NCBI GenBank assembly: GCA_003134995.1
Contig: PLDC01000002.1
Span: forward strand, 111,394 to 175,393
Origin: Acidobacteriaceae bacterium
GTDB lineage: Bacteria; Acidobacteriota; Terriglobia; Terriglobales; Acidobacteriaceae
Length of the DNA stretch: 64,000 nt
Direction of reading: 5' to 3'
The position numbers and the translations under genes were made by a program. Shown piece after piece: positions 1-64,000 of this stretch; position 1 is the stretch's first letter, and every line of letters starts with the position of its first letter. A model generated the notes under the pieces. It was given only the letters and a program-made list of their open reading frames with translations. It had not been told where the DNA came from and did not search any database.

Positions 1-17
1 GCTGAAAAGCTTAAAGC

Positions 18-857
18 CTACTGGGTAAACTCTGCCGGGCGCCCAGTGAGCCGCTCGATTCGCTTGGCGGTTGGAGGATGCGTGGAGAATAAATTGCCGA
101 AGTTCATCCCAAGCAGGGGCTGGATGATGAACAAATGCGCCGTCGATGGACTGGCCTGCATGGGCACGCGACGCGAGTAGGCGTCGAGTTTTTGCAGCGC
201 GCTGGCCAGCGCATACGGATTGCCGGTGTAATGCGCGCCGGTTGCGTCTGCCTGATATTCGCGCGAGCGCGATACGGCCATCTGAATCATGGCAGCGGCG
301 ATGGGGGCTAGAATCAGCATCAACAAGCCGCCTATGCCGCCGTCGCGGCGGTCGCGGCTGCCTCCGAAGAACATGCCAAAGCGGGCCAGCATGGTGATTG
401 CGCCCGCAATGGTTGCTGCGACTGAGCTGATGAGGATGTCGCGGTTGCCGACGTGCCCGAGTTCATGCGCCAGCACGCCTTCCAGTTCTTCGTCGTTGAG
501 CAGGCCCAGAATCCCGTGGGTTACGGCCACCGAGGCGTGCTTCGGGTTGCGTCCCGTGGCAAAGGCATTCGGCGATTCGGTTGGGATCACGTAAATCTTC
601 GGCATGGGCAAGCCGATCTTCTGCGTGAGCCGTTCAACAATCTCATAGGCGCGCGGCAGTTGCTCGCGCGTCACCGGCTGCGCGCGGTAGGTAGCGAGCG
701 CGATCTTATCGGAGAAGAAGTAGGCGCCGAAGTTCATCACGATGGCAAAGACGAGCGCCAGCATCATCCCACTCTCGCCGCCAAAGTGTTGGCCGATAAA
801 CATGAGCAGCAACGTGAGCGAGGTGAGCAGCAGCGCAGTCTTGAAAGTGTTTCCCAT
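18..857 (-). CDS. htpX: M48 family membrane zinc protease HtpX
   Basis: Predicted 279-residue inner-membrane metalloprotease that degrades misfolded membrane proteins. The zinc motif HELGH is at residues 131-135, and the third ligand is probably Glu200 in SREYQAD. Hydrophobic segments at about residues 5-45 and 140-195 are the expected HtpX membrane spans. The [17 protein letters not shown] stretch before the active site is typical of the family. The length is close to normal for HtpX, so the gene looks complete. It reads leftwards and stands alone, with its stop about 17 bp inside the window edge. Assignment by motif and architecture is firm. Confidence 0.95.
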
Positions 858-956
858 AATTGAATCTCAGCTATTGGATGATACGGCTGGCGGGTCGATG
901 CAGTTCAGCCCGTTGCGGGAAAAACCGGGTTGCGGAGGTACCCCCCTCTCCCCCGG

Positions 957-1021
957 TATATTGGAATCAGCAGGTTAGCGGGAAATTGCGAAATAATATA
1001 TTGGAATCAACAACTTACGGG
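957..1021. repeat. Two imperfect 25-26-bp direct repeats, 40-bp period
   Basis: TATATTGGAATCA followed by GCAGGTTAGCGGG starts at 957. The same block with CAACTTACGGG starts at 997. They lie in the 401-bp gap (858-1258) between htpX and the Asp-box gene, after a C-rich tract at about 940-955. No gene is apparent in the gap, which probably also holds the divergent promoters of both neighbours. The repeat may be an operator pair or an interspersed intergenic element. Confidence 0.55.
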
Positions 1022-1258
1022 CAAAATCTTGAAAACAAGATAGTTACCGTTCCACTGCGCATACCTGCGCACAATTACCGCATCCCGTCGCAAGGCCTCT
1101 GCCTGACAATGATCGGCCAACCGAACGCGGCACGCAAGGTCGGATGTCACAATATCACCGGTCATTCTGAATCCTAAGGCCGACGGATGTGGGACAATCT
1201 TCACGCGTCAAACCACTTCACACATCGAACAATCAAGAATTGGAGATGCTTCCTGGAA

Positions 1259-2713
1259 ATGTCCTGCCCACTACGATCACGATTCCTGGCTGGCTTGACT
1301 TTGCTCATCAGCCTTTGCGCGCCGCTGTGCGGCCAAACTTTGCCTAAGGCTCCGGGCGCGGAAATATTTTCGCTGACGCCGGTAGTGGGCCGCTTTACCG
1401 AGCCGGCGATTGCAGTCAATCCGAATAATCCGCAGCAGGTGGTTGCGGTTTTTCAGGATAACGCTCACGCCTCTTACTCTCAGGATGCAGGGCACACCTG
1501 GCACGCGGCGGAAGGCGTTGCCTCGGCGAACTATCGCACGTCGGGCGATGTGTCTACGACCTTCGATAATCAGGGCCATGCATTTATTTGCTACATCGCG
1601 TTCGACAAGCTTGGAACTTTCAACTACTGGGGGCATGGCGCAACCCGCGACGGCATCTTTGTGCGGCGCTCGCTCGATGGCGGCAAGACGTGGGAGGCGA
1701 AGCAAATCACGGTCAGCGAGTTTGCCAGCGATCCGGGAATTCCGTTTGAAGATAAACCTTACATCGTCGCGGATAACGCTTCGTCGATCGGAGCCGCGGG
1801 AGTTGGCACTTCGGCAGCGGGCAAGAGTCCGTATGCTGGAAATCTATACATCGGTTGGACGCGGTGGACGCTGACTGGGTCGGAGGTGCTGGTATCGCGG
1901 TCGACCGACGATGGGGAAACGTGGTCGAAGCCGGTGGAGGTGGATCGGCATCCCGGGCTGCCGCGCGATGACAACGGGGCTGCCGAGGGATTTTCCGGTG
2001 CGGTTGGCCGGGATGGCCGCCTGTACGCGGTTTGGAGCCAGGACAACGACGTAATGTTTACGACTTCGCGCGATGGCGGGAAAACATTTTCGCGCGCGCG
2101 TGGCATTCTGCGCACCGCTCCCATTATGTTTGCGATCGATACGCTCGAACGCGCCAACGGCTTTCCGCAGATTGGAGTCGATCTGCGAAGCGGCCGGCTC
2201 TATGTGACCTGGAGCGATTATCGCAACGGCGATCTCGATATTTTCTGCGCGACCTCGACCGACGGCGGGAAAAAATGGAGTGAGCCCGTGCGGGTGAATG
2301 ATGATGCGGTGCACAATGGCGCGGAGCAATTTTTTCAGTGGCTCGCGGTCGATCCGGTGGATGGCTCGGCTAATGTGGTTTTTTATGACCGGCGCGGAGA
2401 TCCGAAGAATCGAAAGCAGACGGTGACGCTGGCGCGCTCAACCGATGGCGGACGATCTTTTAAAAACTATGCGTGGACCACCGAACCGTTTGAGGCGGGC
2501 GGGGTTTTCTTTGGCGACTATTCGGGAATCGCCGCATTCGGCGGTCGTGTTTACGGGATTTGGACTGAGGAGCCGGCAGCGGTTGCGGAGGCTGGAAATA
2601 AAGCCGAGGCCAAACCGGAGACTCAGGCGGAAGCCAAGCCTGAGGCCGCTCCTCGCAAGCGCGGGACGGTCATTAAAGTCGGAGTCGCGGATTTCGCACC
2701 GGCTGCGAGGTAG
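1259..2713 (+). CDS. Secreted Asp-box (BNR/sialidase-fold) protein
   Basis: A secreted protein of about 484 residues with a six-bladed-propeller-like pattern. At least six Asp-box motifs (S-x-D-x-G-x-T-W/F) are visible: SQDAGHTW, SLDGGKTW, STDDGETW, SRDGGKTF, STDGGKKW and STDGGRSF. I place the start at 1259, where MSCPLRSRFLAGLTLLISL begins a clear signal peptide; an ATG 72 bp upstream adds only non-signal residues. The C-terminus has a low-complexity Glu/Ala/Lys/Pro linker (KAEAKPETQAEAKPEAAP) that may be a stalk. Sialidases and exo-glycosidases share the fold, but I see no proof of the sialidase arginine triad, so enzymatic activity is uncertain. Confidence 0.8.
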   Translation: MSCPLRSRFLAGLTLLISLCAPLCGQTLPKAPGAEIFSLTPVVGRFTEPAIAVNPNNPQQVVAVFQDNAHASYSQDAGHTWHAAEGVASANYRTSGDVSTTFDNQGHAFICYIAFDKLGTFNYWGHGATRDGIFVRRSLDGGKTWEAKQITVSEFASDPGIPFEDKPYIVADNASSIGAAGVGTSAAGKSPYAGNLYIGWTRWTLTGSEVLVSRSTDDGETWSKPVEVDRHPGLPRDDNGAAEGFSGAVGRDGRLYAVWSQDNDVMFTTSRDGGKTFSRARGILRTAPIMFAIDTLERANGFPQIGVDLRSGRLYVTWSDYRNGDLDIFCATSTDGGKKWSEPVRVNDDAVHNGAEQFFQWLAVDPVDGSANVVFYDRRGDPKNRKQTVTLARSTDGGRSFKNYAWTTEPFEAGGVFFGDYSGIAAFGGRVYGIWTEEPAAVAEAGNKAEAKPETQAEAKPEAAPRKRGTVIKVGVADFAPAAR

Positions 2714-2770
2714 AACGGCTCGACCGAGAACCAGCAACTTCGAGGACGGAGTCGGAGTCAACGTCAAAGG

Positions 2771-2799
2771 CAGCGGACAAGAGTGCCCGCTCCACACGG
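2771..2799. repeat. Putative interspersed repeat between convergent genes
   Basis: GGACAAGAGTGCCCGCTCCA sits at 2775-2794 in the short gap between the convergent Asp-box gene and the membrane protein gene. I recall closely similar strings recurring in acidobacterial intergenic DNA, where they are often mistranslated as SGQECPLHT peptides. This is from memory and not tested. Only one copy is in the window. Confidence 0.35.
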
Positions 2800-4260
2800 T
2801 TACGCTTTTTGCGCTTCGCGTTTCAGCGCGCGATCGAGGGTTTGATCGAGAGCGGATTTCGCGCTCTCGTATTCCGACTGCGAGATCTGGCCTTGCCTGC
2901 GTTCGACTTCCAGCTGGAAGAGTTCTTCTTTCAGGGCATCGAGAAGCATGGACGCGGGACGTGCTGCCGCCGCTGGCCGAACGTTTGGAGTTCCAAGCGT
3001 GGGCGCGGGCCCGTATTCATCGTCATCGAAATGCACGGGCGTTCCCATGGGCGAAGCAGGTTTTTGTCGCGCCAGCTTGCGGTTGGCGGACTGTTGCCGC
3101 ACTGCCACGAAAATGCCGCCGACAATCAAAGCCGCAGCGATGCCTCCGAGAATGTACCAGCGATATTTTTGCAAAGGGTCGGGAGCGTCGATGGGCGGGC
3201 CGAGTCCTCCGCCGGGCCGGCTGGTCTTGTCGCCTGCTTCACCTTTCGCGGAGTCGGCTTCCTGTGAGCCTTGAAGCATGCCTACGCCGGAAATTTTGAA
3301 GGCCAAGTTCTCACCTTGTGCGGTATTCGAAACTACCTGAACGACCGCGTCAGGTTCCTGCGGATACGGCGTCGATTTGAATCCTGCGGAATCGTTGGCG
3401 GCGGTGAACTGCATCGCCTTCGGCATCATCACGACGAAGTGCTCCGTGGGATACAGCGACTTGGGATCCAAGTTGGCGCTTCCCGTGTAAGGAAGCTCGT
3501 AGGCTACTTCGAAGCGTGTCTGTCCCGGCCGCAAAGGGAAGATGAACGAATAGCGATTTTTCTCGCTTTGCGGCACCGGAGCGGACTTCAGCGGATTGCC
3601 GCCTTCGGTGGTGGCGCTGGCTGAATCTGGAATGATCGTCGCTCCCTCGGGAATGTAGAACTCAAGGTTGCGGTCGTTCATCTGGGTGCGCGGAGGCTTG
3701 GATTTATTCTGCACGAAGAACTCGCGCACGATCTCGAGGCGTCCCTGTTCCGCCTGAAGGCGGACGATGTCTGCGACCAAATCGATGCCGGCAATCTTTT
3801 TCGCGGCGTCAAAAACCTCGAGCTCCACGGAGGTGGTTCCGGGGGGCGCCATGCGATGGTACGTAACGCCTTGATGGATGGTGCGCACGAGGTGCGGCGA
3901 TTTGTCGTCGTCGAGTTTGAAACTGAACTTGCCTTTGGCGTCGGTCTGGGTGCGGCCGGCTTCGTCCATGCCCTCGCCGAGTTTGAGCAGAACTACGTCG
4001 TCTCCGGCTGAGGGCTTGCCGGTGGTGGAGTTCTTGACTGTGCCGGTGAGAGTTTGAGCGGCGGCGAGGGAGCTGAGCAGGAGGATGGCTGCGAGGGCTT
4101 TTCCGTAAGCTGGAGGAAAAGCCAACCGAGAGTAAAGAGAGAACTCCTTGCGAGGGCGCAGGTTGGTGCCGGCACGGTAGGGGTCCTTCGACTGCGTGGA
4201 AACTTCGCTTCGCGAAGCTTCCACTCCGCTCAGGATGACAGTGGGACGAATTTCTTTCAA
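2800..4260 (-). CDS. Membrane protein with carboxypeptidase-regulatory-like domain, ccm operon
   Basis: Last gene of the leftward ccm operon. After a signal peptide (ALAAILLLSSLAAAQ) comes a TGTVKNSTTGKPSAGDDVVLL beta-sandwich domain of the carboxypeptidase-regulatory type, then about 200 residues of predicted extracytoplasmic beta structure. A single membrane span (WYILGGIAAALIVGGIFVAV) follows, and a C-terminal helical segment (EELFQLEVERRQGQISQSEYE) resembles the CcmI/CcmH-type coiled motif. The listed start is a TTG overlapping the preceding stop (TTGA). The first roughly 30 residues are translated from a palindromic repeat, so they may not be functional and the true start could lie further in. 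A role in cytochrome c assembly is inferred from position only. Confidence 0.7.
   Translation of the reverse strand: MKEIRPTVILSGVEASRSEVSTQSKDPYRAGTNLRPRKEFSLYSRLAFPPAYGKALAAILLLSSLAAAQTLTGTVKNSTTGKPSAGDDVVLLKLGEGMDEAGRTQTDAKGKFSFKLDDDKSPHLVRTIHQGVTYHRMAPPGTTSVELEVFDAAKKIAGIDLVADIVRLQAEQGRLEIVREFFVQNKSKPPRTQMNDRNLEFYIPEGATIIPDSASATTEGGNPLKSAPVPQSEKNRYSFIFPLRPGQTRFEVAYELPYTGSANLDPKSLYPTEHFVVMMPKAMQFTAANDSAGFKSTPYPQEPDAVVQVVSNTAQGENLAFKISGVGMLQGSQEADSAKGEAGDKTSRPGGGLGPPIDAPDPLQKYRWYILGGIAAALIVGGIFVAVRQQSANRKLARQKPASPMGTPVHFDDDEYGPAPTLGTPNVRPAAAARPASMLLDALKEELFQLEVERRQGQISQSEYESAKSALDQTLDRALKREAQKA
4183..4246. repeat. REP-like palindromic element at a gene start
   Basis: Contains an imperfect palindrome around 4197-4225, GTGGAAACTTCGC / GCGAAGCTTCCAC with a short loop, followed by CCGCTCAGGATGACAGTGG. 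Translated on the minus strand it gives the peptide ILSGVEASRSEVSTQSKDP, which I recall as a recurrent spurious peptide in many bacterial annotations. It overlaps the first roughly 25 codons of the 2800-4260 gene. Hairpin seen directly; repeat identity from memory. Confidence 0.55.
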
Positions 4261-4553
4261 GATCGCGTTCCTTTTTGTGTCGCGGGATTTTCCAGGCGGG
4301 CGATCTCGGCCAGGAGGGTGGCGGCTTCGTCCTGCAAAGAGGACTTCAGCGATGCGTAGTCGGCGTCCGGTACCTTGCCCGCTTTGTATTCGAAGTTGAG
4401 ATCGCGCAGGTTCTCGTAAACGGCATCTTTACGTTCGCGCAGATAACTGGCGCGGGTTTTCTCCGGACCGAGAAAAAGCCTTCCGGGCAGGTAGAAAACA
4501 TAAACGAGGGTTGCGATGGTGAGCAGAGCGCACAGGAAAAGCGAGTCGTTCAC
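4257..4553 (-). CDS. Small CcmI-like membrane protein
   Basis: A 98-residue protein with one N-terminal membrane span (LFLCALLTIATLVYVFYLPG). A cytoplasmic helical segment follows with the pattern ENLRDLNFEYKAGKVPDADY, like the N-terminal part of the cytochrome c biogenesis factor CcmI. It overlaps the ccmH stop upstream by 4 bp and the downstream gene by 3 bp, so it is translationally coupled inside the ccm operon. It probably helps present apocytochrome to the CcmF/CcmH haem ligation complex. Similarity is judged by eye; the assignment to a CcmI-like role is likely but not proven. Confidence 0.7.
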   Translation of the reverse strand: MNDSLFLCALLTIATLVYVFYLPGRLFLGPEKTRASYLRERKDAVYENLRDLNFEYKAGKVPDADYASLKSSLQDEAATLLAEIARLENPATQKGTRS

Positions 4554-5086
4554 AGGTCAGTCTCCTTGCGAGCCTGATCGCGGAACTGATCAAGTTCGGC
4601 GCCGTGAACTGGGTGCAGGCCGTCAGCGAGCGCGGGCGCGGGACGATTCTTCCAGGCGCGAATTACCAGCACCATCAAGCCGAAGCCGAAGAACAGCGCG
4701 GCGAAGGGAATGATATAGGCGACGCGGTCGAAACCCTTGGCGGTGGGAGCCGCGAGAACCGTTGGCCCGTATTTCTGTACGAAGGATTGCTCGACCAGGC
4801 TGTCGCTGTCTCCGCGCGTGACTGCGGCTTGAAGTTCGTTGCGCATGCCGTCGGAGGCAGGGCAGCCGACGTGATTGCATTCCAGAAGAATCTGGTTGCA
4901 GCCGCAGATGCACATCATCTGATGCCCGATTTCGTTGAAGCGCGTGGCGGGGTCGCCGGCGCCGACGAGCGCGAAGACGGCGGCGCAGAGGATCACGATG
5001 TGCAGGTGCTTGCGGCGTGCAGTCCCACGTCTCGCAAAATCGGCGAGACGTGGGGCACCCCAGTTCGAAAATGAGAAGCGGGACAT
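4550..5086 (-). CDS. ccmH: Cytochrome c maturation protein CcmH-type
   Basis: A protein of about 178 residues of the CcmH/CycL thiol-reductase family that keeps the apocytochrome haem-binding cysteines reduced. The motif is MCICGCNQILLECNHVGCP, a CxCxC variant plus a second Cys pair rather than the proteobacterial LRCxxCQN. After it come the usual helical bundle and a membrane span (VAYIIPFAALFFGFGLMVLVI). I chose the start at 5086: its ATG shares one base with the ccmF TGA stop (TGATG), and the longer reading upstream lies inside ccmF. Residues about 9-21 (GAPRLADFARRGT) come from a palindromic repeat inserted between the start and the signal-anchor. Confidence 0.88.
   Translation of the reverse strand: MSRFSFSNWGAPRLADFARRGTARRKHLHIVILCAAVFALVGAGDPATRFNEIGHQMMCICGCNQILLECNHVGCPASDGMRNELQAAVTRGDSDSLVEQSFVQKYGPTVLAAPTAKGFDRVAYIIPFAALFFGFGLMVLVIRAWKNRPAPALADGLHPVHGAELDQFRDQARKETDL
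5023..5060. repeat. REP-like palindrome inside the ccmH leader region
   Basis: TCCCACGTCTCGC (5023-5035) and GCGAGACGTGGGG (5043-5055) form a near-perfect 12-bp inverted repeat around AAAATCG. I recall this palindrome from many acidobacterial intergenic regions. Here it sits in frame within ccmH, just before the hydrophobic leader, adding about 13 basic residues without breaking the frame. Confidence 0.6.
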
Positions 5087-7125
5087 CAGTCTCCTGTTAC
5101 CGCGGGAGCAGTTTCGAGCCGCGCTGGCGCTGGCACTCGCACCGGCGCGGGCGCGTTTGGAATCAGGGCTAGAACGGTTCCGATCAGCATGATCCAGACG
5201 CCCATCCAGATCCACATCACCAGCGCATTCAGGTGGGCTTTGATAATCGGCTCACCCTTCTCGTTCTGGCCTTCGAAAACCAGGTAGAGATCTTCATTGA
5301 GGCCCGATCGAATATCAGGCTTGGTTGAGGCCTGCTGGCTGGCTTTATAGAATTCACGCACCGGCGTCATGGTGTCGATCTTCTTGTCACCCCGGTATAC
5401 GTCGAGAATGGCCCATTCACTGGCCTTGTTGGGACTGTCGTCCTGCGTGTAGGAGCGGCAGACCAGCGTGTAGGGGCCGATGTTCATCTTGTCGCCGTTG
5501 GCCATCGCCTGCTCTTTGTCGACATTGAAGGCGGCGCCGGCGAATCCAATGATGACTACCACCACGCCGAAGTGGACGATGTATCCGCCGTAGCGACGCG
5601 TGTTGCGATGCGTGAGCTGCACCATTGAGGCGAACATGCCTTGGCCGGTATGTCGCGAGATCACGCGGCCGCCGCGGTAGAACTCGCTGGCGACAGTGAG
5701 GGTCACGAGCACAGAAAGCGCAATTGCCATTAGCGAATAGAAGTAAGAAATGTCCTGCCAGGGCTTGAGACCGAAAGGCGATCCCCAACGCTGCGGTGTG
5801 ATCATCAGAAAAACCGCGACAGCAATGGCGCCGATCATCGGCCACATGAAGTTGCGCTTCAGGCTTTCGAGCGAAGTCTTGCGCCAAGCCAGAAGTGGTC
5901 CCAGGGCAGTGAGGATCAGAAGCAGCAGAGCTACAGGAATGGCGACGCGGTTGTAAAACGGCGCGCCCACCGTGACTTTATTGCCTTGCACAAGTTCGGA
6001 GATCTTTGGAAACCAAGTTCCCCACAGCACGGTGAAGCAGAGCAGAACGAAAAGCAAATTGTTGAACAGAAAGCTCGACTCGCGCGACACCAACGACTCG
6101 AGCTTGTGCTCGCTCTTCAGGTGAGATTTATTCTTGAAGAAGAAAAACAAGAATACGGCCAGCGTGATGCAGAGAAACCAGGCGAACCAGTCGCCGATCG
6201 AAGACTGTGCGAAGGCGTGCACCGAGCTGATGATTCCGCTGCGCGTCAGGAACGTCCCGAGAATCGCCAGCCAGAATGTGGCGAAGACCAGCCACATATT
6301 CCACATCTTCAACATGCCGCGTTTTTCTTGCATCATGACCGAATGCAAAAACGCGGTGCCCGTGAGCCATGGCATGAGCGAAGCGTTCTCGACGGGGTCC
6401 CATCCCCAGTAGCCGCCCCAGCCGAGCACGGAGTAGGCCCAGTGCGCGCCGAGAAAAACTCCGCAGGTAAGAAACGCCCAGGTGACCATGGTCCAGCGGC
6501 GGGTAATGTGAATCCACTTTTCGCCGGGATACTTCATGATCAGCGCGCCCAGCGCGAACGCGAACGGCACAGTGAACCCGACGTAACCGAGATAAAGCAT
6601 GGGCGGATGAATCACCATCTCGGGATATTGCAAGAGCGGATTCAATCCACTGCCATCGGGCCGGAGCGGGCCTTCGAGAATGCCGAATGGATTGGCCGCG
6701 AAATTCAGCAACAGCAGAAAGAAGATCTGCACGCCGGCGAGAACCACGGAAGCGTAGGCGAAAAGCCGCGGATCGGTCTTGTAGCGCAGCCGCAGGACGA
6801 ATCCGTAGGCGGCGAGCAGCAACGACCAGAACAGCAGCGAACCTTCCTGCCCAGACCACAGCACGGCAAACTTATAAGGTCCGGGAAGATCGCGGTTGCT
6901 ATGGTGAAAAATGTAGGCGATAGAAAAATTATTTTGGAAGGCGCAGACGACGAGGACGACCGAAGCCAGAAGAACGCCGCCGAAGGTGGCGATGCCGGCG
7001 CGCCGGGCCGTTTCGCCGATCCGCTCCGAACCTTCTCCCTCAACGAGCGCAAGGATGCCGGCAATGAACGTGTAAGCGCTCAACGCCAACGCGAGCATCA
7101 GCGCAAAACTACCCAATACCGCCAT
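5086..7125 (-). CDS. ccmF: Cytochrome c haem lyase subunit CcmF
   Basis: A 679-residue multi-spanning haem-handling protein that ligates haem to apocytochrome c in the system I pathway. The tryptophan-rich WWD signature is present as WGGYWGWDPVENASLMPWL, flanked by the histidine-bearing helices (MVIHPPMLYLGYVG and later HRNTRRYGGYIVHFG). The length matches the family. It is the first gene of a leftward operon running into ccmH, the CcmI-like gene and the carboxypeptidase-regulatory membrane protein with overlapping starts and stops. CcmA-E and CcmG are not in the window. Confidence 0.96.
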   Translation of the reverse strand: MAVLGSFALMLALALSAYTFIAGILALVEGEGSERIGETARRAGIATFGGVLLASVVLVVCAFQNNFSIAYIFHHSNRDLPGPYKFAVLWSGQEGSLLFWSLLLAAYGFVLRLRYKTDPRLFAYASVVLAGVQIFFLLLLNFAANPFGILEGPLRPDGSGLNPLLQYPEMVIHPPMLYLGYVGFTVPFAFALGALIMKYPGEKWIHITRRWTMVTWAFLTCGVFLGAHWAYSVLGWGGYWGWDPVENASLMPWLTGTAFLHSVMMQEKRGMLKMWNMWLVFATFWLAILGTFLTRSGIISSVHAFAQSSIGDWFAWFLCITLAVFLFFFFKNKSHLKSEHKLESLVSRESSFLFNNLLFVLLCFTVLWGTWFPKISELVQGNKVTVGAPFYNRVAIPVALLLLILTALGPLLAWRKTSLESLKRNFMWPMIGAIAVAVFLMITPQRWGSPFGLKPWQDISYFYSLMAIALSVLVTLTVASEFYRGGRVISRHTGQGMFASMVQLTHRNTRRYGGYIVHFGVVVVIIGFAGAAFNVDKEQAMANGDKMNIGPYTLVCRSYTQDDSPNKASEWAILDVYRGDKKIDTMTPVREFYKASQQASTKPDIRSGLNEDLYLVFEGQNEKGEPIIKAHLNALVMWIWMGVWIMLIGTVLALIPNAPAPVRVPAPARLETAPAVTGD

Positions 7126-7203
7126 GTGACAGAACCCCAGCCTATTTTTTCAGAAACCTCCTCGCGTGGCAACCGCGAAGCGTTTTGCACACTCCCGCGA
7201 GAG

Positions 7204-7227
7204 ACGGCGGCCAGATTCGGCCGCCGT
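7204..7227 (-). terminator. Hairpin downstream of the DUF2934 gene
   Basis: ACGGCGGCC and GGCCGCCGT form a perfect 9-bp stem with a 6-nt loop, 39 bp beyond the DUF2934 stop and about 80 bp before ccmF. No clear U-tract follows on the minus strand, so it may be a weak terminator or a processing hairpin separating the two units. Confidence 0.45.
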
Positions 7228-7265
7228 TGCCGCGACAGCATTAATAACGATAGGCTCGGGAGCCT

Positions 7266-7691
7266 TTAGGCGCTCTGTTGCTGCTGGTAGCGCTGCTTGA
7301 CTTCACGTTCCGCAGCCAGCCAGTCTTCGCGTTCGTGGCCGGGCTTCGCTCCGCGCTGCTGATAGAGTTCGTAGGCGCGACGCCGAATCTCTTCTTCCAC
7401 GTTGATCGGAACCACCCGACGGGGCTCCGTCTTCACCACTTCCAACTTCTTCCGGGGTTCGGCGGCAATTTTAGTTTCCGGCTTACTTGGCGCGGGTGCG
7501 GCGGCGGGCGCAACTGCCTGCGCTTTTTCTTTCAGATCGGCCGCCTGTGCAATCGGCGCCGGCGCAACCGGGGTCTGCGCAACAGGTGCCGGCACAGCGG
7601 TCGTGCTGGCCGTGGTCACATGGGCCTGCGCATTCGGCGTGTTTGTCTTTGGGGTGGACTTGCTGCCTGAAGTCGATTTTGCTTTAGCCAT
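7266..7691 (-). CDS. DUF2934 domain protein with Ala/Pro-rich N-terminus
   Basis: A 141-residue protein. Residues about 1-85 are a low-complexity Ala/Pro/Lys/Thr segment (repeated PVAQTPVAPAPIAQA type). The C-terminal 45 residues carry the DUF2934 pattern EEEIRRRAYELYQQRG followed by HEREDWLAAEREV. This small helical domain is common in Acidobacteria and Proteobacteria, and its function is unknown. The basic, disordered leader could bind nucleic acid, but that is speculation. The gene is monocistronic, with a hairpin behind it. Confidence 0.85.
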   Translation of the reverse strand: MAKAKSTSGSKSTPKTNTPNAQAHVTTASTTAVPAPVAQTPVAPAPIAQAADLKEKAQAVAPAAAPAPSKPETKIAAEPRKKLEVVKTEPRRVVPINVEEEIRRRAYELYQQRGAKPGHEREDWLAAEREVKQRYQQQQSA

Positions 7692-7877
7692 ATTCGGAAA
7701 CTCCTTTTAAATACCTGGATTTTAGGAATGAATTGGGCGGTTCAGTGAACCACCTACACTTCGCCCCGCAATATTTAGGGAAACGACTAGGTTTTCGGGT
7801 GCGGAGTAGCTTTATTATACCGCCCCGAAAGCTGTGGAAACCAAATTTCCGGAACAAATCGCCAGCGGCAGCTTTGC

Positions 7878-7883
7878 TATAAT
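7878..7883 (+). promoter_or_regulatory. Likely -10 box for tRNA-Glu
   Basis: TATAAT lies 16 bp before the tRNA 5' end, a perfect -10 consensus at the right distance. I see no convincing -35 at 17 bp spacing. Confidence 0.55.
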
Positions 7884-7898
7884 CGAAGCTCTCCAGAT

Positions 7899-7973
7899 GG
7901 CGCTATCGTCTAGGGGTTAGGACGGAAGATTCTCAATCTTCAAACCCGGGTTCGATTCCCGGTAGCGCTACCA
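7899..7973 (+). tRNA. tRNA-Glu (anticodon CTC)
   Basis: A complete cloverleaf. The acceptor is GGCGCTA/TAGCGCT, the D-arm is GTCT/GGAC, and the anticodon stem is GAAGA/TCTTC with loop TTCTCAA, giving anticodon CTC. The T-arm is CCGGG/CCCGG around TTCGATT. Discriminator A is followed by an encoded CCA. An hsdR remnant ends 27 bp beyond the 3' end, so this tRNA may mark the edge of the accessory region, but I found no duplicated tRNA 3' end elsewhere in the window. Confidence 0.97.
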
Positions 7974-7986
7974 GCTATCATCCGCC

Positions 7987-8017
7987 AAAGCCCGCTAAAT
8001 CAGCGGGCTTTGCTTTT
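7987..8017 (+). terminator. Rho-independent terminator after tRNA-Glu
   Basis: AAAGCCCGCT and AGCGGGCTTT form a 10-bp stem with a short loop, followed by a T-rich tail (TGCTTTTGCT). It lies 13 bp after the tRNA and overlaps the last codons of the hsdR remnant on the opposite strand. Confidence 0.85.
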
Positions 8018-10422
8018 GCTCAAGAAAGGCGCATCACACTCTCTAACAGCAATTCGCGGTTGCTGCGGTACACAAAATGGTATACAGCACCTGTCGGGTG
8101 GCTTGGCGAGATCCGCCATGAGTTTGCCCAGTTCGCGGAAAGCATTTCGGCTTGCTCCAGGACTGTCACCGTCTTTCTCTTGCTTGTCTGGCGGGTAGCC
8201 ATATTTCCGCAGGATGCGTTTCACAAGAACGCGGAGGTGGGCGCGAACATTCTCACGAACCGTCCAATCAATCGTTGTGTTCCGGCGAACCGTATCCACC
8301 AGCTCCCGAGCGATAGTTTTTAGTGTTTCGTCGCCCAGAACCTTGGCGGCGCTATCGTTGACTTCCAGTGCATCGTAGAATGCAACCTCGTCCTCAGTAA
8401 GACCGAGCGCTTCGCCTTTTTCGGACTCCTCACGCATTTGCTTTGCAAGGCCGATCAGTTCCTCAATGACCTGAGCGGATTGGATTGCCCGGTTCTGGTA
8501 CTTCCGTATGGACTCGGCCAGCAGCTCAGAGAACAAGCGCGACTTCACAACGTTGCGGCGAGAGCGCGTCTTGATCTCATCCGTCAGCAACTTGCGAAGC
8601 ATTTCCACCGCAAGGTTTTTCTGGGGAAGCTGCTTCACTTCCGCCAGGAATTCATCAGACAAGATCGAAATGTCGGGTTTCCTGAGACCAGCGGCCGTAA
8701 AGATGTCCACCACTTCGCCGGACGAGACAGCCCTAGAAACAATCTGCCGAATCGCGTTGTCGAGATCCTGTTCAGGACGATGCTGCTGAGTAACTGACTT
8801 AGTCAGAACACTCCGCGGACTGCCTGAAAGAACCCAACGTCATCGCGTATTCGGATCGCTTCGTCGTGCGGAACAGCAAGAGCAAAACCTTTTGACAAAT
8901 CAGCGACGGCCTTCAGCAGGCGATTCTTTCCGTCCGTCTGCTTCAGGATGTGCTCTTGAGCGTTTGGCAGCAGCCCTAGCTTGGCGGCTGGCGAGCCGCT
9001 TACCCAAGCCGACCAATCGAAACCGTGAAAGAGGCCGCGACAAACTTCGTATTTCTCAATCATCACCGCAACCGCTTCTTCCTGCGGCAGCGCCGTGCGT
9101 CCTTTGCCCCCGCTCTCTGTGTATGTGCCGAGCGCCAGCTTTAATTCCTGGGCGATACCGAGATAGTCCACCACCAAACCGCCGGGCTTATCTTTGAAGA
9201 CGCGGTTTACGCGGGCGATGGCCTGCATCAGGCCGTGACCCTTCATCGGCTTGTCTACGTACATGGTGTGCAGAGACGGCACATCAAATCCGGTCAGCCA
9301 CATATCCCTGACGATCACCACCTTAAACGGGTCTTTCGCGTTCTTGAATCGCTTCCCAAGGGCTTCGCGTCGCCGCTTGTCGCGGATGTGTTGCTGCCAC
9401 TCCGGCCCATCCGTCGCGGCCCCGGTCATCACAACTTTCATCACACCGGCGTCGTCGTTTTCATTGCTCCAATCGGGGCGCAGCTTTGCGATTTCCTCGT
9501 AGAGGTCAACGCAGATACGGCGGCTCATGCACCCGATCATCGCCTTGCCGTCCATCGCCTCTAACCGCCGCTCAAAGTGGTGTACCAGGTCTTTGGCAAT
9601 CGTTCGCAGCCTTTTCTCTGCGCCAACGATTGCCTCCTGCGCCGCCCATTTCGTTCGCAATTTCTCCCGGCGCTCAACTTCTTCGCCTTCTGTCGCTTCC
9701 TCGAAGTCGGGATCGATCTTCGGCTTTTCGTTGTCCTCTAAGCCGAGTTTGGCCAGACGGCTTTCATAGTAGATCGGCACCGTCGCCTTGTCTTCCACGG
9801 CGCGCTGAATGTCGTAGACGCTGATGTAATCGCCAAACACCGCGCGTGTGTTGGCGTCGGCCTTCTCAATCGGAGTTCCCGTGAATCCGATGAACGATGC
9901 ATGGGGCAGCGCTTCGCGCATGTGGCGGGCGAAGCCATCGACGAAGTCGTATTGGCTGCGGTGCGCTTCATCCGCTATCACGACGATGTTCCTACGATCA
10001 GAGAGCACCCCGCCTCGAGTTTCGTCAGGAGGCATGAACTTCTGGATCGTGGTGAAGATGACGTGCCCGGTGGAAACTGTAAGCCGCTCTCTGAGATCCT
10101 CTCGGTCCACCGCTTGCTCGGGATTTTGCCGGAGTAATTCGCTACAGCGCGCGAACGTGCCGAACAATTGGTCGTCGAGATCGTTGCGGTCCGTGATTAC
10201 AACGATGGTCGGGTTCTGCATCGCGGGCTCCAGCACCAGTCGCCCGGCGTAGAAGGCCATCGTCAATGCGCCAAACCCCGAATCGCCAAGTAGATGCTCA
10301 AGCGTCGTAATCAGATTCTCCAAGCATGTCGCCTGTGTTGAACAGTTTTTGAGCGAAGATCGTCGACGTTTCGAAAGGAAAAGCGCCTGCTCCCTCAGGC
10401 GATTTCTGATTGAGGAAAACAA
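8000..10422 (-). pseudogene. hsdR: Remnant of type I restriction endonuclease subunit HsdR
   Basis: Two adjacent minus-strand frames together give the motor and C-terminal half of HsdR. The upstream frame (8803-10422) has helicase motifs from [12 protein letters not shown] through [24 protein letters not shown] (DEAH box), FTGTPIE and [11 protein letters not shown]. The downstream frame (8000-8713) has the DUF3387-type helical C-terminus. They are joined by a frameshift near 8806: the required reading [13 protein letters not shown] continues one frame over. The N-terminal nuclease domain and Walker A are missing; homology starts abruptly near 10269, and the roughly 50 residues before that are foreign sequence. 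No HsdM or HsdS is present, so it cannot restrict. Confidence 0.88.
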
Positions 10423-11237
10423 CTTGAACGCCGGATCTTGTCATGCCATTCTGGAAACGGCATGCGCGGCGAAACCCGAAAGGCCTCAATCAACTCCCGC
10501 ACCATCCCCCTTCGCTCAATTAACGTGAGTATCATGCGCTCCAACTCATCCCACGCCCCGCCATACCACTCCGGAGGAATCTCAGCTGCCAAGGACCACA
10601 CGAAATCCTCTTCCATTTTTTCGATCCGCGAGAGCCACGGCTCAAACGATTCCCACCCTCGCACCGCTGCATATACTTCGTCATCCGCGTGCACTCCTTG
10701 TAGCGGACAGTCCGGGAACGACCACTTCTCGGCGTTGAAGCAGTTTCCTTGGTCGATAAAAGTAACAGAATACTTCCGCTCCCGCAGTTTCCTCCAAAAG
10801 GTTGCCTGCCGGCCGTCGGTGTTGCCCGTCCACTTGTCCAGTACGAGTATCCCGGCGAAGGTCTCGATGTTGCGCAGACGCCCCAGCATCTTGACAGGGA
10901 GATAATCAAACACTTGTCCCTCTAACGGGTTCGCAACACATCGCGAGCCGAACTGCAGCCCCGCCTGGCACGGGATCGTATTGTGCTGCAGTTGGATGTG
11001 CATCTCGGGTGTGTGCTCCACTAGCCACTCGCTGACTTCCAATATCGCGCTGACGGGCACTGGCAATCCCGCCTGTTCAGCGAGGCGTGTCGCCAGCAAT
11101 TCGTTCACTAATACTCGCGAGTGCTGCGGGTTGTTCTGAAACTTCACAACATATAGGTTCCCGTCGGAGCAGCGCATAAGCTGCCCTTGTGACCCTCCAC
11201 GCATTCTTCTGATATGTTGCACTGCGGATATGCTCAC
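10395..11237 (-). CDS. HipA-like kinase family protein (stand-alone kinase domain)
   Basis: A protein of about 280 residues resembling the short HipA-like kinase family (PF20613 type), without the N-terminal HipA domain. Visible features are [18 protein letters not shown] (probable ATP-binding Lys strand), [41 protein letters not shown] (probable DxG-like metal site) and IPPEWYGG. I prefer the GTG at 11237 over a TTG at 11264. It has a strong GGGGGGAG ribosome site and aligns with the ATG of a paralogous copy at 15709. The last residues run into the hsdR junction and may be altered. It diverges from a DUF3037-like gene; the substrate is unknown. Confidence 0.75.
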
Positions 11238-11384
11238 CCGGTACTCCCCCCAAGAAACGATCAACGCCTTGTTGTTACGGCATTTCTCAGGCGGCGAAGT
11301 ACCGGAGCTTCGCAGGATCCCGCGGGAATTCGGGAGTGGACGTGTCGGCCAGAGACTCTACATTAGGTTGATTTCGGATCGACG

Positions 11385-11418
11385 GTCTGTGACAGATGTC
11401 ACATTGAACCTGTGGAAA
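11385..11418 (+). promoter_or_regulatory. HipA/DUF3037-associated motif, copy A
   Basis: GTCTGTGACAGATG, then about 10 variable bases, then CCTGTGGAAA. It lies in the 372-bp divergent region between the HipA-like kinase (left, minus) and the DUF3037-like gene (right, plus). Three more copies lie at 14824, 16770 and 21012. In three of the four the orientation relative to a kinase or DUF3037 sequence is the same, which suggests a shared control region or mobile-element end. Confidence 0.6.
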
Positions 11419-11609
11419 ACGTTGAACAGATTCCGAAATGGTCCTTGCTTTAAGGGTGGAAGCGAATACTGATAGACCCAAGGCACAGATCTAAATTCTC
11501 AATCGCGTTTCCCAAAATGGGAAAGTGGTGCCCCAACAATCAGCGAATACGCTAAAGGATGTATTCCACAACCGAAGATAGCGGATACTAATCTTGCAGA
11601 GGGAGCATT

Positions 11610-12044
11610 ATGGCCAAACTGAAAGCCGTGGAGTATTGTCTCTTGCGCTATGCACCTAACGTGACCGTCGATGAGGGCGTTCCGATAGCTGCAATTGTCA
11701 TCGATCCTAGCAACCTAGAAAAGGGAATCTGTGCAATGAGCATTGCCACGGACTGGAAGACTAGAGTCCGCCTGATCGATCCTGATTCTGACTTGCGGAT
11801 GCTGGGGGCTCTGTTGACCGAGATACGAAATCGGCTGCTTTCTAAGCGTGGGCGCTGTGAGATGCTCCACCAGTTGGAAGATTCCTTCTCGAATGTCGTT
11901 CAGATTTCTCAAAGGCGGAAATGTACGATCGCCCCCAGTCCCGAAACCATCGAAGACTTCGCTCGCGGACTTTTGGAGAGGACAAACGTAACATCTCCCG
12001 GTTTGCCTGGAATGCGTGATGCGACATGCCACGGAACGCTTTGA
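11610..12044 (+). CDS. DUF3037-like protein, divergent partner of the HipA-like kinase
   Basis: A 144-residue soluble protein. The N-terminus (VEYCLLRYAPNVTVDEG then PIAAIVIDP) and the central TDWKTRVRLIDPDSDLRMLG fit the DUF3037 pattern as I know it, although the match is by eye. DUF3037 genes are often found next to short HipA-like kinases, and one lies divergently upstream here, which supports the call. The start has a good ribosome site (GAGGGAGC, 4 bases from ATG). A degraded relative of its first roughly 45 codons occurs at 21190-21330. Function unknown; possibly a substrate or regulator of the kinase. Confidence 0.65.
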   Translation: MAKLKAVEYCLLRYAPNVTVDEGVPIAAIVIDPSNLEKGICAMSIATDWKTRVRLIDPDSDLRMLGALLTEIRNRLLSKRGRCEMLHQLEDSFSNVVQISQRRKCTIAPSPETIEDFARGLLERTNVTSPGLPGMRDATCHGTL

Positions 12045-12359
12045 TGCGACTAATCAGCCAATACATTCCGAAACAAAACCACTGCCATTCGAAGCGAAAA
12101 AAGAACTTCCGTAAGATCAAGGGCGCGTCTAGGAGTATTAGAGCGACTACACCTATTTGCAGCCAAAGCTGAAAAATAGAATGGGGCTGAGACGAGCTAG
12201 CTTTCGGCACGGAACCTCCAAGGTGTCAAAGAATTATGCCGCTTCCTGGATTCGGTTTGTCGGAACGAAAGTGCTGGAGTGAACCGACTCGTTTATCTGC
12301 TCGGCCTGCCGATAGACAAAGAGTACGCGACCGACGGGCGCTGCCGGAGACTGTTCTGA
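12045..12359. other. Gap without a convincing gene
   Basis: A minus-strand reading (11842-12210) starts here with a hydrophobic stretch but runs antisense through most of the DUF3037-like gene. I could not support it or anything else in this interval. Confidence 0.4.
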
Positions 12360-12803
12360 ATGGTTCGTCGCATCTGGCCGTGGGTTCTGATGTTTGCAAT
12401 TCCCGCCACCAGCAACGTTTCTTTGCATGATCCATCTCGACGGTTGCGCCAAGCCGCCTTGGACGGGCGCGAACATCAGGTCTGGAAACTTCTCCGGCGC
12501 GCTACCGAGTTTAGCGACATCCCGCACGCGAATGCGCCCTTGCGCTGCGAAGACACTCAGCAACCGGAAGCTTTGACCACGCCTGATCCTTTCCTGTTCC
12601 CGGCCGGAACAGGAATGAAAATCAAGGTCACCTTCATCATTGGCGCTGATGGGCGGGTGCGTAGCCCTCTGATTCTGCAGAGCGCCGGACCCGCGGGCGA
12701 CCGCAACGTGCTGCGGACTGTTCGCACTTGGCGGTATCGCCCTGCCACCTGCGATGGCGTTCCTACGGAAGCGGAAGGAAAGATCGAGTTTTCCCGCCGT
12801 TGA
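12360..12803 (+). CDS. TonB C-terminal-domain-like small secreted protein
   Basis: A 147-residue protein with a short N-terminal hydrophobic stretch (IWPWVLMFAIPATSNVSL). Its C-terminal half matches the TonB_C layout: VTFIIGADGRVRSPLILQSA, then GDRNVLRTVRTWRYRPATC and a final EGKIEFSR strand. Acidobacteria have many such isolated TonB-like proteins with no known transporter partner. The N-terminal part lacks the Pro-rich spacer of true TonB, so energy transduction is doubtful. Confidence 0.7.
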   Translation: MVRRIWPWVLMFAIPATSNVSLHDPSRRLRQAALDGREHQVWKLLRRATEFSDIPHANAPLRCEDTQQPEALTTPDPFLFPAGTGMKIKVTFIIGADGRVRSPLILQSAGPAGDRNVLRTVRTWRYRPATCDGVPTEAEGKIEFSRR

Positions 12804-12974
12804 AATCGACCAAATCAAACTATTGGAAATCAAACTGATGTCGGTCTTCAAGCGGTTGCCCAAATCCCCTCCACCGCCGTAGGGCGCTTAACACAACGTA
12901 ATGTGGCCCAACCGATCTGCGTTTTCTGTCAAATCTGGACTTCGCCAGCGCGTTAAGTTCATTTGATAAACGCT

Positions 12975-12996
12975 AGTGTCGCAAGAATTAGACACT
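12975..12996. promoter_or_regulatory. Inverted repeat in the gap before the protease gene
   Basis: AGTGTC and GACACT are separated by 10 bp (GCAAGAATTA), a dyad of operator size. It lies in the 420-bp gap 12804-13223, about 230 bp before the protease start. No other feature stands out in that gap. Confidence 0.35.
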
Positions 12997-13223
12997 CCTG
13001 ATAAACCGAGTCCGATTATCCCAAAACCCTCGTTTTCGTGAAGTCTCACTAATTTTGATCGAGGAGAAACAGGCCGTGCCGATAGTTCCAGAGAGAGATC
13101 GACATGGCCTTGAAAACTTATTTTGTTTTAATCAACCTGGAGGCGGGCTCCGCATTCAGCCGGCAAGACCTCAATCCCAGCTCGCAAGCCTTCCCGCGTT
13201 CTTGCAATAGATTCCATGCTCGA

Positions 13224-14705
13224 ATGCTGCTGCTTGTACTCATCTTGGTGGCCGTTACCTTTCCGGCGTCCGCTCAAGAGCTTTTACCCGGGCACGTCGT
13301 CTTTCCTATTACGGATTTCAAGCCCGACATCAAGCATCTTGCCCCTTTCTCCATGAAGTTCGGCACCGGGTTTTGCCTAGACCCGGACTGCCGCTTCGTA
13401 GGAACCAACTACCACGTCGCTAAGATCATCGGCAGGTCCGTACGAATCAAGGGGGTCGTCTCCGCACACCGCTACCTCGATTCAGACCCGAACGACGCAG
13501 GGGCACAAAATGTAAACCTTGCTGGGGGCGATTCGCTGAAGTTCACCCCAGCCCATGATCTTGCCATTTATGAAATGCGGCGTCCACTCAAGAACTTCCA
13601 TGGCATCGGTTTCGACGCCGACGATTTGGAGAACAGCCCCGAAGTGGACATCTACGCCTACCCGTTCAACTGGAACCCGAAGCGTGGGCTAGTATGCTGG
13701 CACGGCAAGTTCATAGGCAAGACCCACCAAGGTCTGCTGGCTTTCAGCTACGAGGAAGGTCGCGTGCGTGGAGGGGCTAGCGGCGGTATTGTGGTTGACA
13801 GCAAGACAAGAAAGATCGTCGGTATCTTGAACGGCTTCGGCGAGGGCAAAGACCTCATCGCGCTGGCAGTGCCTGTCAATGAGCTTTCAGATTTTGTCAC
13901 GAGGGCGCAGCCCTACCTGCAAGCGACCCTTTTTCCGAAGACCGTGTTCGTGTCTCCGGTCGCCGCAGACTTATACCCTCCCTACGTCTGGCCCCACGCC
14001 GAGGGTCTTTCGCAGCGCCCCATGGAGCCGCCCGAGGTAGTCAAGCTGCGGCGCACGGCGCAGCATCTCGCCGACTCGATGCGTAACTTCACCGCGACCC
14101 AGACATTCGCTTGGGGTCGTGACAACCGCGAGCCGGAGGTGACGGACGCATACGATACGCTCATCGTGGACGGCTGGCAGCGCTGGCGTCGCCAAGGCAA
14201 TAAGAATTTCTATGACATCGTCCCTTTCCCGCCGCTGAACGGTTCCATAGTGCCAGGCTCTGAGTGGTCTGAGCTTCCTCGAATGGTCGGGACGGAGCTT
14301 AACTTGAAAATCCACGAAGCGCCGGATGCCGTCGTGAGCGGTCGAACCGTCCACGTGTTCCAGTTCGCCGCGAACGTCGAGGACAGGGTGTGCTTGTTCC
14401 GGTCGGTCATGAGCTACGGCTTCTTCCAGCGGAGCACGATGAAATTCTATGACTGCCACGGTGAAGTCTGGATGGACGAGTCGGGGATCATCTTGCGGAT
14501 TTCGGAAGCCCTTGACCTTTCGGGACCGTGGTACCGCTGGTGGGGAGTGATGACTTATGGCTGGCTGGAGAAGGACGGGACAAAGTACCTTGTCCCGGTC
14601 ACCATTACAACCCAAGCCGAGCACACGAAAACGTACTGGTGCCGGGGGCTGTTCACGGACTACGAGATGTTTAGCGTAAAAGCCCGTTTGGTGCCGCTGC
14701 ACTGA
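13224..14705 (+). CDS. Secreted trypsin-like protease with unknown C-terminal domain, copy 1
   Basis: About 493 residues from the ATG at 13224, which begins a clean signal peptide (MLLLVLILVAVTFPASAQ); an ATG 120 bp upstream adds a long non-signal leader. The N-terminal domain has a plausible S1-type triad: His64 in TNYHVAK, Asp112 in HDLAIYEM and Ser186 in GGASGGIVV. Residues about 260-493 form a second, Trp/Tyr-rich domain I do not recognise (RDNREPEVTDAYDTLIVDG, RTVHVFQFAA, FYDCHGEVWMD, YWCRGLFTDYEMF). A paralogue at 36250-37752 matches along the whole length, conserving triad and cysteines, so both domains are a unit. Probably periplasmic or secreted; substrate unknown. Confidence 0.75.
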   Translation: MLLLVLILVAVTFPASAQELLPGHVVFPITDFKPDIKHLAPFSMKFGTGFCLDPDCRFVGTNYHVAKIIGRSVRIKGVVSAHRYLDSDPNDAGAQNVNLAGGDSLKFTPAHDLAIYEMRRPLKNFHGIGFDADDLENSPEVDIYAYPFNWNPKRGLVCWHGKFIGKTHQGLLAFSYEEGRVRGGASGGIVVDSKTRKIVGILNGFGEGKDLIALAVPVNELSDFVTRAQPYLQATLFPKTVFVSPVAADLYPPYVWPHAEGLSQRPMEPPEVVKLRRTAQHLADSMRNFTATQTFAWGRDNREPEVTDAYDTLIVDGWQRWRRQGNKNFYDIVPFPPLNGSIVPGSEWSELPRMVGTELNLKIHEAPDAVVSGRTVHVFQFAANVEDRVCLFRSVMSYGFFQRSTMKFYDCHGEVWMDESGIILRISEALDLSGPWYRWWGVMTYGWLEKDGTKYLVPVTITTQAEHTKTYWCRGLFTDYEMFSVKARLVPLH

Positions 14706-15426
14706 GCGACAGTGGAGGGGGAAACCGCGCTTGGCGCATAATGACCTTCGCCCTACCAACGTCCCGTGCAAATTGTTTCCATGCTATAGAGGTGGGAAGA
14801 TGCCAGTCTGTTTTTACTAAAGATTTCCACAGGCCAAAGGTTCATGTGTCACAGACGACCACCCAGATACCTGATATGGTCGCGGTATATTCCTTAACCA
14901 CTTGCAAGCAGAGCAGGAGTGGCACCGAATTGCCGTAGAAGGGCCACTGCCTAGCGTGGTCCAATCGGCAGATTCTGGGGCGAAAAATGACTGACAGTGA
15001 AATGGCGTCTCAAGATGTTGATTACGCTCCTTGGCCGAAGATACGCATGGAATTGTCGATTCTCTTCGCCGACTTATTCGATGATCCGGTATACAGTGAG
15101 CGCGTGAAGCATTTAGCAGAACTGCTTGGCGACGACGGATTTTCAAAACAAGAGCAGATTCATTTCCCTCCCAATTAGCTCTACGTGGGAATCTACGCCC
15201 CGGCAGGTTGCCGGAGGCGACCGATTTATCTTTGCGTGCGAGATGGCATCCCATCGCTCCGGCCCTCCATTTAACTCTTCCCATTCTGGAAGGCGGCATC
15301 TCGAAACAAGCCATTTCCCAAGATGGGGCTTGCGCTCGGATTCGTCAACGAATAGAAGGGGAAAGAACCCGTATCACTATCAGGGTGTCGTCGTAGCTCT
15401 TGGATTTCGCCGGAGGGGTTTAATTT
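14706..15426. other. Decayed interval, one possible small ORF
   Basis: Besides motif copy B it holds a 63-codon plus-strand reading at 14987-15178 (acidic, MTDSEMASQDVDY start) with no recognisable domain. Frames beyond 15178 are interrupted repeatedly. I do not recognise anything here. Confidence 0.35.
14824..14856 (-). promoter_or_regulatory. HipA/DUF3037-associated motif, copy B
   Basis: On the minus strand: GTCTGTGACACATG, nine variable bases, CCTGTGGAAA. It points away from the second HipA-like copy to its right, the same geometry as copy A relative to the intact kinase. Confidence 0.6.
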
Positions 15427-16524
15427 ATGTTTCCTGCGAGCGTCGAGCCATACTTGGCAAAAGCGGAGTTCTCTGAATGGTGCGATTGGATTCCGTGTGG
15501 TGGCATTCAATTGCCGAATGAGGAGATTGCGACGACCTCCGCTAGACATGCCCTCCGGCTGAGAGACCGACTAAGAGATGTATACCGTCACCTGCCGGTC
15601 AGTCTGGAATCGCGTCTCATTGAATCATTAATCGTTTATCAATGTTGGGAGCTGGAGAAGAAGCGGTACGCAACTGCCAAACATCCGGAAGCTTATCGGC
15701 TTGGTTCTATGAGAACGGTTGAGGCGCAGCGATATGTTGGCCAAGTGGGCACCGCGTGGGGATACCACTGTGTAGAAGGTGGCGACGGGCACCGATATGT
15801 AATAACGGTTCCAACCGGGCGTGATGACGAGACAATACCGGCAACCGAGGCCCTATGAAATCGACTCGCAAAGCTGATCGGTTTGAACGTGCCGGAAATA
15901 GCCGTCGTGTCGGTCGAGGGAAAGTTACGGATGCACAGCGAAGATGCGAGGCCGGGACGTGCCCACCGGGGACCGAAACGGGCTCCGGAATTGTGTGTCG
16001 GCTTTCGGTGTCAAAATCTCTGCGATTCCGCAACGTCCACTCAAGTAGAACCGTCGTCGTCCGCCCGCTTGCCGAGGCGAAATATGGTCGGCACGCTGAT
16101 CTTGAACACTTGGACGCTGAATCTATCGCCGAGACAGTGGCACGATTGTAGCGGCGCCGTCGGCCAACTCGCTTGCGCCTTAGCTGGCGACGCGGGCGGC
16201 TTCGCAGGCGGGGATTGGTCGCGGTTCCTCGATTCGACGCATGAGTCCCTCCCGGCTGCGCAAGCCGTCGCGGCAAGAGTGAAGAGATGGGACCAAATCG
16301 AGCCCTGGATTCGAAAAGTATTCCAAGTGAACCAAAATCCAATTTGGGAATTTGCTTTCCAGATGCCGCCCGAGTGGTACGGAGGTGACAGGAGAACTCT
16401 CACGCACGTACTGCACAAACTGAGCCGAAGGCAGTTGGATATTCCTAGGGCACTGCATCATTTTCTCCGAGTCGGGTATTTGCCGGAGTTGAAAATGTCG
16501 GCTTCGGGTGTTGTGAGAGCATGA
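15427..16524 (+). pseudogene. Second HipA-like kinase copy, interrupted by one in-frame TGA
   Basis: Codons from the ATG at 15709 align with the intact kinase: VEAQRYVGQVGTAWGYHCVEGGDG, then EAL, TGA at 15856-15858, NRLAKLIGLNVPE, LILNTWT, and DQIEPWIRKVF to MPPEWYGG. The frame is otherwise open for all 272 codons, close to the size of the intact copy, though the middle has a small deletion and the GNTDGRQ and DQGNCF regions are eroded. Upstream, an in-frame segment from an ATG at 15427 (ribosome site GGAGGGG) adds 94 residues of unknown type. The stop aligns with a position that is Ala in the intact paralogue. Confidence 0.75.
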
Positions 16525-16769
16525 TCAAAAAAGTCCTCGTAACTCGGCCTCTTCAAATCTGATCGTAATATCTCGACCAATAGGACCAAGCGATTGCGAG
16601 TAGGCTCTTCGACTATCCCTTCCTCTTAGACTCTTGATGAATGCGTCGCGTCGCCTCGTGCGTTGCACCGCTGTTAGTCAGCCTTCCTACGAGAGTCTGC
16701 TCACACGAGCGTTTCTGCGTCCCAAGAAAGGAAGGTCTACTTTCGTTTAGTGCTCTTTCGTATCCTACT

Positions 16770-16802
16770 TTTCCACAGGCTCGATGTTCATTCGTCACAG
16801 AC
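16770..16802 (-). promoter_or_regulatory. HipA/DUF3037-associated motif, copy C
   Basis: On the minus strand: GTCTGTGACGAATG, nine variable bases, CCTGTGGAAA. It lies in the 443-bp gap 16525-16967, which holds no convincing gene. No HipA or DUF3037 relative abuts this copy, so it may be what is left of a lost module. Confidence 0.55.
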
Positions 16803-16967
16803 TTCCGTTTGAAACCTGAGGTAGGGTCATGAACAGAAAGCTAGAACAAAGGGGGGCACGGAGTCAGTTCGCATAAGGGCCTCCTTTGTCTCTCTTCCGA
16901 GCCGACGAATGATCGAAGTTGAGTGAGTTCCCGGAATACCAGTTTTTGCTCCATCAGAGGAGATCCA

Positions 16968-19900
16968 ATGGTCTGCAAATCGTTAAGTCTGATCGCTGTT
17001 TTGTGCGCCGCACACCTCATGTCAGGGCAAGTCGATACCGCTGCTCCAAGTGTTACCTCCATCCCCACAATCGTTAAGTTCAGCGGCACCATTAGAGGAC
17101 TCGATGGTAATTCCCTTGCGGTCCCTCGGACCCTAACCTTTTCCCTTTACGAAACGCAAAACGCAAGTGTTGCGGTGTGGACCGAGACTGAGAGTGTACT
17201 TCTGGATTCTCAGGGGCACTACGACGCTTACTTGGGCTCAAACAGCGTTGAAGGTGGAATTCCAATTCAGCTCTTCACTTCGGCACAGACTCAATGGATC
17301 GGAGTAACACCCAACGATGGAATCGAGGGGCCGAGAGTCCCGATCACAACAGTCCCATATGCTTTCAGGGCCGAAGAAGCGGACAAATTCGGCGGAAAGG
17401 GTCCAAATGAATTTGTTACGGTTCAGCAGTTAGCCGCGCTACTAGGCAAGAACAGCAATTCTCTGTTCGTAACTTCTCCGGCGGCCAGTAGCTTGGGCTC
17501 CTTGAACGCTGGGCAACCGGTTGCATTCATTCCAGGGCTCGATGCAGACCTTCTGCGGGGACTGCCAGACACGGCGTTTGCCAAGTTGAACTCTGAAAAT
17601 ACGTTTCAGGGATTGCAATACCTCGCAGGAGGTATTCGGTTGCCTGCCACCGTCGCAGAGCCAGGTCGCAGCAACTTTCTGGACTCGTCTCCGATTGATT
17701 TCATTTCTTCAATTCTCCAACCGTCGACAGGCACGTTTACTGAACAAACGTTCCGCTGGATTTCGCAACCAGCATTGTCAGGTTCTGGAGGCCCGACAGC
17801 GCGATTGGCATTATTTTTTGCACAGAATTTATCAACTCCGACACCGACCGGGCTGTCCATAAATTCGGATGGAACTATTAATTTCGCGCCTGGACAGGTT
17901 CTCCCGCCCTCAGCGGTAGCGCAAGCGATTTCCGCAATCCAAAACGGTACGGGGACAGGAACAGGGGCGAGCGGCGGATACGGACCTCCCATTGTTAACA
18001 CCGAGGGATATTCGTGGTCCGAAACTCCAGCGTCAGCCAATATCAAGGCAGGTCCTAACACCATCAAACTATCGCCATGTCCTAAGGGATTGAACGGAAC
18101 CGACCTATGGCATTACCTGTACATTTCAAAAACCGGCACGCCTGAAGCCGTTCTGATAACGGGAGGTTCCTGCGTTTCGAGAGCCACGAGTGGGACGATC
18201 CAGTTCATCGCGAAGTACAACCACGCGGCTGGCTACCTGATCGGCAGTGCCACTGACGGGATACAGGAAGCCATCATTGACGCGGTTCTTTCGTCATCAG
18301 GTGGTCAAATAGCCCGGAACGTTCAGATCGACCCTGGGGCTCATGTATTTCATGCTCGATTATCTGTGCGCGCCACGGGTATCACGATTTCAGATTCAGC
18401 AGGATCTATTGTCTGTGCGATGCAGGATACCTGCATTTTTTTGGGAGACCCCGCAAATTCAAACTTGTTCCAAAAGATCGTCGTTAGTGGCTTACAGATA
18501 GTTGCTGGAATTCCATCTGGAACCTGGCCTGCGCTGGAGGACAATGCCAACGCTTCAGAAATATCCGAGCTTTCGACTAGTACTAGCCCTATCACAGGGG
18601 CCAGTTTCGGTTTTTTGATTCAAGTCGATAACGATCAGGCGGCGCAAATTACGGGAGCCACCACTATCGGAAATTGGAGCCGTTGTGACATGAGTTTTTG
18701 TTCGACGGCGATCGTAGGCCCTGGTGGAGCGAACAATTCAGGCGTGCTTTGGGTACAGAATTCCAACCTCTCTCTAAATTGCGCTGCAAATGGAATTGAT
18801 AACCAAAATGGGAACACCCTTCGTGTCACAAATACTATAGTGCAGGCATATCCGCAGTTCGGCATCCGGGCTCGTGCAACCTATAGCGACAACCCGAGCG
18901 TACAACTCGACACTGTTTACGAAGAGATCGGGAATTGCCTAAATCCGCTGGGAACCGGGATGGCGGGACTGATCGTGGAGGGGGGGTATGCCAATGGGAA
19001 TGCGATCGTCGGCCCAGCCGGCCAACTCCCGGTGTTTGCAAGTACAGGCACAATCCAGGACACCTATTCAATAGTTGTCCACAGCAGCATCATGGGTACT
19101 TCGCCGGTTTACTCAGCAGGTCTCGCGAACACGGCCGGAGTCGGAAACATTCCAGTCGTCTGGAACCAAATCGGCAACACGGGTGTCGTAACCTATGACT
19201 TGCTTCGGACCACAGGCCCTACAGGCGCTACGGCGGCACCATTCGGAACAGGAGCATTCGCTATAGCAACTGGCATACCCGCCACCAGCTGCGCTAACAA
19301 GGTTTGCAGTTTTACCGACAACGCAGCATCTCAGCCTTCTTCGTATACCGTTGCGACCAATACTCCATATTGGCCTTCTCAGAAAATGTGGCCCGGTTCT
19401 ATCATTCTGACTCAAGCTTTCGATTTTGAGAACACGGGAGGTGGTGTTCCTACTTCTTACTCTACAAACAATTTAAACGTGGGTGCTGGGATCGTTAACT
19501 CAGCGGGGAGCTATGCACCTTCCGTGTCCGCCGGAGTCTGCAATATTTCAGGGCCGCCCTCTTCGATTTGGATACAGTGTGCGGAAGGAAATGCATCGTC
19601 CCCAGGTTTGACTGCGACGGTGCTGCAATTATCTGGCCCTTTAATCACTCCTTCAGGACTAAAAGGACGGATGATTTTCGAAATGCCTGTCAATAGCAAC
19701 GTTTTTGCAACGCATGTCGTCACCTTAGGGGATTCAAACCCTGCCAAAACCCTGGCAACGCCGAGTGGCAGACCATCTTGGGACCCGAATGACACCTACA
19801 TCGGCTACGATCAGCCGGCAAACCCTGCTGTCAGCAACATCCAACTGTCGTTCGGCGCGCCGGTGGCTATCTCGAACTACATTGGCAACGACGGAGATAA

Positions 19901-20753
19901 TGTCAGTTGGGGCGAACGGCTGACAAAATCCGGAAAGACGTTTCAGGTTCCGGTAGCGGCCAATAACGGTATTACGGTGACCGGTAACCTGAACCTCAAT
20001 GGCTCTTGTCTTGGTGGCGGTTGTGGACCGTTTTCCGCGTCGGGCACGCAAGTTGCGGATCCGTTTATCCGTCCAAACGGAGGCCTTGGTCCTAATTGGA
20101 CGACAACCGATGGGATCTGGAGCATTCTTAACGACCAAGCAACCTGGATTTTAACCAACGATTCATGGGCAATGAGTGCCTACGTCGGTTCCGGCTTGAC
20201 TTTCAATGCTAATCAAGATGCCGTTGTGCGAGTCTTTCCAACAAATGCCAGCAACGGGATGGGACCGGGCGTGCGAATGTCGAACTCAGGGGAAACTGGC
20301 TATGTCTGTATCGGCAACTTGCAGGTAAGTTATTTGCTTAAGATGACAAACGGATCACCTGTGGCAATCGGCTCCCCGAGCACCGGACCCGGATTTAGCC
20401 CCGGCGACGTCATCAGGCTGCAAGTGTCTGCGACGTCTCTCGCCTGCAATCAGAACGGAGTTACGATTATAACGGGAACAGATTCTTCAATCACCTCTGG
20501 TTATCCCGGCCTCGTTGGGGAAAACGCTCCCGCTGGCTCAGCGATGGATCAGTTCGTCGGCGGTGATCTCGCTTACACAAGCGATTCGCAATTGACCCAG
20601 AACGGAGCAACATGGCACTCTGGCCCGGGCGCTCCGACAATTGCTTGCAATACCGGAGATTTCGATACCAACACCACCGCTTCCAGTGCATCAACGGCTT
20701 TGTACGTGTGCTTCAATGGTACGTGGTTTGGAGTATCGACAAGCGCCAACTGA
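16968..20753 (+). CDS. Very large secreted beta-rich protein, acidobacterial family
   Basis: About 1261 residues. The start at 16968 (MVCKSLSLIAVLCAAHLMSGQ) has a signal peptide and a strong AGAGGAGA ribosome site; the ATG 45 bp upstream does not. Residues about 30-150 carry a pattern I know from Acidobacteria: IVKFSGTIRGLDGN, LTFSLYETQNAS, WTETESVLLDSQGHY, PRVPITTVPYAFRAEEAD. The middle is Asn/Gly/Ser-rich with many short beta strands, suggesting a right-handed beta-helix. The C-terminus (GDFDTNTTASSASTALYVCFNGTW) resembles trailing domains of phage-tail or adhesin-like proteins. Probably cell-surface or secreted. No catalytic motif seen. Base composition is lower in GC than the operons around it, hinting at transfer. 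Confidence 0.65.
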   Translation: MVCKSLSLIAVLCAAHLMSGQVDTAAPSVTSIPTIVKFSGTIRGLDGNSLAVPRTLTFSLYETQNASVAVWTETESVLLDSQGHYDAYLGSNSVEGGIPIQLFTSAQTQWIGVTPNDGIEGPRVPITTVPYAFRAEEADKFGGKGPNEFVTVQQLAALLGKNSNSLFVTSPAASSLGSLNAGQPVAFIPGLDADLLRGLPDTAFAKLNSENTFQGLQYLAGGIRLPATVAEPGRSNFLDSSPIDFISSILQPSTGTFTEQTFRWISQPALSGSGGPTARLALFFAQNLSTPTPTGLSINSDGTINFAPGQVLPPSAVAQAISAIQNGTGTGTGASGGYGPPIVNTEGYSWSETPASANIKAGPNTIKLSPCPKGLNGTDLWHYLYISKTGTPEAVLITGGSCVSRATSGTIQFIAKYNHAAGYLIGSATDGIQEAIIDAVLSSSGGQIARNVQIDPGAHVFHARLSVRATGITISDSAGSIVCAMQDTCIFLGDPANSNLFQKIVVSGLQIVAGIPSGTWPALEDNANASEISELSTSTSPITGASFGFLIQVDNDQAAQITGATTIGNWSRCDMSFCSTAIVGPGGANNSGVLWVQNSNLSLNCAANGIDNQNGNTLRVTNTIVQAYPQFGIRARATYSDNPSVQLDTVYEEIGNCLNPLGTGMAGLIVEGGYANGNAIVGPAGQLPVFASTGTIQDTYSIVVHSSIMGTSPVYSAGLANTAGVGNIPVVWNQIGNTGVVTYDLLRTTGPTGATAAPFGTGAFAIATGIPATSCANKVCSFTDNAASQPSSYTVATNTPYWPSQKMWPGSIILTQAFDFENTGGGVPTSYSTNNLNVGAGIVNSAGSYAPSVSAGVCNISGPPSSIWIQCAEGNASSPGLTATVLQLSGPLITPSGLKGRMIFEMPVNSNVFATHVVTLGDSNPAKTLATPSGRPSWDPNDTYIGYDQPANPAVSNIQLSFGAPVAISNYIGNDGDNVSWGERLTKSGKTFQVPVAANNGITVTGNLNLNGSCLGGGCGPFSASGTQVADPFIRPNGGLGPNWTTTDGIWSILNDQATWILTNDSWAMSAYVGSGLTFNANQDAVVRVFPTNASNGMGPGVRMSNSGETGYVCIGNLQVSYLLKMTNGSPVAIGSPSTGPGFSPGDVIRLQVSATSLACNQNGVTIITGTDSSITSGYPGLVGENAPAGSAMDQFVGGDLAYTSDSQLTQNGATWHSGPGAPTIACNTGDFDTNTTASSASTALYVCFNGTWFGVSTSAN

Positions 20754-21011
20754 ACGCAGTTGGGTTCGGCTGGTTTGGTGGGCGATGGTGCGGATTTTCG
20801 CGGGCGACGCTTCGATGGACTCCGGAAGAAGATACATGAAGCCCATTCTTGAACAGTGCATCTTCGGGAGTCGCGATCTGGGCAACACTCTCCGGTCCTC
20901 AGGTTGCCCACTTCAATCACCCAAACTGCACTACGAGTTGTGGCTCTTGGTAGAATTTCGCACGGATCGTGGAGGCCAGATAACTGAACCTTAGGGCTGA
21001 CTTGTAAATCA

Positions 21012-21045
21012 GTCTGTTAGTGATGTCACATTGGGCCTGCGGAAA
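21012..21045 (+). promoter_or_regulatory. HipA/DUF3037-associated motif, copy D
   Basis: GTCTGTTAGTGATG, ten variable bases, CCTGCGGAAA. It is followed about 150 bp later by a DUF3037-like remnant, the same order and strand as copy A and the intact DUF3037-like gene. Confidence 0.55.
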
Positions 21046-21189
21046 CACAGCATCGATTGCCAACGCCACACACGGCATCTCCCAAGGACAAACGGCCAAT
21101 AACAATCAAAATACACGACAACCATATATTTGGCAGGTTTAGTTGATGGATACCAGTCTCAGCGGAGAATCACCGGGACCGAATCGGTT

Positions 21190-21330
21190 TGTGTCGAATA
21201 TTATTTCTTAGAACTATCTGCCAAACGTGATCAGTTGAGAACGAGTTTCGATTGCTACTGTTGTCATCGATGCTGGCGATCGCGAAAATGAAATCTGCGC
21301 ATTGTTCACTGCCACGGGCTGAGGGACCGA
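21190..21330 (+). pseudogene. Degraded 5' part of a DUF3037-like gene
   Basis: Nucleotide alignment by eye with 11625-11760: GAATATTATTTCTTAGAACT versus GAGTATTGTCTCTTGCGCTA, then CGATTGCTACTGTTGTCATC versus CGATAGCTGCAATTGTCATC, then AAATCTGCGCATTG and TGCCACGG. In protein terms it preserves IATVVIDAGDRENEICAL. It has stops and frame changes on both sides and ends before the second half of the gene. Confidence 0.55.
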
Positions 21331-21596
21331 GGTGCCGAAGTCCGCGAACCCATGGCGAAGGCACAGAAAACATTACAACTAATGGCCGAAACGTATGATG
21401 CCACACTCCAGGTAAGTTTTGATCGCGAGGTTGTGTTAGGCAGCGATGAACGCCCGAGTTCCCGCCTCAAGAACATCACTGGCCATCGAAGTGCTATAGA
21501 AAGCGTATGGCGATGGATGCGCTGTCGGGTTACTGCGTCTATACGAGGTTTAGAAAAGCAGAGCAACGTCTGCTCGACTGACCGGACCATCACAAG

Positions 21597-21644
21597 CCAA
21601 TACCAACACCAATACCAACACCAATACCAATACCAATACCAATC
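21597..21644 (+). repeat. Hexanucleotide tandem repeat
   Basis: Eight units of CCAATA/CCAACA in a row. It lies in the non-coding interval before the CheB-CheR gene. Translated it would be a (Gln-Tyr/His) run; there is no supported gene over it. Confidence 0.8.
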
Positions 21645-21932
21645 CCACGACTACTCGGGTTTCCCTATTGAACTAGCCGCGTGAGAACGATTGATCGAGA
21701 AATGATCTCCCAAAATGCTGAACTGCCCGGATTGTTTTCGGAGAAGACCTGCGTGCTCACACCGTTGGGGGAGAGAATGAAGAGTATGTGTATTGACCAT
21801 TCGCCCGCTGTTTCAAGAGTTTGGGCAACTGCTGATGACGTTGCCGAGTCATAACGATCCAATAAATGAAACGGTTGCGCTGCCTGTTCCGTTTCTTCTT
21901 CTGGAGCAAATTAGTCGAGGTCCACTCATCAG

Positions 21933-24740
21933 GTGTTTGATTTTTTGCATCGACCTATTGCGAATACGAAGACGCCCCCGAATGCACCCGACCACGCCTA
22001 CGTGATTCCTGCCAACACGAGCCTAAGCATCAAGAATGGAATGCTGCAGCTGGGTTCGCGCGTGGTCACGCACGGTCAGCACATGCCCATCAATGATTTT
22101 TTTCGTTCGCTGGCGGAAAGTGCCGGGCAACAGGCGATCGGCGTGATCCTGTCGGGAACGGCATCGGACGGGACCGAAGGATGCGTGGCCATCAAAGCGG
22201 CGGGAGGCATCACGTTTGCGCAGGACGAGGGGTCGGCGAAGTACGACAGCATGCCGCGCAATGCGGTGAACGCAGGGTGCATCGACTTTATTTTGCCGCC
22301 CAAGGATATTGCGCGAGAGTTGGGCGGAATCAGCCAGCGTCCCTACGTGGCCCGGGTTATGTCACCGACGATGGAAACGGTTGAAGGCATGGTGGGCAGC
22401 GACCTCAACGCTCTGTTCAGTCTGCTGCGGCAATCGAGCGGAGTGGACTTTACCAACTACAAGCCCACCACGCTGTACCGGCGCATACGGCGGCGCATGG
22501 CGGTGCACAAGGCGGAGACGCTGAAGGACTACCTACGCTTCATTGGAAGGAAGCCCGAAGAACTGGACGAGCTTTACCGCGACTTGCTGATTCACGTCAC
22601 CGGATTTTTCCGGGAGCCGGAAGCGTTTGTGGCGCTTCGCAAGCGTGTTTATCCGAAATTGTTTGAGGGCCGCAAGCCGGATAAGCCGATACGGGTTTGG
22701 GTGGCCGGCTGCTCCACCGGCGAGGAGGCGTACTCCATTGCGATCACGCTGCTGGAATACCTGTGGGTGCACAGCCGGAACATTTCGGAGGCTGCGACGG
22801 CGATTCAAATTTTCGCCACTGACATCAGCGACACGGCGCTCGACCGCGCCCGCACCGGCGTGTACACCGAAGCGGCCGTGGCGAAAATTTCTGCCGAACG
22901 CTTGAAGCGATTCTTTGTCCGGCTGGATGGGGGATTCCAGATCAACAAGTCGGTGCGCGACATGTGCATCTTCGCCAAGCAGAACCTGGTGAAAGATCCG
23001 CCGTTCTCGAATTTGGACCTTGTGAGCTGCCGCAATTTGCTGATCTATTTAGGGCCGGTTTTGCAACGGCGGGTCATCCCCTCGTTGCACTATGCGCTAA
23101 AGCCCGGCGGCTACCTGATGCTGGGAGCGTCGGAAAATCTGGCCGGATTTGCCGACCACTTCGGAATGCTCGACAAGAAAGACAAAATCTACCAGAAGAG
23201 AAAGACCACGGCGCGGCTGACGACTTACTTCGCGAATGACGATTATTTGCCGATCCGGGCGGGAGACGCGAAGCTCGCGCGGGGCCTGCTGCCCGCTTTT
23301 TCCGTGGAGCGGGAAGTGGAGCATCTGCTGGTGAACCGGTTCGTTCCCGCCAGCATTGTAGTGAACGATCAAATGGAGATTGTGCAATTTCAGGGCAAGA
23401 CCGGCGCCTACCTGGAGCCGCCGGCCGGGCAACCCAGCTTCAGCGTGGCAAAAATGGCGCGTGAAGGCTTGCTGGTGGATTTGCGCGCGGCCCTGGACAC
23501 GTCCAAGAAAACCAACGACACGGCGCGCAAGGAGGGTGTCCAGGTTCGATCGGAAGCGGGAACGCTGGAGATCAACCTGGAAGTGGTGCCATTGCGAGGA
23601 CCTACCGCGAAGGAGCGCTTTTATGTGGTTGTGTTTCAGGATGTGGTGCGCAAGCCGGCGGTCCTTGAGGACCGGGGCGACGGGAGCAAGACGCTAAAAG
23701 TGGTGCGCACCCCTGCGCCGGAGATGCGAGTGCTGAAACGCGAGACGACCCAGTTGCGGGAGCAGTTGCGCTCGCTCATCGAAGAACACGAAAGCACAAC
23801 CGAGGAATTCAAATCCGCGCATGAAGAGGTCTTATCGGCCAATGAGGAATTGCAGAGCACCAACGAGGAACTGGAGACAGCCAAGGAAGAACTGCAATCC
23901 ACGAACGAAGAATTGACCACGCTCAATGAAGAAACGCAAAACCGCAACGCGGAGCTGGGCTCGGCCAACAACGATCTGCTGAATCTGCTGGGCCACGTCA
24001 ACATTCCAGTGGTCATGGTAAGCAACGATGTGCGTATTCGCCGCTTCACTCCGCTCGCGCAAAAACTGTTCAACCTGTTGCCCGGAGATGTTGGGCGGCG
24101 GCTGGGCGAGATCCGGCCGAACATCGACGTCGACGATTTGGAAACGCTGGCCCGTGAAGCCATCCGCAGCGCCGCTGCGCAGGAGCGGCAGGTGCGCACC
24201 AATGAAGGAGGGTGGCAAACGCTGCACGTGCGTCCCTACAAGACCTGGGACAATCGGATCGAAGGGGCAGTGATCAGCTTGCAGGATGTTGACGCCCTCA
24301 AGCGCACTCTGGATCAGACGCGTGATTATGCGGATACGATTGTGGAGAGCGCGCGGGAACCGATCCTGGTGTTGGATACCCAACTGAAGGTCACGGCTGC
24401 GAATCCCGCGTTTTACCGGGCTTTCGAAGTGAACCGGGAAGAAACGGAGAGTCGTCTGATTTATGATCTGGGCAACGGGCAGTGGAACATCCCAAGGCTG
24501 CGCGAACTGCTGGAGGAAATCGTCCCGCGGAATTCCCGCGTGGACGATTTCAAGATGAGCCATGAATTTCCTCATCTCGGATCGCGCCAGATGCTGCTCA
24601 ACGCCCGCCGCGTAGAACTGCAGCCAGGGCATCCGGTCATTTTGCTGGCGATTGAAGATGTGACGCAGAAAAGTCGGGAGGGTGCGGCAATCAAGCTGGT
24701 TCGGCATAATCGGTTGGCGGAGAGTTCACCTCCACGGTAG
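21933..24740 (+). CDS. Truncated CheB-CheR-PAS chemotaxis-type fusion protein
   Basis: 935 residues starting at a GTG. Residues 1-130 are only the C-terminal half of a CheB methylesterase domain (VIPANTSLSI, GVILSGTASDGTEG); the Ser and His of the triad are missing. Next is a CheR methyltransferase (about 150-410) with the N-terminal helical domain (YRRIRRRM) and SAM site VWVAGCSTGEEAYSIA. A long coiled coil follows (about 600-670; ESTTEEFKSAHEEVLSANEE), then two PAS-like domains. The usual C-terminal kinase is absent and the protein ends soon after IEDVTQKSREG. Intact relatives methylate or signal through a histidine kinase; this copy may keep only methyltransferase and PAS functions, or be decaying. 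Confidence 0.8.
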   Translation: MFDFLHRPIANTKTPPNAPDHAYVIPANTSLSIKNGMLQLGSRVVTHGQHMPINDFFRSLAESAGQQAIGVILSGTASDGTEGCVAIKAAGGITFAQDEGSAKYDSMPRNAVNAGCIDFILPPKDIARELGGISQRPYVARVMSPTMETVEGMVGSDLNALFSLLRQSSGVDFTNYKPTTLYRRIRRRMAVHKAETLKDYLRFIGRKPEELDELYRDLLIHVTGFFREPEAFVALRKRVYPKLFEGRKPDKPIRVWVAGCSTGEEAYSIAITLLEYLWVHSRNISEAATAIQIFATDISDTALDRARTGVYTEAAVAKISAERLKRFFVRLDGGFQINKSVRDMCIFAKQNLVKDPPFSNLDLVSCRNLLIYLGPVLQRRVIPSLHYALKPGGYLMLGASENLAGFADHFGMLDKKDKIYQKRKTTARLTTYFANDDYLPIRAGDAKLARGLLPAFSVEREVEHLLVNRFVPASIVVNDQMEIVQFQGKTGAYLEPPAGQPSFSVAKMAREGLLVDLRAALDTSKKTNDTARKEGVQVRSEAGTLEINLEVVPLRGPTAKERFYVVVFQDVVRKPAVLEDRGDGSKTLKVVRTPAPEMRVLKRETTQLREQLRSLIEEHESTTEEFKSAHEEVLSANEELQSTNEELETAKEELQSTNEELTTLNEETQNRNAELGSANNDLLNLLGHVNIPVVMVSNDVRIRRFTPLAQKLFNLLPGDVGRRLGEIRPNIDVDDLETLAREAIRSAAAQERQVRTNEGGWQTLHVRPYKTWDNRIEGAVISLQDVDALKRTLDQTRDYADTIVESAREPILVLDTQLKVTAANPAFYRAFEVNREETESRLIYDLGNGQWNIPRLRELLEEIVPRNSRVDDFKMSHEFPHLGSRQMLLNARRVELQPGHPVILLAIEDVTQKSREGAAIKLVRHNRLAESSPPR

Positions 24741-25301
24741 AATCCCAAAATGCATAGTTGGGCAATTTCGCACCTAAAGTTAAAAAAGCCCCGCGGAGCG
24801 ATGCGGGAGGCGCGAGGGTACTATTAAGGAGCGAATTTTTGTAGAGGCTCTCCATCTAGGACCCTGCACGTCCCACTCTACCGGTTCTGGGCCGTTAGTT
24901 TGGCCCAATTAACTCCTTCATCTCACACAAAACAGTGCGGTAGGACTGCAAGCTCGGGCAGGAGAAACGGATAGGAAATGCGGACCAAACCGGGGAGATT
25001 CGTTCTTGCAGTAAGCGAACGTGACCACGCTTCCAGATCCGCCGCTTTGATGAGGTTCATCCCAGGCATATGTGCTGTTCCTTTTACGGGAAAATACTAT
25101 CGGAGCTTGCGCCCCGGAACAGGTATGGACCATTCAGTCCTGGTGAGCAAGTGTGAACAGCCCTTCGCTTGTAGCAACTATCCAGAATCTTCGAGCGCAT
25201 CGATTGCATCGGAATCCGTAATGACACTGGCACGTAACAACTGTTCTCCATTTGTGCTCCGCTTCCGCTGAGGCTTTACCGTTCAACGACATGCGGCTTG
25301 T

Positions 25302-25346
25302 GGCGGTGTGACAAACCGCCGCATTCGGCTACTCTGCCACCTCTCC
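25302..25346 (-). pseudogene. tRNA-like 5' half related to the class II tRNA at 28 kb
   Basis: On the minus strand it has a 5' acceptor strand GGAGAGG, D-arm TGGCAGAGTAGCCGAATGC and an anticodon arm GCGGT/ACCGC around TTGTCAC (formal anticodon GTC). It matches the 5' half of the tRNA at 27919-28026 in acceptor and D-arm. No T-arm or 3' acceptor strand follows. It is either a tRNA pseudogene or a relic of recombination at a tRNA. Confidence 0.55.
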
Positions 25347-25419
25347 GGCGTGTCGGGCTACAGTTTACCACGTTTGAGATGGGGGCTCTTACCGCTCCAG
25401 TCACCCAGATTTGCCGGCT

Positions 25420-25477
25420 TTGCACAAGAAGCCCCTCCCAAGGGTAAGTTACTGTGCAGCCAAGGGGGTTCTTGTGC
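25420..25477. repeat. Inverted repeat with GCACAAGAA arms
   Basis: GCACAAGAAGCCCC near 25421 pairs with GGGGGTTCTTGTGC near 25463 around a central spacer. It precedes the membrane protein gene at 25653 and could be an attenuator-like hairpin or an element end. Confidence 0.45.
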
Positions 25478-25652
25478 AGGAGCCTAAACCCCTTGTTTCG
25501 ATCCCTGAAAAGACTATCCTTCATTGGGCCAAAAGGACGGCTCTGCGGAGAGGTCTGCGATGCCGAACCCGGAAGGGCACAGTCCGCGCTACTGGAAGCG
25601 GCATCCGCGCGCTATGTCACAGTCCGCCCCAGATCAAAGTGAGGTTCGAGAA

Positions 25653-26414
25653 ATGGACAAGAAAAGGAAAGGTTACACAGCAGAACTTTGGGCGCACCGT
25701 GCATTGGTGTTGGCTTGTTTGACAATCGCAATGGCCGCAGCTTTAGTCATCATCGAGAAAACCCCGCTGGGCATGGTTGCGCTGCTCGCGGTATTTTTGC
25801 TTTCCAGCACTTACCCTGTGATGTTTTTTACGGGATGGTTTACACCTGAACATCGCAAAAAGCGAGTAGCAAGATTGGCTTCTCCGATGTTGCTGCTCTT
25901 GGCCTTTACTGGATGGATAGGATACACGTTCTGGCCTAAACCAAAAATTCGGGTATTGGAAATGCAGCCAGAACACATCTTCGCAAACGTCCCGCTGTCG
26001 GTGAGACTTACTTATCGTAACGATGGGCACGATGCAAACGTAGTGGTGTTCTACCGACTAATTCCAGTTGATGATGTGCCCTTCGACATGACGGAGAGAG
26101 AAAAACAAGAGGATTCTATCTGGAATACATTTAAGAACGGCCCCACTCGAATGCCACATCGCGCCACCGTCTTAGAAGGAACCACTGAATACGGCACGAT
26201 GGTGTCAGACCTATTGGTCAGTCCAGCCTTAGCCGCTACGTTCAACACGCCATTTTCACCTACGGATAAAGTTCTTGGAGCACGAAGGGGTCCAGGAATC
26301 TATATCGTCGGGGAGATTCGATTCGTCGGAATTATTACAGAAGTGCCCGTGAGTTTTTGCGGGCTATTTCAGGGGGATGTTGATCTTTCTCCCAAGTGCG
26401 TGAAGCAGTATTAA
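25653..26414 (+). CDS. Unknown membrane protein with extracytoplasmic C-terminal domain
   Basis: About 253 residues from the ATG at 25653; earlier in-frame ATGs exist, but this one begins just before the first membrane span. Three predicted spans at about residues 13-85 (LVLACLTIAMAAALVII, MVALLAVFLLSSTYPVMFF, LLLLAFTGWIGYTFW) lead into a domain of about 160 residues with beta-sandwich character (NVPLSVRLTYRNDGHDANVVVFYR). I do not recognise the family. Its 3' end overlaps the convergent transposase gene by 4 bp, so an insertion may have trimmed it. Confidence 0.6.
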   Translation: MDKKRKGYTAELWAHRALVLACLTIAMAAALVIIEKTPLGMVALLAVFLLSSTYPVMFFTGWFTPEHRKKRVARLASPMLLLLAFTGWIGYTFWPKPKIRVLEMQPEHIFANVPLSVRLTYRNDGHDANVVVFYRLIPVDDVPFDMTEREKQEDSIWNTFKNGPTRMPHRATVLEGTTEYGTMVSDLLVSPALAATFNTPFSPTDKVLGARRGPGIYIVGEIRFVGIITEVPVSFCGLFQGDVDLSPKCVKQY

Positions 26415-27625
26415 GCATTTTGGTGAGGCCAGAACACAGGGTCAATGCCGAGTTCGCACATTTCGTGAATGAGCACCACAAGGTTATGACAGAGAATTTT
26501 ACAAAGCGTTTCGTTGACCATCGCAACGTCAGTCTTGCTGCGAAGCCCGTCTCCAAACTTACGTTTCATCATGGAGAATGCGGATTCAACGTTACTGCGC
26601 TTGTGATAGTGCTGCAAGAACTCATCGCGCCTGAATTGGAAGTAGTGATACATCTTCTCCCATGTTCCCCCGCCAGTTCCCCGATGATGCGAAGCAAAGG
26701 AAATGAAGGGCGTGGCTCCCACGGCTGTAATCGCTTCCGCGTTCGCCCTACTCGCGTATCCCTTGTCTGCGGAAACTTCCGCAATCTGAAAGTTGTGAGC
26801 CGTGCTGCTAACCAGAGAGGGGAGCACGGGCGAATCGTTCGTGTGCCGTCCGTGAATCTCTACGGCGGTGACAATGTTCGTCTTGGTGCCGACCATCAGG
26901 TGAGCCTTTACCCAGTCGTGCTGCTCCCGAACCTGCCCATACTTGTGGTCAAACCAGCGAGTAAAACGGCAGGTGGTGAAACCGCTGGAGTCTACGGCGA
27001 AGTCAGTCTCTACAGCCTTGAGGGGCAAACTGGTTTGGGTAATGAAGCCCTGCAAGATCGAAGTCAAGTCGGGATTCTCAAGGTAATTCGAGATGCTGTT
27101 AAAGTGCGGCACTTTGGGGATGTATCCGCGCCTGTGGGATTCTCTCAGGTCGGACATAAAACGACGCTGCGAAACTGTGCTGTAGACCTTGAATACGATA
27201 TTGAAAGCCGCATCCGACAGGGGCAAGCGCGGACGGCCATTCTTAGCGGGAGCGGACACAAGGCCAGAGCACAAATCGTGCAGCAAGGACTGGAACCTGT
27301 CTTGTTCGTTTGTCTGCGCTTCGTTGTAGGCGCTCCACGCTTGCGGGTAGGTGGTCCGCTGTTCGGTAAGCGTGACACTCTTGGTAACGGTCACGCTGCC
27401 ATCGGCATTTTGTTCGCGTTTCATCACAAAGCGGGCCGCAAAAATGTGCTTGCAGTTCATCCCGCGGGTTTCAAAATCGGGACAAGTGCAGGATGCAATC
27501 TTCGGCATCAAGTGCACGCGGTACGTTCCCTTGCCAGCTTGCGACGGCACAATCCATATTCCAGCCCTTTGGCTAATCGTTCGGGTTGCCGCCAGTTCCA
27601 TTCCGCGCTGCTCTCTCAGGTCCAT
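26411..27625 (-). CDS. DDE transposase with N-terminal SWIM zinc finger
   Basis: A 404-residue transposase. The N-terminus has a SWIM-type zinc finger (Cys46, Cys48, Cys58, His60 in CTCPDFETRGMNCKH). The catalytic core follows the IS4/IS5-like layout: Asp212 in VDSSGF, Asp287 in SADKGYAS and Glu347 in NVESAFSMMKRKFG. The frame is complete. I could not find clear terminal inverted repeats, and the gene abuts its neighbours closely, so it may be an immobilised or domesticated copy. The upstream 100 bp is very AT-rich with several TATATT runs. Confidence 0.88.
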   Translation of the reverse strand: MDLREQRGMELAATRTISQRAGIWIVPSQAGKGTYRVHLMPKIASCTCPDFETRGMNCKHIFAARFVMKREQNADGSVTVTKSVTLTEQRTTYPQAWSAYNEAQTNEQDRFQSLLHDLCSGLVSAPAKNGRPRLPLSDAAFNIVFKVYSTVSQRRFMSDLRESHRRGYIPKVPHFNSISNYLENPDLTSILQGFITQTSLPLKAVETDFAVDSSGFTTCRFTRWFDHKYGQVREQHDWVKAHLMVGTKTNIVTAVEIHGRHTNDSPVLPSLVSSTAHNFQIAEVSADKGYASRANAEAITAVGATPFISFASHHRGTGGGTWEKMYHYFQFRRDEFLQHYHKRSNVESAFSMMKRKFGDGLRSKTDVAMVNETLCKILCHNLVVLIHEMCELGIDPVFWPHQNA

Positions 27626-27691
27626 GCTGCCCTCGCTTACCTGAGAAATATATTACTAGATAGGTATATATTAGTCAAGCATAAAACGCAC

Positions 27692-27720
27692 CTTGACAAT
27701 ATATTATTATCCGGTATATT
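27692..27720 (+). promoter_or_regulatory. Promoter for the small zinc-ribbon gene
   Basis: TTGACA at about 27693, a 16-bp spacer and TATATT, directly before the ATG at 27727. The transcript would have almost no leader, so leaderless or near-leaderless translation is likely. Confidence 0.55.
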
Positions 27721-27726
27721 AGGACC

Positions 27727-27885
27727 ATGGCACTGGTTACACTCAAGAAAAAAGGTTATAAATGCAATCGTTGCTTCCATGAATGGGAGCCGCGAAAAAG
27801 CACGGTCGGCGAGCCGGGAGTGTGCCCTTCCTGCAAGTCGCCGTACTGGAATAAGCCGCGTAAATACAAACTCAAGGCGCGGTAG
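27727..27885 (+). CDS. 52-residue zinc-ribbon protein
   Basis: Starts MALVTLKKKGYKCNRCFHEW and contains two CxxC knuckles (CNRC at 13-16, CPSC at 33-36), then KSPYWNKPRKYK. This arrangement and the SPYW-(N/D)-(K/R)-PR ending are typical of a widespread family of tiny zinc-ribbon proteins. They may bind nucleic acid or act as transcription or translation accessories; no function is known to me. A consensus-like promoter lies immediately upstream, and the gene is divergent from the transposase. Coding status is strongly supported by the paired cysteines. Confidence 0.8.
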   Translation: MALVTLKKKGYKCNRCFHEWEPRKSTVGEPGVCPSCKSPYWNKPRKYKLKAR

Positions 27886-27918
27886 CTCCGATCTTTCAAA
27901 AGGTTTAGCGGAACAGAA

Positions 27919-28026
27919 TGGCGGAGAGAGAGGGATTCGAACCCTCGGATCGCTTCTACGTCTTGTGGACTCGTTGCGATCGCTGGTTTTGCAGACCAGC
28001 GCATTAAACCACTCTGCCATCTCTCC
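27919..28026 (-). tRNA. Class II (long variable arm) tRNA with GCA anticodon
   Basis: 108 nt including encoded CCA. The acceptor GGAGAGA/TCTCTCC is 7 bp and the D-arm is GCA/TGC. The anticodon stem CTGGT/ACCAG encloses CTGCAAA, giving anticodon GCA (Cys). The variable arm is long, GATCGC/GCGATC with a 22-nt loop. The T-arm GAGGG/CCCTC encloses TTCGAAT. The discriminator is G73. Body, long arm and G73 are those of a tRNA-Ser, whereas normal tRNA-Cys is class I with U73. An annotation program would call it tRNA-Cys, but by identity elements SerRS is a likely charging enzyme. Confidence 0.9.
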
Positions 28027-28098
28027 GTTAAAGGCTGCGAGTGGGGAGGACGTGTCCAAACGTTTGACTCCCCACTTGCAGTGCAATAGAACCAGCCG

Positions 28099-28503
28099 TC
28101 AATTCACGGCTTGCTCTACCAACTTCCACCTCCCGTTCTCTTCGCGCGCAACTAGATTGTGCTGTGCCATGCCCAGCATGGCAAAATGGATCACCCTCCC
28201 CGGTTGCTTTTCGCCAAACGGCACGCCGCGCTCGACAGCCGACACCTTTAGTTCATCCAGCCATGCCGCTCCACCTTTTGACTTCAGCGTCTCCAATAGC
28301 ACCTTTGAGAGCACCGTTCCCTGCGGCTCGCTCTTCTCGAAGAGCGGCGGATTAAATTTCTCCCACATCGCGTCTTCGTCTTCGATTAGCTTGTCCAATA
28401 TCTGCTCTTGGGTTGCCAGCCTTTCTGCCCCGGCCAACATAGCGGCTCTCTTGGTCCTGACAGAATCTCTGCGTTCTCGCAGGTCTTGGCGTATGTCTCT
28501 CAT
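28099..28503 (-). CDS. Unknown protein, possible winged-helix C-terminus
   Basis: About 134 residues from ATG 28503; a longer reading to 28638 adds an unlikely leader. The first half is a charged helix (MRDIRQDLRERRDSVRTKRAAML then LATQEQILDKLIEDEDAMW), probably a coiled coil. The second half (GGAAWLDELKVSAVERGV, then FAMLGMAQHNLVAREENGRWKL) has the helix-helix-beta pattern of a small winged-helix domain. It lies just downstream of the class II tRNA on the same strand. Function unknown. Confidence 0.55.
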   Translation of the reverse strand: MRDIRQDLRERRDSVRTKRAAMLAGAERLATQEQILDKLIEDEDAMWEKFNPPLFEKSEPQGTVLSKVLLETLKSKGGAAWLDELKVSAVERGVPFGEKQPGRVIHFAMLGMAQHNLVAREENGRWKLVEQAVN

Positions 28504-28808
28504 TTTAGCCCTCCACTTGGGCCCAGTGTACCAGAAGACTGCGACTGGCAATAGGGTAACCGCAGCCAGTCTGTGGAGAAGCTGTGCAAAACGCTCAAGT
28601 CCAGTGGATAAGGTCGGAAAAAGGCTCCCGAAATGCACCCTTTTTTGTTGACGGTAATCGAATGTTGTTACTCCGGTGTCTTGTAGAACTGGTAACTAGC
28701 AGAAAATAATTATGTTGACGGTACTCAAAAGCGCGTTTACTTTCTATAGCCCCCTATTGCTGCTAGACAGAGCGCCTGCTCAGGTGAATACGTGTGTTCG
28801 GAGGACAA

Positions 28809-29093
28809 ATGCAATGGGAGCAATGGGTCATGCTTTTGCAAAAGTACGGCCCTTTGGTTGGACTATTCCTGGTAATGATCTTGGCGCAGGCTTGGTGGAT
28901 CAATCGACTGTTAGAACGAAACTCCGTGATCTACGACGCGGAAATCAAACGGTTGGCAGATGTGCAGGAGCGACTTCTAACTCACATTATCGGTCCACAA
29001 CCATCGTCTACCTCCGCACCGACGATCCAAGACCTGAAAAGCGGGGTAAAGCAACTCGGAGACAAATCCGAAGAGAAGGGGGCAGGAGGCTAG
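28809..29093 (+). CDS. Small single-span membrane protein
   Basis: 94 residues from ATG 28809, which has a GGAGG ribosome site 4 bases upstream. A GTG-initiated longer form at 28794 would overlap that site. One membrane span (YGPLVGLFLVMILAQAWWI) is followed by a charged helical tail and a Ser/Pro linker. It ends 1 bp before the next gene, so the two are an operon. Topology resembles small phage or conjugation accessory proteins, but no family is recognised. Confidence 0.6.
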   Translation: MQWEQWVMLLQKYGPLVGLFLVMILAQAWWINRLLERNSVIYDAEIKRLADVQERLLTHIIGPQPSSTSAPTIQDLKSGVKQLGDKSEEKGAGG

Positions 29094-29094
29094 T

Positions 29095-29655
29095 ATGGCA
29101 ATGACGATATTCGCTCTTTCTATCCTCGCTGCGGGCTTCGCTGTGATGTTGCTGACATTGCAGCACAGGGTTCCTAAGCTCAAGGCAAAAGAGCAAGCAT
29201 TTCGGTTTCACGCATTGCGTGACCAACTCCAACTCTTGGCCGTGGAGGGTCGCATAAGCACCACATCAGTGGGCTATGAGGGGCTGATGCGGATGTTAAA
29301 TATAGCCATCCGTAATCCCGGATTGATGAAGCTAGGCGACATGCTACGGACAGCAGAAAGCGCCAAGGATACGATAGGCGGCACACCCACGTTTGAAGAG
29401 TTCCAAGAAGACATCCAACATCACGGCCCGGAGATTCAGCAATTGGCAAGCAGTTGCTTCTTAGCCTACGTCCTTATGTTGATCTCAAATGACTCGCTTG
29501 TGCGCATGGCTTTTTGGTTGGCTAGTTGGACCGTGGTCAGACCTGTGTTTCGGCATTTGCGTAAACTGCTGACTCAATTGGTGCCGACCCACACAGAAGC
29601 CGTCGATCTGGCGCGGTGGTATTCATCCGCCGGGGGGAAATTCGCAGCCACATAG
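29095..29655 (+). CDS. Unknown membrane-anchored protein
   Basis: 186 residues. An N-terminal membrane span (FALSILAAGFAVMLLTL) and a second hydrophobic stretch (SSCFLAYVLMLISNDSLVRMAFWLASW) enclose a soluble helical region (LRDQLQLLAVEGRISTTSVGYEGLMRMLN). It starts 1 bp after the upstream small membrane gene stops (TAG t ATG). No family recognised; it probably works together with its partner in the membrane. Confidence 0.6.
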   Translation: MAMTIFALSILAAGFAVMLLTLQHRVPKLKAKEQAFRFHALRDQLQLLAVEGRISTTSVGYEGLMRMLNIAIRNPGLMKLGDMLRTAESAKDTIGGTPTFEEFQEDIQHHGPEIQQLASSCFLAYVLMLISNDSLVRMAFWLASWTVVRPVFRHLRKLLTQLVPTHTEAVDLARWYSSAGGKFAAT

Positions 29656-29825
29656 TCCACTTTTTGTGCAGCGGGGAACGTTTTTGTGCAGGATGCCGTT
29701 TGTGTGCAAAGCCAGATTTGCCTACCTCTTGCCTCACTGTACCATTCGACCGGCACGGTCTTCCGGGCTGCGCTCAGTTTTTCGGGAGCATGCGGAGAGC
29801 CGTGCCAAGGCAACGGGTGGGCGAT

Positions 29826-32648
29826 CTATGGCGCCGGATTCCCAGCCAGAACGGATTGAATTGCTGCGATGTCTGCCCCCGGATCAAGTCCGTCCGTTGC
29901 CGATCCTTTTGCCGCGCTTCCGGGGGCAATCACATAATTCCCGCCGTCGCCATTGCTGTAGTTCGTGAACAAAGATGCGTAGGACGAAATCGAAACAATG
30001 TTGCCCACAGGCCACACGATCGAACCGCTGTTAACAAAAACGTTCCCGTCAAAGGTGTTCGAAATCCAGCAGGCATTAATCATGCCCGCGCCTTCGGACT
30101 GCTTGTTGGCGCAATTCCCGGTCCCACTGAAACTGTTGCTCGTGCCTTCTACCCAGGTCTGCATTACGTTGTTGGTCCAGACGATGTTGTTTATGGCAGA
30201 TAGGCCGGTCGGACTGCTCAACCCGAGTGCGGAAACCACTTTGAACGCCGTAGTGGGTGGGTAGACGAACGTGACGTGGTTGACCGTGATGGTATTCAGC
30301 GCTTGCGAGGGAGTAACCAGGAGGTCATTGTAAAGCGTGACTGTGGCGCCATCGGAGCAGCCGTAGCAAGTCGGATAGTTGATGTTATCCATGACCAGAT
30401 CGTGAATCGAATAATGATTCCCACCAGTCGGTAGGGCGCCATTTGTGGCTTGCTCGTCCAGTTCCATGCCGGAGCCGATGGTGTTGAAGGTGTTGTAGCG
30501 GGCAGTAATGTTTTGGTCGAGACAGACTGGGCAGAGTCCACCCGAACCTGAGACGTAGTTTTGGTTTGCTGGAGTCAACAGTAAAGCGTGCCCGATCTGG
30601 CTGAATCCGCCCCAGGAGTTAATGAGTTGATTGCCTTCGTAGAGTATGCGCTGGCCATTTTTGAACTCCGTCAGATTCTTGACAATGAGGGGATGCCCGG
30701 AGATGCCGCCATTGTAGCTCGGCTCAGAGGGGTTCCATTGCAGGGGCTTGAAGAACAGGTTAGCCCGAATCTCAAAGTCTCCCGGAACGGTGTTCGATGC
30801 GGCACCGCCCATAATAATATTCTCGCCTGAGGCTTCAATGAAGTTGTTGACGATCTTAAATCCTGTTTCCGGCGTGGAACTGATCGTGTTTGCGGCGCCG
30901 CCGATGCACTTGGAATCCGTGGCTGTGCCGATGACGGAGATAAAGTAGAAGTTGTTGCAATAGCTGTCTACCATCGCAAAGTTGCTGATGCCGCTGACGC
31001 TCAGGAAACGTCCGGTTTCATCTTCGTTTTCATCTCCATGCGCCCACACACGGTCAAAGTAAATGCCGGAGATTCCAGTTCCTTGATTGCCCAAGGCTAC
31101 CAGCGACGAATTCACTCCCTTTCCCGGCGTGCGCGTGATCTCCAGCCCCATGGTGCGAATGTTACTGGTGTTCGCATGGATGGTGATCACCGGGCTGCTG
31201 TCGGGAGATATTAACTGCGCTGTATACGTGCCCGGTGTACTGGGGCATTTCAACGGCGGGCGGCCCAACTGCGAGGTGATGCCGGCATAGCAGGGTCCGA
31301 ACTGGGGTACGAAAACGGTTTGCGCAACGCCGCCAGAACCCTTGTAGGTGGTTGAGTATCGCGCACCTTCGCTTGGAAGGCTTGCAACCGCCGAACTCTG
31401 AATCCAAAGCCAGTTGTTTGCAGGGCACGACAAGGAGGGATAGGTGAAGTGTCCCACGAAGGAATTTCCTGCCTGCAAAGTGATCTTCTGGCCGCAGGTT
31501 GCCGCAGCAAGCGCGGAAGTGAGTTGCGCTGCCGTGGTGACGTTGACCACGCTTCCTGTTGCTGGCGTATTTGCAACCGCGGTCTGCAAACAATAGAGCG
31601 GAAGTGTCGCAGGACCATCCGCTGCATCCCAGGTAGGCACACCGCTGGTGGAAGGACAGTAAAGATTGTCAATGTTGAGAACCTGTTGAGGTAATGCCGA
31701 AATTGTGAGATTGAAAGCGAGCGAGACACTCTGCCCCGAAGAGTCGGTCACCGTGGGCGTGAAGGGATACGAACCGGCAAGCGCGGTCAGCCCGGAAATG
31801 GCGCCCGTGGAGGCTTGCAACTCGATTCCGGAAGGCAAACTCCCGCTGCCGACACTCCACTGATAAGGTGGGACACCGCCGGTTGCGGAGATCGAAGCGG
31901 AATATTGCGTGCTGACACTGCCATCGGGCAGCGCCGAGACCGCGATTGCCAATGCAACGGCAGGGGTCACGGTTACGGATGCGGCTGCGTGCACGAGGGG
32001 ATTCGCGGCACTTGCGGCGGTGATGGTGGCGACGGTGCTGCTCGTGACCTTGGGCGCGACAAAAGCTCCGTTGCTGGAAATCGTTCCGACGTTGGCGGAC
32101 CAGGTCACGCTCGTATTTGCCGTCCCGCTTATCAAGGCGGTGAACTGCAGCACTCCCAGTGAAGTGATCGAAGTGCCGGTGGGCGAAATAGAGAGTGTTA
32201 CGGTAGGAGCGCTGGCGGAAACGACGATTTGCACGGAACTCGATCCCGAATGCGTTTGCTCTGATACCCAGAGCACGAAGTTGTAGGTACCCGCGACCGA
32301 TGGGGTCCCCGTGATGGAACCGGTTGCCGAATTTAGGGAAAGACTCGGTGGGAGACTACCGGAGGACAGGCTGAAGGTATAGGGAGCGGTTCCTCCACTC
32401 ACCACACTCGCTGCAATATACGGAGTTCCAACTGAGGCGGGTCCGGGCTGGATCGAGATCAGCAGCGGCCCAGATGAGTTGGTCGCGGTAGTTGTGCTCG
32501 AAGTGCTAGTGGCGTTGTGCGAAGAGGTGCCGCATGCAGTGCTCAGGCCAGTCAGGCAGACCAAGAGTAAGAGCACGAAAGAATTCGTGATAAAGCTTTC
32601 ATCAGCGCGACAGACTTTCGCTGCTCTCAAATTCCCTGTTTTACGCAT
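29826..32648 (-). CDS. Large Ig-repeat / beta-helix lipoprotein
   Basis: 940 residues. The N-terminus is a lipoprotein signal with lipobox LSTAC (Cys39). Two putative Ig-like domains (AVSALPDGSVSTQYSASISATGG and SIQPGPASVGTPYIAA types) flank a BIG2-like domain (SPTGTSITSLGVLQFTALIS). The C-terminal 550 residues look like a right-handed parallel beta-helix (ITLQAGNSFVGHF, FKIVNNFIEASGENIIMGG, ALLLTPANQNYVSG). This layout is common in acidobacterial surface proteins and some polysaccharide lyases, but I see no catalytic residues I can name. It probably sits on the outer membrane and binds or acts on polysaccharide. Confidence 0.8.
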   Translation of the reverse strand: MRKTGNLRAAKVCRADESFITNSFVLLLLVCLTGLSTACGTSSHNATSTSSTTTATNSSGPLLISIQPGPASVGTPYIAASVVSGGTAPYTFSLSSGSLPPSLSLNSATGSITGTPSVAGTYNFVLWVSEQTHSGSSSVQIVVSASAPTVTLSISPTGTSITSLGVLQFTALISGTANTSVTWSANVGTISSNGAFVAPKVTSSTVATITAASAANPLVHAAASVTVTPAVALAIAVSALPDGSVSTQYSASISATGGVPPYQWSVGSGSLPSGIELQASTGAISGLTALAGSYPFTPTVTDSSGQSVSLAFNLTISALPQQVLNIDNLYCPSTSGVPTWDAADGPATLPLYCLQTAVANTPATGSVVNVTTAAQLTSALAAATCGQKITLQAGNSFVGHFTYPSLSCPANNWLWIQSSAVASLPSEGARYSTTYKGSGGVAQTVFVPQFGPCYAGITSQLGRPPLKCPSTPGTYTAQLISPDSSPVITIHANTSNIRTMGLEITRTPGKGVNSSLVALGNQGTGISGIYFDRVWAHGDENEDETGRFLSVSGISNFAMVDSYCNNFYFISVIGTATDSKCIGGAANTISSTPETGFKIVNNFIEASGENIIMGGAASNTVPGDFEIRANLFFKPLQWNPSEPSYNGGISGHPLIVKNLTEFKNGQRILYEGNQLINSWGGFSQIGHALLLTPANQNYVSGSGGLCPVCLDQNITARYNTFNTIGSGMELDEQATNGALPTGGNHYSIHDLVMDNINYPTCYGCSDGATVTLYNDLLVTPSQALNTITVNHVTFVYPPTTAFKVVSALGLSSPTGLSAINNIVWTNNVMQTWVEGTSNSFSGTGNCANKQSEGAGMINACWISNTFDGNVFVNSGSIVWPVGNIVSISSYASLFTNYSNGDGGNYVIAPGSAAKGSATDGLDPGADIAAIQSVLAGNPAP

Positions 32649-32659
32649 GTAGTTTACCC

Positions 32660-33075
32660 CTCATGCGAATCTAGGGAAGGCCAGACGGCAAGGGCAGATC
32701 ACATGCGGTCAATGTCTGGTGCCATGCACTTCCGGTTCTGAAAACTCAGCGGGTGTACGTTGTTGTTTTGACCTCATTCCCAGGACTCCCAACATGTCTC
32801 AACCGCTTAACTGGTATGGGATTGAGCGCTCTGTGCCGATCGATTCTTCCGCCTCCTGCTTTGTGACGATGATGGTCTTGGGCCTGGGAGTTTCGGTCGG
32901 TGACATTTCTCTAATAAATAGAATGGTTCTGCCGAAGAGGATGCGGCTGTGGTGGGTCAAGGACGGCAAGCAGAGCACCATGCCGTGGATGTGGTGAAAG
33001 AATGATGAACCGGCACTCGCCTAGCCTCTCAGCGGAATCCGGCCTACAAAACTTGAGCACAAGTAGGTTAAGTGT
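32660..33075. repeat. Tandem duplication, full unit (416 bp)
   Basis: First copy of a head-to-tail duplication. Positions 32660-32928 match 33076-33344 with one mismatch that I can see, and the tail GAGCACAAGTAGGTTAA ending this unit recurs after the second copy. Both strands contain short open frames over it (for example 32719-32997 plus, 32799-32981 minus), but none is recognisable. Confidence 0.9.
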
Positions 33076-33364
33076 CTCATGCGAATCTAGGGAAGGCCAG
33101 ACGGCAAGGGCAGATCACATGCGGTCAATGTCTGGTGCCATGCACTTCCGGTTCTGAAAACTCAGCGGGTGTACGTTGTTGTTTTGACCTCATTCCCAGT
33201 ACTCCCAACATGTCTCAACCGCTTAACTGGTATGGGATTGAGCGCTCTGTGCCGATCGATTCTTCCGCCTCCTGCTTTGTGACGATGATGGTCTTGGGCC
33301 TGGGAGTTTCGGTCGGTGACATTTCTCTAATAAATAGAATGGTTGAGCACAAGTAGGTTAAATG
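33076..33364. repeat. Tandem duplication, second copy with internal deletion
   Basis: Repeats 269 bp of the first unit and then jumps directly to the unit's end sequence (GAGCACAAGTAGGTTAA), lacking about 125 bp present in the first copy. Confidence 0.9.
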
Positions 33365-33384
33365 ACGTTTTTAGTCAAAAACGT
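33365..33384. terminator. Small hairpin after the duplication
   Basis: ACGTTTTT and AAAAACGT form a perfect 8-bp stem with a 4-nt loop. It is AT-rich and lacks a strong U-tract, so it could be a weak terminator. The rest of 33385-33771 holds nothing I can support. Confidence 0.4.
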
Positions 33385-33771
33385 TTCTAGTGTCGTTATT
33401 GTCTTCAAACCTACTGACCGAGGATTGGACAGCAGACGAAGGAAAGCGAGCAAACATGGGCGGAAGTGGCATTAGACGACCGTGGAAGGCGATGGACGGA
33501 TTGGAAGGTTTTGGGCCGTGACTGGCCGTGACTCCCTAATGATTTCGGAAAAAGCGCCTTCGCGCTGAGAATCCTTCCAAAAGGAATCGTGCGATGCCCA
33601 AACGCCAAGCGGGGCGCTGGTTCCGACCGGATAGATAAGCGATTCGAAACTGGCCCATAGAGCACAACATGGGTGATAAGAGTGACTGTCTTTGCTCCGG
33701 TCGAGTTAGCGAGTGCCGTCGTCTCAATATGGCGATAAAATCAACTTTCGGCGGGGAAGGGAGATTACGCG

Positions 33772-34173
33772 ATGGGCGGATGGGGTAGTGGGAGACGCTC
33801 GAACAGCAAGAAAATCACGTCCGATTATCAGCAGTTCGACATTCGAGAATGGCAGCGCCGCGGGCTTCTTGTACCGTTCTCCCAGGCTTTTACCGCTGGT
33901 GACTGGAAGGTCGATGTGCCCATAGTTAGGTACCTAGACCCGATCCACGAATGAGTAATTTTCTACCGCCTAGATGGAGGAGGATGCGTCACGGCGAAGT
34001 TTGAGTGGACACGCTGCAACTACGGCGGTCGGCGGGCGTGGCTTCGTTGCCCCACAAAGGAATGCGGGCGCCGAGCGGCGATTCTGTATGCCGGCGATAC
34101 CGTTGCTTGTCGTCGCTGCCACGATCTCGCTCAGGCGAAAACCGATTTCCGCTCGCATTCGTCTGCCTATTGA
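33772..34173 (+). pseudogene. MGGWGSGRR-family zinc-ribbon protein with one in-frame TGA
   Basis: Starts MGGWGSGRRSNSKKITSDYQ with a good ribosome site (AGGGAG). The beginning MGGWGSGR and the later EWTRCNYGGRRAWLRCP / ECGRRAAILYAG / ACRRCHDLA (a four-Cys zinc ribbon) belong to a conserved small family of unknown function. The frame is continuous for 134 codons except for TGA at 33952-33954, between DPIHE and VIFYRLDGG. The C-terminus also stops early, after the zinc ribbon; relatives I remember are longer. Either a decaying gene or one that needs readthrough. Confidence 0.7.
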
Positions 34174-34261
34174 CGGCGCGTGACGCAATCGGGCGCTCGG
34201 AATGGGGTCGATGAGTGACATCCACCGGACAGCCCGCAAGGTTCAACGCCTGCGGACTGTT

Positions 34262-34465
34262 CTATTTCCAGCCCGTGCCAAGACTGTCCCACCACATGCC
34301 CAGCGAGAGTGCGATGATGACCATGGCTAAGATCGCAATCAGCGTCAGTACCCCGGTCATCAACAGAGTTCTCAGGAGCCTCACCGTTGGTTGCTTTTTG
34401 GTGGGGAGAATAAAGTAGGATTCGCGGTAGTATTCGCGGCTACGCCTCTGTGCCTGCGACCGCAT
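34262..34465 (-). CDS. Small single-span membrane protein
   Basis: 67 residues from ATG 34465, chosen because AAAGGAG lies 9 bases upstream. A basic N-terminus (MRSQAQRRSREYYRESYF) is followed by one strong membrane span (LMTGVLTLIAILAMVIIALSLGMWW). No family recognised. The opposite-strand reading here is less plausible because it lacks a ribosome site. Confidence 0.55.
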   Translation of the reverse strand: MRSQAQRRSREYYRESYFILPTKKQPTVRLLRTLLMTGVLTLIAILAMVIIALSLGMWWDSLGTGWK

Positions 34466-35212
34466 GACAGCTACTCCTTTGCCATGCAGCATCCCACGGT
34501 TTTCTTTGCTCGCTGTTTACTACTTTGATTTGCGTTACGAAATCCGAACGACGGTTGATGTGATCAGATGGGATGAGAAGGTCGGTCTTCAACGGGATGC
34601 TGTTCGCCCCAGTTTTTTGGACGTGCTCGAAGCACAAGAGATAAAGGAGACCGGCAATGAAGAAGATTGGTACCGCAGGGGCACAAAAGATGGACTTGTG
34701 ATCGACTGTGACGATGTGCCCGGAGGCACAAAAGCAATCCCCGTGATCCACTGCGAATCAAAGGAGTCGTTACAGTGGAGTTCGAGATTCCAAGTGTTCG
34801 AACCACAGGCTTTTCACGCAAAGCGGATGTAGTTTGGAGCGACTCCTTTGTGATGGGTCTGCGCTTCTTATACATCGAAAAGCGCTCTGGAGTTGCTCTT
34901 CAGACATGGCTAAGTTCGCTAGAGTCCCAATTCCGTTTCCATGAAGCGGCTCAACGAAACCTGTGAAGCGAAAAGCCTGAGGTTTGGACTGGCGGCAGAG
35001 CGTCGAGAGGTGAACCTTTGCGCTTTGTCACCGCCTCCTTCAGTGCCCAGCCGCCAGCCTCCATACTTTACGGCTCCTCCGCTGGTCGCGGAATGGTCTG
35101 AAGGGTGATGCGATCTGGCCCGATGGAGCTATTTACTTCTACCGATCTGTAGGGCTCCCGGCTTGCGTGCGTCTAGCGCCGTGTTCCGCTGCTTCTCTGC
35201 TAGCCTATCGCC
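34466..35212. other. Interval with overlapping uncertain ORFs
   Basis: Both strands carry open readings of about 60-120 codons (34464-34832 plus, 34440-34751 minus, 34564-34875 minus). None has a recognisable domain, a clear ribosome site or convincing codon character, so I call none. Confidence 0.35.
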
Positions 35213-35404
35213 ATGCAGAATCCCGTCAAAGAACGCATCGCCAAGTTGCGGGAGGAAATAGCCCAAATCAGCGAAGCAAATCGGCAGTACATGGGCACTG
35301 GTAGGAAGCTTCCGGGCTCAGCAGGAGATCACGAACGTCGGCTCCAGAGGTTGCAGGAAATCCTGGACGAACTGGTGTCCTTGACCGACTGGAAGAAACT
35401 TTGA
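35213..35404 (+). CDS. Small coiled-coil protein
   Basis: 63 residues, nearly all helical: KERIAKLREEIAQISEANRQ, then HERRLQRLQEILDELVSL. Two heptad-rich helices are joined by a Gly/Pro turn (TGRKLPGSAG). I think similar small proteins occur in other Acidobacteria, but I cannot name a family. A second small helical protein of like design is at 52953-53135. Confidence 0.55.
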   Translation: MQNPVKERIAKLREEIAQISEANRQYMGTGRKLPGSAGDHERRLQRLQEILDELVSLTDWKKL

Positions 35405-35427
35405 ACAGGGTACGCTAACTCGCACAT

Positions 35428-35598
35428 TCAGCGGCCCGTCGGCTCTACCGGCGTCGCAACGCGACCGCGATCTCGCCGTGATGATTGACCGTATCCACAG
35501 GGAGAGAAGCGTTCGACGCCTTCGACATCGCGCACCTTCTCGACCAAGCCCAAGCGCAGAAGCTCTGCTAAGGCGGCGTCTATCTGTTTAAGCGTCAT
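35428..35598 (-). CDS. 56-residue protein coupled to the upstream gene
   Basis: Its ATG overlaps the TGA of the preceding gene (ATGA), a strong sign of translational coupling. The N-terminal part (MTLKQIDAALAELLRLGLV, then EKVRDVEGVERFSP) looks like a short helix-turn-helix/wing segment; the C-terminus is basic. No family recognised. Confidence 0.5.
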   Translation of the reverse strand: MTLKQIDAALAELLRLGLVEKVRDVEGVERFSPCGYGQSSRRDRGRVATPVEPTGR

Positions 35599-36002
35599 GA
35601 CTGCACCGCCAGCTCCGCCTCCTCTTCGACGCGCGTCCGGTTGGGCATCGCTTGTATTCGCGTCTGGGTTTCCGCCCAGCTCGGCTCCGCGCCGGCAAAC
35701 AGAAAATCAAGCCATTGGGCCAGATCTTCGAGGGCGATTTCGCCGGTAAGGTAGTGGAGGATGAACGGATGGCGCACCACCGATGCGCCCACGAGTTCGC
35801 CTTCGTCGCACCACGGGCAGGGCCAGATTTTGTCGACCTTTGCGGGATAGAGCAGGTTGATGGTGTTGCAGTCCACTGATCGGACGCCCAGCACGGCATA
35901 GACCATGCCGACGCCACAACGTTCGATGTGACTGCTGTGAGGGGTTGGAACGGCGACGCTCCCGAGACGCAGAGCGACCCCGAGCGAAATTTCAGGTTGC
36001 AT
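35595..36002 (-). CDS. Unknown protein with CPWC motif
   Basis: About 135 residues. A ribosome site (AAAGGAATC) precedes the ATG. It carries one CxxC (WPCPWCDEGELVG) that could bind zinc with other Cys/His residues or be redox-active, and a helical tail (LEDLAQWLDFLFAG, ETQTRIQAMPNRTRVEEEAE). It shares a 4-bp overlap with the 56-residue gene downstream. Function unknown. Confidence 0.55.
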   Translation of the reverse strand: MQPEISLGVALRLGSVAVPTPHSSHIERCGVGMVYAVLGVRSVDCNTINLLYPAKVDKIWPCPWCDEGELVGASVVRHPFILHYLTGEIALEDLAQWLDFLFAGAEPSWAETQTRIQAMPNRTRVEEEAELAVQS

Positions 36003-36249
36003 TTGTCGATTCCTTTCCGCTCGGAGGGAATTGAAGGGAAACCCAACGCGACTATCGCACGCGGCGCGGAGCGCGGCAAGCCCCTAATCGGGAAAGCGCA
36101 TTTTTCGGAATAAGCGCGTCCTCATTATGGAACCGAAGCTCATTCGCCCATCGCGGACCTTTCCCGCAAAGGGAAATCCACAGCCACAATCTTCGTGGAT
36201 GTGACGGATATCACGCACGTTTCGAAGCCTTCCGTACGACGATCCCGCT

Positions 36250-37752
36250 ATGCGCTGGCTTCTCGTTCTCCTCCTCACCGCCGCCTGTTCCGCTCAAGCG
36301 TTCGTTCCCGAGCGCGTGGTCTTTCCCATCACCCATTTCGGCCCCGACATCCGGTATCTCGCCCCACTCTCCATCAGGTTCGGCACCGGTTTCTGCCTGG
36401 ACCCGGAATGCCGCTTCGTGGGAACCAACTACCACGTCGCCCGGGAGATGGGCACGAGCGTCTTCATTAAGGGCGTCCCCTCCATACACCGTTACCTTGA
36501 TACCAGCCCGGAGGAGGCGGGAGCGGAGCGGATCAGGATTCCGGGGTTCCCCGTGCCCGGTTCGATGAAATATACGATGGCCCACGACCTCGCCATCTAC
36601 GAGATGCGGCGTCCTCTCAAGGGACTCCACGGCGCCGGCTTCGACACCGAGGATTTGGCGGAGGGCGAGGAAGCGGACATCTACGGTTATCCGCTCGGCT
36701 GGAACCCGAAGCGAGGCTTAGTCCACTGGCGGGGCACCTTCCTGGGCAAGAACCCGCAAGGGTTATTGTCCTACCGCTGCAAGGACGGCCGGGTGCGTCC
36801 CGGCGCCAGCGGCGGGATCGTGGTCAACGGCAGCGGGAAAATCGTCGGCATCTTCAATGCCATCGGCGAGGATGGCGTGGCGTTAGCCGTGCCCGCAGGG
36901 CAGCTTGCGGACTTTGTGGGGCGGGCTCAACCCTATCTGCAGGAGGTTCTGTTTCCCAAACAGGTTTTCGTCTCCCCGGTCGCAGCCGATCTCTACCCTC
37001 CCTACGACCTGCCAGCCGGAGACGCGCACCCAACAAATTCTGCGGACGTGTTACGGTTGCGGTTAGCGGCGCAGCGACTCGCCGACTCCATGACGAACTT
37101 CATCGCCACGCAGACTTTTGCCTGGGGACGCGACAACCGCGAGGCAGAAACCGCCGATGCCTACGAGACGCTTGTCCTGGATGGGAACCAGCGCTGGCAT
37201 CGCCCAAGCGGAAAAAAGTTCTATGACGAAATCCCGTTCCCGCCTGTGGCCGACTTCGTGAATCCGGGAGCCGAGTGGTCACAGCTTCCGCAGATGGTAG
37301 GGAGGTTTTACGGCGTGGCCCTCCGCCAGGCGCCCGACGCCGTTGCGTCCGGTCGAACCATCCACGTATTCCAGTATGCCGCGAGAGCCGAGGATAGGGT
37401 GTGCTCGTTCGGCTATGTTGGACTCCTGGAGTTCATTGGCCTCAGTTTCTTCCGGCACCCGAATAAATTCTACGACTGCCACGGCGAAGTCTGGACAGAC
37501 ACCTCCGGGGTAATTTTGAGAATTTCACTGACCATGGACCTCACGGGTCCGTCCTACCGCTACCGGGCGCTGGTGACCTATGGCTGGGTGGAAAAGGACG
37601 GAGCCCAGCACTTGGTTCCAGTCACCCTCGTGGCACAGTCGGAGGACAGGAAGAGCACCCGCTGGTGCCGTGGGCTGTTCACTGACTATGGAATGTTCGG
37701 CACGAAAACACGCGTGCTGGTAGCGGAGGATCCAAATCGGACGCTGCGATAA
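36250..37752 (+). CDS. Secreted trypsin-like protease with unknown C-terminal domain, copy 2
   Basis: 500 residues with a signal peptide (MRWLLVLLLTAACSAQAF). The triad is His62 in TNYHVAR, Asp113 in HDLAIYEM and Ser187 in PGASGGIVV. It aligns end to end with the gene at 13224, including VVFPITHF, GTGFCLDPECRFVGTNYHV, HVFQYAARAEDRVC, FYDCHGEVWTD and WCRGLFTDYGMF. Conservation of both domains shows the C-terminal domain belongs with the protease. It is higher in GC than copy 1, and its upstream region lacks motif A-D. Likely secreted; substrate unknown. Confidence 0.78.
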   Translation: MRWLLVLLLTAACSAQAFVPERVVFPITHFGPDIRYLAPLSIRFGTGFCLDPECRFVGTNYHVAREMGTSVFIKGVPSIHRYLDTSPEEAGAERIRIPGFPVPGSMKYTMAHDLAIYEMRRPLKGLHGAGFDTEDLAEGEEADIYGYPLGWNPKRGLVHWRGTFLGKNPQGLLSYRCKDGRVRPGASGGIVVNGSGKIVGIFNAIGEDGVALAVPAGQLADFVGRAQPYLQEVLFPKQVFVSPVAADLYPPYDLPAGDAHPTNSADVLRLRLAAQRLADSMTNFIATQTFAWGRDNREAETADAYETLVLDGNQRWHRPSGKKFYDEIPFPPVADFVNPGAEWSQLPQMVGRFYGVALRQAPDAVASGRTIHVFQYAARAEDRVCSFGYVGLLEFIGLSFFRHPNKFYDCHGEVWTDTSGVILRISLTMDLTGPSYRYRALVTYGWVEKDGAQHLVPVTLVAQSEDRKSTRWCRGLFTDYGMFGTKTRVLVAEDPNRTLR

Positions 37753-37955
37753 GAAGACGTTCCGCGCGAACCTTCGGTCGTGGACGATTGGCGGGTGGCC
37801 CGTACTTCTCGATCTATAGGAAAAACAAAAATCCGTTTCGGCTACGACAGTTCCGAGGTTTTATCTGGAGTGATTCTGCGAAAGTTCAGAATTGCTGAGG
37901 GCATCGAACTTGAGGAGGAACGGACTCCGAGCGAAACGCTAACTTGTCACTGGCT

Positions 37956-39041
37956 TCAGGCGCGCCGAACCCAATGCATGGATCGGCCGCGGCTATCGAC
38001 GAGCGGATCTACTCCGAAATACTTGAGTAGCGCATTCCGCCAACTCAACCGATGTGGACGTGGGCGTTTCGTCTGTCCCAGGCGCAGAAACAGGGCAGCC
38101 GATGTCGAGTGCTGTGTGCGGGAGGCGAGCAGCCCGAACCGACGCATCGCGTGTCGGTAACGGTCTGGCACGTGAGCGGCCAGCGCGTCTACGAAGTCTT
38201 CAATCAAGTAGCGGGTTGTCACTACCTCCCTTTCCTTCAGATCCTTCGTCAAAAACTCAACCTCTCGATCCGTGATCTTGGTGAATCGATGCTGGGCGAT
38301 GGGCGGTCGTCGAACGTACCGCGCTACATATCGTAGAAAGTGCCATTTCGACCGGATGGGATCAACGTAGACGTTCCACCACCGTTCGTATTGCGTCCGC
38401 AGCATTATTCGTATGTCTTCGGTGCTCGCCTCCGAAGTCAGCAAGCCCTTCTTCAGAGTAGCTCGAAGATAGGTTATGACGGCGTAGCGTCATATAGGCA
38501 TGAGCGTGCGCCTGTCGAAGTGTAGCGGCGCAATCCAGCGGCCATCCGATTCTCGCAGACCTCCGGCCGAAACCATGATGTGCAGATGAACGTTGAAATT
38601 CAGGTGCCGTCCGAACGTATGCGGCACCACAAGAATGAGAACGCGGACGCCGTATGTGGTCTTGACCCATTGTTGGATAACCGCTGCAGCCAGCGCGGGC
38701 AAGTCGTGCAGGAGATGCCGATTGCGTCGGAAGATGGGCCACAACACGTTCGGCATCGTGAAGCCGATGCCAGTATAGGGAATGTCGGGAAGAGCGCTCC
38801 ACTGGTTTCGCTGCCAAAGCAGCGTAGCTCGCTGCCCACAGCTCGGGCAGGACCGCGATTTGCAGGTATGGTAGACGAGCTTCTCTTCGGTTTCTGACGC
38901 AAACACTTCGGCTCCCAATGCGGGGGTACGGCAGTCGATCAGTTTGGAGAAGTTCTCGCGCACGGCTGGGCGGATCTCGGGACGATCCCAGTGAGGGCGA
39001 GTTGCGATCAAGATGTCCTTCAGCGGTTGCTTGAGGGCCAT
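37956..39041 (-). pseudogene. IS91-like (HUH, Y-transposase) tnpA, frameshifted
   Basis: Two minus-strand frames. The N-terminal part (38490-39041) has a zinc-binding start (HTCKSRSCPSCGQRAT) and the HUH motif in NFNVHLHIMVSAGG. The C-terminal part (37956-38444) contains the tyrosine region (FLRYVARYVRRPPIAQHR) and a typical IS91 tail. A frameshift near 38450-38490 separates them: the expected YDAVITYLRATLKKGLL join lies across the two frames. The gene overlaps the upstream ParB-like gene by 22 bp, so the two form one element. Confidence 0.82.
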
Positions 39042-40006
39042 ACGGGTATCGACTCCCGGTAAGACGTGAGAGTTCGCATTAGCTCTTCAGTTACAAAGAT
39101 TGTCTTGCCGTGGACTGGTATCACAGAGACGCTTACCGAATTGAATTCACCTGAACTAAGTGCGGACAAACGCCTGACCAGGCTCGTTAGGTCTGGGGAA
39201 GTCGTCAGGTTGTGTCGCCCGTGCCGTGAGATCAGATCGCGTATGGCCTTGCTGACACCTTTCTTGTTGCGATAGGTCCTCAGGGACTCGATCTGCCGAT
39301 CCGGTGATTCAGTGGTCCATTTCCACGCCCGATGGATCGACACCTCGCCGTCGCGTAATGTTTCCAGCAGTTCCGGCTGGCCGGTTCGTAATAGCCGCTT
39401 GACCTTGGTCACGTTGCCCACGGAGACGCCTGCGGCAGCGGCAATCTCTTTTCGGACATCTACGATTGCATCTTCTGTCAAATTTGACGAACCCTTCATC
39501 TGACCGCCGAGCCGTTGATTCGATAGGGCCTTTTCCTTGAAGCAAGGCTCAAGTTCCAGCGCCAGGAGTATCCGGCAAAAATCGTTCATGCCGTTGGACC
39601 GACGATGCTTTTGGAGTAGCCAACGAAGGCTTTCCTCGTCTGTTAACTCGTATTCGACACATGAGAGCGTCGGTCGCCCAGTCAGGCGAGCCAGTTCCCA
39701 TCGCGCGTAGCCGTCAATGACAACCCGCTCTCGCGTAACCAGGAGCGGCTCTCGAAACGCCAGTTCGCCTTGTTCAGCGAGAGCGGACAACTTGGACGCT
39801 GGAACGGTGAAACGAAGGCGCGAGAAGCTGGGATGCTGGCGGAGTTCGCTGAGGCGATAGGTTAAGGGCTGGCCAGGATCGTCGTCAGATTGCCTTTCAG
39901 GCTCGGAAAAAGAAGTCGAGAGAGGTTGGTTGGGCCTATCACCGAACTCTCCTGGCACTCGTGCTGCCGTGTTCATGCCACCGGGTTCCACTTGGATTCG
40001 CCTCAT
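39020..40006 (-). CDS. ParB-like protein associated with the IS91-like element
   Basis: 328 residues. Residues about 45-140 form a ParB/Srx-type nuclease-like domain (YRLSELRQHPSF, FREPLLVTRERVVIDGYARWELAR) with the VIDGYAR motif in place of the usual GERRxxA. A helix-turn-helix region follows (EIAAAAGVSVGNVTKVKRLL), then DGEVSIHRAWKW, like the KorB/ParB DNA-binding part. It overlaps the start of tnpA, so it is probably a partition or transposition accessory gene of the element. Complete reading frame. Confidence 0.75.
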   Translation of the reverse strand: MRRIQVEPGGMNTAARVPGEFGDRPNQPLSTSFSEPERQSDDDPGQPLTYRLSELRQHPSFSRLRFTVPASKLSALAEQGELAFREPLLVTRERVVIDGYARWELARLTGRPTLSCVEYELTDEESLRWLLQKHRRSNGMNDFCRILLALELEPCFKEKALSNQRLGGQMKGSSNLTEDAIVDVRKEIAAAAGVSVGNVTKVKRLLRTGQPELLETLRDGEVSIHRAWKWTTESPDRQIESLRTYRNKKGVSKAIRDLISRHGRHNLTTSPDLTSLVRRLSALSSGEFNSVSVSVIPVHGKTIFVTEELMRTLTSYRESIPVWPSSNR

Positions 40007-40255
40007 TGAATTGGTGGAATCATGACCGCGTGGGGGGCCACACTCAATGCGGTGTTTGGAAGCCGCGAGTGGAAACTATCGAATCGCCTTGTAGTAATCA
40101 CGCCTGGAGGCGGGAAAAGTTTTACTCGCGGGACGCGAGTTGCGCGAGTGCGCTGGCCGGACTAAGGTCGGGCCAAACAGCTTCCTTTCGTTCCTGTTCC
40201 GATGTAGCATCCTTTGCTGTTGCAAGCTGAGCCCTGAAAATAGCGGAGTATTGTC

Positions 40256-41062
40256 ATGGGTCACACGCGGCTGGGCCAAGTTCCAAAAACGCGCAAGTGG
40301 AATGAACTGGTCGAGCAAATTGCTGGGGCGGGTCCGACGGGCGATGTCGCAAATGCCGCAGTCCACGTTGCTGCGATTGCAGCGCGAACGTTAGACGCAG
40401 CCCAGACAGGCTTGGACAGGGCGGTCGATGACCCCGGCGTCCGCTACACGTTTTACCTCTTAACCCAAGTCGCACTTGCATCACGCTCATCCGATTGGGA
40501 AGCAGCGCTGAGCAAGCACGGCATTCATCTGACGAGTGACAGCAATGTTTTCGATTTCACTGCCGAAGTGCAGGATGCTATCGACCGCCACATTCGCTCG
40601 AATCCATCCCGCGCAACTGACCTAAGCGAGATCGCTCAGCAAGCCGCCGGTGAGGCGATAACCAGCCTCGCAGGAACGCGGACGGTCAGCCTGTTTAGGG
40701 GTAGCGGCGCCGAGCTGCAAAATGCTGTGCGTTCCCTTTCAACCAAGAAAGGGTTCGGGGAATTGGGGCAACGCTTCTTTGGACGGTTTGTCGCGCGATT
40801 CCTCAACTTCTACCTGAGCCGAGTCACCGCAGCAGCTCTCGGCAGCGCACGCCTGCCGGATTTGGGGGCCATCGCTGAATTTAACGATGCCCTTCGGTCC
40901 CACTGCGATCAGAGCGCTCGGATCGTGCGAGATTTCTGCGGTGACTGGTACTCGAAGACGGAGTACCAGAAAGGAATCGATCTTGAAAATACGTCGGGAT
41001 TTCTAGCCGTCGCTTTGAAAAAGCTGCGCAGCGAACTTGAGCAGCAGAAAGCGACCTTGTGA
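40256..41062 (+). CDS. Met-Gly-starting partner protein of a QueC-like enzyme
   Basis: 268 residues, helical, soluble. It begins MGHTRLGQVPKTRKW, so Met removal would expose an N-terminal Gly. The central part (YFLLTQVALASRS-like helices, SLAGTRTVSLFRGSG, FGELGQRFFGRFVARFLNFYLSR) matches a conserved family I have seen beside QueC-like genes in defence regions but cannot name. The stop overlaps the next start (GTGA). In type IV CBASS and Qat, a QueC-like enzyme acts with a partner protein carrying an N-terminal Gly; this gene has the features expected of such a partner, by inference only. Confidence 0.65.
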   Translation: MGHTRLGQVPKTRKWNELVEQIAGAGPTGDVANAAVHVAAIAARTLDAAQTGLDRAVDDPGVRYTFYLLTQVALASRSSDWEAALSKHGIHLTSDSNVFDFTAEVQDAIDRHIRSNPSRATDLSEIAQQAAGEAITSLAGTRTVSLFRGSGAELQNAVRSLSTKKGFGELGQRFFGRFVARFLNFYLSRVTAAALGSARLPDLGAIAEFNDALRSHCDQSARIVRDFCGDWYSKTEYQKGIDLENTSGFLAVALKKLRSELEQQKATL

Positions 41063-42828
41063 TCGAGCCTCGACTCTTTGTATGCAGTGGGGCAAACGTC
41101 GCCGGCAGTGACCCTGTCGCGAAGGGAAGGCACCGTGTAGAACTCGACGCCATTGGAAGCGATGCGAACGTATACATTCGCTTCGAGAATGTAGCCAAGG
41201 TTTTCCGCCATGATCTTTCTCCCCGGTTGATCGATTTTCTCGAAATTGCATCCTATGTCTTCAGTGCCGATTGCGCCACGCTCAGAGGGAAAAAGTGGAC
41301 CGACGATCAGAGCACGGAGCCCTGGAGTCGAGACTTTGCATTTGTCATCCCGGTGCGAGAGCCCGCCTTTTGGGGTGCAACGAAGGTCCAAAATCTGCTG
41401 GTAGAGGTTCTCGGCTTTCTTTCGAACGATAAATACTCCTTTACATTTCTGCCATTGGAGCGTGACCGCGCCGATCAACAGCCGTACTTTCAATTCGGCG
41501 ACTTGGAAGAATGGCCGTTCAATCGTCCCGAACGTGTGATCATGTTTTCAGGCGGCCTGGATTCTCTAGCCGGGGCGGTAGAAGCAGCGGCCAGCGGCGA
41601 CAGGGTAATGTTGGTTAGTCATCGCCCCGTGACAACGTTGGATTCCCGCCAGAAAAGGCTCTTCGCGGAGTTGCAGAGGCAGTTTCCCAATCAACTAGCC
41701 CACATTCCGGTGTGGATCAACAAGGCGGAGCGACTGGGGCGAGAGCCGACTCAGCGGACTCGTTCATTCCTATACTCGGCGCTAGGCACGCTTGTCGCGC
41801 AGTCCGTTCAGGCAGGCGGGGTGCGGTTCTATGAGAATGGAGTCGTGAGTTTGAACCTGCCTATTGCTGAGGAAGTTCTCCGCGTGCGGGCCTCCCGCAC
41901 CACTCATCCAGTGACTCTTCATCTATTATCTTCCCTCTCTGCTGCGGTAACAGAGCGCGATTTCATAGTCGATAACCCCTATCTGCTCAAAACAAAGACT
42001 GAGGTGGTGCAGAGCATAGCGACACATCAAGCTGCCCACCTAATTGGTCATACCTGCTCATGTTCGCACTCGATGTTCAAGACCAAGAATCAGCGGCATT
42101 GCGGTCGATGCAGCCAATGTACCGACCGACGGTTCGCGACTACGGCAGCAGGTCTCTTGGCTTACGACTCTGAGAAGGATTATGTTTCCGATGTGTTCAT
42201 AGGGCCTCGCAAGAGCCCTCTGGAGCGGGCCATCGCGACGGACTATACGCGACATGGCATTGAGTTGCACCTGCGTTCCGAGACTGAGTTAGCAGGGATT
42301 TTTAACGCGGAACTGAGTCGCGCTGTTCGCTATGAGGCGAAACGCAGTGAAGCTGCCCAGGAAATCATCGCCATGCACAAACGGCACGGCGATGTTGTTG
42401 TTCGAGTGTTGGAGCAGAAGGTCAGAGATAATGCGGCGAACCTGATTCGTGGCCCCCTCGACGATACGTCGCTGTTTGCACTGACAATCGGACAATACCG
42501 CAGGCGACAATGCGATTCTGCTGAAGTGGGCGTCGACGGCTCCGAGAAATCGGTTTCATCAGTCGAAATAGGCACAAGGCTAACGAGTTTAGATGAGACT
42601 ATGAAGACCATCCTCGCCAAGTTCGGAAGTCTGCCAACTGGAGCCAGCAGGAAGAAAAAGAGGGCGACCCCAGGCAAGCGGGACACGATCCTATTCGCTG
42701 CTATCCTGCTGGGGTTTAAAGGTATGAAGTACTGTTCGTTCCTTCAACGTCACGGCATCAAGCCGAAGTGGTCGGACGATCCCTCACAAGTGGCCGAGCG
42801 CATTCACTTTCGCGGCGAATACCCATAG
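41059..42828 (+). CDS. QueC-like PP-loop enzyme, putative defence component
   Basis: 589 residues from a GTG overlapping the upstream stop. The PP-loop ATPase motif SGGLDS is at residues 164-169, preceded by an N-terminal domain of about 160 residues. Later come YENGVVSLNLP (QueC/QatC-like) and a Cys cluster, Cys333/335/348/351/354 in CSCSH and CGRCSQC, for the structural zinc. Classical QueC (about 230 residues) makes preQ0; this long form with its own partner, and no other queuosine genes nearby, fits the defence-associated QatC/Cap9 type rather than housekeeping QueC. It stops exactly where a truncated GH106 gene begins on the other strand. Confidence 0.8.
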   Translation: MIEPRLFVCSGANVAGSDPVAKGRHRVELDAIGSDANVYIRFENVAKVFRHDLSPRLIDFLEIASYVFSADCATLRGKKWTDDQSTEPWSRDFAFVIPVREPAFWGATKVQNLLVEVLGFLSNDKYSFTFLPLERDRADQQPYFQFGDLEEWPFNRPERVIMFSGGLDSLAGAVEAAASGDRVMLVSHRPVTTLDSRQKRLFAELQRQFPNQLAHIPVWINKAERLGREPTQRTRSFLYSALGTLVAQSVQAGGVRFYENGVVSLNLPIAEEVLRVRASRTTHPVTLHLLSSLSAAVTERDFIVDNPYLLKTKTEVVQSIATHQAAHLIGHTCSCSHSMFKTKNQRHCGRCSQCTDRRFATTAAGLLAYDSEKDYVSDVFIGPRKSPLERAIATDYTRHGIELHLRSETELAGIFNAELSRAVRYEAKRSEAAQEIIAMHKRHGDVVVRVLEQKVRDNAANLIRGPLDDTSLFALTIGQYRRRQCDSAEVGVDGSEKSVSSVEIGTRLTSLDETMKTILAKFGSLPTGASRKKKRATPGKRDTILFAAILLGFKGMKYCSFLQRHGIKPKWSDDPSQVAERIHFRGEYP

Positions 42829-43979
42829 AGATCGGGCTCGGGAACGAAGGCTGCTTTCTCTTCAAAGTGATTCACCCGCGGATCAGAATGCAGAACCAAC
42901 TCAGCAACTTCGTATGAGGTCGGAACAGTGGGCGGCAGACCGAACGACGAAAAATCGATCCCCTCGGCCCAAGCCGGAGGGGGTGGTGGTGGGTTGTGCT
43001 TGAACATAATTCGGAAGTACTTGGCTGTTACCGGATCGAATGAGATGGTGTGTTCAGGCGCTCTGCCTCCGCTCAGGCTGGCTACCCTGTGGAACCTTTG
43101 CCCGTCGTCGCTGGCATCGAGGGTCTTCTCGGGAATCCCGCTGACGAATTCCTGGATGAATCCCGGCTCCTTTGTCACAAACGTTACCGCGCGAATCGTA
43201 TGCGGCGTAGGGTATTCGAACTGAATCCAGGAATCCGACCCAGGAGTCGGGAAGGGCACTTTGGTGGTTTTCTCCAGATCTCCATCACTCAGCATTGCCG
43301 GGTCCAGTTCCAGTCCCTCGCCGCTGGAAGTGATTTTGGCCTGCTCTGTTGCTAGCCCAGATGAGCCAGAAGGAAGCCGGAACGCTACGACCACGGCATC
43401 CGAATATAGCTCCGGCAAGTGTGGCCCCGGTGGTCCAACCTGTTCGTGAACGCCAAGATTCTGGAAAACTCCAGTGGTGCTGGGAGGGTGAGCAATCTTG
43501 CCCACGAATGGCTTTCCGCCATCCAAGATCGTTTCGGACCAGACGTACTTCTTCATTCCTTGAGCTGGTGTCACCCAGGGTCCACCCGTTTCGCTCCAAC
43601 CGGGAGAACCTGCAATCGCCATTTCCATTCCTAATTGGTCCCCGAGGCCGATCGCGTACTTGAAGGCGTCCTTCCATTGTGGGGTCATATAGACCAGGCG
43701 CTTCTCGACAACCTGCGGTGTTTGCAGTGCTGCGTCGAAGTTCTGGAACCCCGCAATCCCGGTCCGATGCATCCACTCAAGATCGAGTTTGATGCCTTCT
43801 CGCGTAATGTTCCCATTCATCCAGTGCCACCACACGCGCGGTCGCGCAGTGCTGGGCGGGTTTTCAAACCCCTTTTCCAGCGCGTCTTCAGACGTCTGGG
43901 CAAGAGAAACTCCAGCTGTGCAAACGATGACCACTGCCGCAACCGAGAACTGTCTCCAGGCTCGTTTCATAATTCCCAT
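42804..43979 (-). pseudogene. GH106-type alpha-L-rhamnosidase, 3' truncated
   Basis: The 391 residues begin with a signal peptide and the GH106 N-terminal pattern (PRVWWHWMNGNITREGIKLDLEWM, then GWSETGGPWVTPAQGMKKYVWS). Complete GH106 enzymes are about 1000 residues or more, so over half is missing. Homology runs to EPDLYG at about 42829 and then switches to sequence antisense to the QueC-like gene. Truncation by arrival of the accessory region is the simplest reading. Confidence 0.78.
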
Positions 43980-44135
43980 ATCTCCAAAATGTCTCTTTCA
44001 AACACTAGATGCCGCGAAGCGCCGGTCGTGGGAACGGAGCACCGCCTCATGCAGTTCCCACTTGAACATCAAGTCGCCCCTCTCGACACCACACGTCTGG
44101 GGTGAGGGAACTCGCTGTGTAAGTCAGGGGTATCT

Positions 44136-45548
44136 TCAATCAAGATGAACCTTGGGCTCGACGGACATGCCGGGTCGCAACTTATCCAGGTCGCGCTGAT
44201 TCGGGTTGAAGCGTATCCGCACAGGTAGCCGTTGTACGATCTTGACGTAGTTGCCGGTTGCATTCTCGGGCGGGAACAGGCTGGATCGATCTCCAGTAGC
44301 GGCTGGCATAAACTCCACCTCGCCATCGAACGACTCATCGAGTGAGTCCACCTCGATGGTCACGTGCTGGCCCACGTGCATTTTTCGGAGTTGTGTCTCC
44401 TTAAAGTTCGCGGTCGTCCAGACATTGTCAATCTGAACCACCACGATGAGCTGCTGCCCTTGCGAAACTCTGCCTCCGATTTCCGCACTGCGCTGACTCG
44501 CGATGCCGTCCACCGGAGCCACGATGTGGCAGTAGCTCAGGTTGAGCAGAGCCGTATCCAGCTGCGCTTTCGCCGAGTCCACGCTGGCTTTGCGGGAATC
44601 GACGGTTGCCTTGTGAGCCGCGAGCTGACGGGGTAAATTGGCCTTGTCCTCGGAATGTTTGGTCTGCTGCTGGCGCAGTATCGTTTTTTTCTCCTCGACG
44701 ATCTGTTCCGAAGACGCGGCCGCGTATCGGCTCGCCTCGACTGCCGCCTCATCCCCACCTGCATTCGAAACGTATTGGTCATAGTCGGATAAAGAGATTT
44801 CTCCCTGGTCAACCAATTTCTTGTAGCGCACCAGATCGGACTGGGCCTTCCGGTTGTTCGCCTCAGCTTGACGCAGCTTTGCGGAATTGCTGTCGTAGTC
44901 GCGTTGTGCGCTGGCGATTGCCGCCTCCGCATTGACAACTTGCTGCACGTCCGTATCCACCGTGGCTCGGTTGGAAGTCACCGTGATGGGGACGTTCGGA
45001 CTTTCTGCAGCCGCCTGAGCGATGGCTTGTTCATAGTTCGCACGGGCCTGCTCCACCAAGACCTGGTAGTCGCTCGGATCCAGATCGACCAGGGGTTGGC
45101 CTGCTTTCACCGGCTGATCATTTTCAACGTAGACCGCCTTCACCGTCCCGGCCACGCGTGAAGCGATCGCGTTGAGGTGCCCGTTGATTTGCGCGTCATC
45201 CGTCGACTCGTAGGTGCGGGAGTAGAGCCACCACGCGATCCCAGCCACCAGCACAACGACCCCGACAGCGATCCCGATAATGATTCGTCGCCGTTTGGTG
45301 GCGGGATCAACCGGCTTCTGCTCTTCTTTTTTCTTGTCGTCGTCCTTCTCTGCGGAATCGCCCTTCTTGTCCTGATCTTTGTCCTGATCGCCTTCCCTCC
45401 GGCCCCCGTCGTTGTGACCATTGCCTTGCGATTTGTTTCCCTGGTCGCCGGGCGACTGCTGCTTCTTTGCTTTCTCGCCCTTCTGCTGATCGAGCTCTTG
45501 CGGCTTCTGATCTTTCTCTTCTTCGTCAGTCGTGGTAGGCATGGTCAA
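44136..45548 (-). CDS. emrA: EmrA/HlyD-type membrane fusion protein
   Basis: 470 residues. An unusually long, highly charged cytoplasmic N-terminus (about 85 residues of Lys/Asp/Glu/Gln, e.g. GDQDKDQDKKGDSAEKDDDK) precedes one membrane span (IIIGIAVGVVVLVAGIAWWLY). The HlyD family layout follows: lipoyl-like halves (ESTDDAQINGHLNAIASRVAG and NLSYCHIVAPVDGIASQRSA) around a long coiled coil. It bridges the EmrB-type pump and the TolC-type channel encoded just upstream, and overlaps the tolC stop by 4 bp. Confidence 0.92.
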   Translation of the reverse strand: MTMPTTTDEEEKDQKPQELDQQKGEKAKKQQSPGDQGNKSQGNGHNDGGRREGDQDKDQDKKGDSAEKDDDKKKEEQKPVDPATKRRRIIIGIAVGVVVLVAGIAWWLYSRTYESTDDAQINGHLNAIASRVAGTVKAVYVENDQPVKAGQPLVDLDPSDYQVLVEQARANYEQAIAQAAAESPNVPITVTSNRATVDTDVQQVVNAEAAIASAQRDYDSNSAKLRQAEANNRKAQSDLVRYKKLVDQGEISLSDYDQYVSNAGGDEAAVEASRYAAASSEQIVEEKKTILRQQQTKHSEDKANLPRQLAAHKATVDSRKASVDSAKAQLDTALLNLSYCHIVAPVDGIASQRSAEIGGRVSQGQQLIVVVQIDNVWTTANFKETQLRKMHVGQHVTIEVDSLDESFDGEVEFMPAATGDRSSLFPPENATGNYVKIVQRLPVRIRFNPNQRDLDKLRPGMSVEPKVHLD

Positions 45549-47098
45549 TTTCCTTTCAGCATGTTCGGGATGAACTGTTCGGCTTGTCCGGTCGCTCTGG
45601 CAAGGCTGATCCGAGCCAGATTGAGAGAGAAGAGAGTGCTGACATAGTCCCGCTCTGCCGAGGCGACGGTCTCTTGCGATTGCACGACTTCCACTGAATT
45701 CGTAACCCCGGCGGCGAATCGGTCGAGCGACTGGGTGAGAATTTCGGCAGCCACTTTGCGATTCTCTATCGCGACCGCGATCTGTTCGGTCGCTACCTGC
45801 AAATCGACGTAGGCTTGTCGTACATCAAGTTCGACCACACCTTTTTCATCGGCATATTCCGCCTGTCGCTGGCTGAGCGCGGCATCGGCCTGTTCGACAT
45901 CCGCTTTCACGCGGCCGCTTTGAAAGATCGGGATGGTGACCGTGGCTGCGGCCTGAAAAACAGAAACTCCCTTGTTCGGGTTTATCCCCTCGATCCCGTA
46001 GTCGCCCTTGACCTCAAGCGACGGGAGATACTCCGCCTTCGAGGCTCTGTGGGCTTCGCTTGCGGCCTTCAACTGCAGCCGGGCAGCCTTAAGATCGGAG
46101 CGCTCCTCGAATGCAAGTTTCAGCGCCTGTTCGAGCGAGACGGCCTCAGGCACCTGAGCGGGCAGGTCTTCACTCAAGGTAAATACTTGGCCGACAGGTA
46201 GACCGATAAGTCTCGCCAGTTGCATGGTCTGTTTCAGCAAATCCCCGCGCAACGATGTGAGCCTCTGTTGCTCGGTGTGATATTCCACAAAACTCTTATT
46301 CCGGTCGATGGACGCTTTCGTTCCGGCCTGGTACTGGTGCTCGGATTGCTTAAAGGTCGCTGACGCCTGCTTGACCTGTGCTTCCTGCGACAGGACATTT
46401 GCTTTGCTCGCCAGGACTCGAAGGTAAGTTCCGCTGACCGCTAAAATGATGAGTTCTCGCGCATCATGGGCGCTCATCTGCGCCGCATCTGCCGAAGCTT
46501 GTGATTGACGCAGGTTGTACAGCGAAGTCATGCTGAGGTCCTCGCTGAGATTGGCAAGCGCGCTGTAATAGTGGAAGGGACCTACGGCGGTTGGCAGTGG
46601 AATACTGCTGCCGAACGTGCCGGGAGTGAGCCCTTGGGTCGCGAGATCGATCTTGGCCCCGTCCTCAGCCACCGTCCCGTAGATGTTCGGCAGCATCTTG
46701 CTGAGCGCTGCCAGCCGCTCTCCACGCAACTGTCTCACCGACGCGTTCGCACTAACGGCGCCCAGGTTGAAGCGAAGGCCGCGGAGGATTGCATCCGCAA
46801 TGTTCAGGGTAAGCGGACCTTGCGGTGCATTCGGATCAGGAATGCTGCCCTGGTAAGAGCCCGAGACTTGTATGGTGCTGTTGACCGTGTTGACGCTGGA
46901 ACTGCCGCCGTTTCCGCTGGAAGACTGCTCCGCTTGAACAGTGCTGCCACTCTGCGCCCTGCCGGACGGAGGCAACTGATCGGCCCTCGGAAGCGAAGAT
47001 GAGTCGCTTTGCTGGGCCAGGCTCGCGCCGCAAAGCACGACCAAGGCAGTGGCCAGGATGCCGAAAGGCATGAGGTGAATGGCGTAGAGACGGTCCAT
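45545..47098 (-). CDS. TolC-family outer-membrane efflux protein
   Basis: 517 residues from ATG 47098 (MDRLYAIHLMPFGILATALVV signal peptide); an earlier ATG adds 32 leader residues. Two outer-membrane-efflux repeats are visible, each with long helices and periodic Asn/Ala/Ser (residues about 80-290 and 300-510), e.g. LDVRQAYVDLQVATEQIAVA. It is the exit duct for the EmrA/EmrB pair. A short Ser/Asn-rich linker follows the signal peptide. Confidence 0.9.
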   Translation of the reverse strand: MDRLYAIHLMPFGILATALVVLCGASLAQQSDSSSLPRADQLPPSGRAQSGSTVQAEQSSSGNGGSSSVNTVNSTIQVSGSYQGSIPDPNAPQGPLTLNIADAILRGLRFNLGAVSANASVRQLRGERLAALSKMLPNIYGTVAEDGAKIDLATQGLTPGTFGSSIPLPTAVGPFHYYSALANLSEDLSMTSLYNLRQSQASADAAQMSAHDARELIILAVSGTYLRVLASKANVLSQEAQVKQASATFKQSEHQYQAGTKASIDRNKSFVEYHTEQQRLTSLRGDLLKQTMQLARLIGLPVGQVFTLSEDLPAQVPEAVSLEQALKLAFEERSDLKAARLQLKAASEAHRASKAEYLPSLEVKGDYGIEGINPNKGVSVFQAAATVTIPIFQSGRVKADVEQADAALSQRQAEYADEKGVVELDVRQAYVDLQVATEQIAVAIENRKVAAEILTQSLDRFAAGVTNSVEVVQSQETVASAERDYVSTLFSLNLARISLARATGQAEQFIPNMLKGN

Positions 47099-47229
47099 TC
47101 CTCTCTTCCTTGAAGCGTAAGCTCGCCCTTGTGGAACGTGACTCCCCACTAAAGCGACTTGGACTCGGAACATATTTATCAATGGCAATTTCAAGTGTGA
47201 TCTCCCTTACCGTCGCGCGTCGGGCTGCC

Positions 47230-48810
47230 TCAACCTGATTCAACGGGCGCTCCCTCGCCCGGTTTGTTCTTGCTCAACAGAAAAGCGCAAACGATCATTC
47301 CGACCGACAACCAGCAAAGCATTCGATAGATATCCTGGTATCCCATCACCGATGCCTGTTGATTCATTTGTCGATAAATCTCGCCGCGTGCCATGGCGTC
47401 AGCTCCTGCGACGCCGCTGACGCCCCCATAAGCGTTTGTCAGGGCAGAAAGCCGGTTCGCAAACACTGGATTTCCGGACTGCATGTGGTCCGCTAGACGG
47501 GCTTGATGAAACAGCGATCGATTCGTGACCAGCGCCCCGCTAACTGCAATAAGGACGCTTCCGCCGACATTGCGGGTGAAGTTGATGATGCCTGCGACTT
47601 GGTCGGTGGCCTCCTTAGGTAGGCCGATGTAGGCCGCGGTGGTGATTGCGACAAAGCAGAACGGAATCGGAGCCATTTGAAGAATGCGCAGCCATGACGA
47701 AAAGGCGAAACCCATACCCAGGGTGGTGTGGGTGGAGGCGTAATAAAATGCGACGGCGAAGCCCGCGAAGCCGCCGGCGATGAGATTACGCGCAGCGAAC
47801 CTGCCGGTACCCCATCCCGCCAACGGCATGAGGACCAACAGCGCAATGCCGCCACCCGTGAGTGCCTCTCCCGCAACTGTCGCCGTATACCCGAGCAGGG
47901 CCTGGGAGAACTGCGGCTGGAGTACCGTAGCGGCGTTGAGAATTCCGCCAGTTACCAGCATGAGCAGCGCGCAAATGGCGAAATTCTTGAACTTAAACAG
48001 GCGGACGTTGATGAGTGGGTCCTTGGCCTTCCACTCGCGCCAGATAAGTCCGATCATGCCGAAAACAAACATGCCGGCAAACGTCCGAATAAAGTTCGAG
48101 GCGAGCCAGCCGTCCTCTTCCCCTTTATCGAGCATGATCTGCATGCCTCCCATGGCAACTGTGAGCAGGCCGAACCCGACATAGTCAAGATTCTTGAGAT
48201 TGCCACGATCGGCTTTGATCCAGGGCGGATCTTCAACGAAGCGCATGACCAGGAAGGAGGCAAGAATTCCTACCGGGATGTTGAAGTAAAAAATCCATCT
48301 CCAGGAATAATTGTCGGTGATCCAGCCACCCAGCATTGGGCCAATGGATGGCGCAAGTACGGCAACCAAGCCATAAAGCGCAAAAGCCTGCCCCCGCTTC
48401 TTCGCATCGAATGAATCCGCCATGATGGCTTGTGCCATGGGCTGAAGCCCGCCCCCTCCAGCCCCTTGAATCACACGACTAATAAGGAGCATGGGAAGCG
48501 AGACGGCAAGGCCACAAAGGAAACTGGCGATCGTGAACACGGCGATGCATAACAGAAAAAAACGCTTGCGGCCGATAACGCTGGATGCCCAGGCGCCCAT
48601 GGGTAGAACGATGGCGTTCGATACCAGATAGCTGGTAAGAACCCAGGTTCCATCGTCGGTACTAACGCCCAGGTTGCCGGAGATGTGAGGCAATGCGACG
48701 TTTGCTACGGAGGTGTCGAGGACCTCCATAAAAGCCGCAAGCGCCACCGTTCCCGCAATCACCCAGGGATTGACCCTCGGCTTCCATTGCCGCTCCGTGG
48801 CCGTGACCAC
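47230..48810 (-). CDS. emrB: DHA2-family multidrug efflux permease (EmrB/QacA)
   Basis: 526 residues, about 14 predicted membrane spans. Signatures include MEVLDTSVANVALPHISG in helix 1, the DHA motif A region (SSVIGRKRFFLL) and SRVIQGAGGGGLQPMAQAI (motif C region). It exports hydrophobic compounds using the proton gradient. First gene of a leftward operon with tolC and emrA (132 bp from the tolC start). A LysR regulator lies upstream on the same strand. Confidence 0.93.
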   Translation of the reverse strand: MVTATERQWKPRVNPWVIAGTVALAAFMEVLDTSVANVALPHISGNLGVSTDDGTWVLTSYLVSNAIVLPMGAWASSVIGRKRFFLLCIAVFTIASFLCGLAVSLPMLLISRVIQGAGGGGLQPMAQAIMADSFDAKKRGQAFALYGLVAVLAPSIGPMLGGWITDNYSWRWIFYFNIPVGILASFLVMRFVEDPPWIKADRGNLKNLDYVGFGLLTVAMGGMQIMLDKGEEDGWLASNFIRTFAGMFVFGMIGLIWREWKAKDPLINVRLFKFKNFAICALLMLVTGGILNAATVLQPQFSQALLGYTATVAGEALTGGGIALLVLMPLAGWGTGRFAARNLIAGGFAGFAVAFYYASTHTTLGMGFAFSSWLRILQMAPIPFCFVAITTAAYIGLPKEATDQVAGIINFTRNVGGSVLIAVSGALVTNRSLFHQARLADHMQSGNPVFANRLSALTNAYGGVSGVAGADAMARGEIYRQMNQQASVMGYQDIYRMLCWLSVGMIVCAFLLSKNKPGEGAPVESG

Positions 48811-49226
48811 TATAGACCCATGCAGGCGTCTGTCGCGGACTCACGAGGAAGATGATCGCGTACAGGGACCTGTTTGAAATCGATGACGAGCTTCATGGAT
48901 GGCGGTAATGGCATTACTCGGACTGGGCGAACATTCGTCATCTATGGACGGAAGTATGCTGGGCGGAGCAGATGCCTGACTGAGCAAAACAGAACACTCT
49001 CGCCTGTTCAGCGACGCAAACCTGATTTGCGTATGCGCAAGGTTGCAGCAACGAGCCGCATACAGCACTCGATGCACGTTGGACGAAGGACCTGCGTGAG
49101 AGCTTCAATTTAGCCCTTCTTTTTCAGTTACGCTCAGGGGCAGACACTGAAGATGGGACGCGGGAAAGCCAATTTCGTTGTAACGCGTAAACCGTCCACA
49201 CCTTGACTTGCCTGGTGATGGGAGCC
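48811..49226. other. Control region between lysR and the efflux operon
   Basis: 416 bp with no gene I can support. It is the natural place for the efflux operon promoter and LysR sites; I did not pick out a convincing T-N11-A box. Confidence 0.45.
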
Positions 49227-50213
49227 TCAACGAGCAGGGTTACGATTAGAGCAATCAAGAAAAGACCAACCCTGAGCTTGCAATCTCGAGCTGATAAAAC
49301 ATTCGGAGGCCTTTGTGCGGTCGAGCCTCGGATCCTTGTCCGTTCCGATGTACTCATTCAAGAAATCCAAGACCTTCTTGACCTTTGGCGTCAGAGCATT
49401 CGGGCTGCAGTACAAAGCGACGAGGGGTATAGGAGAAGGAGCCCAACCTGGTAGAACTTGGACGAGAACATCACACAACGCTGGAGCTTTCGCCATCCAG
49501 AGCGGAAGGACCACGATTCCAATACCATCAATGGCTAATTGTCTAGAAACAACAGGATCACACGTGGTGACGTGAAAAACCACAGGAGGAATCATCGTGG
49601 TTTGATCGTTCGTCAGTTCCCATCTGCCGGTTCCTATGCAGCGATGATTCACTAATTCAAGCGGGCTTTTCGGATTCCCGCACTCGCGCAGATACTCTTC
49701 GCTTGCAAACAACCCTCCCTTCGCGCTCGGGTAAGAGCGGATCATTTGTGAGGAATCGTTAGGGGGCGAAACCATAAAGATAATGTCGACGTCTAGACGC
49801 GGCAACGGAACATGTGTCGGAGCGTACTCCTCAAGATCGATCTTCAGGTTGGGGAATTCGCTAACCAGCTTTCCTATCACCGGTGTCAACAGATGCCGAA
49901 TCATCGTTCCGGGACAAGCAATTCTGATCACCCCTGTGGGGTTAAGGCGATGTCTGTCCAGCTGTTCGTTACCGTTGCTGAGCGCCCGCAAAGCGTGTCT
50001 ACAAGATTCAAGGTAATCAACCCCTGCATCGGTCAACACGAATCCCTTGGAGCTGCGATTGATCAGCAGCATTTGAAGACTTTGTTCAAGACGAGTTAGG
50101 GAGCGGCTAACTGTGGAAGTGGGAACTCCGAGTTCCTTCGCGGCACCACTCAAAGTGCCGGCCTCAGCAGCATTGACAAACATCACAACGTCATTGGCAT
50201 CGTATCTGAGCAT
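49227..50213 (-). CDS. LysR-family transcriptional regulator
   Basis: About 328 residues from ATG 50213 (MLRYDANDVVMFVNAAEAG). The helix-turn-helix is clear: AAKELGVPTSTVSRSLTRLEQSL. The effector domain begins at IRIACPGTMIRHLLTPVIGKL. It lies just upstream of the EmrB-TolC-EmrA operon on the same strand and probably controls it in response to an exported compound; that is inferred from position. Confidence 0.9.
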   Translation of the reverse strand: MLRYDANDVVMFVNAAEAGTLSGAAKELGVPTSTVSRSLTRLEQSLQMLLINRSSKGFVLTDAGVDYLESCRHALRALSNGNEQLDRHRLNPTGVIRIACPGTMIRHLLTPVIGKLVSEFPNLKIDLEEYAPTHVPLPRLDVDIIFMVSPPNDSSQMIRSYPSAKGGLFASEEYLRECGNPKSPLELVNHRCIGTGRWELTNDQTTMIPPVVFHVTTCDPVVSRQLAIDGIGIVVLPLWMAKAPALCDVLVQVLPGWAPSPIPLVALYCSPNALTPKVKKVLDFLNEYIGTDKDPRLDRTKASECFISSRLQAQGWSFLDCSNRNPAR

Positions 50214-50571
50214 TTGAAATTGCCTTTCCTGCCGGATTTCAGGCATCGAGGCTCCGATCTGGGCATAAACGCATATGAATCAAAAGGCATTTGCGATAGG
50301 CGCGAGACAAGTCTCTCTGTTCCGCTATGTGCGGTACTGGACATTGCGGCGCATCTAATGAATACTCAATGCCAGAGGACAGAAGTGCGTAGTTAATTCA
50401 CTGCAATGGGAGTTTTCTTAACAGTTAGATCTTTTCAAACCATTGCAGGGCAACTACTTAAGACTGCAGTTGATGGGGCGGGGGCGGCGTTTTGGGAGAA
50501 TGCAGTTCCCCCGTGCGCCACGATAACTTTGCAGCTGGTTCGTAGAGAGTGCCAAACTCGGAGGGTTTCAC
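50214..50571. other. Divergent promoter region
   Basis: 358 bp between the LysR gene and the membrane regulator gene. No gene or clear motif seen. Confidence 0.4.
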
Positions 50572-51882
50572 ATGAAACTCGACGCACTTCCCGCAGGACT
50601 CGGCGAGCTCACATATGCGCAGAAGCGCGAGCTCATTGGGCGCGTCGCCGCGTCGGCGCAGTTTCGCCGGGCTCTCCGGTTGAGAGAGTTCTTGTTGTTC
50701 GTGGGGCGGACATCCCTGATCGAAGGCTCGCCGGAGGTTCACGAGCAGGATATCGGGGTAAACGTCTTTGGCCGTTCACCCGAATACGATCGAGGAGCCG
50801 ACGGTATCGTTCGCGTAAACGCGACCGAGCTGCGCAAACGCATCGACCACTACTTCGCAAACGAGGGGATCGGGGAATCCATCATTTTCCAAATACCGCG
50901 CGGCGGCTACACGCCTGTTTTCACGCCTCGGATCGTGGACACGGCGGAGGAAGAGCAAGCCGTGCATATCGACCGGGAGCCCCAAACTGCGATGTCAGTA
51001 GCTCCTTCAAAATCCGGGCGTGGTTGGATGTGGCTTTCGGTGACGCTTTCTTGTTTGTGCCTGGTAATGACCGGAGCGCTTTACCGTGCTCGGACCTCGG
51101 CAGTGGAATCGGGCGACCGTGCGCTTGTGATGCAGTTTTGGCGTGGCTTTACGCACGACCGTGACCCTAACGCGCAGACGGATCTCGTTCTCCCCGACGA
51201 GAGCGTCAGTCTCATGGAGGACATGCTTCGACGTCCCGTCTCCCTGCCTGATTATATGGACAGCAGCTATAAAGACGACGTCGATACTTCATTCGCCAGT
51301 TCTGATCGAAAGGCTGACGTCCGGGAGATCCTGCAGCACAATCTGGTGACATTTGGTAGCGTTATGGCTGCGAGACAGATGCTCATGCTACCTGGCTTGG
51401 CTCAGCACTTTCATGTCACGATTCCAAGAAACTACCCACCCGATATGATGAAGCGGAATAATCTCGTCATCGTCGGCGGTAAGAAATCGAATCCTTGGGC
51501 GGGGTTCTTTGACGGTCAGCTCGACTTCACCTTGGAGTACGACACAAAGACATCTCAGAACTTCGTTTTCAATCATCATCCTCTGCCCGGCGAGCAGACG
51601 ACCTTTCAACCATTTGTCGCCTCAAACTTGACTTACGGGATCGCCGTCCTCGCCTACATACGTAACCCGGGCAATACCGGAGACGTCTTGCTCCTGACGG
51701 GAAGTGATTCCGACGGAACTGCCGCAGCCGCCGACTTCATCACGTCGGAACCCTCTTTCCAAAAGCTGCTCAAACGGTTTGGTCGCTCGCAGTTGCCCCA
51801 CTGCGAGGTGGTGCTCCGCACAAGCCGTCTCAGCGGCACATCATTCAACGCTGAGATCGTGACCAGTCGTCTCCATGAATGA
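50572..51882 (+). CDS. Membrane-anchored OmpR/ToxR-like regulator, acidobacterial type
   Basis: 436 residues. The N-terminal winged-helix-like domain (RLREFLLFVGRTSL, HEQDIGVNVFGRSPEYDRG, IVRVNATELRKRIDHYF, FQIPRGGYTPVF) is characteristic of a large acidobacterial regulator family. One membrane span (WMWLSVTLSCLCLVMTGALY) leads to an extracytoplasmic domain of about 250 residues with no domain I can name (NLVIVGGKKSNPW, VLLLTGSDSDGTAAAADF). It may sense envelope signals and act on nearby genes. A ribosome site is present upstream (GGAGGGTTTCAC). Confidence 0.78.
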   Translation: MKLDALPAGLGELTYAQKRELIGRVAASAQFRRALRLREFLLFVGRTSLIEGSPEVHEQDIGVNVFGRSPEYDRGADGIVRVNATELRKRIDHYFANEGIGESIIFQIPRGGYTPVFTPRIVDTAEEEQAVHIDREPQTAMSVAPSKSGRGWMWLSVTLSCLCLVMTGALYRARTSAVESGDRALVMQFWRGFTHDRDPNAQTDLVLPDESVSLMEDMLRRPVSLPDYMDSSYKDDVDTSFASSDRKADVREILQHNLVTFGSVMAARQMLMLPGLAQHFHVTIPRNYPPDMMKRNNLVIVGGKKSNPWAGFFDGQLDFTLEYDTKTSQNFVFNHHPLPGEQTTFQPFVASNLTYGIAVLAYIRNPGNTGDVLLLTGSDSDGTAAAADFITSEPSFQKLLKRFGRSQLPHCEVVLRTSRLSGTSFNAEIVTSRLHE

Positions 51883-52015
51883 ACGTGGAGATTCCAAGTT
51901 TGGCAGCATCAGCAATCCCAGTTTCGCATCAACTCCACCGGCCGAACCTCCGCAGACGATGCTGATCGAGTTGCTACGACTCTAGGTGACCTAGAAAGGT
52001 ACGGAAAAAGTCGGC

Positions 52016-52378
52016 TGGCTCTTCGCGCTCTCCGATCGGCAGTTGAGTGCAGCAATGACGGCAATGCACAAGAAACCTGGCTATCGCTGGACCGTGCGGG
52101 AACTGGACGAATACGCCTGAATGTCGCGATCAGCATTCGCGTTGCGCTTCAAGGAGAACGTTGGAGTTACCGACATAGAGTACCTGACTCGATGGCGGAT
52201 GCTCCTCGCAGACGACCGACTCATGAACTCCCACGATTCTGTCTCAGTCATCTCGCTTTCTCTCGGCTACAAATCCGAGAGCGCGTTCTGCTTCGACTTC
52301 AAGAGGAAAATGGGCTGCTCTCCACGTCAATATTGCCACGCTCGATCGTCTGATTTGGCCAGTTTTGTTTCCTCCTAA
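52016..52378 (+). pseudogene. AraC-family C-terminal remnant with in-frame TGA
   Basis: The frame from WLFALSDRQLSAAMTAMHKK through RWTVRELDEYA, TGA (52118-52120), MSRSAFALRFKENVG and LTRWRMLLADDRL is the conserved DNA-binding half of AraC regulators of the cupin type. The N-terminal sensor domain is missing or unreadable. The stop falls directly before MSRSAF, a place normally held by a small residue, usually Gly or Ala. Confidence 0.72.
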
Positions 52379-52520
52379 TCCTAGAGGAAGACTTTCAGGA
52401 CGCTGCATTGATGCTGGGTTTCGTCACTAGCACCGTGGACTTTCTGGTCTCTTGGTCCGCGTGGATTAGTAACGACAAAACGTTAGGTCCCTATCATGGC
52501 TGCCCGGAGACGGAGTGGGT

Positions 52521-52829
52521 ATGCGGTTCCTCATCTTCCCGCGATTTGCGGCTCAGCCATGGTGCACGCCATTTCTGTGCCCGCAGTGCGGAGATACTGT
52601 CATGGTGAGTGAAGTAATCTGCCGATTCGAATCGTGGGAATCCTTCGAGAGGCAAAGCGGTGTTGCGGCAGCGCGACGACGTTCAGCTAACCTCAGCCAT
52701 CTAACCAACATCGAAAAGGCGAAGCTGGAGGGGAGCGATTATGATCACGCATCACCCTCCAAACCTATTTGGACCGCATCGCAATGGCAGAAATGCGCTC
52801 GATGGTTGAATCAACAAAAGGTACCGTAA
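52521..52829 (+). CDS. Short hypothetical ORF
   Basis: 103 residues with a CPQC pair near the start (FLCPQCGDTVMV) and a helical remainder (ARRRSANLSHLTNIEKAKLEG). No family recognised and no strong ribosome site; weakly supported. Confidence 0.3.
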   Translation: MRFLIFPRFAAQPWCTPFLCPQCGDTVMVSEVICRFESWESFERQSGVAAARRRSANLSHLTNIEKAKLEGSDYDHASPSKPIWTASQWQKCARWLNQQKVP

Positions 52830-52952
52830 CCGGCGTTTCGGCGCGGGCCTACCAGCACATTGTCGGAGAGGTTGCGGTGCGGGCGAGAGTGTCTGCGTTC
52901 ATTCCCGAGTACAGTTTAGGTCCGCAGCATTCGTTCCCGGCGACGGTAGAGG

Positions 52953-53135
52953 ATGCGAGATGATCTTATGATGAGGCTGCCCATCCTTAAAGACGAATTG
53001 GCTTTTCTAGAAAAGCACGGGCCGGAGTTGGAAGACAGGACTGATTTAGGGCAGTTGGCGATCGAGTTCAAAAAGCGAATTGTCCAGATTCGCCAAGAGA
53101 TTCGCGCCTTGGAGCGCGACCAAAATTCACAGTAG
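52953..53135 (+). CDS. Small helical protein
   Basis: About 60 residues, almost entirely charged helix (LPILKDELAFLEKHGPELED, FKKRIVQIRQEIRALERDQ). Similar in design to the 35213-35404 protein. Nearby ATGs at 52968 and 52971 are alternative starts. Function unknown. Confidence 0.45.
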   Translation: MRDDLMMRLPILKDELAFLEKHGPELEDRTDLGQLAIEFKKRIVQIRQEIRALERDQNSQ

Positions 53136-53287
53136 TCCACTACCCGGCTGAGCCGAGGCGCTGCGGAAGACCTCTGCCCCGGCACGTTTGAGCGCCGGCG
53201 GCCGGCACTTTGGGTGCTGCCGCAAAAAAGCTAGGGTTGCCGTTTCGTGCCGATCCAGCAGCCATGTCCACGACCCAAGGAGAAATT

Positions 53288-53860
53288 ATGACACCACCGC
53301 CTTCCTACAACGCAAGAGTCGCTATACCGCTGCCTTCCGACGAAAAGATCCGAGCCGTTGTCGGTTCCACTTATGATCCAGCTCAGGCACTCAACGTCCT
53401 CAAGATGATGGCCGGAACTGAAGATATGTTCGATGCCCTCATCGGGCTCGTGAAAGCGGTCTTCGGAGTAGCTGGGGTGGATCCCAAGCTTCGGCAGATG
53501 ATCATACTGCGCGCAGCCAAAGTGCTGAACTCCCCCTACGAATGGCAGGCCAACGTACCCATGTCCCTGAACAACGGACTGTCGCAACTGGAGGTCGAAG
53601 CTGCAGCTAGCGATGGACCGGTGACCGGGGTTAAGGAAGAATACGTTCTAATATGCAAGGCGACGGATGAGCTTTCCACTTCAGGTACCTTGACCGACTC
53701 GACCCTCCAAGATCTCCTGAATCGCAACGGGGAGGTGATCACTCGTAAGCTCGTGCTGATGATCTCCTGGTTCAATCTTCTGAGCCTCTTTTTAAATGGC
53801 TGCCGAGTGCCGCTGGAGGTCACCGACAAGATTGGGACCAAGGCCTCTCCTCTGGGTTGA
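53288..53860 (+). CDS. Carboxymuconolactone decarboxylase/AhpD-like protein
   Basis: 190 residues from ATG 53288, preceded by AAGGAG; longer forms lack this site. The central helix pattern (LIGLVKAVFGVAGVDPKLRQMIILRAAKVLNSPYEW) matches the CMD/AhpD fold. The usual CxxC of peroxidase-type members is absent here (AKVLNSPYEW in its place), so peroxidase activity is unlikely. It may be a decarboxylase-like or structural member in the small-molecule gene group that follows. Confidence 0.75.
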   Translation: MTPPPSYNARVAIPLPSDEKIRAVVGSTYDPAQALNVLKMMAGTEDMFDALIGLVKAVFGVAGVDPKLRQMIILRAAKVLNSPYEWQANVPMSLNNGLSQLEVEAAASDGPVTGVKEEYVLICKATDELSTSGTLTDSTLQDLLNRNGEVITRKLVLMISWFNLLSLFLNGCRVPLEVTDKIGTKASPLG

Positions 53861-54203
53861 GCAGGACCGCGCTCCTGGATCTCGTCGCATTATCGCATGT
53901 GTCTTCTAGGACGAGAGCGTCGAAAAGTCGGGGGATTGGACAATACGGTACTCAAGCTCTTCAGGCGGATTCGAGTGGACCGCGAAGCGCTTGCACCTGT
54001 CGGCGTTCGTGATATCTGGGAGGAGACGAAATGATGGACGAGTTTCTTCTCGACGAGGAAGCAGGAACGGCGTATGTGACGTCACTGCAAGAACAACATT
54101 GATCGGATTTTTGTAACCAGACCGCAACGAAGACCGCAACTTCCTAGCGTAAGTGAACGATCAGCTCAGCAATTGCGCCTGGATATGTCGTGGAAAACGT
54201 TAC
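53861..54203. other. Gap without a convincing gene
   Basis: 343 bp between the CMD-like gene and the convergent dehalogenase gene. Only short frames are present; nothing recognised. Confidence 0.4.
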
Positions 54204-55115
54204 CTACTTCTTGCGAGGTTGACTGGGCTTCTCTCGGCCGACACCCAAGTCAACCAGCCATTCCTTGACCTGAGAGCCGATGAGGTCGGGATGATCCTCC
54301 TGCAGATAATGAATGCCGGAGGAAAGTTGGACGAGTCTGCAGTTCGTAAGACCCTTCGCAAAGCTCCTGCCGAATGCCGGAGAGACGAAAGAGCCCGGAT
54401 CTCCCACGAAAAGCAGTTTTGGATAGGTCGATTCGGCTAACGCGCGGTGTGCTTCCTCCATCGTGGAATATACATCTGCCGGTTCCCCGGCGATGGGCAG
54501 TTCACGCGGGAAGAGCAATGTCGGCCGTCGCGATTGGGGCGTAGGAAATGGCGCTCTGTACACTGACATCTCCTCATCCGTCAGCTTGCGGACCGTCGCC
54601 GCAGGCAGCATCTGCTCGACGAACATATTCTTCTCGAGAATCATCTCTTCGCCCACCCCGGGCGTTCTGAATTTCTTGAAGATCTCGGCTCCTTTCGCTG
54701 GAAGATCGTCCCAGCTAGGAATGGGGCGAATGAACTCCATGAATGCAAGTCCGCGGATGAATTCTGGCCTGCGGGCGGCCAAATGGAAGGCAAGTCCCGT
54801 TCCCCAGTCCTGCGCGATCACGAATGCTGAAGAGATGCCGGCTTGGTCGAGGAAAGCATCGAGGTACCGCACATGATCTTCGAAGCGATACTCGATGTCG
54901 GGTTTTCCCGATTGGCCGAACCCGATAAGGTCAGGCGCGATGCAATGCGCGACCGGTGCAACCAGCGGAAGAATATTTCGATATATATAAGACGAGGTTG
55001 GATTCCCGTGCAAGAAAAGCGCCGCTGGTGCTTGCGGATCGCCCGCTTCACGGTAGGCCATGGTTGAAGCCAAAACATTCACTTGATGCAAGGTAATATC
55101 GAAGGGGATGGTCAT
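54204..55115 (-). CDS. Haloalkane dehalogenase-like alpha/beta hydrolase
   Basis: 303 residues from ATG 55115, which has AAGGAGCAGC just upstream; the longer reading is leader sequence. HGNPTSS (36-42) provides the oxyanion Asn. The nucleophile is Asp103 in VIAQDWGTGL with the halide-binding Trp104 next to it. The base His lies in HYLQEDHPD near the C-terminus. These are the marks of the DhaA/LinB-type haloalkane dehalogenases, which cleave carbon-halogen bonds with water. Substrate range cannot be read from sequence. It is on the opposite strand from the genes that follow. Confidence 0.88.
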   Translation of the reverse strand: MTIPFDITLHQVNVLASTMAYREAGDPQAPAALFLHGNPTSSYIYRNILPLVAPVAHCIAPDLIGFGQSGKPDIEYRFEDHVRYLDAFLDQAGISSAFVIAQDWGTGLAFHLAARRPEFIRGLAFMEFIRPIPSWDDLPAKGAEIFKKFRTPGVGEEMILEKNMFVEQMLPAATVRKLTDEEMSVYRAPFPTPQSRRPTLLFPRELPIAGEPADVYSTMEEAHRALAESTYPKLLFVGDPGSFVSPAFGRSFAKGLTNCRLVQLSSGIHYLQEDHPDLIGSQVKEWLVDLGVGREKPSQPRKK

Positions 55116-55354
55116 GCTGCTCCTTTTTTGACGGTTCGAACAATCTGTTAGTTGATCGTGGGGTTGCGCGGAACCGGTATCTTTCCGATGCCGGCTGTGC
55201 ACCACCAGGTGCTCATACTGCGGCTCCGGAGCCTTGCACCTACGCAAATCAGGTTTGCGGCTATCGAACAGGCAAGTGAGCTGTTTTGCTCAACGTAACC
55301 CTGCTCTGCGGCGGAGACTTACATTCTTAGTTGAAGAGTGCACCGAGGTCTTCT

Positions 55355-55558
55355 ATGAACCGAGAGCAGTCGTCGCACTATCTACTCATTGCAATCGTTG
55401 CTACAGCCGTTGTCGCAAACTTGGCTCCCGCAACGGGAGTTGCTCAGTCGGCATCAATCGCGTCCGACAACAGACCACGTCCCGGCAACCCGGTCACCGG
55501 ATGGAGCGGCAACTTCTCGTCAACTGAGCCGTACTCCGCTGGTCCAGGCAAGGACTAG
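55355..55558 (+). CDS. Short secreted peptide ORF
   Basis: 67 residues from ATG 55355 with a signal peptide (YLLIAIVATAVVANLAP, then VAQSAS) and a short Gly/Ser/Pro-rich mature part. It could be the detached leader of the PEBP remnant that follows, because the two frames are only a few bases apart. Weak as an independent gene. Confidence 0.4.
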   Translation: MNREQSSHYLLIAIVATAVVANLAPATGVAQSASIASDNRPRPGNPVTGWSGNFSSTEPYSAGPGKD

Positions 55559-55563
55559 CGCAG

Positions 55564-55788
55564 CTGCCTGATAGATCAGTCCAGGCACTTAATCAAGCCA
55601 AAAAGATCGGCTATATGGGAATGGCGGCGAAAGCGGCCGGTCCCTACCATCACTACACTTTTGAACTGTTTGCTCTCGATACAAAGCTGAAGCTAGGACA
55701 GGACGCGACGCAAGCGGACTTGCTGAAAGGGATGAATGGACACATCTTGATGAAGGGTGTCTTGGTCGGGCGGCTCCACCTTCCCTAA
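55564..55788 (+). pseudogene. PEBP (YbhB/YbcL, Raf-kinase-inhibitor-like) C-terminal remnant
   Basis: The open frame without a start reads GPYHHYTFELFALDTKLKLG, then DATQADLLKGMNGHILMKG and VLVGRL, which is the C-terminal third of YbhB/YbcL-type phosphatidylethanolamine-binding proteins. The N-terminal two thirds, including the ligand-binding DPD region, are missing. Confidence 0.7.
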
Positions 55789-55789
55789 G

Positions 55790-56623
55790 ATGCCAACGGC
55801 TGCGAAGCATGAAATTGGACGCGAGAAAGGTGCTTACGTGATCACGAGAAAATCTGCATTCGTGGACAATGGCAAGGCAAGAATTGAGACGTACATTGAC
55901 GGTTCCGGCCCGGCGTTGGTGGTGCTCCCTTCCTACGGTCGCGACGGCGGCGAAGATTATGATCGGTTCGCAGCCGCAATCGCGCGGAGCGGGTTTTCTG
56001 TTCTTCGGCCTCAGCCACGGGGCATTGGGAAATCAACAGGCCCGATGACAGATGTCAGCATGCAGGACCAGGTGGACGATGTTGCCGCCGCGATCCATGA
56101 ATTGGCAGGCGGTAAGGCTACTATCCTGGGACACGCCTATGGGAATTTCGTCGCGAAGGCACTGGCGTGTAGTCATCCTGACTCGGTCAATGGAGTTATC
56201 CTAGCCGCCACTCAAGCAAGCAAATTTCCAGACGCGGTTGGAAACACTCCCGGCATCGCCGGCAACCTGAGCGAACCAGAGAGTGTGCGCCTCAGCGCAC
56301 TTACTTTCGCGTTCTTCGCTCCCCCAAGTGACGCGCGAATCTGGCTTGAGGGATGGTATCCCGAAACGCTCCACATGCAGATGGCAAGCGTCGCAAAGAT
56401 CAACACTCACGACTTCTGGTCTGCGGGCAAAGGGCCAGTGCTGGAGATCATTGCCGAGAGTGACCCCTTTAAGCCTTACTCGTACTGGCGGGAGTTCAGA
56501 GACCAGTTTGGTTCGCGAATCACAACTCGTGTAATTACCGATGCTAGTCACGCCTTGTTCCCTGAACAGCCGGATTTGATTGCGCGTGCAGTCCTATCAT
56601 GGTTGCAATGCAAAACCTCCTGA
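55790..56623 (+). CDS. Alpha/beta hydrolase with Ala in place of the nucleophile
   Basis: 277 residues from ATG 55790, which follows the PEBP remnant by 1 bp. The alpha/beta hydrolase pattern is clear: VVLPSYGRDGGEDYDRF, RPQPRGIGKSTGPM, then ILGHAYGNFVAKALA and SHALFPEQP. The nucleophile elbow is GHAYG (114-118), with Ala116 where Ser, Cys or Asp is expected. The C-terminal His (DASHALF) is kept. It overlaps the next gene by about 16 bp. Possibly non-hydrolytic, or using a displaced nucleophile; I recall relatives with GHAFGN. Confidence 0.75.
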   Translation: MPTAAKHEIGREKGAYVITRKSAFVDNGKARIETYIDGSGPALVVLPSYGRDGGEDYDRFAAAIARSGFSVLRPQPRGIGKSTGPMTDVSMQDQVDDVAAAIHELAGGKATILGHAYGNFVAKALACSHPDSVNGVILAATQASKFPDAVGNTPGIAGNLSEPESVRLSALTFAFFAPPSDARIWLEGWYPETLHMQMASVAKINTHDFWSAGKGPVLEIIAESDPFKPYSYWREFRDQFGSRITTRVITDASHALFPEQPDLIARAVLSWLQCKTS

Positions 56624-57573
56624 GACCTTTTTCCAGACGTGCACTCTCGGTGATTCCAGTTCCTTTTGCAGGGCTGCTGCTTCTCTGTTGCTTGGCGAGT
56701 GAACAAGGCCAAGCCCAAGGTCCGATGCATCCGTCAGAACCGACAGTGAACCTTGGCGATACGAGCTTTCTCGATGCAGTGGGGGGACCGGGCTTGCTGA
56801 TTGAAGAGATCGGCGATGTTAGTCACGACGGCAAAGTCGCAAACGGTACCGGAGGAAGTGTCGCTAATGCACCCGGCATCAATGCTGTGAGCGGTTTGAC
56901 GCACATCGCCTGGCTGAGCAAGGGTCGCCTGCTTGCGGGATGGTATGGAGTCGAAGTGGTTGCGGTTGCCGCGCACGTGAACGCGGGGCCGAATGGAGAC
57001 GTCGGCGGCTGGGGCAATCTCACGGTCTCACCGTTGATCATGCAATGGAAACAGCGAAAAGTCGGCCTGGTTGGAATTGTGCAGCGATTTGTTTTGGACT
57101 TCGAGCTACCCGTCGGAGAATACCGCCGCGACGTAGCGGTCAGTCTTGGCAGCAATGCGTTTACGGTCCATCCTTATTATGCGGTAACGTTATTTCCGAC
57201 CAAGAGGTTCGAGACGAGCTGGCGAGTTCATTACCTCTGGAATGGAACGAACAACGCACCTCCTTTCGCAACTGCCGCTCGATCGACGCAAGCGGGACAG
57301 GCAATTCATTTCAATGCAACGGCAGGTTACAGATTTCCTCATGGCGTTTGGATCGGGGCCAATGGGTACTACCTGAAACAGGTGACGGATCCAAAGATTG
57401 ACGGAGTTAGTCTGCCAAATTCTCCAGAACAAGTCGGCGCGATCGGCCCAGGGGCTGTTTGGGATTTGGGACGGTGCCTGCTGTATGCGAATGGGTATCA
57501 CGAGTTCGGCGCGGAGAATCGCCCCGAAGGAAACAAGATCGTTCTGCGAGTGCAGTGGATCGTCGGTAAGTGA
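56608..57573 (+). CDS. Outer-membrane protein, phenol-degradation MetA type
   Basis: About 321 residues with a signal peptide (VIPVPFAGLLLLCCLASEQGQA). The body is a beta-barrel pattern with alternating strands and aromatic girdles (HIAWLSKGRLLAGWYGVEVVA, FVLDFELPVGEY, HPYYAVTLFPTKRFETSWRVH) typical of the MetA-pathway phenol degradation/transport family (PF13557). It probably moves aromatic or hydrophobic compounds across the outer membrane, in keeping with the hydrolase neighbours. Start overlaps the upstream gene. Confidence 0.75.
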   Translation: MQNLLRPFSRRALSVIPVPFAGLLLLCCLASEQGQAQGPMHPSEPTVNLGDTSFLDAVGGPGLLIEEIGDVSHDGKVANGTGGSVANAPGINAVSGLTHIAWLSKGRLLAGWYGVEVVAVAAHVNAGPNGDVGGWGNLTVSPLIMQWKQRKVGLVGIVQRFVLDFELPVGEYRRDVAVSLGSNAFTVHPYYAVTLFPTKRFETSWRVHYLWNGTNNAPPFATAARSTQAGQAIHFNATAGYRFPHGVWIGANGYYLKQVTDPKIDGVSLPNSPEQVGAIGPGAVWDLGRCLLYANGYHEFGAENRPEGNKIVLRVQWIVGK

Positions 57574-57620
57574 TCGAGAGTCATCCACCATCTAGCGATT
57601 GCCAGTACAGGAGAACACTC

Positions 57621-58481
57621 ATGAAGAAATGGCTTTCAGAAACATTGGATCTCGGCATTCATGCTCTCACCGGGGGACAAGGGGCAACAGTGGTCTTGGT
57701 TCCGGGCTGGCCCGAAACGGCAGAGGCCTATAGCGAAGTCTTTCCTTTACTGGCGAAGAATCACAGCGTCATTGCCGTGGACCCACCAGGACTCGGGGAT
57801 TCGACACCGTCCGAAGCAGGATACGATACGGGCGCGATCAGTAGGACCCTCGAGACATCTTTGCGTTCCCGCACAAAGGAAGGTTTTCATCTTGTCGGAC
57901 ACGATGTTGGCGCATGGATCGCCTATGCCTGGGCAGCGCAGTTTCCGGATCGCGTGAAGAGTCTGACTCTGCTCGACTCGGCCTTGCCTGGCCTGTTTCA
58001 ACCGCAAAATTTCCCACTACCTTATGAGGTCAATCTGAAGCTCTGGCAGCTTTCCTTCAATTTGATTCCCGAACTCCCGGAGCTTCTGACCAAAGACCGG
58101 GAACGCGAATTTATCGATTGGTTCTTTCGCAACAAAGCGGTGCAGTTGGAAAAGATCCCCACCGAGAACCGCGAACGCTATGTTGCGTGCTATTCGAAGC
58201 CCGGTGGCATGAGCCAGGGATTTGCATATTACCGAGCCACGGCTCAAAGCGCGTCACAGAATGTGGAGTTCAGCAAGCACAAGCTTCAGATGCCGGTGCT
58301 CGCCATCGGCGGGAGTGGAGCGCAAGGCGACAACCTGAGACTGTCCATGGAGTCTTTGGCCGCGAATGTCTCTGGTGGTGTCATCGAAGACTGTGGGCAC
58401 TATGTGATGGAAGAGCAGCCCGACGTTCTGGCCCACCGGCTTCTCGAGTTCATCAAACACGTGGAGGACCCTGCGCTATGA
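57621..58481 (+). CDS. Alpha/beta hydrolase, epoxide-hydrolase/dehalogenase type
   Basis: 286 residues from ATG 57621, preceded by CAGGAG. Its nucleophile elbow is GHDVG (93-97, Asp95), and the oxyanion strand is VPGWPETAEAY. The C-terminal His lies in EDCGHYVMEEQP. An Asp nucleophile marks epoxide hydrolases and related dehalogenases. The stop overlaps the start of the XapX gene (ATGA), so the two are coupled. Confidence 0.82.
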   Translation: MKKWLSETLDLGIHALTGGQGATVVLVPGWPETAEAYSEVFPLLAKNHSVIAVDPPGLGDSTPSEAGYDTGAISRTLETSLRSRTKEGFHLVGHDVGAWIAYAWAAQFPDRVKSLTLLDSALPGLFQPQNFPLPYEVNLKLWQLSFNLIPELPELLTKDREREFIDWFFRNKAVQLEKIPTENRERYVACYSKPGGMSQGFAYYRATAQSASQNVEFSKHKLQMPVLAIGGSGAQGDNLRLSMESLAANVSGGVIEDCGHYVMEEQPDVLAHRLLEFIKHVEDPAL

Positions 58482-58654
58482 AACCCTTCTTCTTTTCGTT
58501 TGTGGTGGGGTGCGCCGTTGGGCTGCTCTATGCAGCGCTGCGCGTAAAGAGCCCAGCTCCTCCCGTCGTCGCCCTACTCGGACTGCTTGGCATGGTGCTG
58601 GGAGAAGAGTTCTTCCTGTGGGTTGCGCCAATCGTTCGTTCGCAATGGAAGTAA
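58478..58654 (+). CDS. XapX-domain small membrane protein
   Basis: 58 residues with two membrane spans (FFFSFVVGCAVGLLYAAL, VVALLGLLGMVLGEEFFLWV) and the XapX/DUF1427 pattern RVKSPAPPVVALLGLLGM. Function unknown. It overlaps the hydrolase stop by 4 bp and lies 9 bp before the glyoxalase-fold gene. Confidence 0.75.
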   Translation: MKPFFFSFVVGCAVGLLYAALRVKSPAPPVVALLGLLGMVLGEEFFLWVAPIVRSQWK

Positions 58655-58663
58655 AGGACTTAC

Positions 58664-59791
58664 ATGATGTCGAATCAAGGAATCGTATCCGCAAGGCACG
58701 TCGATCATGTTGGAATGACAGTACCGAATCTGGACGAAGCCATTCGCTTCTTCGAGGACGCTCTGGGTGGCCTGCTTCTCTGGCGTGTAGGACCGTTTCA
58801 CGAAACAGCCACGGGCGTTCCAATCAATAGCGTCCAGATTGCCATGCTCAGGCTCGGTCCAAGCCTCAATATTGAACTGCTGGAGTTTGATGCGGACCAG
58901 CAACAACGGAAGATGCCCAGCAACATTGACATGGGGGCCGGACACATCGCGTTCTTCGTGGACGACATCCTTGCCGCAGCGGAGTCGCTGAGAAAACATG
59001 GAGCCGAACTACTGCAGGGACCGCTCGAAGGCGCCGGAGAGGAAAAAAAGGGAGAGAAGATTTGGTACTTCAAGACGCCATGGGGAGCCTTCATGGAGAT
59101 TCTATGGCGTCCCGATCATCTACCCTACGAACAGAAGACGGAGAACCGACTTTTTAATCAGAAGGGTCCTTGGTCGAATCGTCCTGTGACCCAAGGTATT
59201 CAGTCTGCCAAACATGTTGACCATGTTGGCATGGTCGTGCCGGACCTAGATGCGGCTGTTGAATTCTTTGAGGAAGCCCTCGGCGCGCAGTTGCTCTGGC
59301 GTGTCGGTCCATTTCACAAGACGCCGACCGGGGTCCCAATCAAGAGTGTCATCCTCGCAATGTTGCGGCTCGGACCAAACCTGAATATTGAGCTGCAGGC
59401 TTTTGAAGCGGAGCAACAAGAGAAACATTTGCCCAGCAATGTTGATTTTGGGGCCACACACATTGCCTTCTTCGTAGAGGATATTCAAGCGGCAGCCGCG
59501 TCTCTGGCGGGCTACGGTGCGGAGCTTCTGCACGGTCCGATCGAGAGTGCGGGTGACGCGAAAAAGGGAGAACAGATTCGGTACTTCAAAACACCGTGGG
59601 GTGGTCTTATGGAGATACTGTGGCGTCCCGATCATCTTCCCTATGAGGAAACCACAGAGAACCGATTGTTTCAGCGTCCCAGAGGACGTCGGATGGTGAG
59701 TCGGAAGCGTCGGGTGAGTCTAGAGAATCATCATGCTATTTCGCAAGGGCAAGGACGAATCAACGCATGTTGCGGACAGGTCGCACGCTGA
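58664..59791 (+). CDS. Tandem glyoxalase/VOC-fold protein
   Basis: 375 residues with two glyoxalase/VOC units at about residues 10-160 and 182-340. Both units carry HVDHVGM-VP, LLWRVGPFH, AMLRLGP, HIAFFV-DI, KKGE and TPWG-MEILWRPDHLPYE, so the second arose by internal duplication. Metal-ligand positions (His, Glu, His, Glu) look preserved in each. Members of this fold include glyoxalases, dioxygenases and methylmalonyl-CoA epimerases; the specific reaction cannot be told. The C-terminal 40 residues are basic and unrelated. Confidence 0.82.
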   Translation: MMSNQGIVSARHVDHVGMTVPNLDEAIRFFEDALGGLLLWRVGPFHETATGVPINSVQIAMLRLGPSLNIELLEFDADQQQRKMPSNIDMGAGHIAFFVDDILAAAESLRKHGAELLQGPLEGAGEEKKGEKIWYFKTPWGAFMEILWRPDHLPYEQKTENRLFNQKGPWSNRPVTQGIQSAKHVDHVGMVVPDLDAAVEFFEEALGAQLLWRVGPFHKTPTGVPIKSVILAMLRLGPNLNIELQAFEAEQQEKHLPSNVDFGATHIAFFVEDIQAAAASLAGYGAELLHGPIESAGDAKKGEQIRYFKTPWGGLMEILWRPDHLPYEETTENRLFQRPRGRRMVSRKRRVSLENHHAISQGQGRINACCGQVAR

Positions 59792-59798
59792 GGAGAAA

Positions 59799-59993
59799 AT
59801 GATCAAACCCAGTGCTCGGAACACAGCGCATGCTCAAAGAGACGTTTGGAGTAGCAACCCGGGACCGCAGAATTCCGCTCTCGCCAGCCTAAATCCGAAC
59901 AGTAATATTCTACCTTCAACCGACCATGGCTCAGTCGGCTCGATCTGGCATTCTTTCGAGCGGACGCATGGGCGCGTCCAAGAAGGAGGCTGA
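59799..59993 (+). CDS. Short hypothetical ORF
   Basis: 64 residues from ATG 59799 with GAGGAG just upstream. Ser/Asn-rich, no domain. The overlap with the end of the glyoxalase gene and its composition leave real doubt. Confidence 0.35.
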   Translation: MIKPSARNTAHAQRDVWSSNPGPQNSALASLNPNSNILPSTDHGSVGSIWHSFERTHGRVQEGG

Positions 59994-60075
59994 TCAGCTA
60001 GCGGAATAATACTTTGGCGCATGATCAGACGAGCGTCAGTTACGGGGCCACCGAATCGAGTGTGAGGAGGAAAGG

Positions 60076-61035
60076 ATGCACGAGTATTCAGAACGAAACT
60101 TTACCTCGGGAACCGCTGGGTTAGTCGCGATAGACAAGGTAGGGAATGAGGTGCTGTTCCTCGATCCTGTGACCTACTGCATCACAAAGACAATTGCAGG
60201 TTTTGAACCGAAGGTGCATGAGTTATTGATATCGGAGGACCACACAAAGGCATTCGTTCCAATCTATGGGAATGGCATCCACGGCGACAATCCAGATCCG
60301 GGCCATCTCATCGCTGTCATAGATTTGACCCACAAAGAGCATATAGCTAACTTCGACGTGTCGCCGTATGAGGCTCCGCACGGAATGCGGTGGGGCTCTC
60401 TTGGACAACTTTACTGCATCTGTGAAAACAGCGGGGTGGTTCTCGCGATGAACCCGCAGACAGGCGGGATTGATCACGTGTTGGAGGTGGGGTCGGATAA
60501 GGGGCACAGAATTGAGATTCTGCCAGACGGTTCAAAGCTGTACGCCGAGACCGAAGAGGACGCGTTCCTTGCCATTATCGACTTGCAATCTCGAAAACGT
60601 ATTAAGAAGCTCTCCCTGCCGAGCGAGTTGGACGGCTTGGGCATGTCTCCGGATGGGGAGACCGTCTTAGCAGTAGACGGGAAGAAACCGATCCTGTTTG
60701 TCATCGACACCGAAACCGACACACTCACAACTACTGTGAGTCTCAAGCATCATCAGAAGGCAGCTCAGATCGTAAGGTACAGTCCCAACGGGAAATTCAT
60801 CGTAGTCACGAGCCACGAAGAGCCGCTTGGGACGATCCTGAACGCAGACCTCAGCGACCAGAAGAGCATTCAACTCGGCAAGGGGCCGATGGACATGGCG
60901 TTTCATCCCGACGGCAATACTGTTCTTGTTGCCAATCAGGGCGATGGCACGATCTCTGTTGTTGATTTGCGCGAGGCCAAGGCTCTGAAGACCGTACATG
61001 CCGGTGCTGGAATTGAAAGCCTGTCGTTCTATTAA
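60076..61035 (+). CDS. YncE-like seven-bladed beta-propeller protein
   Basis: 319 residues, no signal peptide. Repeated blades of the YVTN/cytochrome-D1-like type are visible: GLVAIDKVGNEVLFLDPVTY, LIAVIDLTHKEHIANFDV, LAIIDLQSRKRIKKLSLPSE, ILFVIDTETDTLTTTVSL, TVLVANQGDGTISVVDLREA. Such propellers often bind metabolites or act as lactonase-like enzymes. Probably cytoplasmic. An upstream ribosome site (GAGGAAAGG) is present. Confidence 0.78.
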   Translation: MHEYSERNFTSGTAGLVAIDKVGNEVLFLDPVTYCITKTIAGFEPKVHELLISEDHTKAFVPIYGNGIHGDNPDPGHLIAVIDLTHKEHIANFDVSPYEAPHGMRWGSLGQLYCICENSGVVLAMNPQTGGIDHVLEVGSDKGHRIEILPDGSKLYAETEEDAFLAIIDLQSRKRIKKLSLPSELDGLGMSPDGETVLAVDGKKPILFVIDTETDTLTTTVSLKHHQKAAQIVRYSPNGKFIVVTSHEEPLGTILNADLSDQKSIQLGKGPMDMAFHPDGNTVLVANQGDGTISVVDLREAKALKTVHAGAGIESLSFY

Positions 61036-61050
61036 GTAAGTGAGTCCACT

Positions 61051-61386
61051 ATGACAGCCTGGAAGCAACTAGCAAAAGCGCACGAGATGCACATGCCCGA
61101 GTTCTCCTTTGCCAATGGAGAGCGGCGCTATGTGAAGCTTCATTGTCGCACCCTGGGTCAGCTCAATTCCGAGAGAAACAACGCAGTGCTTCTTCTTCAT
61201 GGAACCACCGGCAGTAGCATGCAATTTCTCCAGCCAGATATGGCCAACTTCCTATTTGAGCGGGATCAGCCACTCGACCACAACGAATATTTTCTCATCA
61301 CTCGCCGCCGCTTATTCCGACACCATCGGAGTACCAGCCATCATTTCTATCGAATTGTTTCCGCAGTTGATGGCGCTCGAGGGTGA
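61051..61386 (+). pseudogene. Homoserine O-acetyltransferase (MetX)-like N-terminal fragment
   Basis: The first roughly 85 residues (EFSFANGERRYVKLHCRTLG, LLLHGTTGSSMQFLQPDMAN, LDHNEYFLIT) match the beginning of MetX-family alpha/beta hydrolases. After that the frame changes and no nucleophile elbow or later part is found, so the gene is broken. Confidence 0.65.
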
Positions 61387-61773
61387 CCGGGGGGCTGGGC
61401 CGCTCCTGCGCTCCATCTCCGGAATAGCGACTTTTTCCTTACCTGAGGCAGGCTTCGATATAGACTCATCCGATCAAATTGGCGCAGGATGATCAAGTGT
61501 ACTGGCGAAGATTTCTGCCTGATGGCATCGTGCGTCGGTCGCCGAATGCCGCTCTGAGCGCTTACTCATTGTGATTCGAGATATTCGCAACCGTTCCGCA
61601 GTTTCATTTCGTTGCTGACGCCCACTCATCGATTCGGATTGCATAGAAGCAACAGGGCGCAGACGCAATGGGAATTCTGCTCCAGGATGGGCTTCCGCTA
61701 CACGTGTAACTCCGCACAACCAAACAATTCGTACGGCTGCAGGCTCCCTAACATCATCTTCCGGAATTTAAGT
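61387..61773. other. Gap without a convincing gene
   Basis: 387 bp between the MetX fragment and mlaD. I checked for the missing MetX part in all frames and did not find it. Confidence 0.4.
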
Positions 61774-63147
61774 TCATTTCACTTTAGCGAGCAGGACAAC
61801 GCAAGCCCCGTCCCAAGAGCTTTTGCCGGAAGAGGCGGGCGCGGTAGCATTCAGCGGCATCAGTCCAATGTTCCTGGCGCTGAGATGGAAGTGCTCCTCA
61901 AGGTAGTGCGCGACCAGTATCGAACGAGATCTCGATGCAACCATTTCATCGGCAGCCAAAGCCTGATTCGAATAGCCTTCAACGATGATCGGTTGATCGA
62001 TGACCGAATTCTTGATGGTGCCGATGAGTTGATCGATTTGCTGCTCGCCTGCGGGGGAAAGAACTTCATTGCCCTTGGCATCCGTCGCGAACGCATCCGT
62101 CGCATTGAGCCAGGCGCGTTGGCTTCTTTGGCTTTCGAAGTAAGAGTTGCTGCGATATTGATCGGGAGTCAGCTCTTGCAGACTATAAAAGCCTCTCTTT
62201 TTGAAAAATCCTCGGAAGAAAAACTCGTGTTTGAGGGCCTCGGTGTCTTCCGCCATGTTGGCGGTTGCGAGATTTACATTCGCCAGGGATTCCCTGATAT
62301 TCTCCGCGGCGTTATCACCGGCGCGGTCAGGACCCAGTGCCTCGTTCAAGGCTACATTCAGTTGCCGGGAGGTTTGATCGAGATTCCGGGAGGCGTCCTT
62401 TGCGTTGTTCAGGGTGTCCTCGGCTTTCTGGGAAAGGTCTCGCGACTGGAAGTCTGTCATTACCTGCTTCGCCTGAACGAATACCTGATCCAAATTGGCG
62501 GTGGCCTGCTGCGCATTCCCCACCGCTGCTTTTACTGAGTTCGATGTTTGCTGGTCAGTGAGCAGCATACCTACAGTGCCTTTTCCACTCCGGATGCCGT
62601 CCACGATTCCGTTCGCGTTGTTGACCGTTGCGCTAATTGCATCGAGCGTGCCATCGGCTTTCGTCCTTATATCTCCAATGGTGACATTGGCCTGATCCAT
62701 GACGCCCGTCATCTTCGCAATCACGGCGGAGAGTTCGATCGGTTCCTGGCCGCGCAGCGTCGCTCCGCGCGGTGCCTGCTGAGCCTGGTCCGTGCCATCA
62801 TGGATCAGCAAGAACTTGTCTCCGACAAGGCCATCGGATTCCACCGTTACGAACGAATCCTCGCGAACGAGCTTATGAAGTTTGTCATCGACATGCAGCT
62901 TCAACCTGAATTTGCCAGATGGACGATCCGGTATCTGAATTGCGCTGACTTGGCCCGCGCTAAAACCGGAGACTTTTACCTTAGACCCTGGCGAGATTCC
63001 ATTCGTGTTGGTCAGTTCAGTGAAGAAATCCACATGACGGCTAAAGGCCTCATGGCTGTTCCCGATCAGGAACAGGCCGACACTGAACAGCACCACAGCA
63101 GACAGAACGAATACGCCGATGGCCGCATAATTGATTTTCATATACAA
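61774..63147 (-). CDS. mlaD: MlaD-type MCE protein with OmpA-like C-terminus
   Basis: About 455 residues (start at 63147 or the ATG at 63141). An N-terminal membrane anchor (AAIGVFVLSAVVLFSVGLFLI) and the MCE domain (TELTNTNGISPGSKVKVSGF) define the lipid-binding MlaD-type subunit. A long helical stretch follows. The C-terminal 100 residues look like an OmpA peptidoglycan-binding domain (LSPAGEQQIDQLIGTI, SRSRSILVAHYLEEHF), unusual for MlaD and fitting a tether to the cell wall. Last gene of the mla operon, overlapping mlaF by 10 bp. Confidence 0.85.
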   Translation of the reverse strand: MYMKINYAAIGVFVLSAVVLFSVGLFLIGNSHEAFSRHVDFFTELTNTNGISPGSKVKVSGFSAGQVSAIQIPDRPSGKFRLKLHVDDKLHKLVREDSFVTVESDGLVGDKFLLIHDGTDQAQQAPRGATLRGQEPIELSAVIAKMTGVMDQANVTIGDIRTKADGTLDAISATVNNANGIVDGIRSGKGTVGMLLTDQQTSNSVKAAVGNAQQATANLDQVFVQAKQVMTDFQSRDLSQKAEDTLNNAKDASRNLDQTSRQLNVALNEALGPDRAGDNAAENIRESLANVNLATANMAEDTEALKHEFFFRGFFKKRGFYSLQELTPDQYRSNSYFESQRSQRAWLNATDAFATDAKGNEVLSPAGEQQIDQLIGTIKNSVIDQPIIVEGYSNQALAADEMVASRSRSILVAHYLEEHFHLSARNIGLMPLNATAPASSGKSSWDGACVVLLAKVK

Positions 63148-63884
63148 GACTCCGAGACAAGTTGTCGCACGACTTCGTTGTCGCTCTTCTCTAATTCAGA
63201 AGCTGTGCCAAAGCCGACCAGGCGCCCCTGGTCGAGTATGGCGATGTGGTCGGCAACTCTCCGCGCGCTCCGCACATCATGGGTGACGATGACGAGCGTC
63301 GTGTGAAGATCTTTCTTCACTTTGATCAGAAGGTTGTCTATCTCTGAAGCGGTGATCTGATCAAGCCCGCTGGTGGGCTCGTCGGCTAGTAGCAGCGTTG
63401 GATTCAGAACCAGAGCCCGTGCCAGACCCGCCCGCTTGCTCATGCCTCCCGAGAGCTCGGCCGGCATTTTGTCTTTGTCGTGATCGAGGCCAACACGCTT
63501 GAGCGTTTCCTCTATGGCTTGCTGGATCTCGGCTGAAGACTTCGTCTTATCCAGGCGGTGGAGCGGCAAAGCAAGATTCTCTCCGACCGTGAACGAGTCG
63601 AACAGGGCACCGCTTTGAAAGAGAAAGCCGATGTGGCGCCGAACACGAGAGAGATCTTTCTCGCCAACTTGAGCGATGTCTTCCGACTCGATGCAAACTT
63701 TTCCGCTGTCTGGCTTGAGCAGGCCATCCATTAACTTGAGAGTGACGGTTTTGCCCGTGCCGCTGCGCCCAAGGATGCAAAGCGCCTCACCTTTACCGAG
63801 CTTGAACGATACGTCGACCAGGACCTTTCTATTTCCGAAGGTCTTCGATACGTGCTGGAACTCAATCGCCGGGGGATCGCTCAT
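63138..63884 (-). CDS. mlaF: Mla lipid-transport ABC ATPase MlaF
   Basis: 248 residues. Walker A GRSGTGKT at 39-46, Q-loop Gln90 (FLFQSGALFDS), signature LSGGMSKRAG from 144 and Walker B LLLADEPTSGLD from 164 are all intact. It drives lipid traffic between inner and outer membranes with MlaE and MlaD. Its start overlaps the mlaE stop (ATGA), and its end overlaps mlaD. Confidence 0.94.
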   Translation of the reverse strand: MSDPPAIEFQHVSKTFGNRKVLVDVSFKLGKGEALCILGRSGTGKTVTLKLMDGLLKPDSGKVCIESEDIAQVGEKDLSRVRRHIGFLFQSGALFDSFTVGENLALPLHRLDKTKSSAEIQQAIEETLKRVGLDHDKDKMPAELSGGMSKRAGLARALVLNPTLLLADEPTSGLDQITASEIDNLLIKVKKDLHTTLVIVTHDVRSARRVADHIAILDQGRLVGFGTASELEKSDNEVVRQLVSESCI

Positions 63885-64000
63885 ATGGCTTGCCCGGGAA
63901 AGAAAAAGAAGATGACCTTCACCAGGATGACATCCACCACGATGATCAGAAGGGAGGATAGGACCACGCTGTTCGTGGCAGCCCGCTGCACTCCCTGGGA
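63881..64000 (-). CDS. mlaE: MlaE permease, C-terminal end only (partial)
   Basis: The window ends inside the gene. The final 39 codons read SQGVQRAATNSVVLSSLLII, then VDVILVKVIFFFF, the last helix and GxxxVGRATTRAVV-like turn of MlaE-family permeases. The stop overlaps the mlaF start. Confidence 0.8.
   Translation of the reverse strand, partial: SQGVQRAATNSVVLSSLLIIVVDVILVKVIFFFFPGQAI

What the first reader, a model, noticed from the sequence alone, without database searches (positions are those of the whole stretch)
27919..28026. Class II, serine-like tRNA carrying the cysteine anticodon GCA
The cloverleaf is complete with an encoded CCA, a 6-bp long variable arm and G73, all serine identity features, but the anticodon loop is CTGCAAA (GCA). 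Normal tRNA-Cys is class I with U73. SerRS does not read the anticodon, so this tRNA might be charged with Ser and put Ser at Cys codons, or be a regulatory RNA. Unusual missense/suppressor tRNAs have been described from Acidobacteria, though those I recall have 8/4 or 9/3 acceptor branches, while this one is 7/5.
Basis: partly seen in the sequence, partly recalled or inferred. Interest (0 to 1): 0.75.

Follow-up and report, generated by a model that had tools for sequence, protein, structure and literature searches.

The report
Transposon-borne serine-type tRNA reading cysteine codons
A jumping gene in this bacterium carries a spare tRNA that looks built to be loaded with serine but reads cysteine codons, and relatives of this jumping gene carry other tRNAs whose body and anticodon also seem to disagree, so a mobile element may be spreading mistranslation.

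Summary
Window 27919-28026(-) encodes a complete 7/5 class II tRNA with G73, encoded CCA and anticodon GCA. It meets all bacterial serine determinants of the table I used and lacks U73, C3-G70 and G15:G48 of tRNA-Cys. It is extra: the genome also has a class I tRNA-Cys(GCA, U73) and four tRNA-Ser. It lies in a 4,298-bp element (25416-29713) with inverted repeats GGCTTTGCACA and a perfect 9-bp target duplication, coding for a SWIM/DDE transposase and a small zinc-ribbon protein. Of 16 zinc-ribbon loci in 15 of 398 family genomes, 9 have 1-2 tRNAs in the same slot, 11 in all. By my assignment all 11 have an anticodon that disagrees with the body (7 firm, 4 tentative); 5 of the 6 serine-type ones read Cys codons, three with 9-bp acceptors like 9/3 allo-tRNAs. 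Most likely SerRS charges it and it inserts Ser at some Cys codons; expression, charging and benefit are untested. Closest known kind: allo-tRNA, whose defining 8/4 or 9/3 branch is not met here.

The parts
25416..29713 (.). whole transposon, 4,298 bp
   Evidence: terminal repeats plus perfect 9-bp duplication
25407..25415 (+). target-site duplication AGATTTGCC
   Evidence: read; 9 of 9 identical to the other side
29714..29722 (+). target-site duplication AGATTTGCC
   Evidence: read
25416..25426 (+). terminal inverted repeat GGCTTTGCACA
29703..29713 (-). terminal inverted repeat GGCTTTGCACA
25629..26414 (+). 261-aa protein of unknown function, passenger
   Evidence: ORF (inner start chosen by me); no Pfam or PHROGs match
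26411..27625 (-). transposase, SWIM zinc finger + DDE_Tnp_1
   Evidence: Pfam PF01609 5e-22 and PF04434 1e-5; PHROG transposase 9e-16
27727..27885 (+). 52-aa zinc-ribbon protein with two CxxC pairs
   Evidence: sequence; Pfam Zn_ribbon_8 at 20.6 bits, below its cut-off of 34.4; relatives in 15 of 398 family genomes
27919..28026 (-). class II 7/5 serine-type tRNA with anticodon GCA, G73, CCA
27990..27992 (-). anticodon GCA (would read UGC and UGU by G34 wobble)
   Evidence: partition
28037..28079 (-). hairpin 5' of the tRNA, conserved with covariation in eight element copies
   Evidence: 8 of 12 pairs with changes on both sides, 93.7% of cells paired against 41.7-54.7% when slid
28099..28638 (-). 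179-aa protein of unknown function, same strand as the tRNA
   Evidence: ORF; no Pfam or PHROGs match
28794..29093 (+). 99-aa passenger protein of unknown function
   Evidence: ORF; no family match
29095..29655 (+). 186-aa passenger protein of unknown function
   Evidence: ORF; no family match

Best explanation
The gene is cargo of a DDE transposon. It makes a tRNA that SerRS, which does not read the anticodon, would charge with serine and that would decode UGC/UGU, competing with the host's normal tRNA-Cys and putting some Ser at Cys codons. Shown: the tRNA gene, its intact cloverleaf, the separate normal tRNA-Cys, the transposon ends and duplication, and the repeated use of the same slot for tRNAs whose anticodon does not fit the body. 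Inferred: transcription, serylation, use on the ribosome, and any benefit to element or host.
For: The serine determinants listed for bacteria in PMC9976931 (passages seen) are met: G73, C72, G2-C71, R4-Y69, C11-G24, G30-C40, large variable region; the same passages call serine identity independent of the anticodon. Of the Cys set, U73, C3-G70 and the G15:G48 pair of E. coli are absent; GCA and G2-C71 are present. Among 13 end-repeat pairs in 20 loci, 6 have flanks that match 9 of 9 and the other 7 match at most 4 of 9; four of these six elements hold tRNA genes. In the same-genus genome G001 a class II GCA tRNA with G73 sits in the same slot. GCA recurs in 5 of 6 serine-type slot tRNAs. G001 and G120 share 81 of 91 bases of the GCA tRNA against 71.1% over the 1,626 bp that include it, and the first anticodon-stem pair changes on both sides, as expected of a selected RNA. 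Allo-tRNAs were reported to insert the amino acid of their body, Ser or Ala, in E. coli (review PMC7609411, section 7 read).
Against: No expression or charging data. The 22-nt variable loop is abnormal. Several sister tRNAs have odd T- or D-loops by eye (first tRNAs of G001 and G048, G253 contig 62, G300), which hints that translation may not be the only use. The review says some irregular allo-tRNAs could not be charged or used in E. coli. Two of six complete elements have no tRNA inside, and 6 of 16 zinc-ribbon loci have none at all. SerRS and CysRS genes of this host were not searched for.
Confidence: 0.6

Rival explanations
1. It is a redundant cysteine tRNA: CysRS charges it through its GCA anticodon despite G73 and the long arm, so decoding stays faithful.
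For: Anticodon GCA is a major Cys determinant. Class II tRNAs with GCA exist elsewhere: 12 viral and 4 genome-contig loci matched one pattern.
Against: Of those 16, 14 carry U73 by my reading (one A73, one unclear), whereas the window's has G73, A3-U70 and G15-C48.
Confidence: 0.12
2. It is a tRNA-like RNA that works for the transposon rather than in translation, for example as a structured regulatory or processing RNA together with the conserved upstream hairpin.
For: Hairpin and tRNA slot recur with the zinc ribbon and transposase; some sister tRNAs have non-canonical T-loops; [quoted passage not shown]
Against: The window copy is canonical in every stem, the T-loop and the anticodon loop. 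GCA is kept in 5 of 6 serine-type copies, which a purely structural role does not explain.
Confidence: 0.2
3. It is an inert or decaying captured tRNA with no present function.
For: No full-length DNA match in 44 other genomes of the genus; long abnormal variable loop; the G300 and G253 contig 15 copies show decay by eye; G203 has a defective class II GCA-like tRNA.
Against: All 26 stem pairs are intact although it differs from the host's tRNA-Ser(GCT) at 13 of 72 core positions.
Confidence: 0.15

Closest known systems
allo-tRNA (8/4 or 9/3 class II tRNAs, Mukai et al. 2017, seen only through review PMC7609411)
   Same: Class II serine-type body, mostly non-serine anticodon, known from Clostridia, Proteobacteria and Acidobacteria, one pseudogene overlapping a transposon-related ORF
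   Different: This one has a 7/5 branch and a 36-nt variable region and lies in a delimited transposon. Sister elements in G001, G048 and G120 carry serine-type GCA tRNAs with 9-bp acceptors, which fit the 9/3 form by my pairing
selC* tRNA-Cys
   Same: Long variable arm with a GCA (or UCA) anticodon
   Different: selC* has U73 and an 8/4 branch with a bulge; here G73 and 7/5
class II tRNA-Cys of viral contigs
   Same: Class II, D-arm like tRNA-Ser, loop YTGCAAA
   Different: 11 of the 12 viral ones carry U73 by eye, so are likely true Cys tRNAs
DDE_Tnp_1 (IS4-like, name recalled) insertion sequences with passenger genes
   Same: DDE transposase, terminal inverted repeats, target duplication of fixed length
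   Different: SWIM zinc finger, zinc-ribbon partner, tRNA slot. One copy per genome in the 9 of 20 genomes that had it, but G658 and G739 of other families have 2 and 3 matches, some with stops

Membership tests
allo-tRNA | 12-bp acceptor branch as 8/4 or 9/3 | tested here: not met
   7/5: acceptor 7 of 7 and T stem 5 of 5
allo-tRNA | SerRS identity elements with mostly non-Ser anticodon | tested here: met
   against the table passages of PMC9976931
allo-tRNA | inserts the amino acid of its body, not its anticodon | not testable with these tools
   needs charging or reporter assay
tRNA-Cys | U73 discriminator | tested here: not met
   G73
tRNA-Cys | GCA anticodon | tested here: met
tRNA-Ser | G73, C72, G2-C71, R4-Y69, C11-G24, G30-C40, large variable region | tested here: met
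tRNA-Ser | anticodon for a Ser codon | tested here: not met
   GCA
selC* tRNA-Cys | U73 and 8/4 branch | tested here: not met
   definition
DDE transposon | DDE transposase | tested here: met
   Pfam PF01609 5e-22; acidic motifs conserved by eye
DDE transposon | terminal inverted repeats with target duplication | tested here: met
   9 of 9 flank match in the window and five related elements; 7 other repeat pairs match at most 4 of 9
DDE transposon | actual mobility | not tested
   inferred from insertion at different sites; no empty site was sought

The most novel reading that the evidence does not exclude
A transposon family keeps a dedicated slot, between a covarying hairpin and a zinc-ribbon gene, for tRNAs whose body and anticodon disagree (Ser body with Cys or Asp anticodon, His body with Gln, Ala-type with Leu, Glu-like with Lys, Ala or the ochre stop). 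Such elements would spread missense and suppressor decoding horizontally, as a selectable or selfish trait, and would be one source of the orphan allo-tRNAs seen in soil metagenomes.
Probability: 0.4. Interest if true: 0.9.

Novelty: new variant of a known kind. Interest (0 to 1): 0.78.

Why it matters
Missense tRNAs should be costly, so why bacteria keep allo-tRNAs is open. Tying them to a transposon with defined ends makes the question testable: is mistranslation a mobile trait, and does the tRNA serve the element or the host? It also gives markers (zinc ribbon, SWIM/DDE transposase, terminal repeats) to find more, including tRNAs that a standard finder missed here.

Tried and rejected
Self-recoding: I asked whether the element's own transposase carries Cys codons where relatives keep Ser. 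In an alignment of 15 transposases no column with at least 10 Ser has Cys in the four GCA-bearing copies. Two poorly conserved columns do mix them: window residue 219 is Cys where three copies have Ser, and residue 179 is Cys in G120 and Ser in the window and two others. I take this as no support for dependence on Ser-for-Cys decoding. Other element genes were not tested this way.

Integration scar: 3' ends of tRNA-Ser, 30 bases, lie at G000:C29:167675-167704 (100%) and C22:21-50 (97%), but the window holds no second copy of the tRNA end within 3 mismatches, so I rejected an integrase attachment remnant.

Phage or plasmid origin: in phages 8 records match, none over more than 37% of the tRNA; one plasmid matches full-length at 71.3%, not followed. 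The transposase has no plasmid match at E 1e-20 and one viral-contig relative, an element with both ends and no tRNA inside.

Two passed my structure filter but are tRNA-Ser(GGA) by eye; none is a GCA tRNA.

Limits of my patterns: the family scan missed the GCA tRNAs of G120 and G300, which the zinc-ribbon search found later, because their loops differ; so pattern counts are lower bounds. Void scans: searches had a spacing off by one base and found nothing because of my error; I draw nothing from them. Patterns for swapped anticodons with A or U at position 35, or with G35 and non-A36, were not rerun.

In-print check: the searches listed no paper on transposons carrying such tRNAs (titles and abstract starts seen). 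The library lacks most subscription papers, and Mukai 2017 is not held.

Full report
WHAT IS THERE. Read on the minus strand from 28026 to 27919, the gene partitions exactly into acceptor 7, 2, D stem 3, D loop 11, D stem 3, 1, anticodon stem 5, loop CTGCAAA, stem 5, 1, variable stem 6, loop 22, stem 6, 1, T stem 5, TTCGAAT, T stem 5, acceptor 7, G73, CCA; all 26 pairs are standard. Rfam scores it 60.2 bits; 0 of 200 shuffles fold as well. ARAGORN does not report it.

IDENTITY. Against the determinant table of PMC9976931 (passages seen) the serine set is met, and of the cysteine set only the anticodon and the shared G2-C71 pair. Over 72 core positions without the variable arm the nearest host tRNA-Ser is GCT, 59 of 72, then GGA 58, TGA 56, CGA 48. 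With the arms left in, the ranking is less clear (Ser TGA 78.9%, CGA 77.4%, GGA 76.7%, GCT 75.5%, Cys 70.7% of aligned bases). GCA differs from GCU by one base.

IT IS AN EXTRA. The window's own genome, G000, gives 50 Rfam tRNA matches. ARAGORN types 48 of the 49 others: one class I tRNA-Cys(GCA) with U73 and four tRNA-Ser among them. In the genus (45 genomes with G000) other genomes give partial matches only, best E 4.6e-8. A family-wide pattern for class II GCA with encoded GCCA matched 20 of 398 genomes; three of these are good class II GCA tRNAs by the filter: the window, G048 and G001. That pattern missed G120 and G300 (below). A pattern for 7/5 serine-type tRNAs with anticodons NCV matched 2 of 398 genomes: the window and G203, whose copy has an 8-nt anticodon loop and an extra base by eye. 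A scan of the GTDB species collection with a serine-like D-arm and GCA gave 4 loci, three with U73 and one unclear by eye; near relatives of the window may be left out of that scan.

THE LOCUS. Querying the genus with 1,061 bp around the tRNA showed that G001 shares 54 bp upstream at 93% and 273 bp on the zinc-ribbon side at 76%, with its own class II GCA tRNA between them. G048 has the same order. The zinc-ribbon protein has relatives at E 1e-8 or better in 15 of 398 family genomes, 16 loci. Of the 16 loci, 9 have a tRNA directly behind the zinc-ribbon stop (L260-L265, L270, L272, L275), some of them scoring below Rfam's gathering score for tRNA-Sec and recognised by eye or by ARAGORN; 9 have the transposase, in L267 broken and in L268 partial. 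L266 (G026) has two long tRNAs some 850 bp away; the other six have none. The transposase is present, one match each at E 1e-40, in 9 of 20 genomes, 13 of which I chose for having the zinc ribbon, and in 6 of 396 phylum genomes including G000, where G658 has 2 and G739 3 matches.

TRANSPOSON ENDS. Comparing copies showed GGCTTTGC at one end and its inverse at the other. In 20 loci there are 13 pairs 500-9,000 bp apart: 6 have flanks equal at 9 of 9 bases, 7 at 1 to 4 of 9. The six are window 4,298 bp, G001 2,416, G048 2,988, G072 2,330, G223 2,773 and viral contig L305 3,345. In G120, G253 (both contigs), G300, G222 and G739 no pair was found, partly because contigs end; in G197 and G026 pairs exist but without a duplication. 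The tRNAs of window, G001 (two), G048 (two) and G072 lie inside; G223 and L305 have none inside. At 50 tRNAs per 5.62 Mb about 0.16 tRNAs are expected in these 18.15 kb; six are there (my arithmetic; the window element was chosen for its tRNA). The window duplication AGATTTGCC is read directly at 25407-25415 and 29714-29722.

CARGO. The slot behind the zinc ribbon holds 11 tRNAs in 9 loci (sequences). Serine-type, class II, G73: window GCA 7/5; G001, G048 and G120 GCA with 9-bp acceptors, 9/3 by my pairing; G300 GCA, 7-bp acceptor, with damaged D- and T-loops and a stop in its zinc ribbon; G072 GTC, 7-bp acceptor. His-type: G253 contig 62, anticodon TTG, score 46.0 to tRNA-His against 16.9 for the next. 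Tentative: G197 GAG with G3:U70 and A73, Ala-type by those marks only and overall more like Met or His; Glu-like G001 TGC, G048 TTA (ochre), G253 contig 15 TTT, with low scores. In all 11 the anticodon disagrees with the assigned body; 7 assignments are firm, 4 tentative, and I assigned bodies knowing the anticodons. tRNAs near but outside the slot are mixed: G739 has a Leu-type tRNA with GTC 405 bp before one transposase copy, and an ordinary-looking tRNA-Gln(CTG) about 970 bp before another, broken copy (L304), which does not show a swap; G026 has a class II G73 tRNA with TAT; a second tRNA near G197 and a tRNA-His outside the L305 element were not assigned.

HAIRPIN. Just 5' of the tRNA(s) eight of the nine slot loci share a hairpin (G197, which has a different one by eye, was not given to the alignment). 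On the MAFFT alignment 8 of 12 pairs change on both sides, 93.7% of cells pair against 41.7-54.7% for slid controls, and 0 of 500 shuffles reach the covariation score; the number of further pair types, 9, is not above shuffles (10.4, 493 of 500 as high). I chose the structure from these sequences, which favours it on cells paired.

MECHANISM. The simplest reading is an element that brings a serine-accepting tRNA into the decoding of UGY codons. Selection on the RNA is suggested by G001 and G120: 81 of 91 bases equal while the 1,626-bp stretch that includes it is 71.1%, with a compensating change at the first anticodon-stem pair. The transposase shows no clear sign of needing Ser at Cys codons. 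What the element gains is unknown; candidates are general mistranslation, suppression of mutations, and a non-translational role with the hairpin.

KNOWN CONTEXT. The review PMC7609411 (section 7 read; [quoted passage not shown] The present locus gives that guess a concrete form. The host was not identified; that it is an acidobacterium is my guess from these parallels and rests on no call.

Noticed in passing
L113-L128: One pattern for class II tRNAs with GCA gave 12 loci in viral contigs and 4 in species genomes; 14 of 16 carry U73 by eye, so phages seem to use class II cysteine tRNAs.
   Followed up: partly
G000:C17:53721, C14:15545, C21:222654, C26:77134 (L036, L038, L045, L048): Four odd extra tRNAs, anticodons GCG, CAG (with an insert), GTC and one not typed by ARAGORN; by eye their acceptors have G3:U70 and A73, the alanine signature. 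No transposase, zinc ribbon or end-repeat pair of this family lies within about 3 kb.
   Followed up: partly
L266 428-534 and 554-658 (G026, same genus): Two long irregular tRNAs in tandem, one class II G73 with anticodon TAT and a long variable arm, one with an insert in the anticodon arm (by eye).
   Followed up: no
L249 1501-1594 (G203): Class II serine-type tRNA with an 8-nt anticodon loop CTGCAAAG by eye; ARAGORN reads a four-base anticodon. Frameshift-type or decayed.
   Followed up: no
L276 and L277: Elements in G001 and G048 (different genera) duplicated the same 9 bp, ACACTTCGT, inside a terminator-like hairpin AAAGCCACACTTCGTGGCTTT.
   Followed up: no
G000:C29:167675-167704, C22:21-50: Stray 3' ends of tRNA-Ser, looking like attachment-site remnants of integrated elements.
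   Followed up: no
window 38490-39041: Part of an IS91-type transposase (zinc-binding domain).
   Followed up: no
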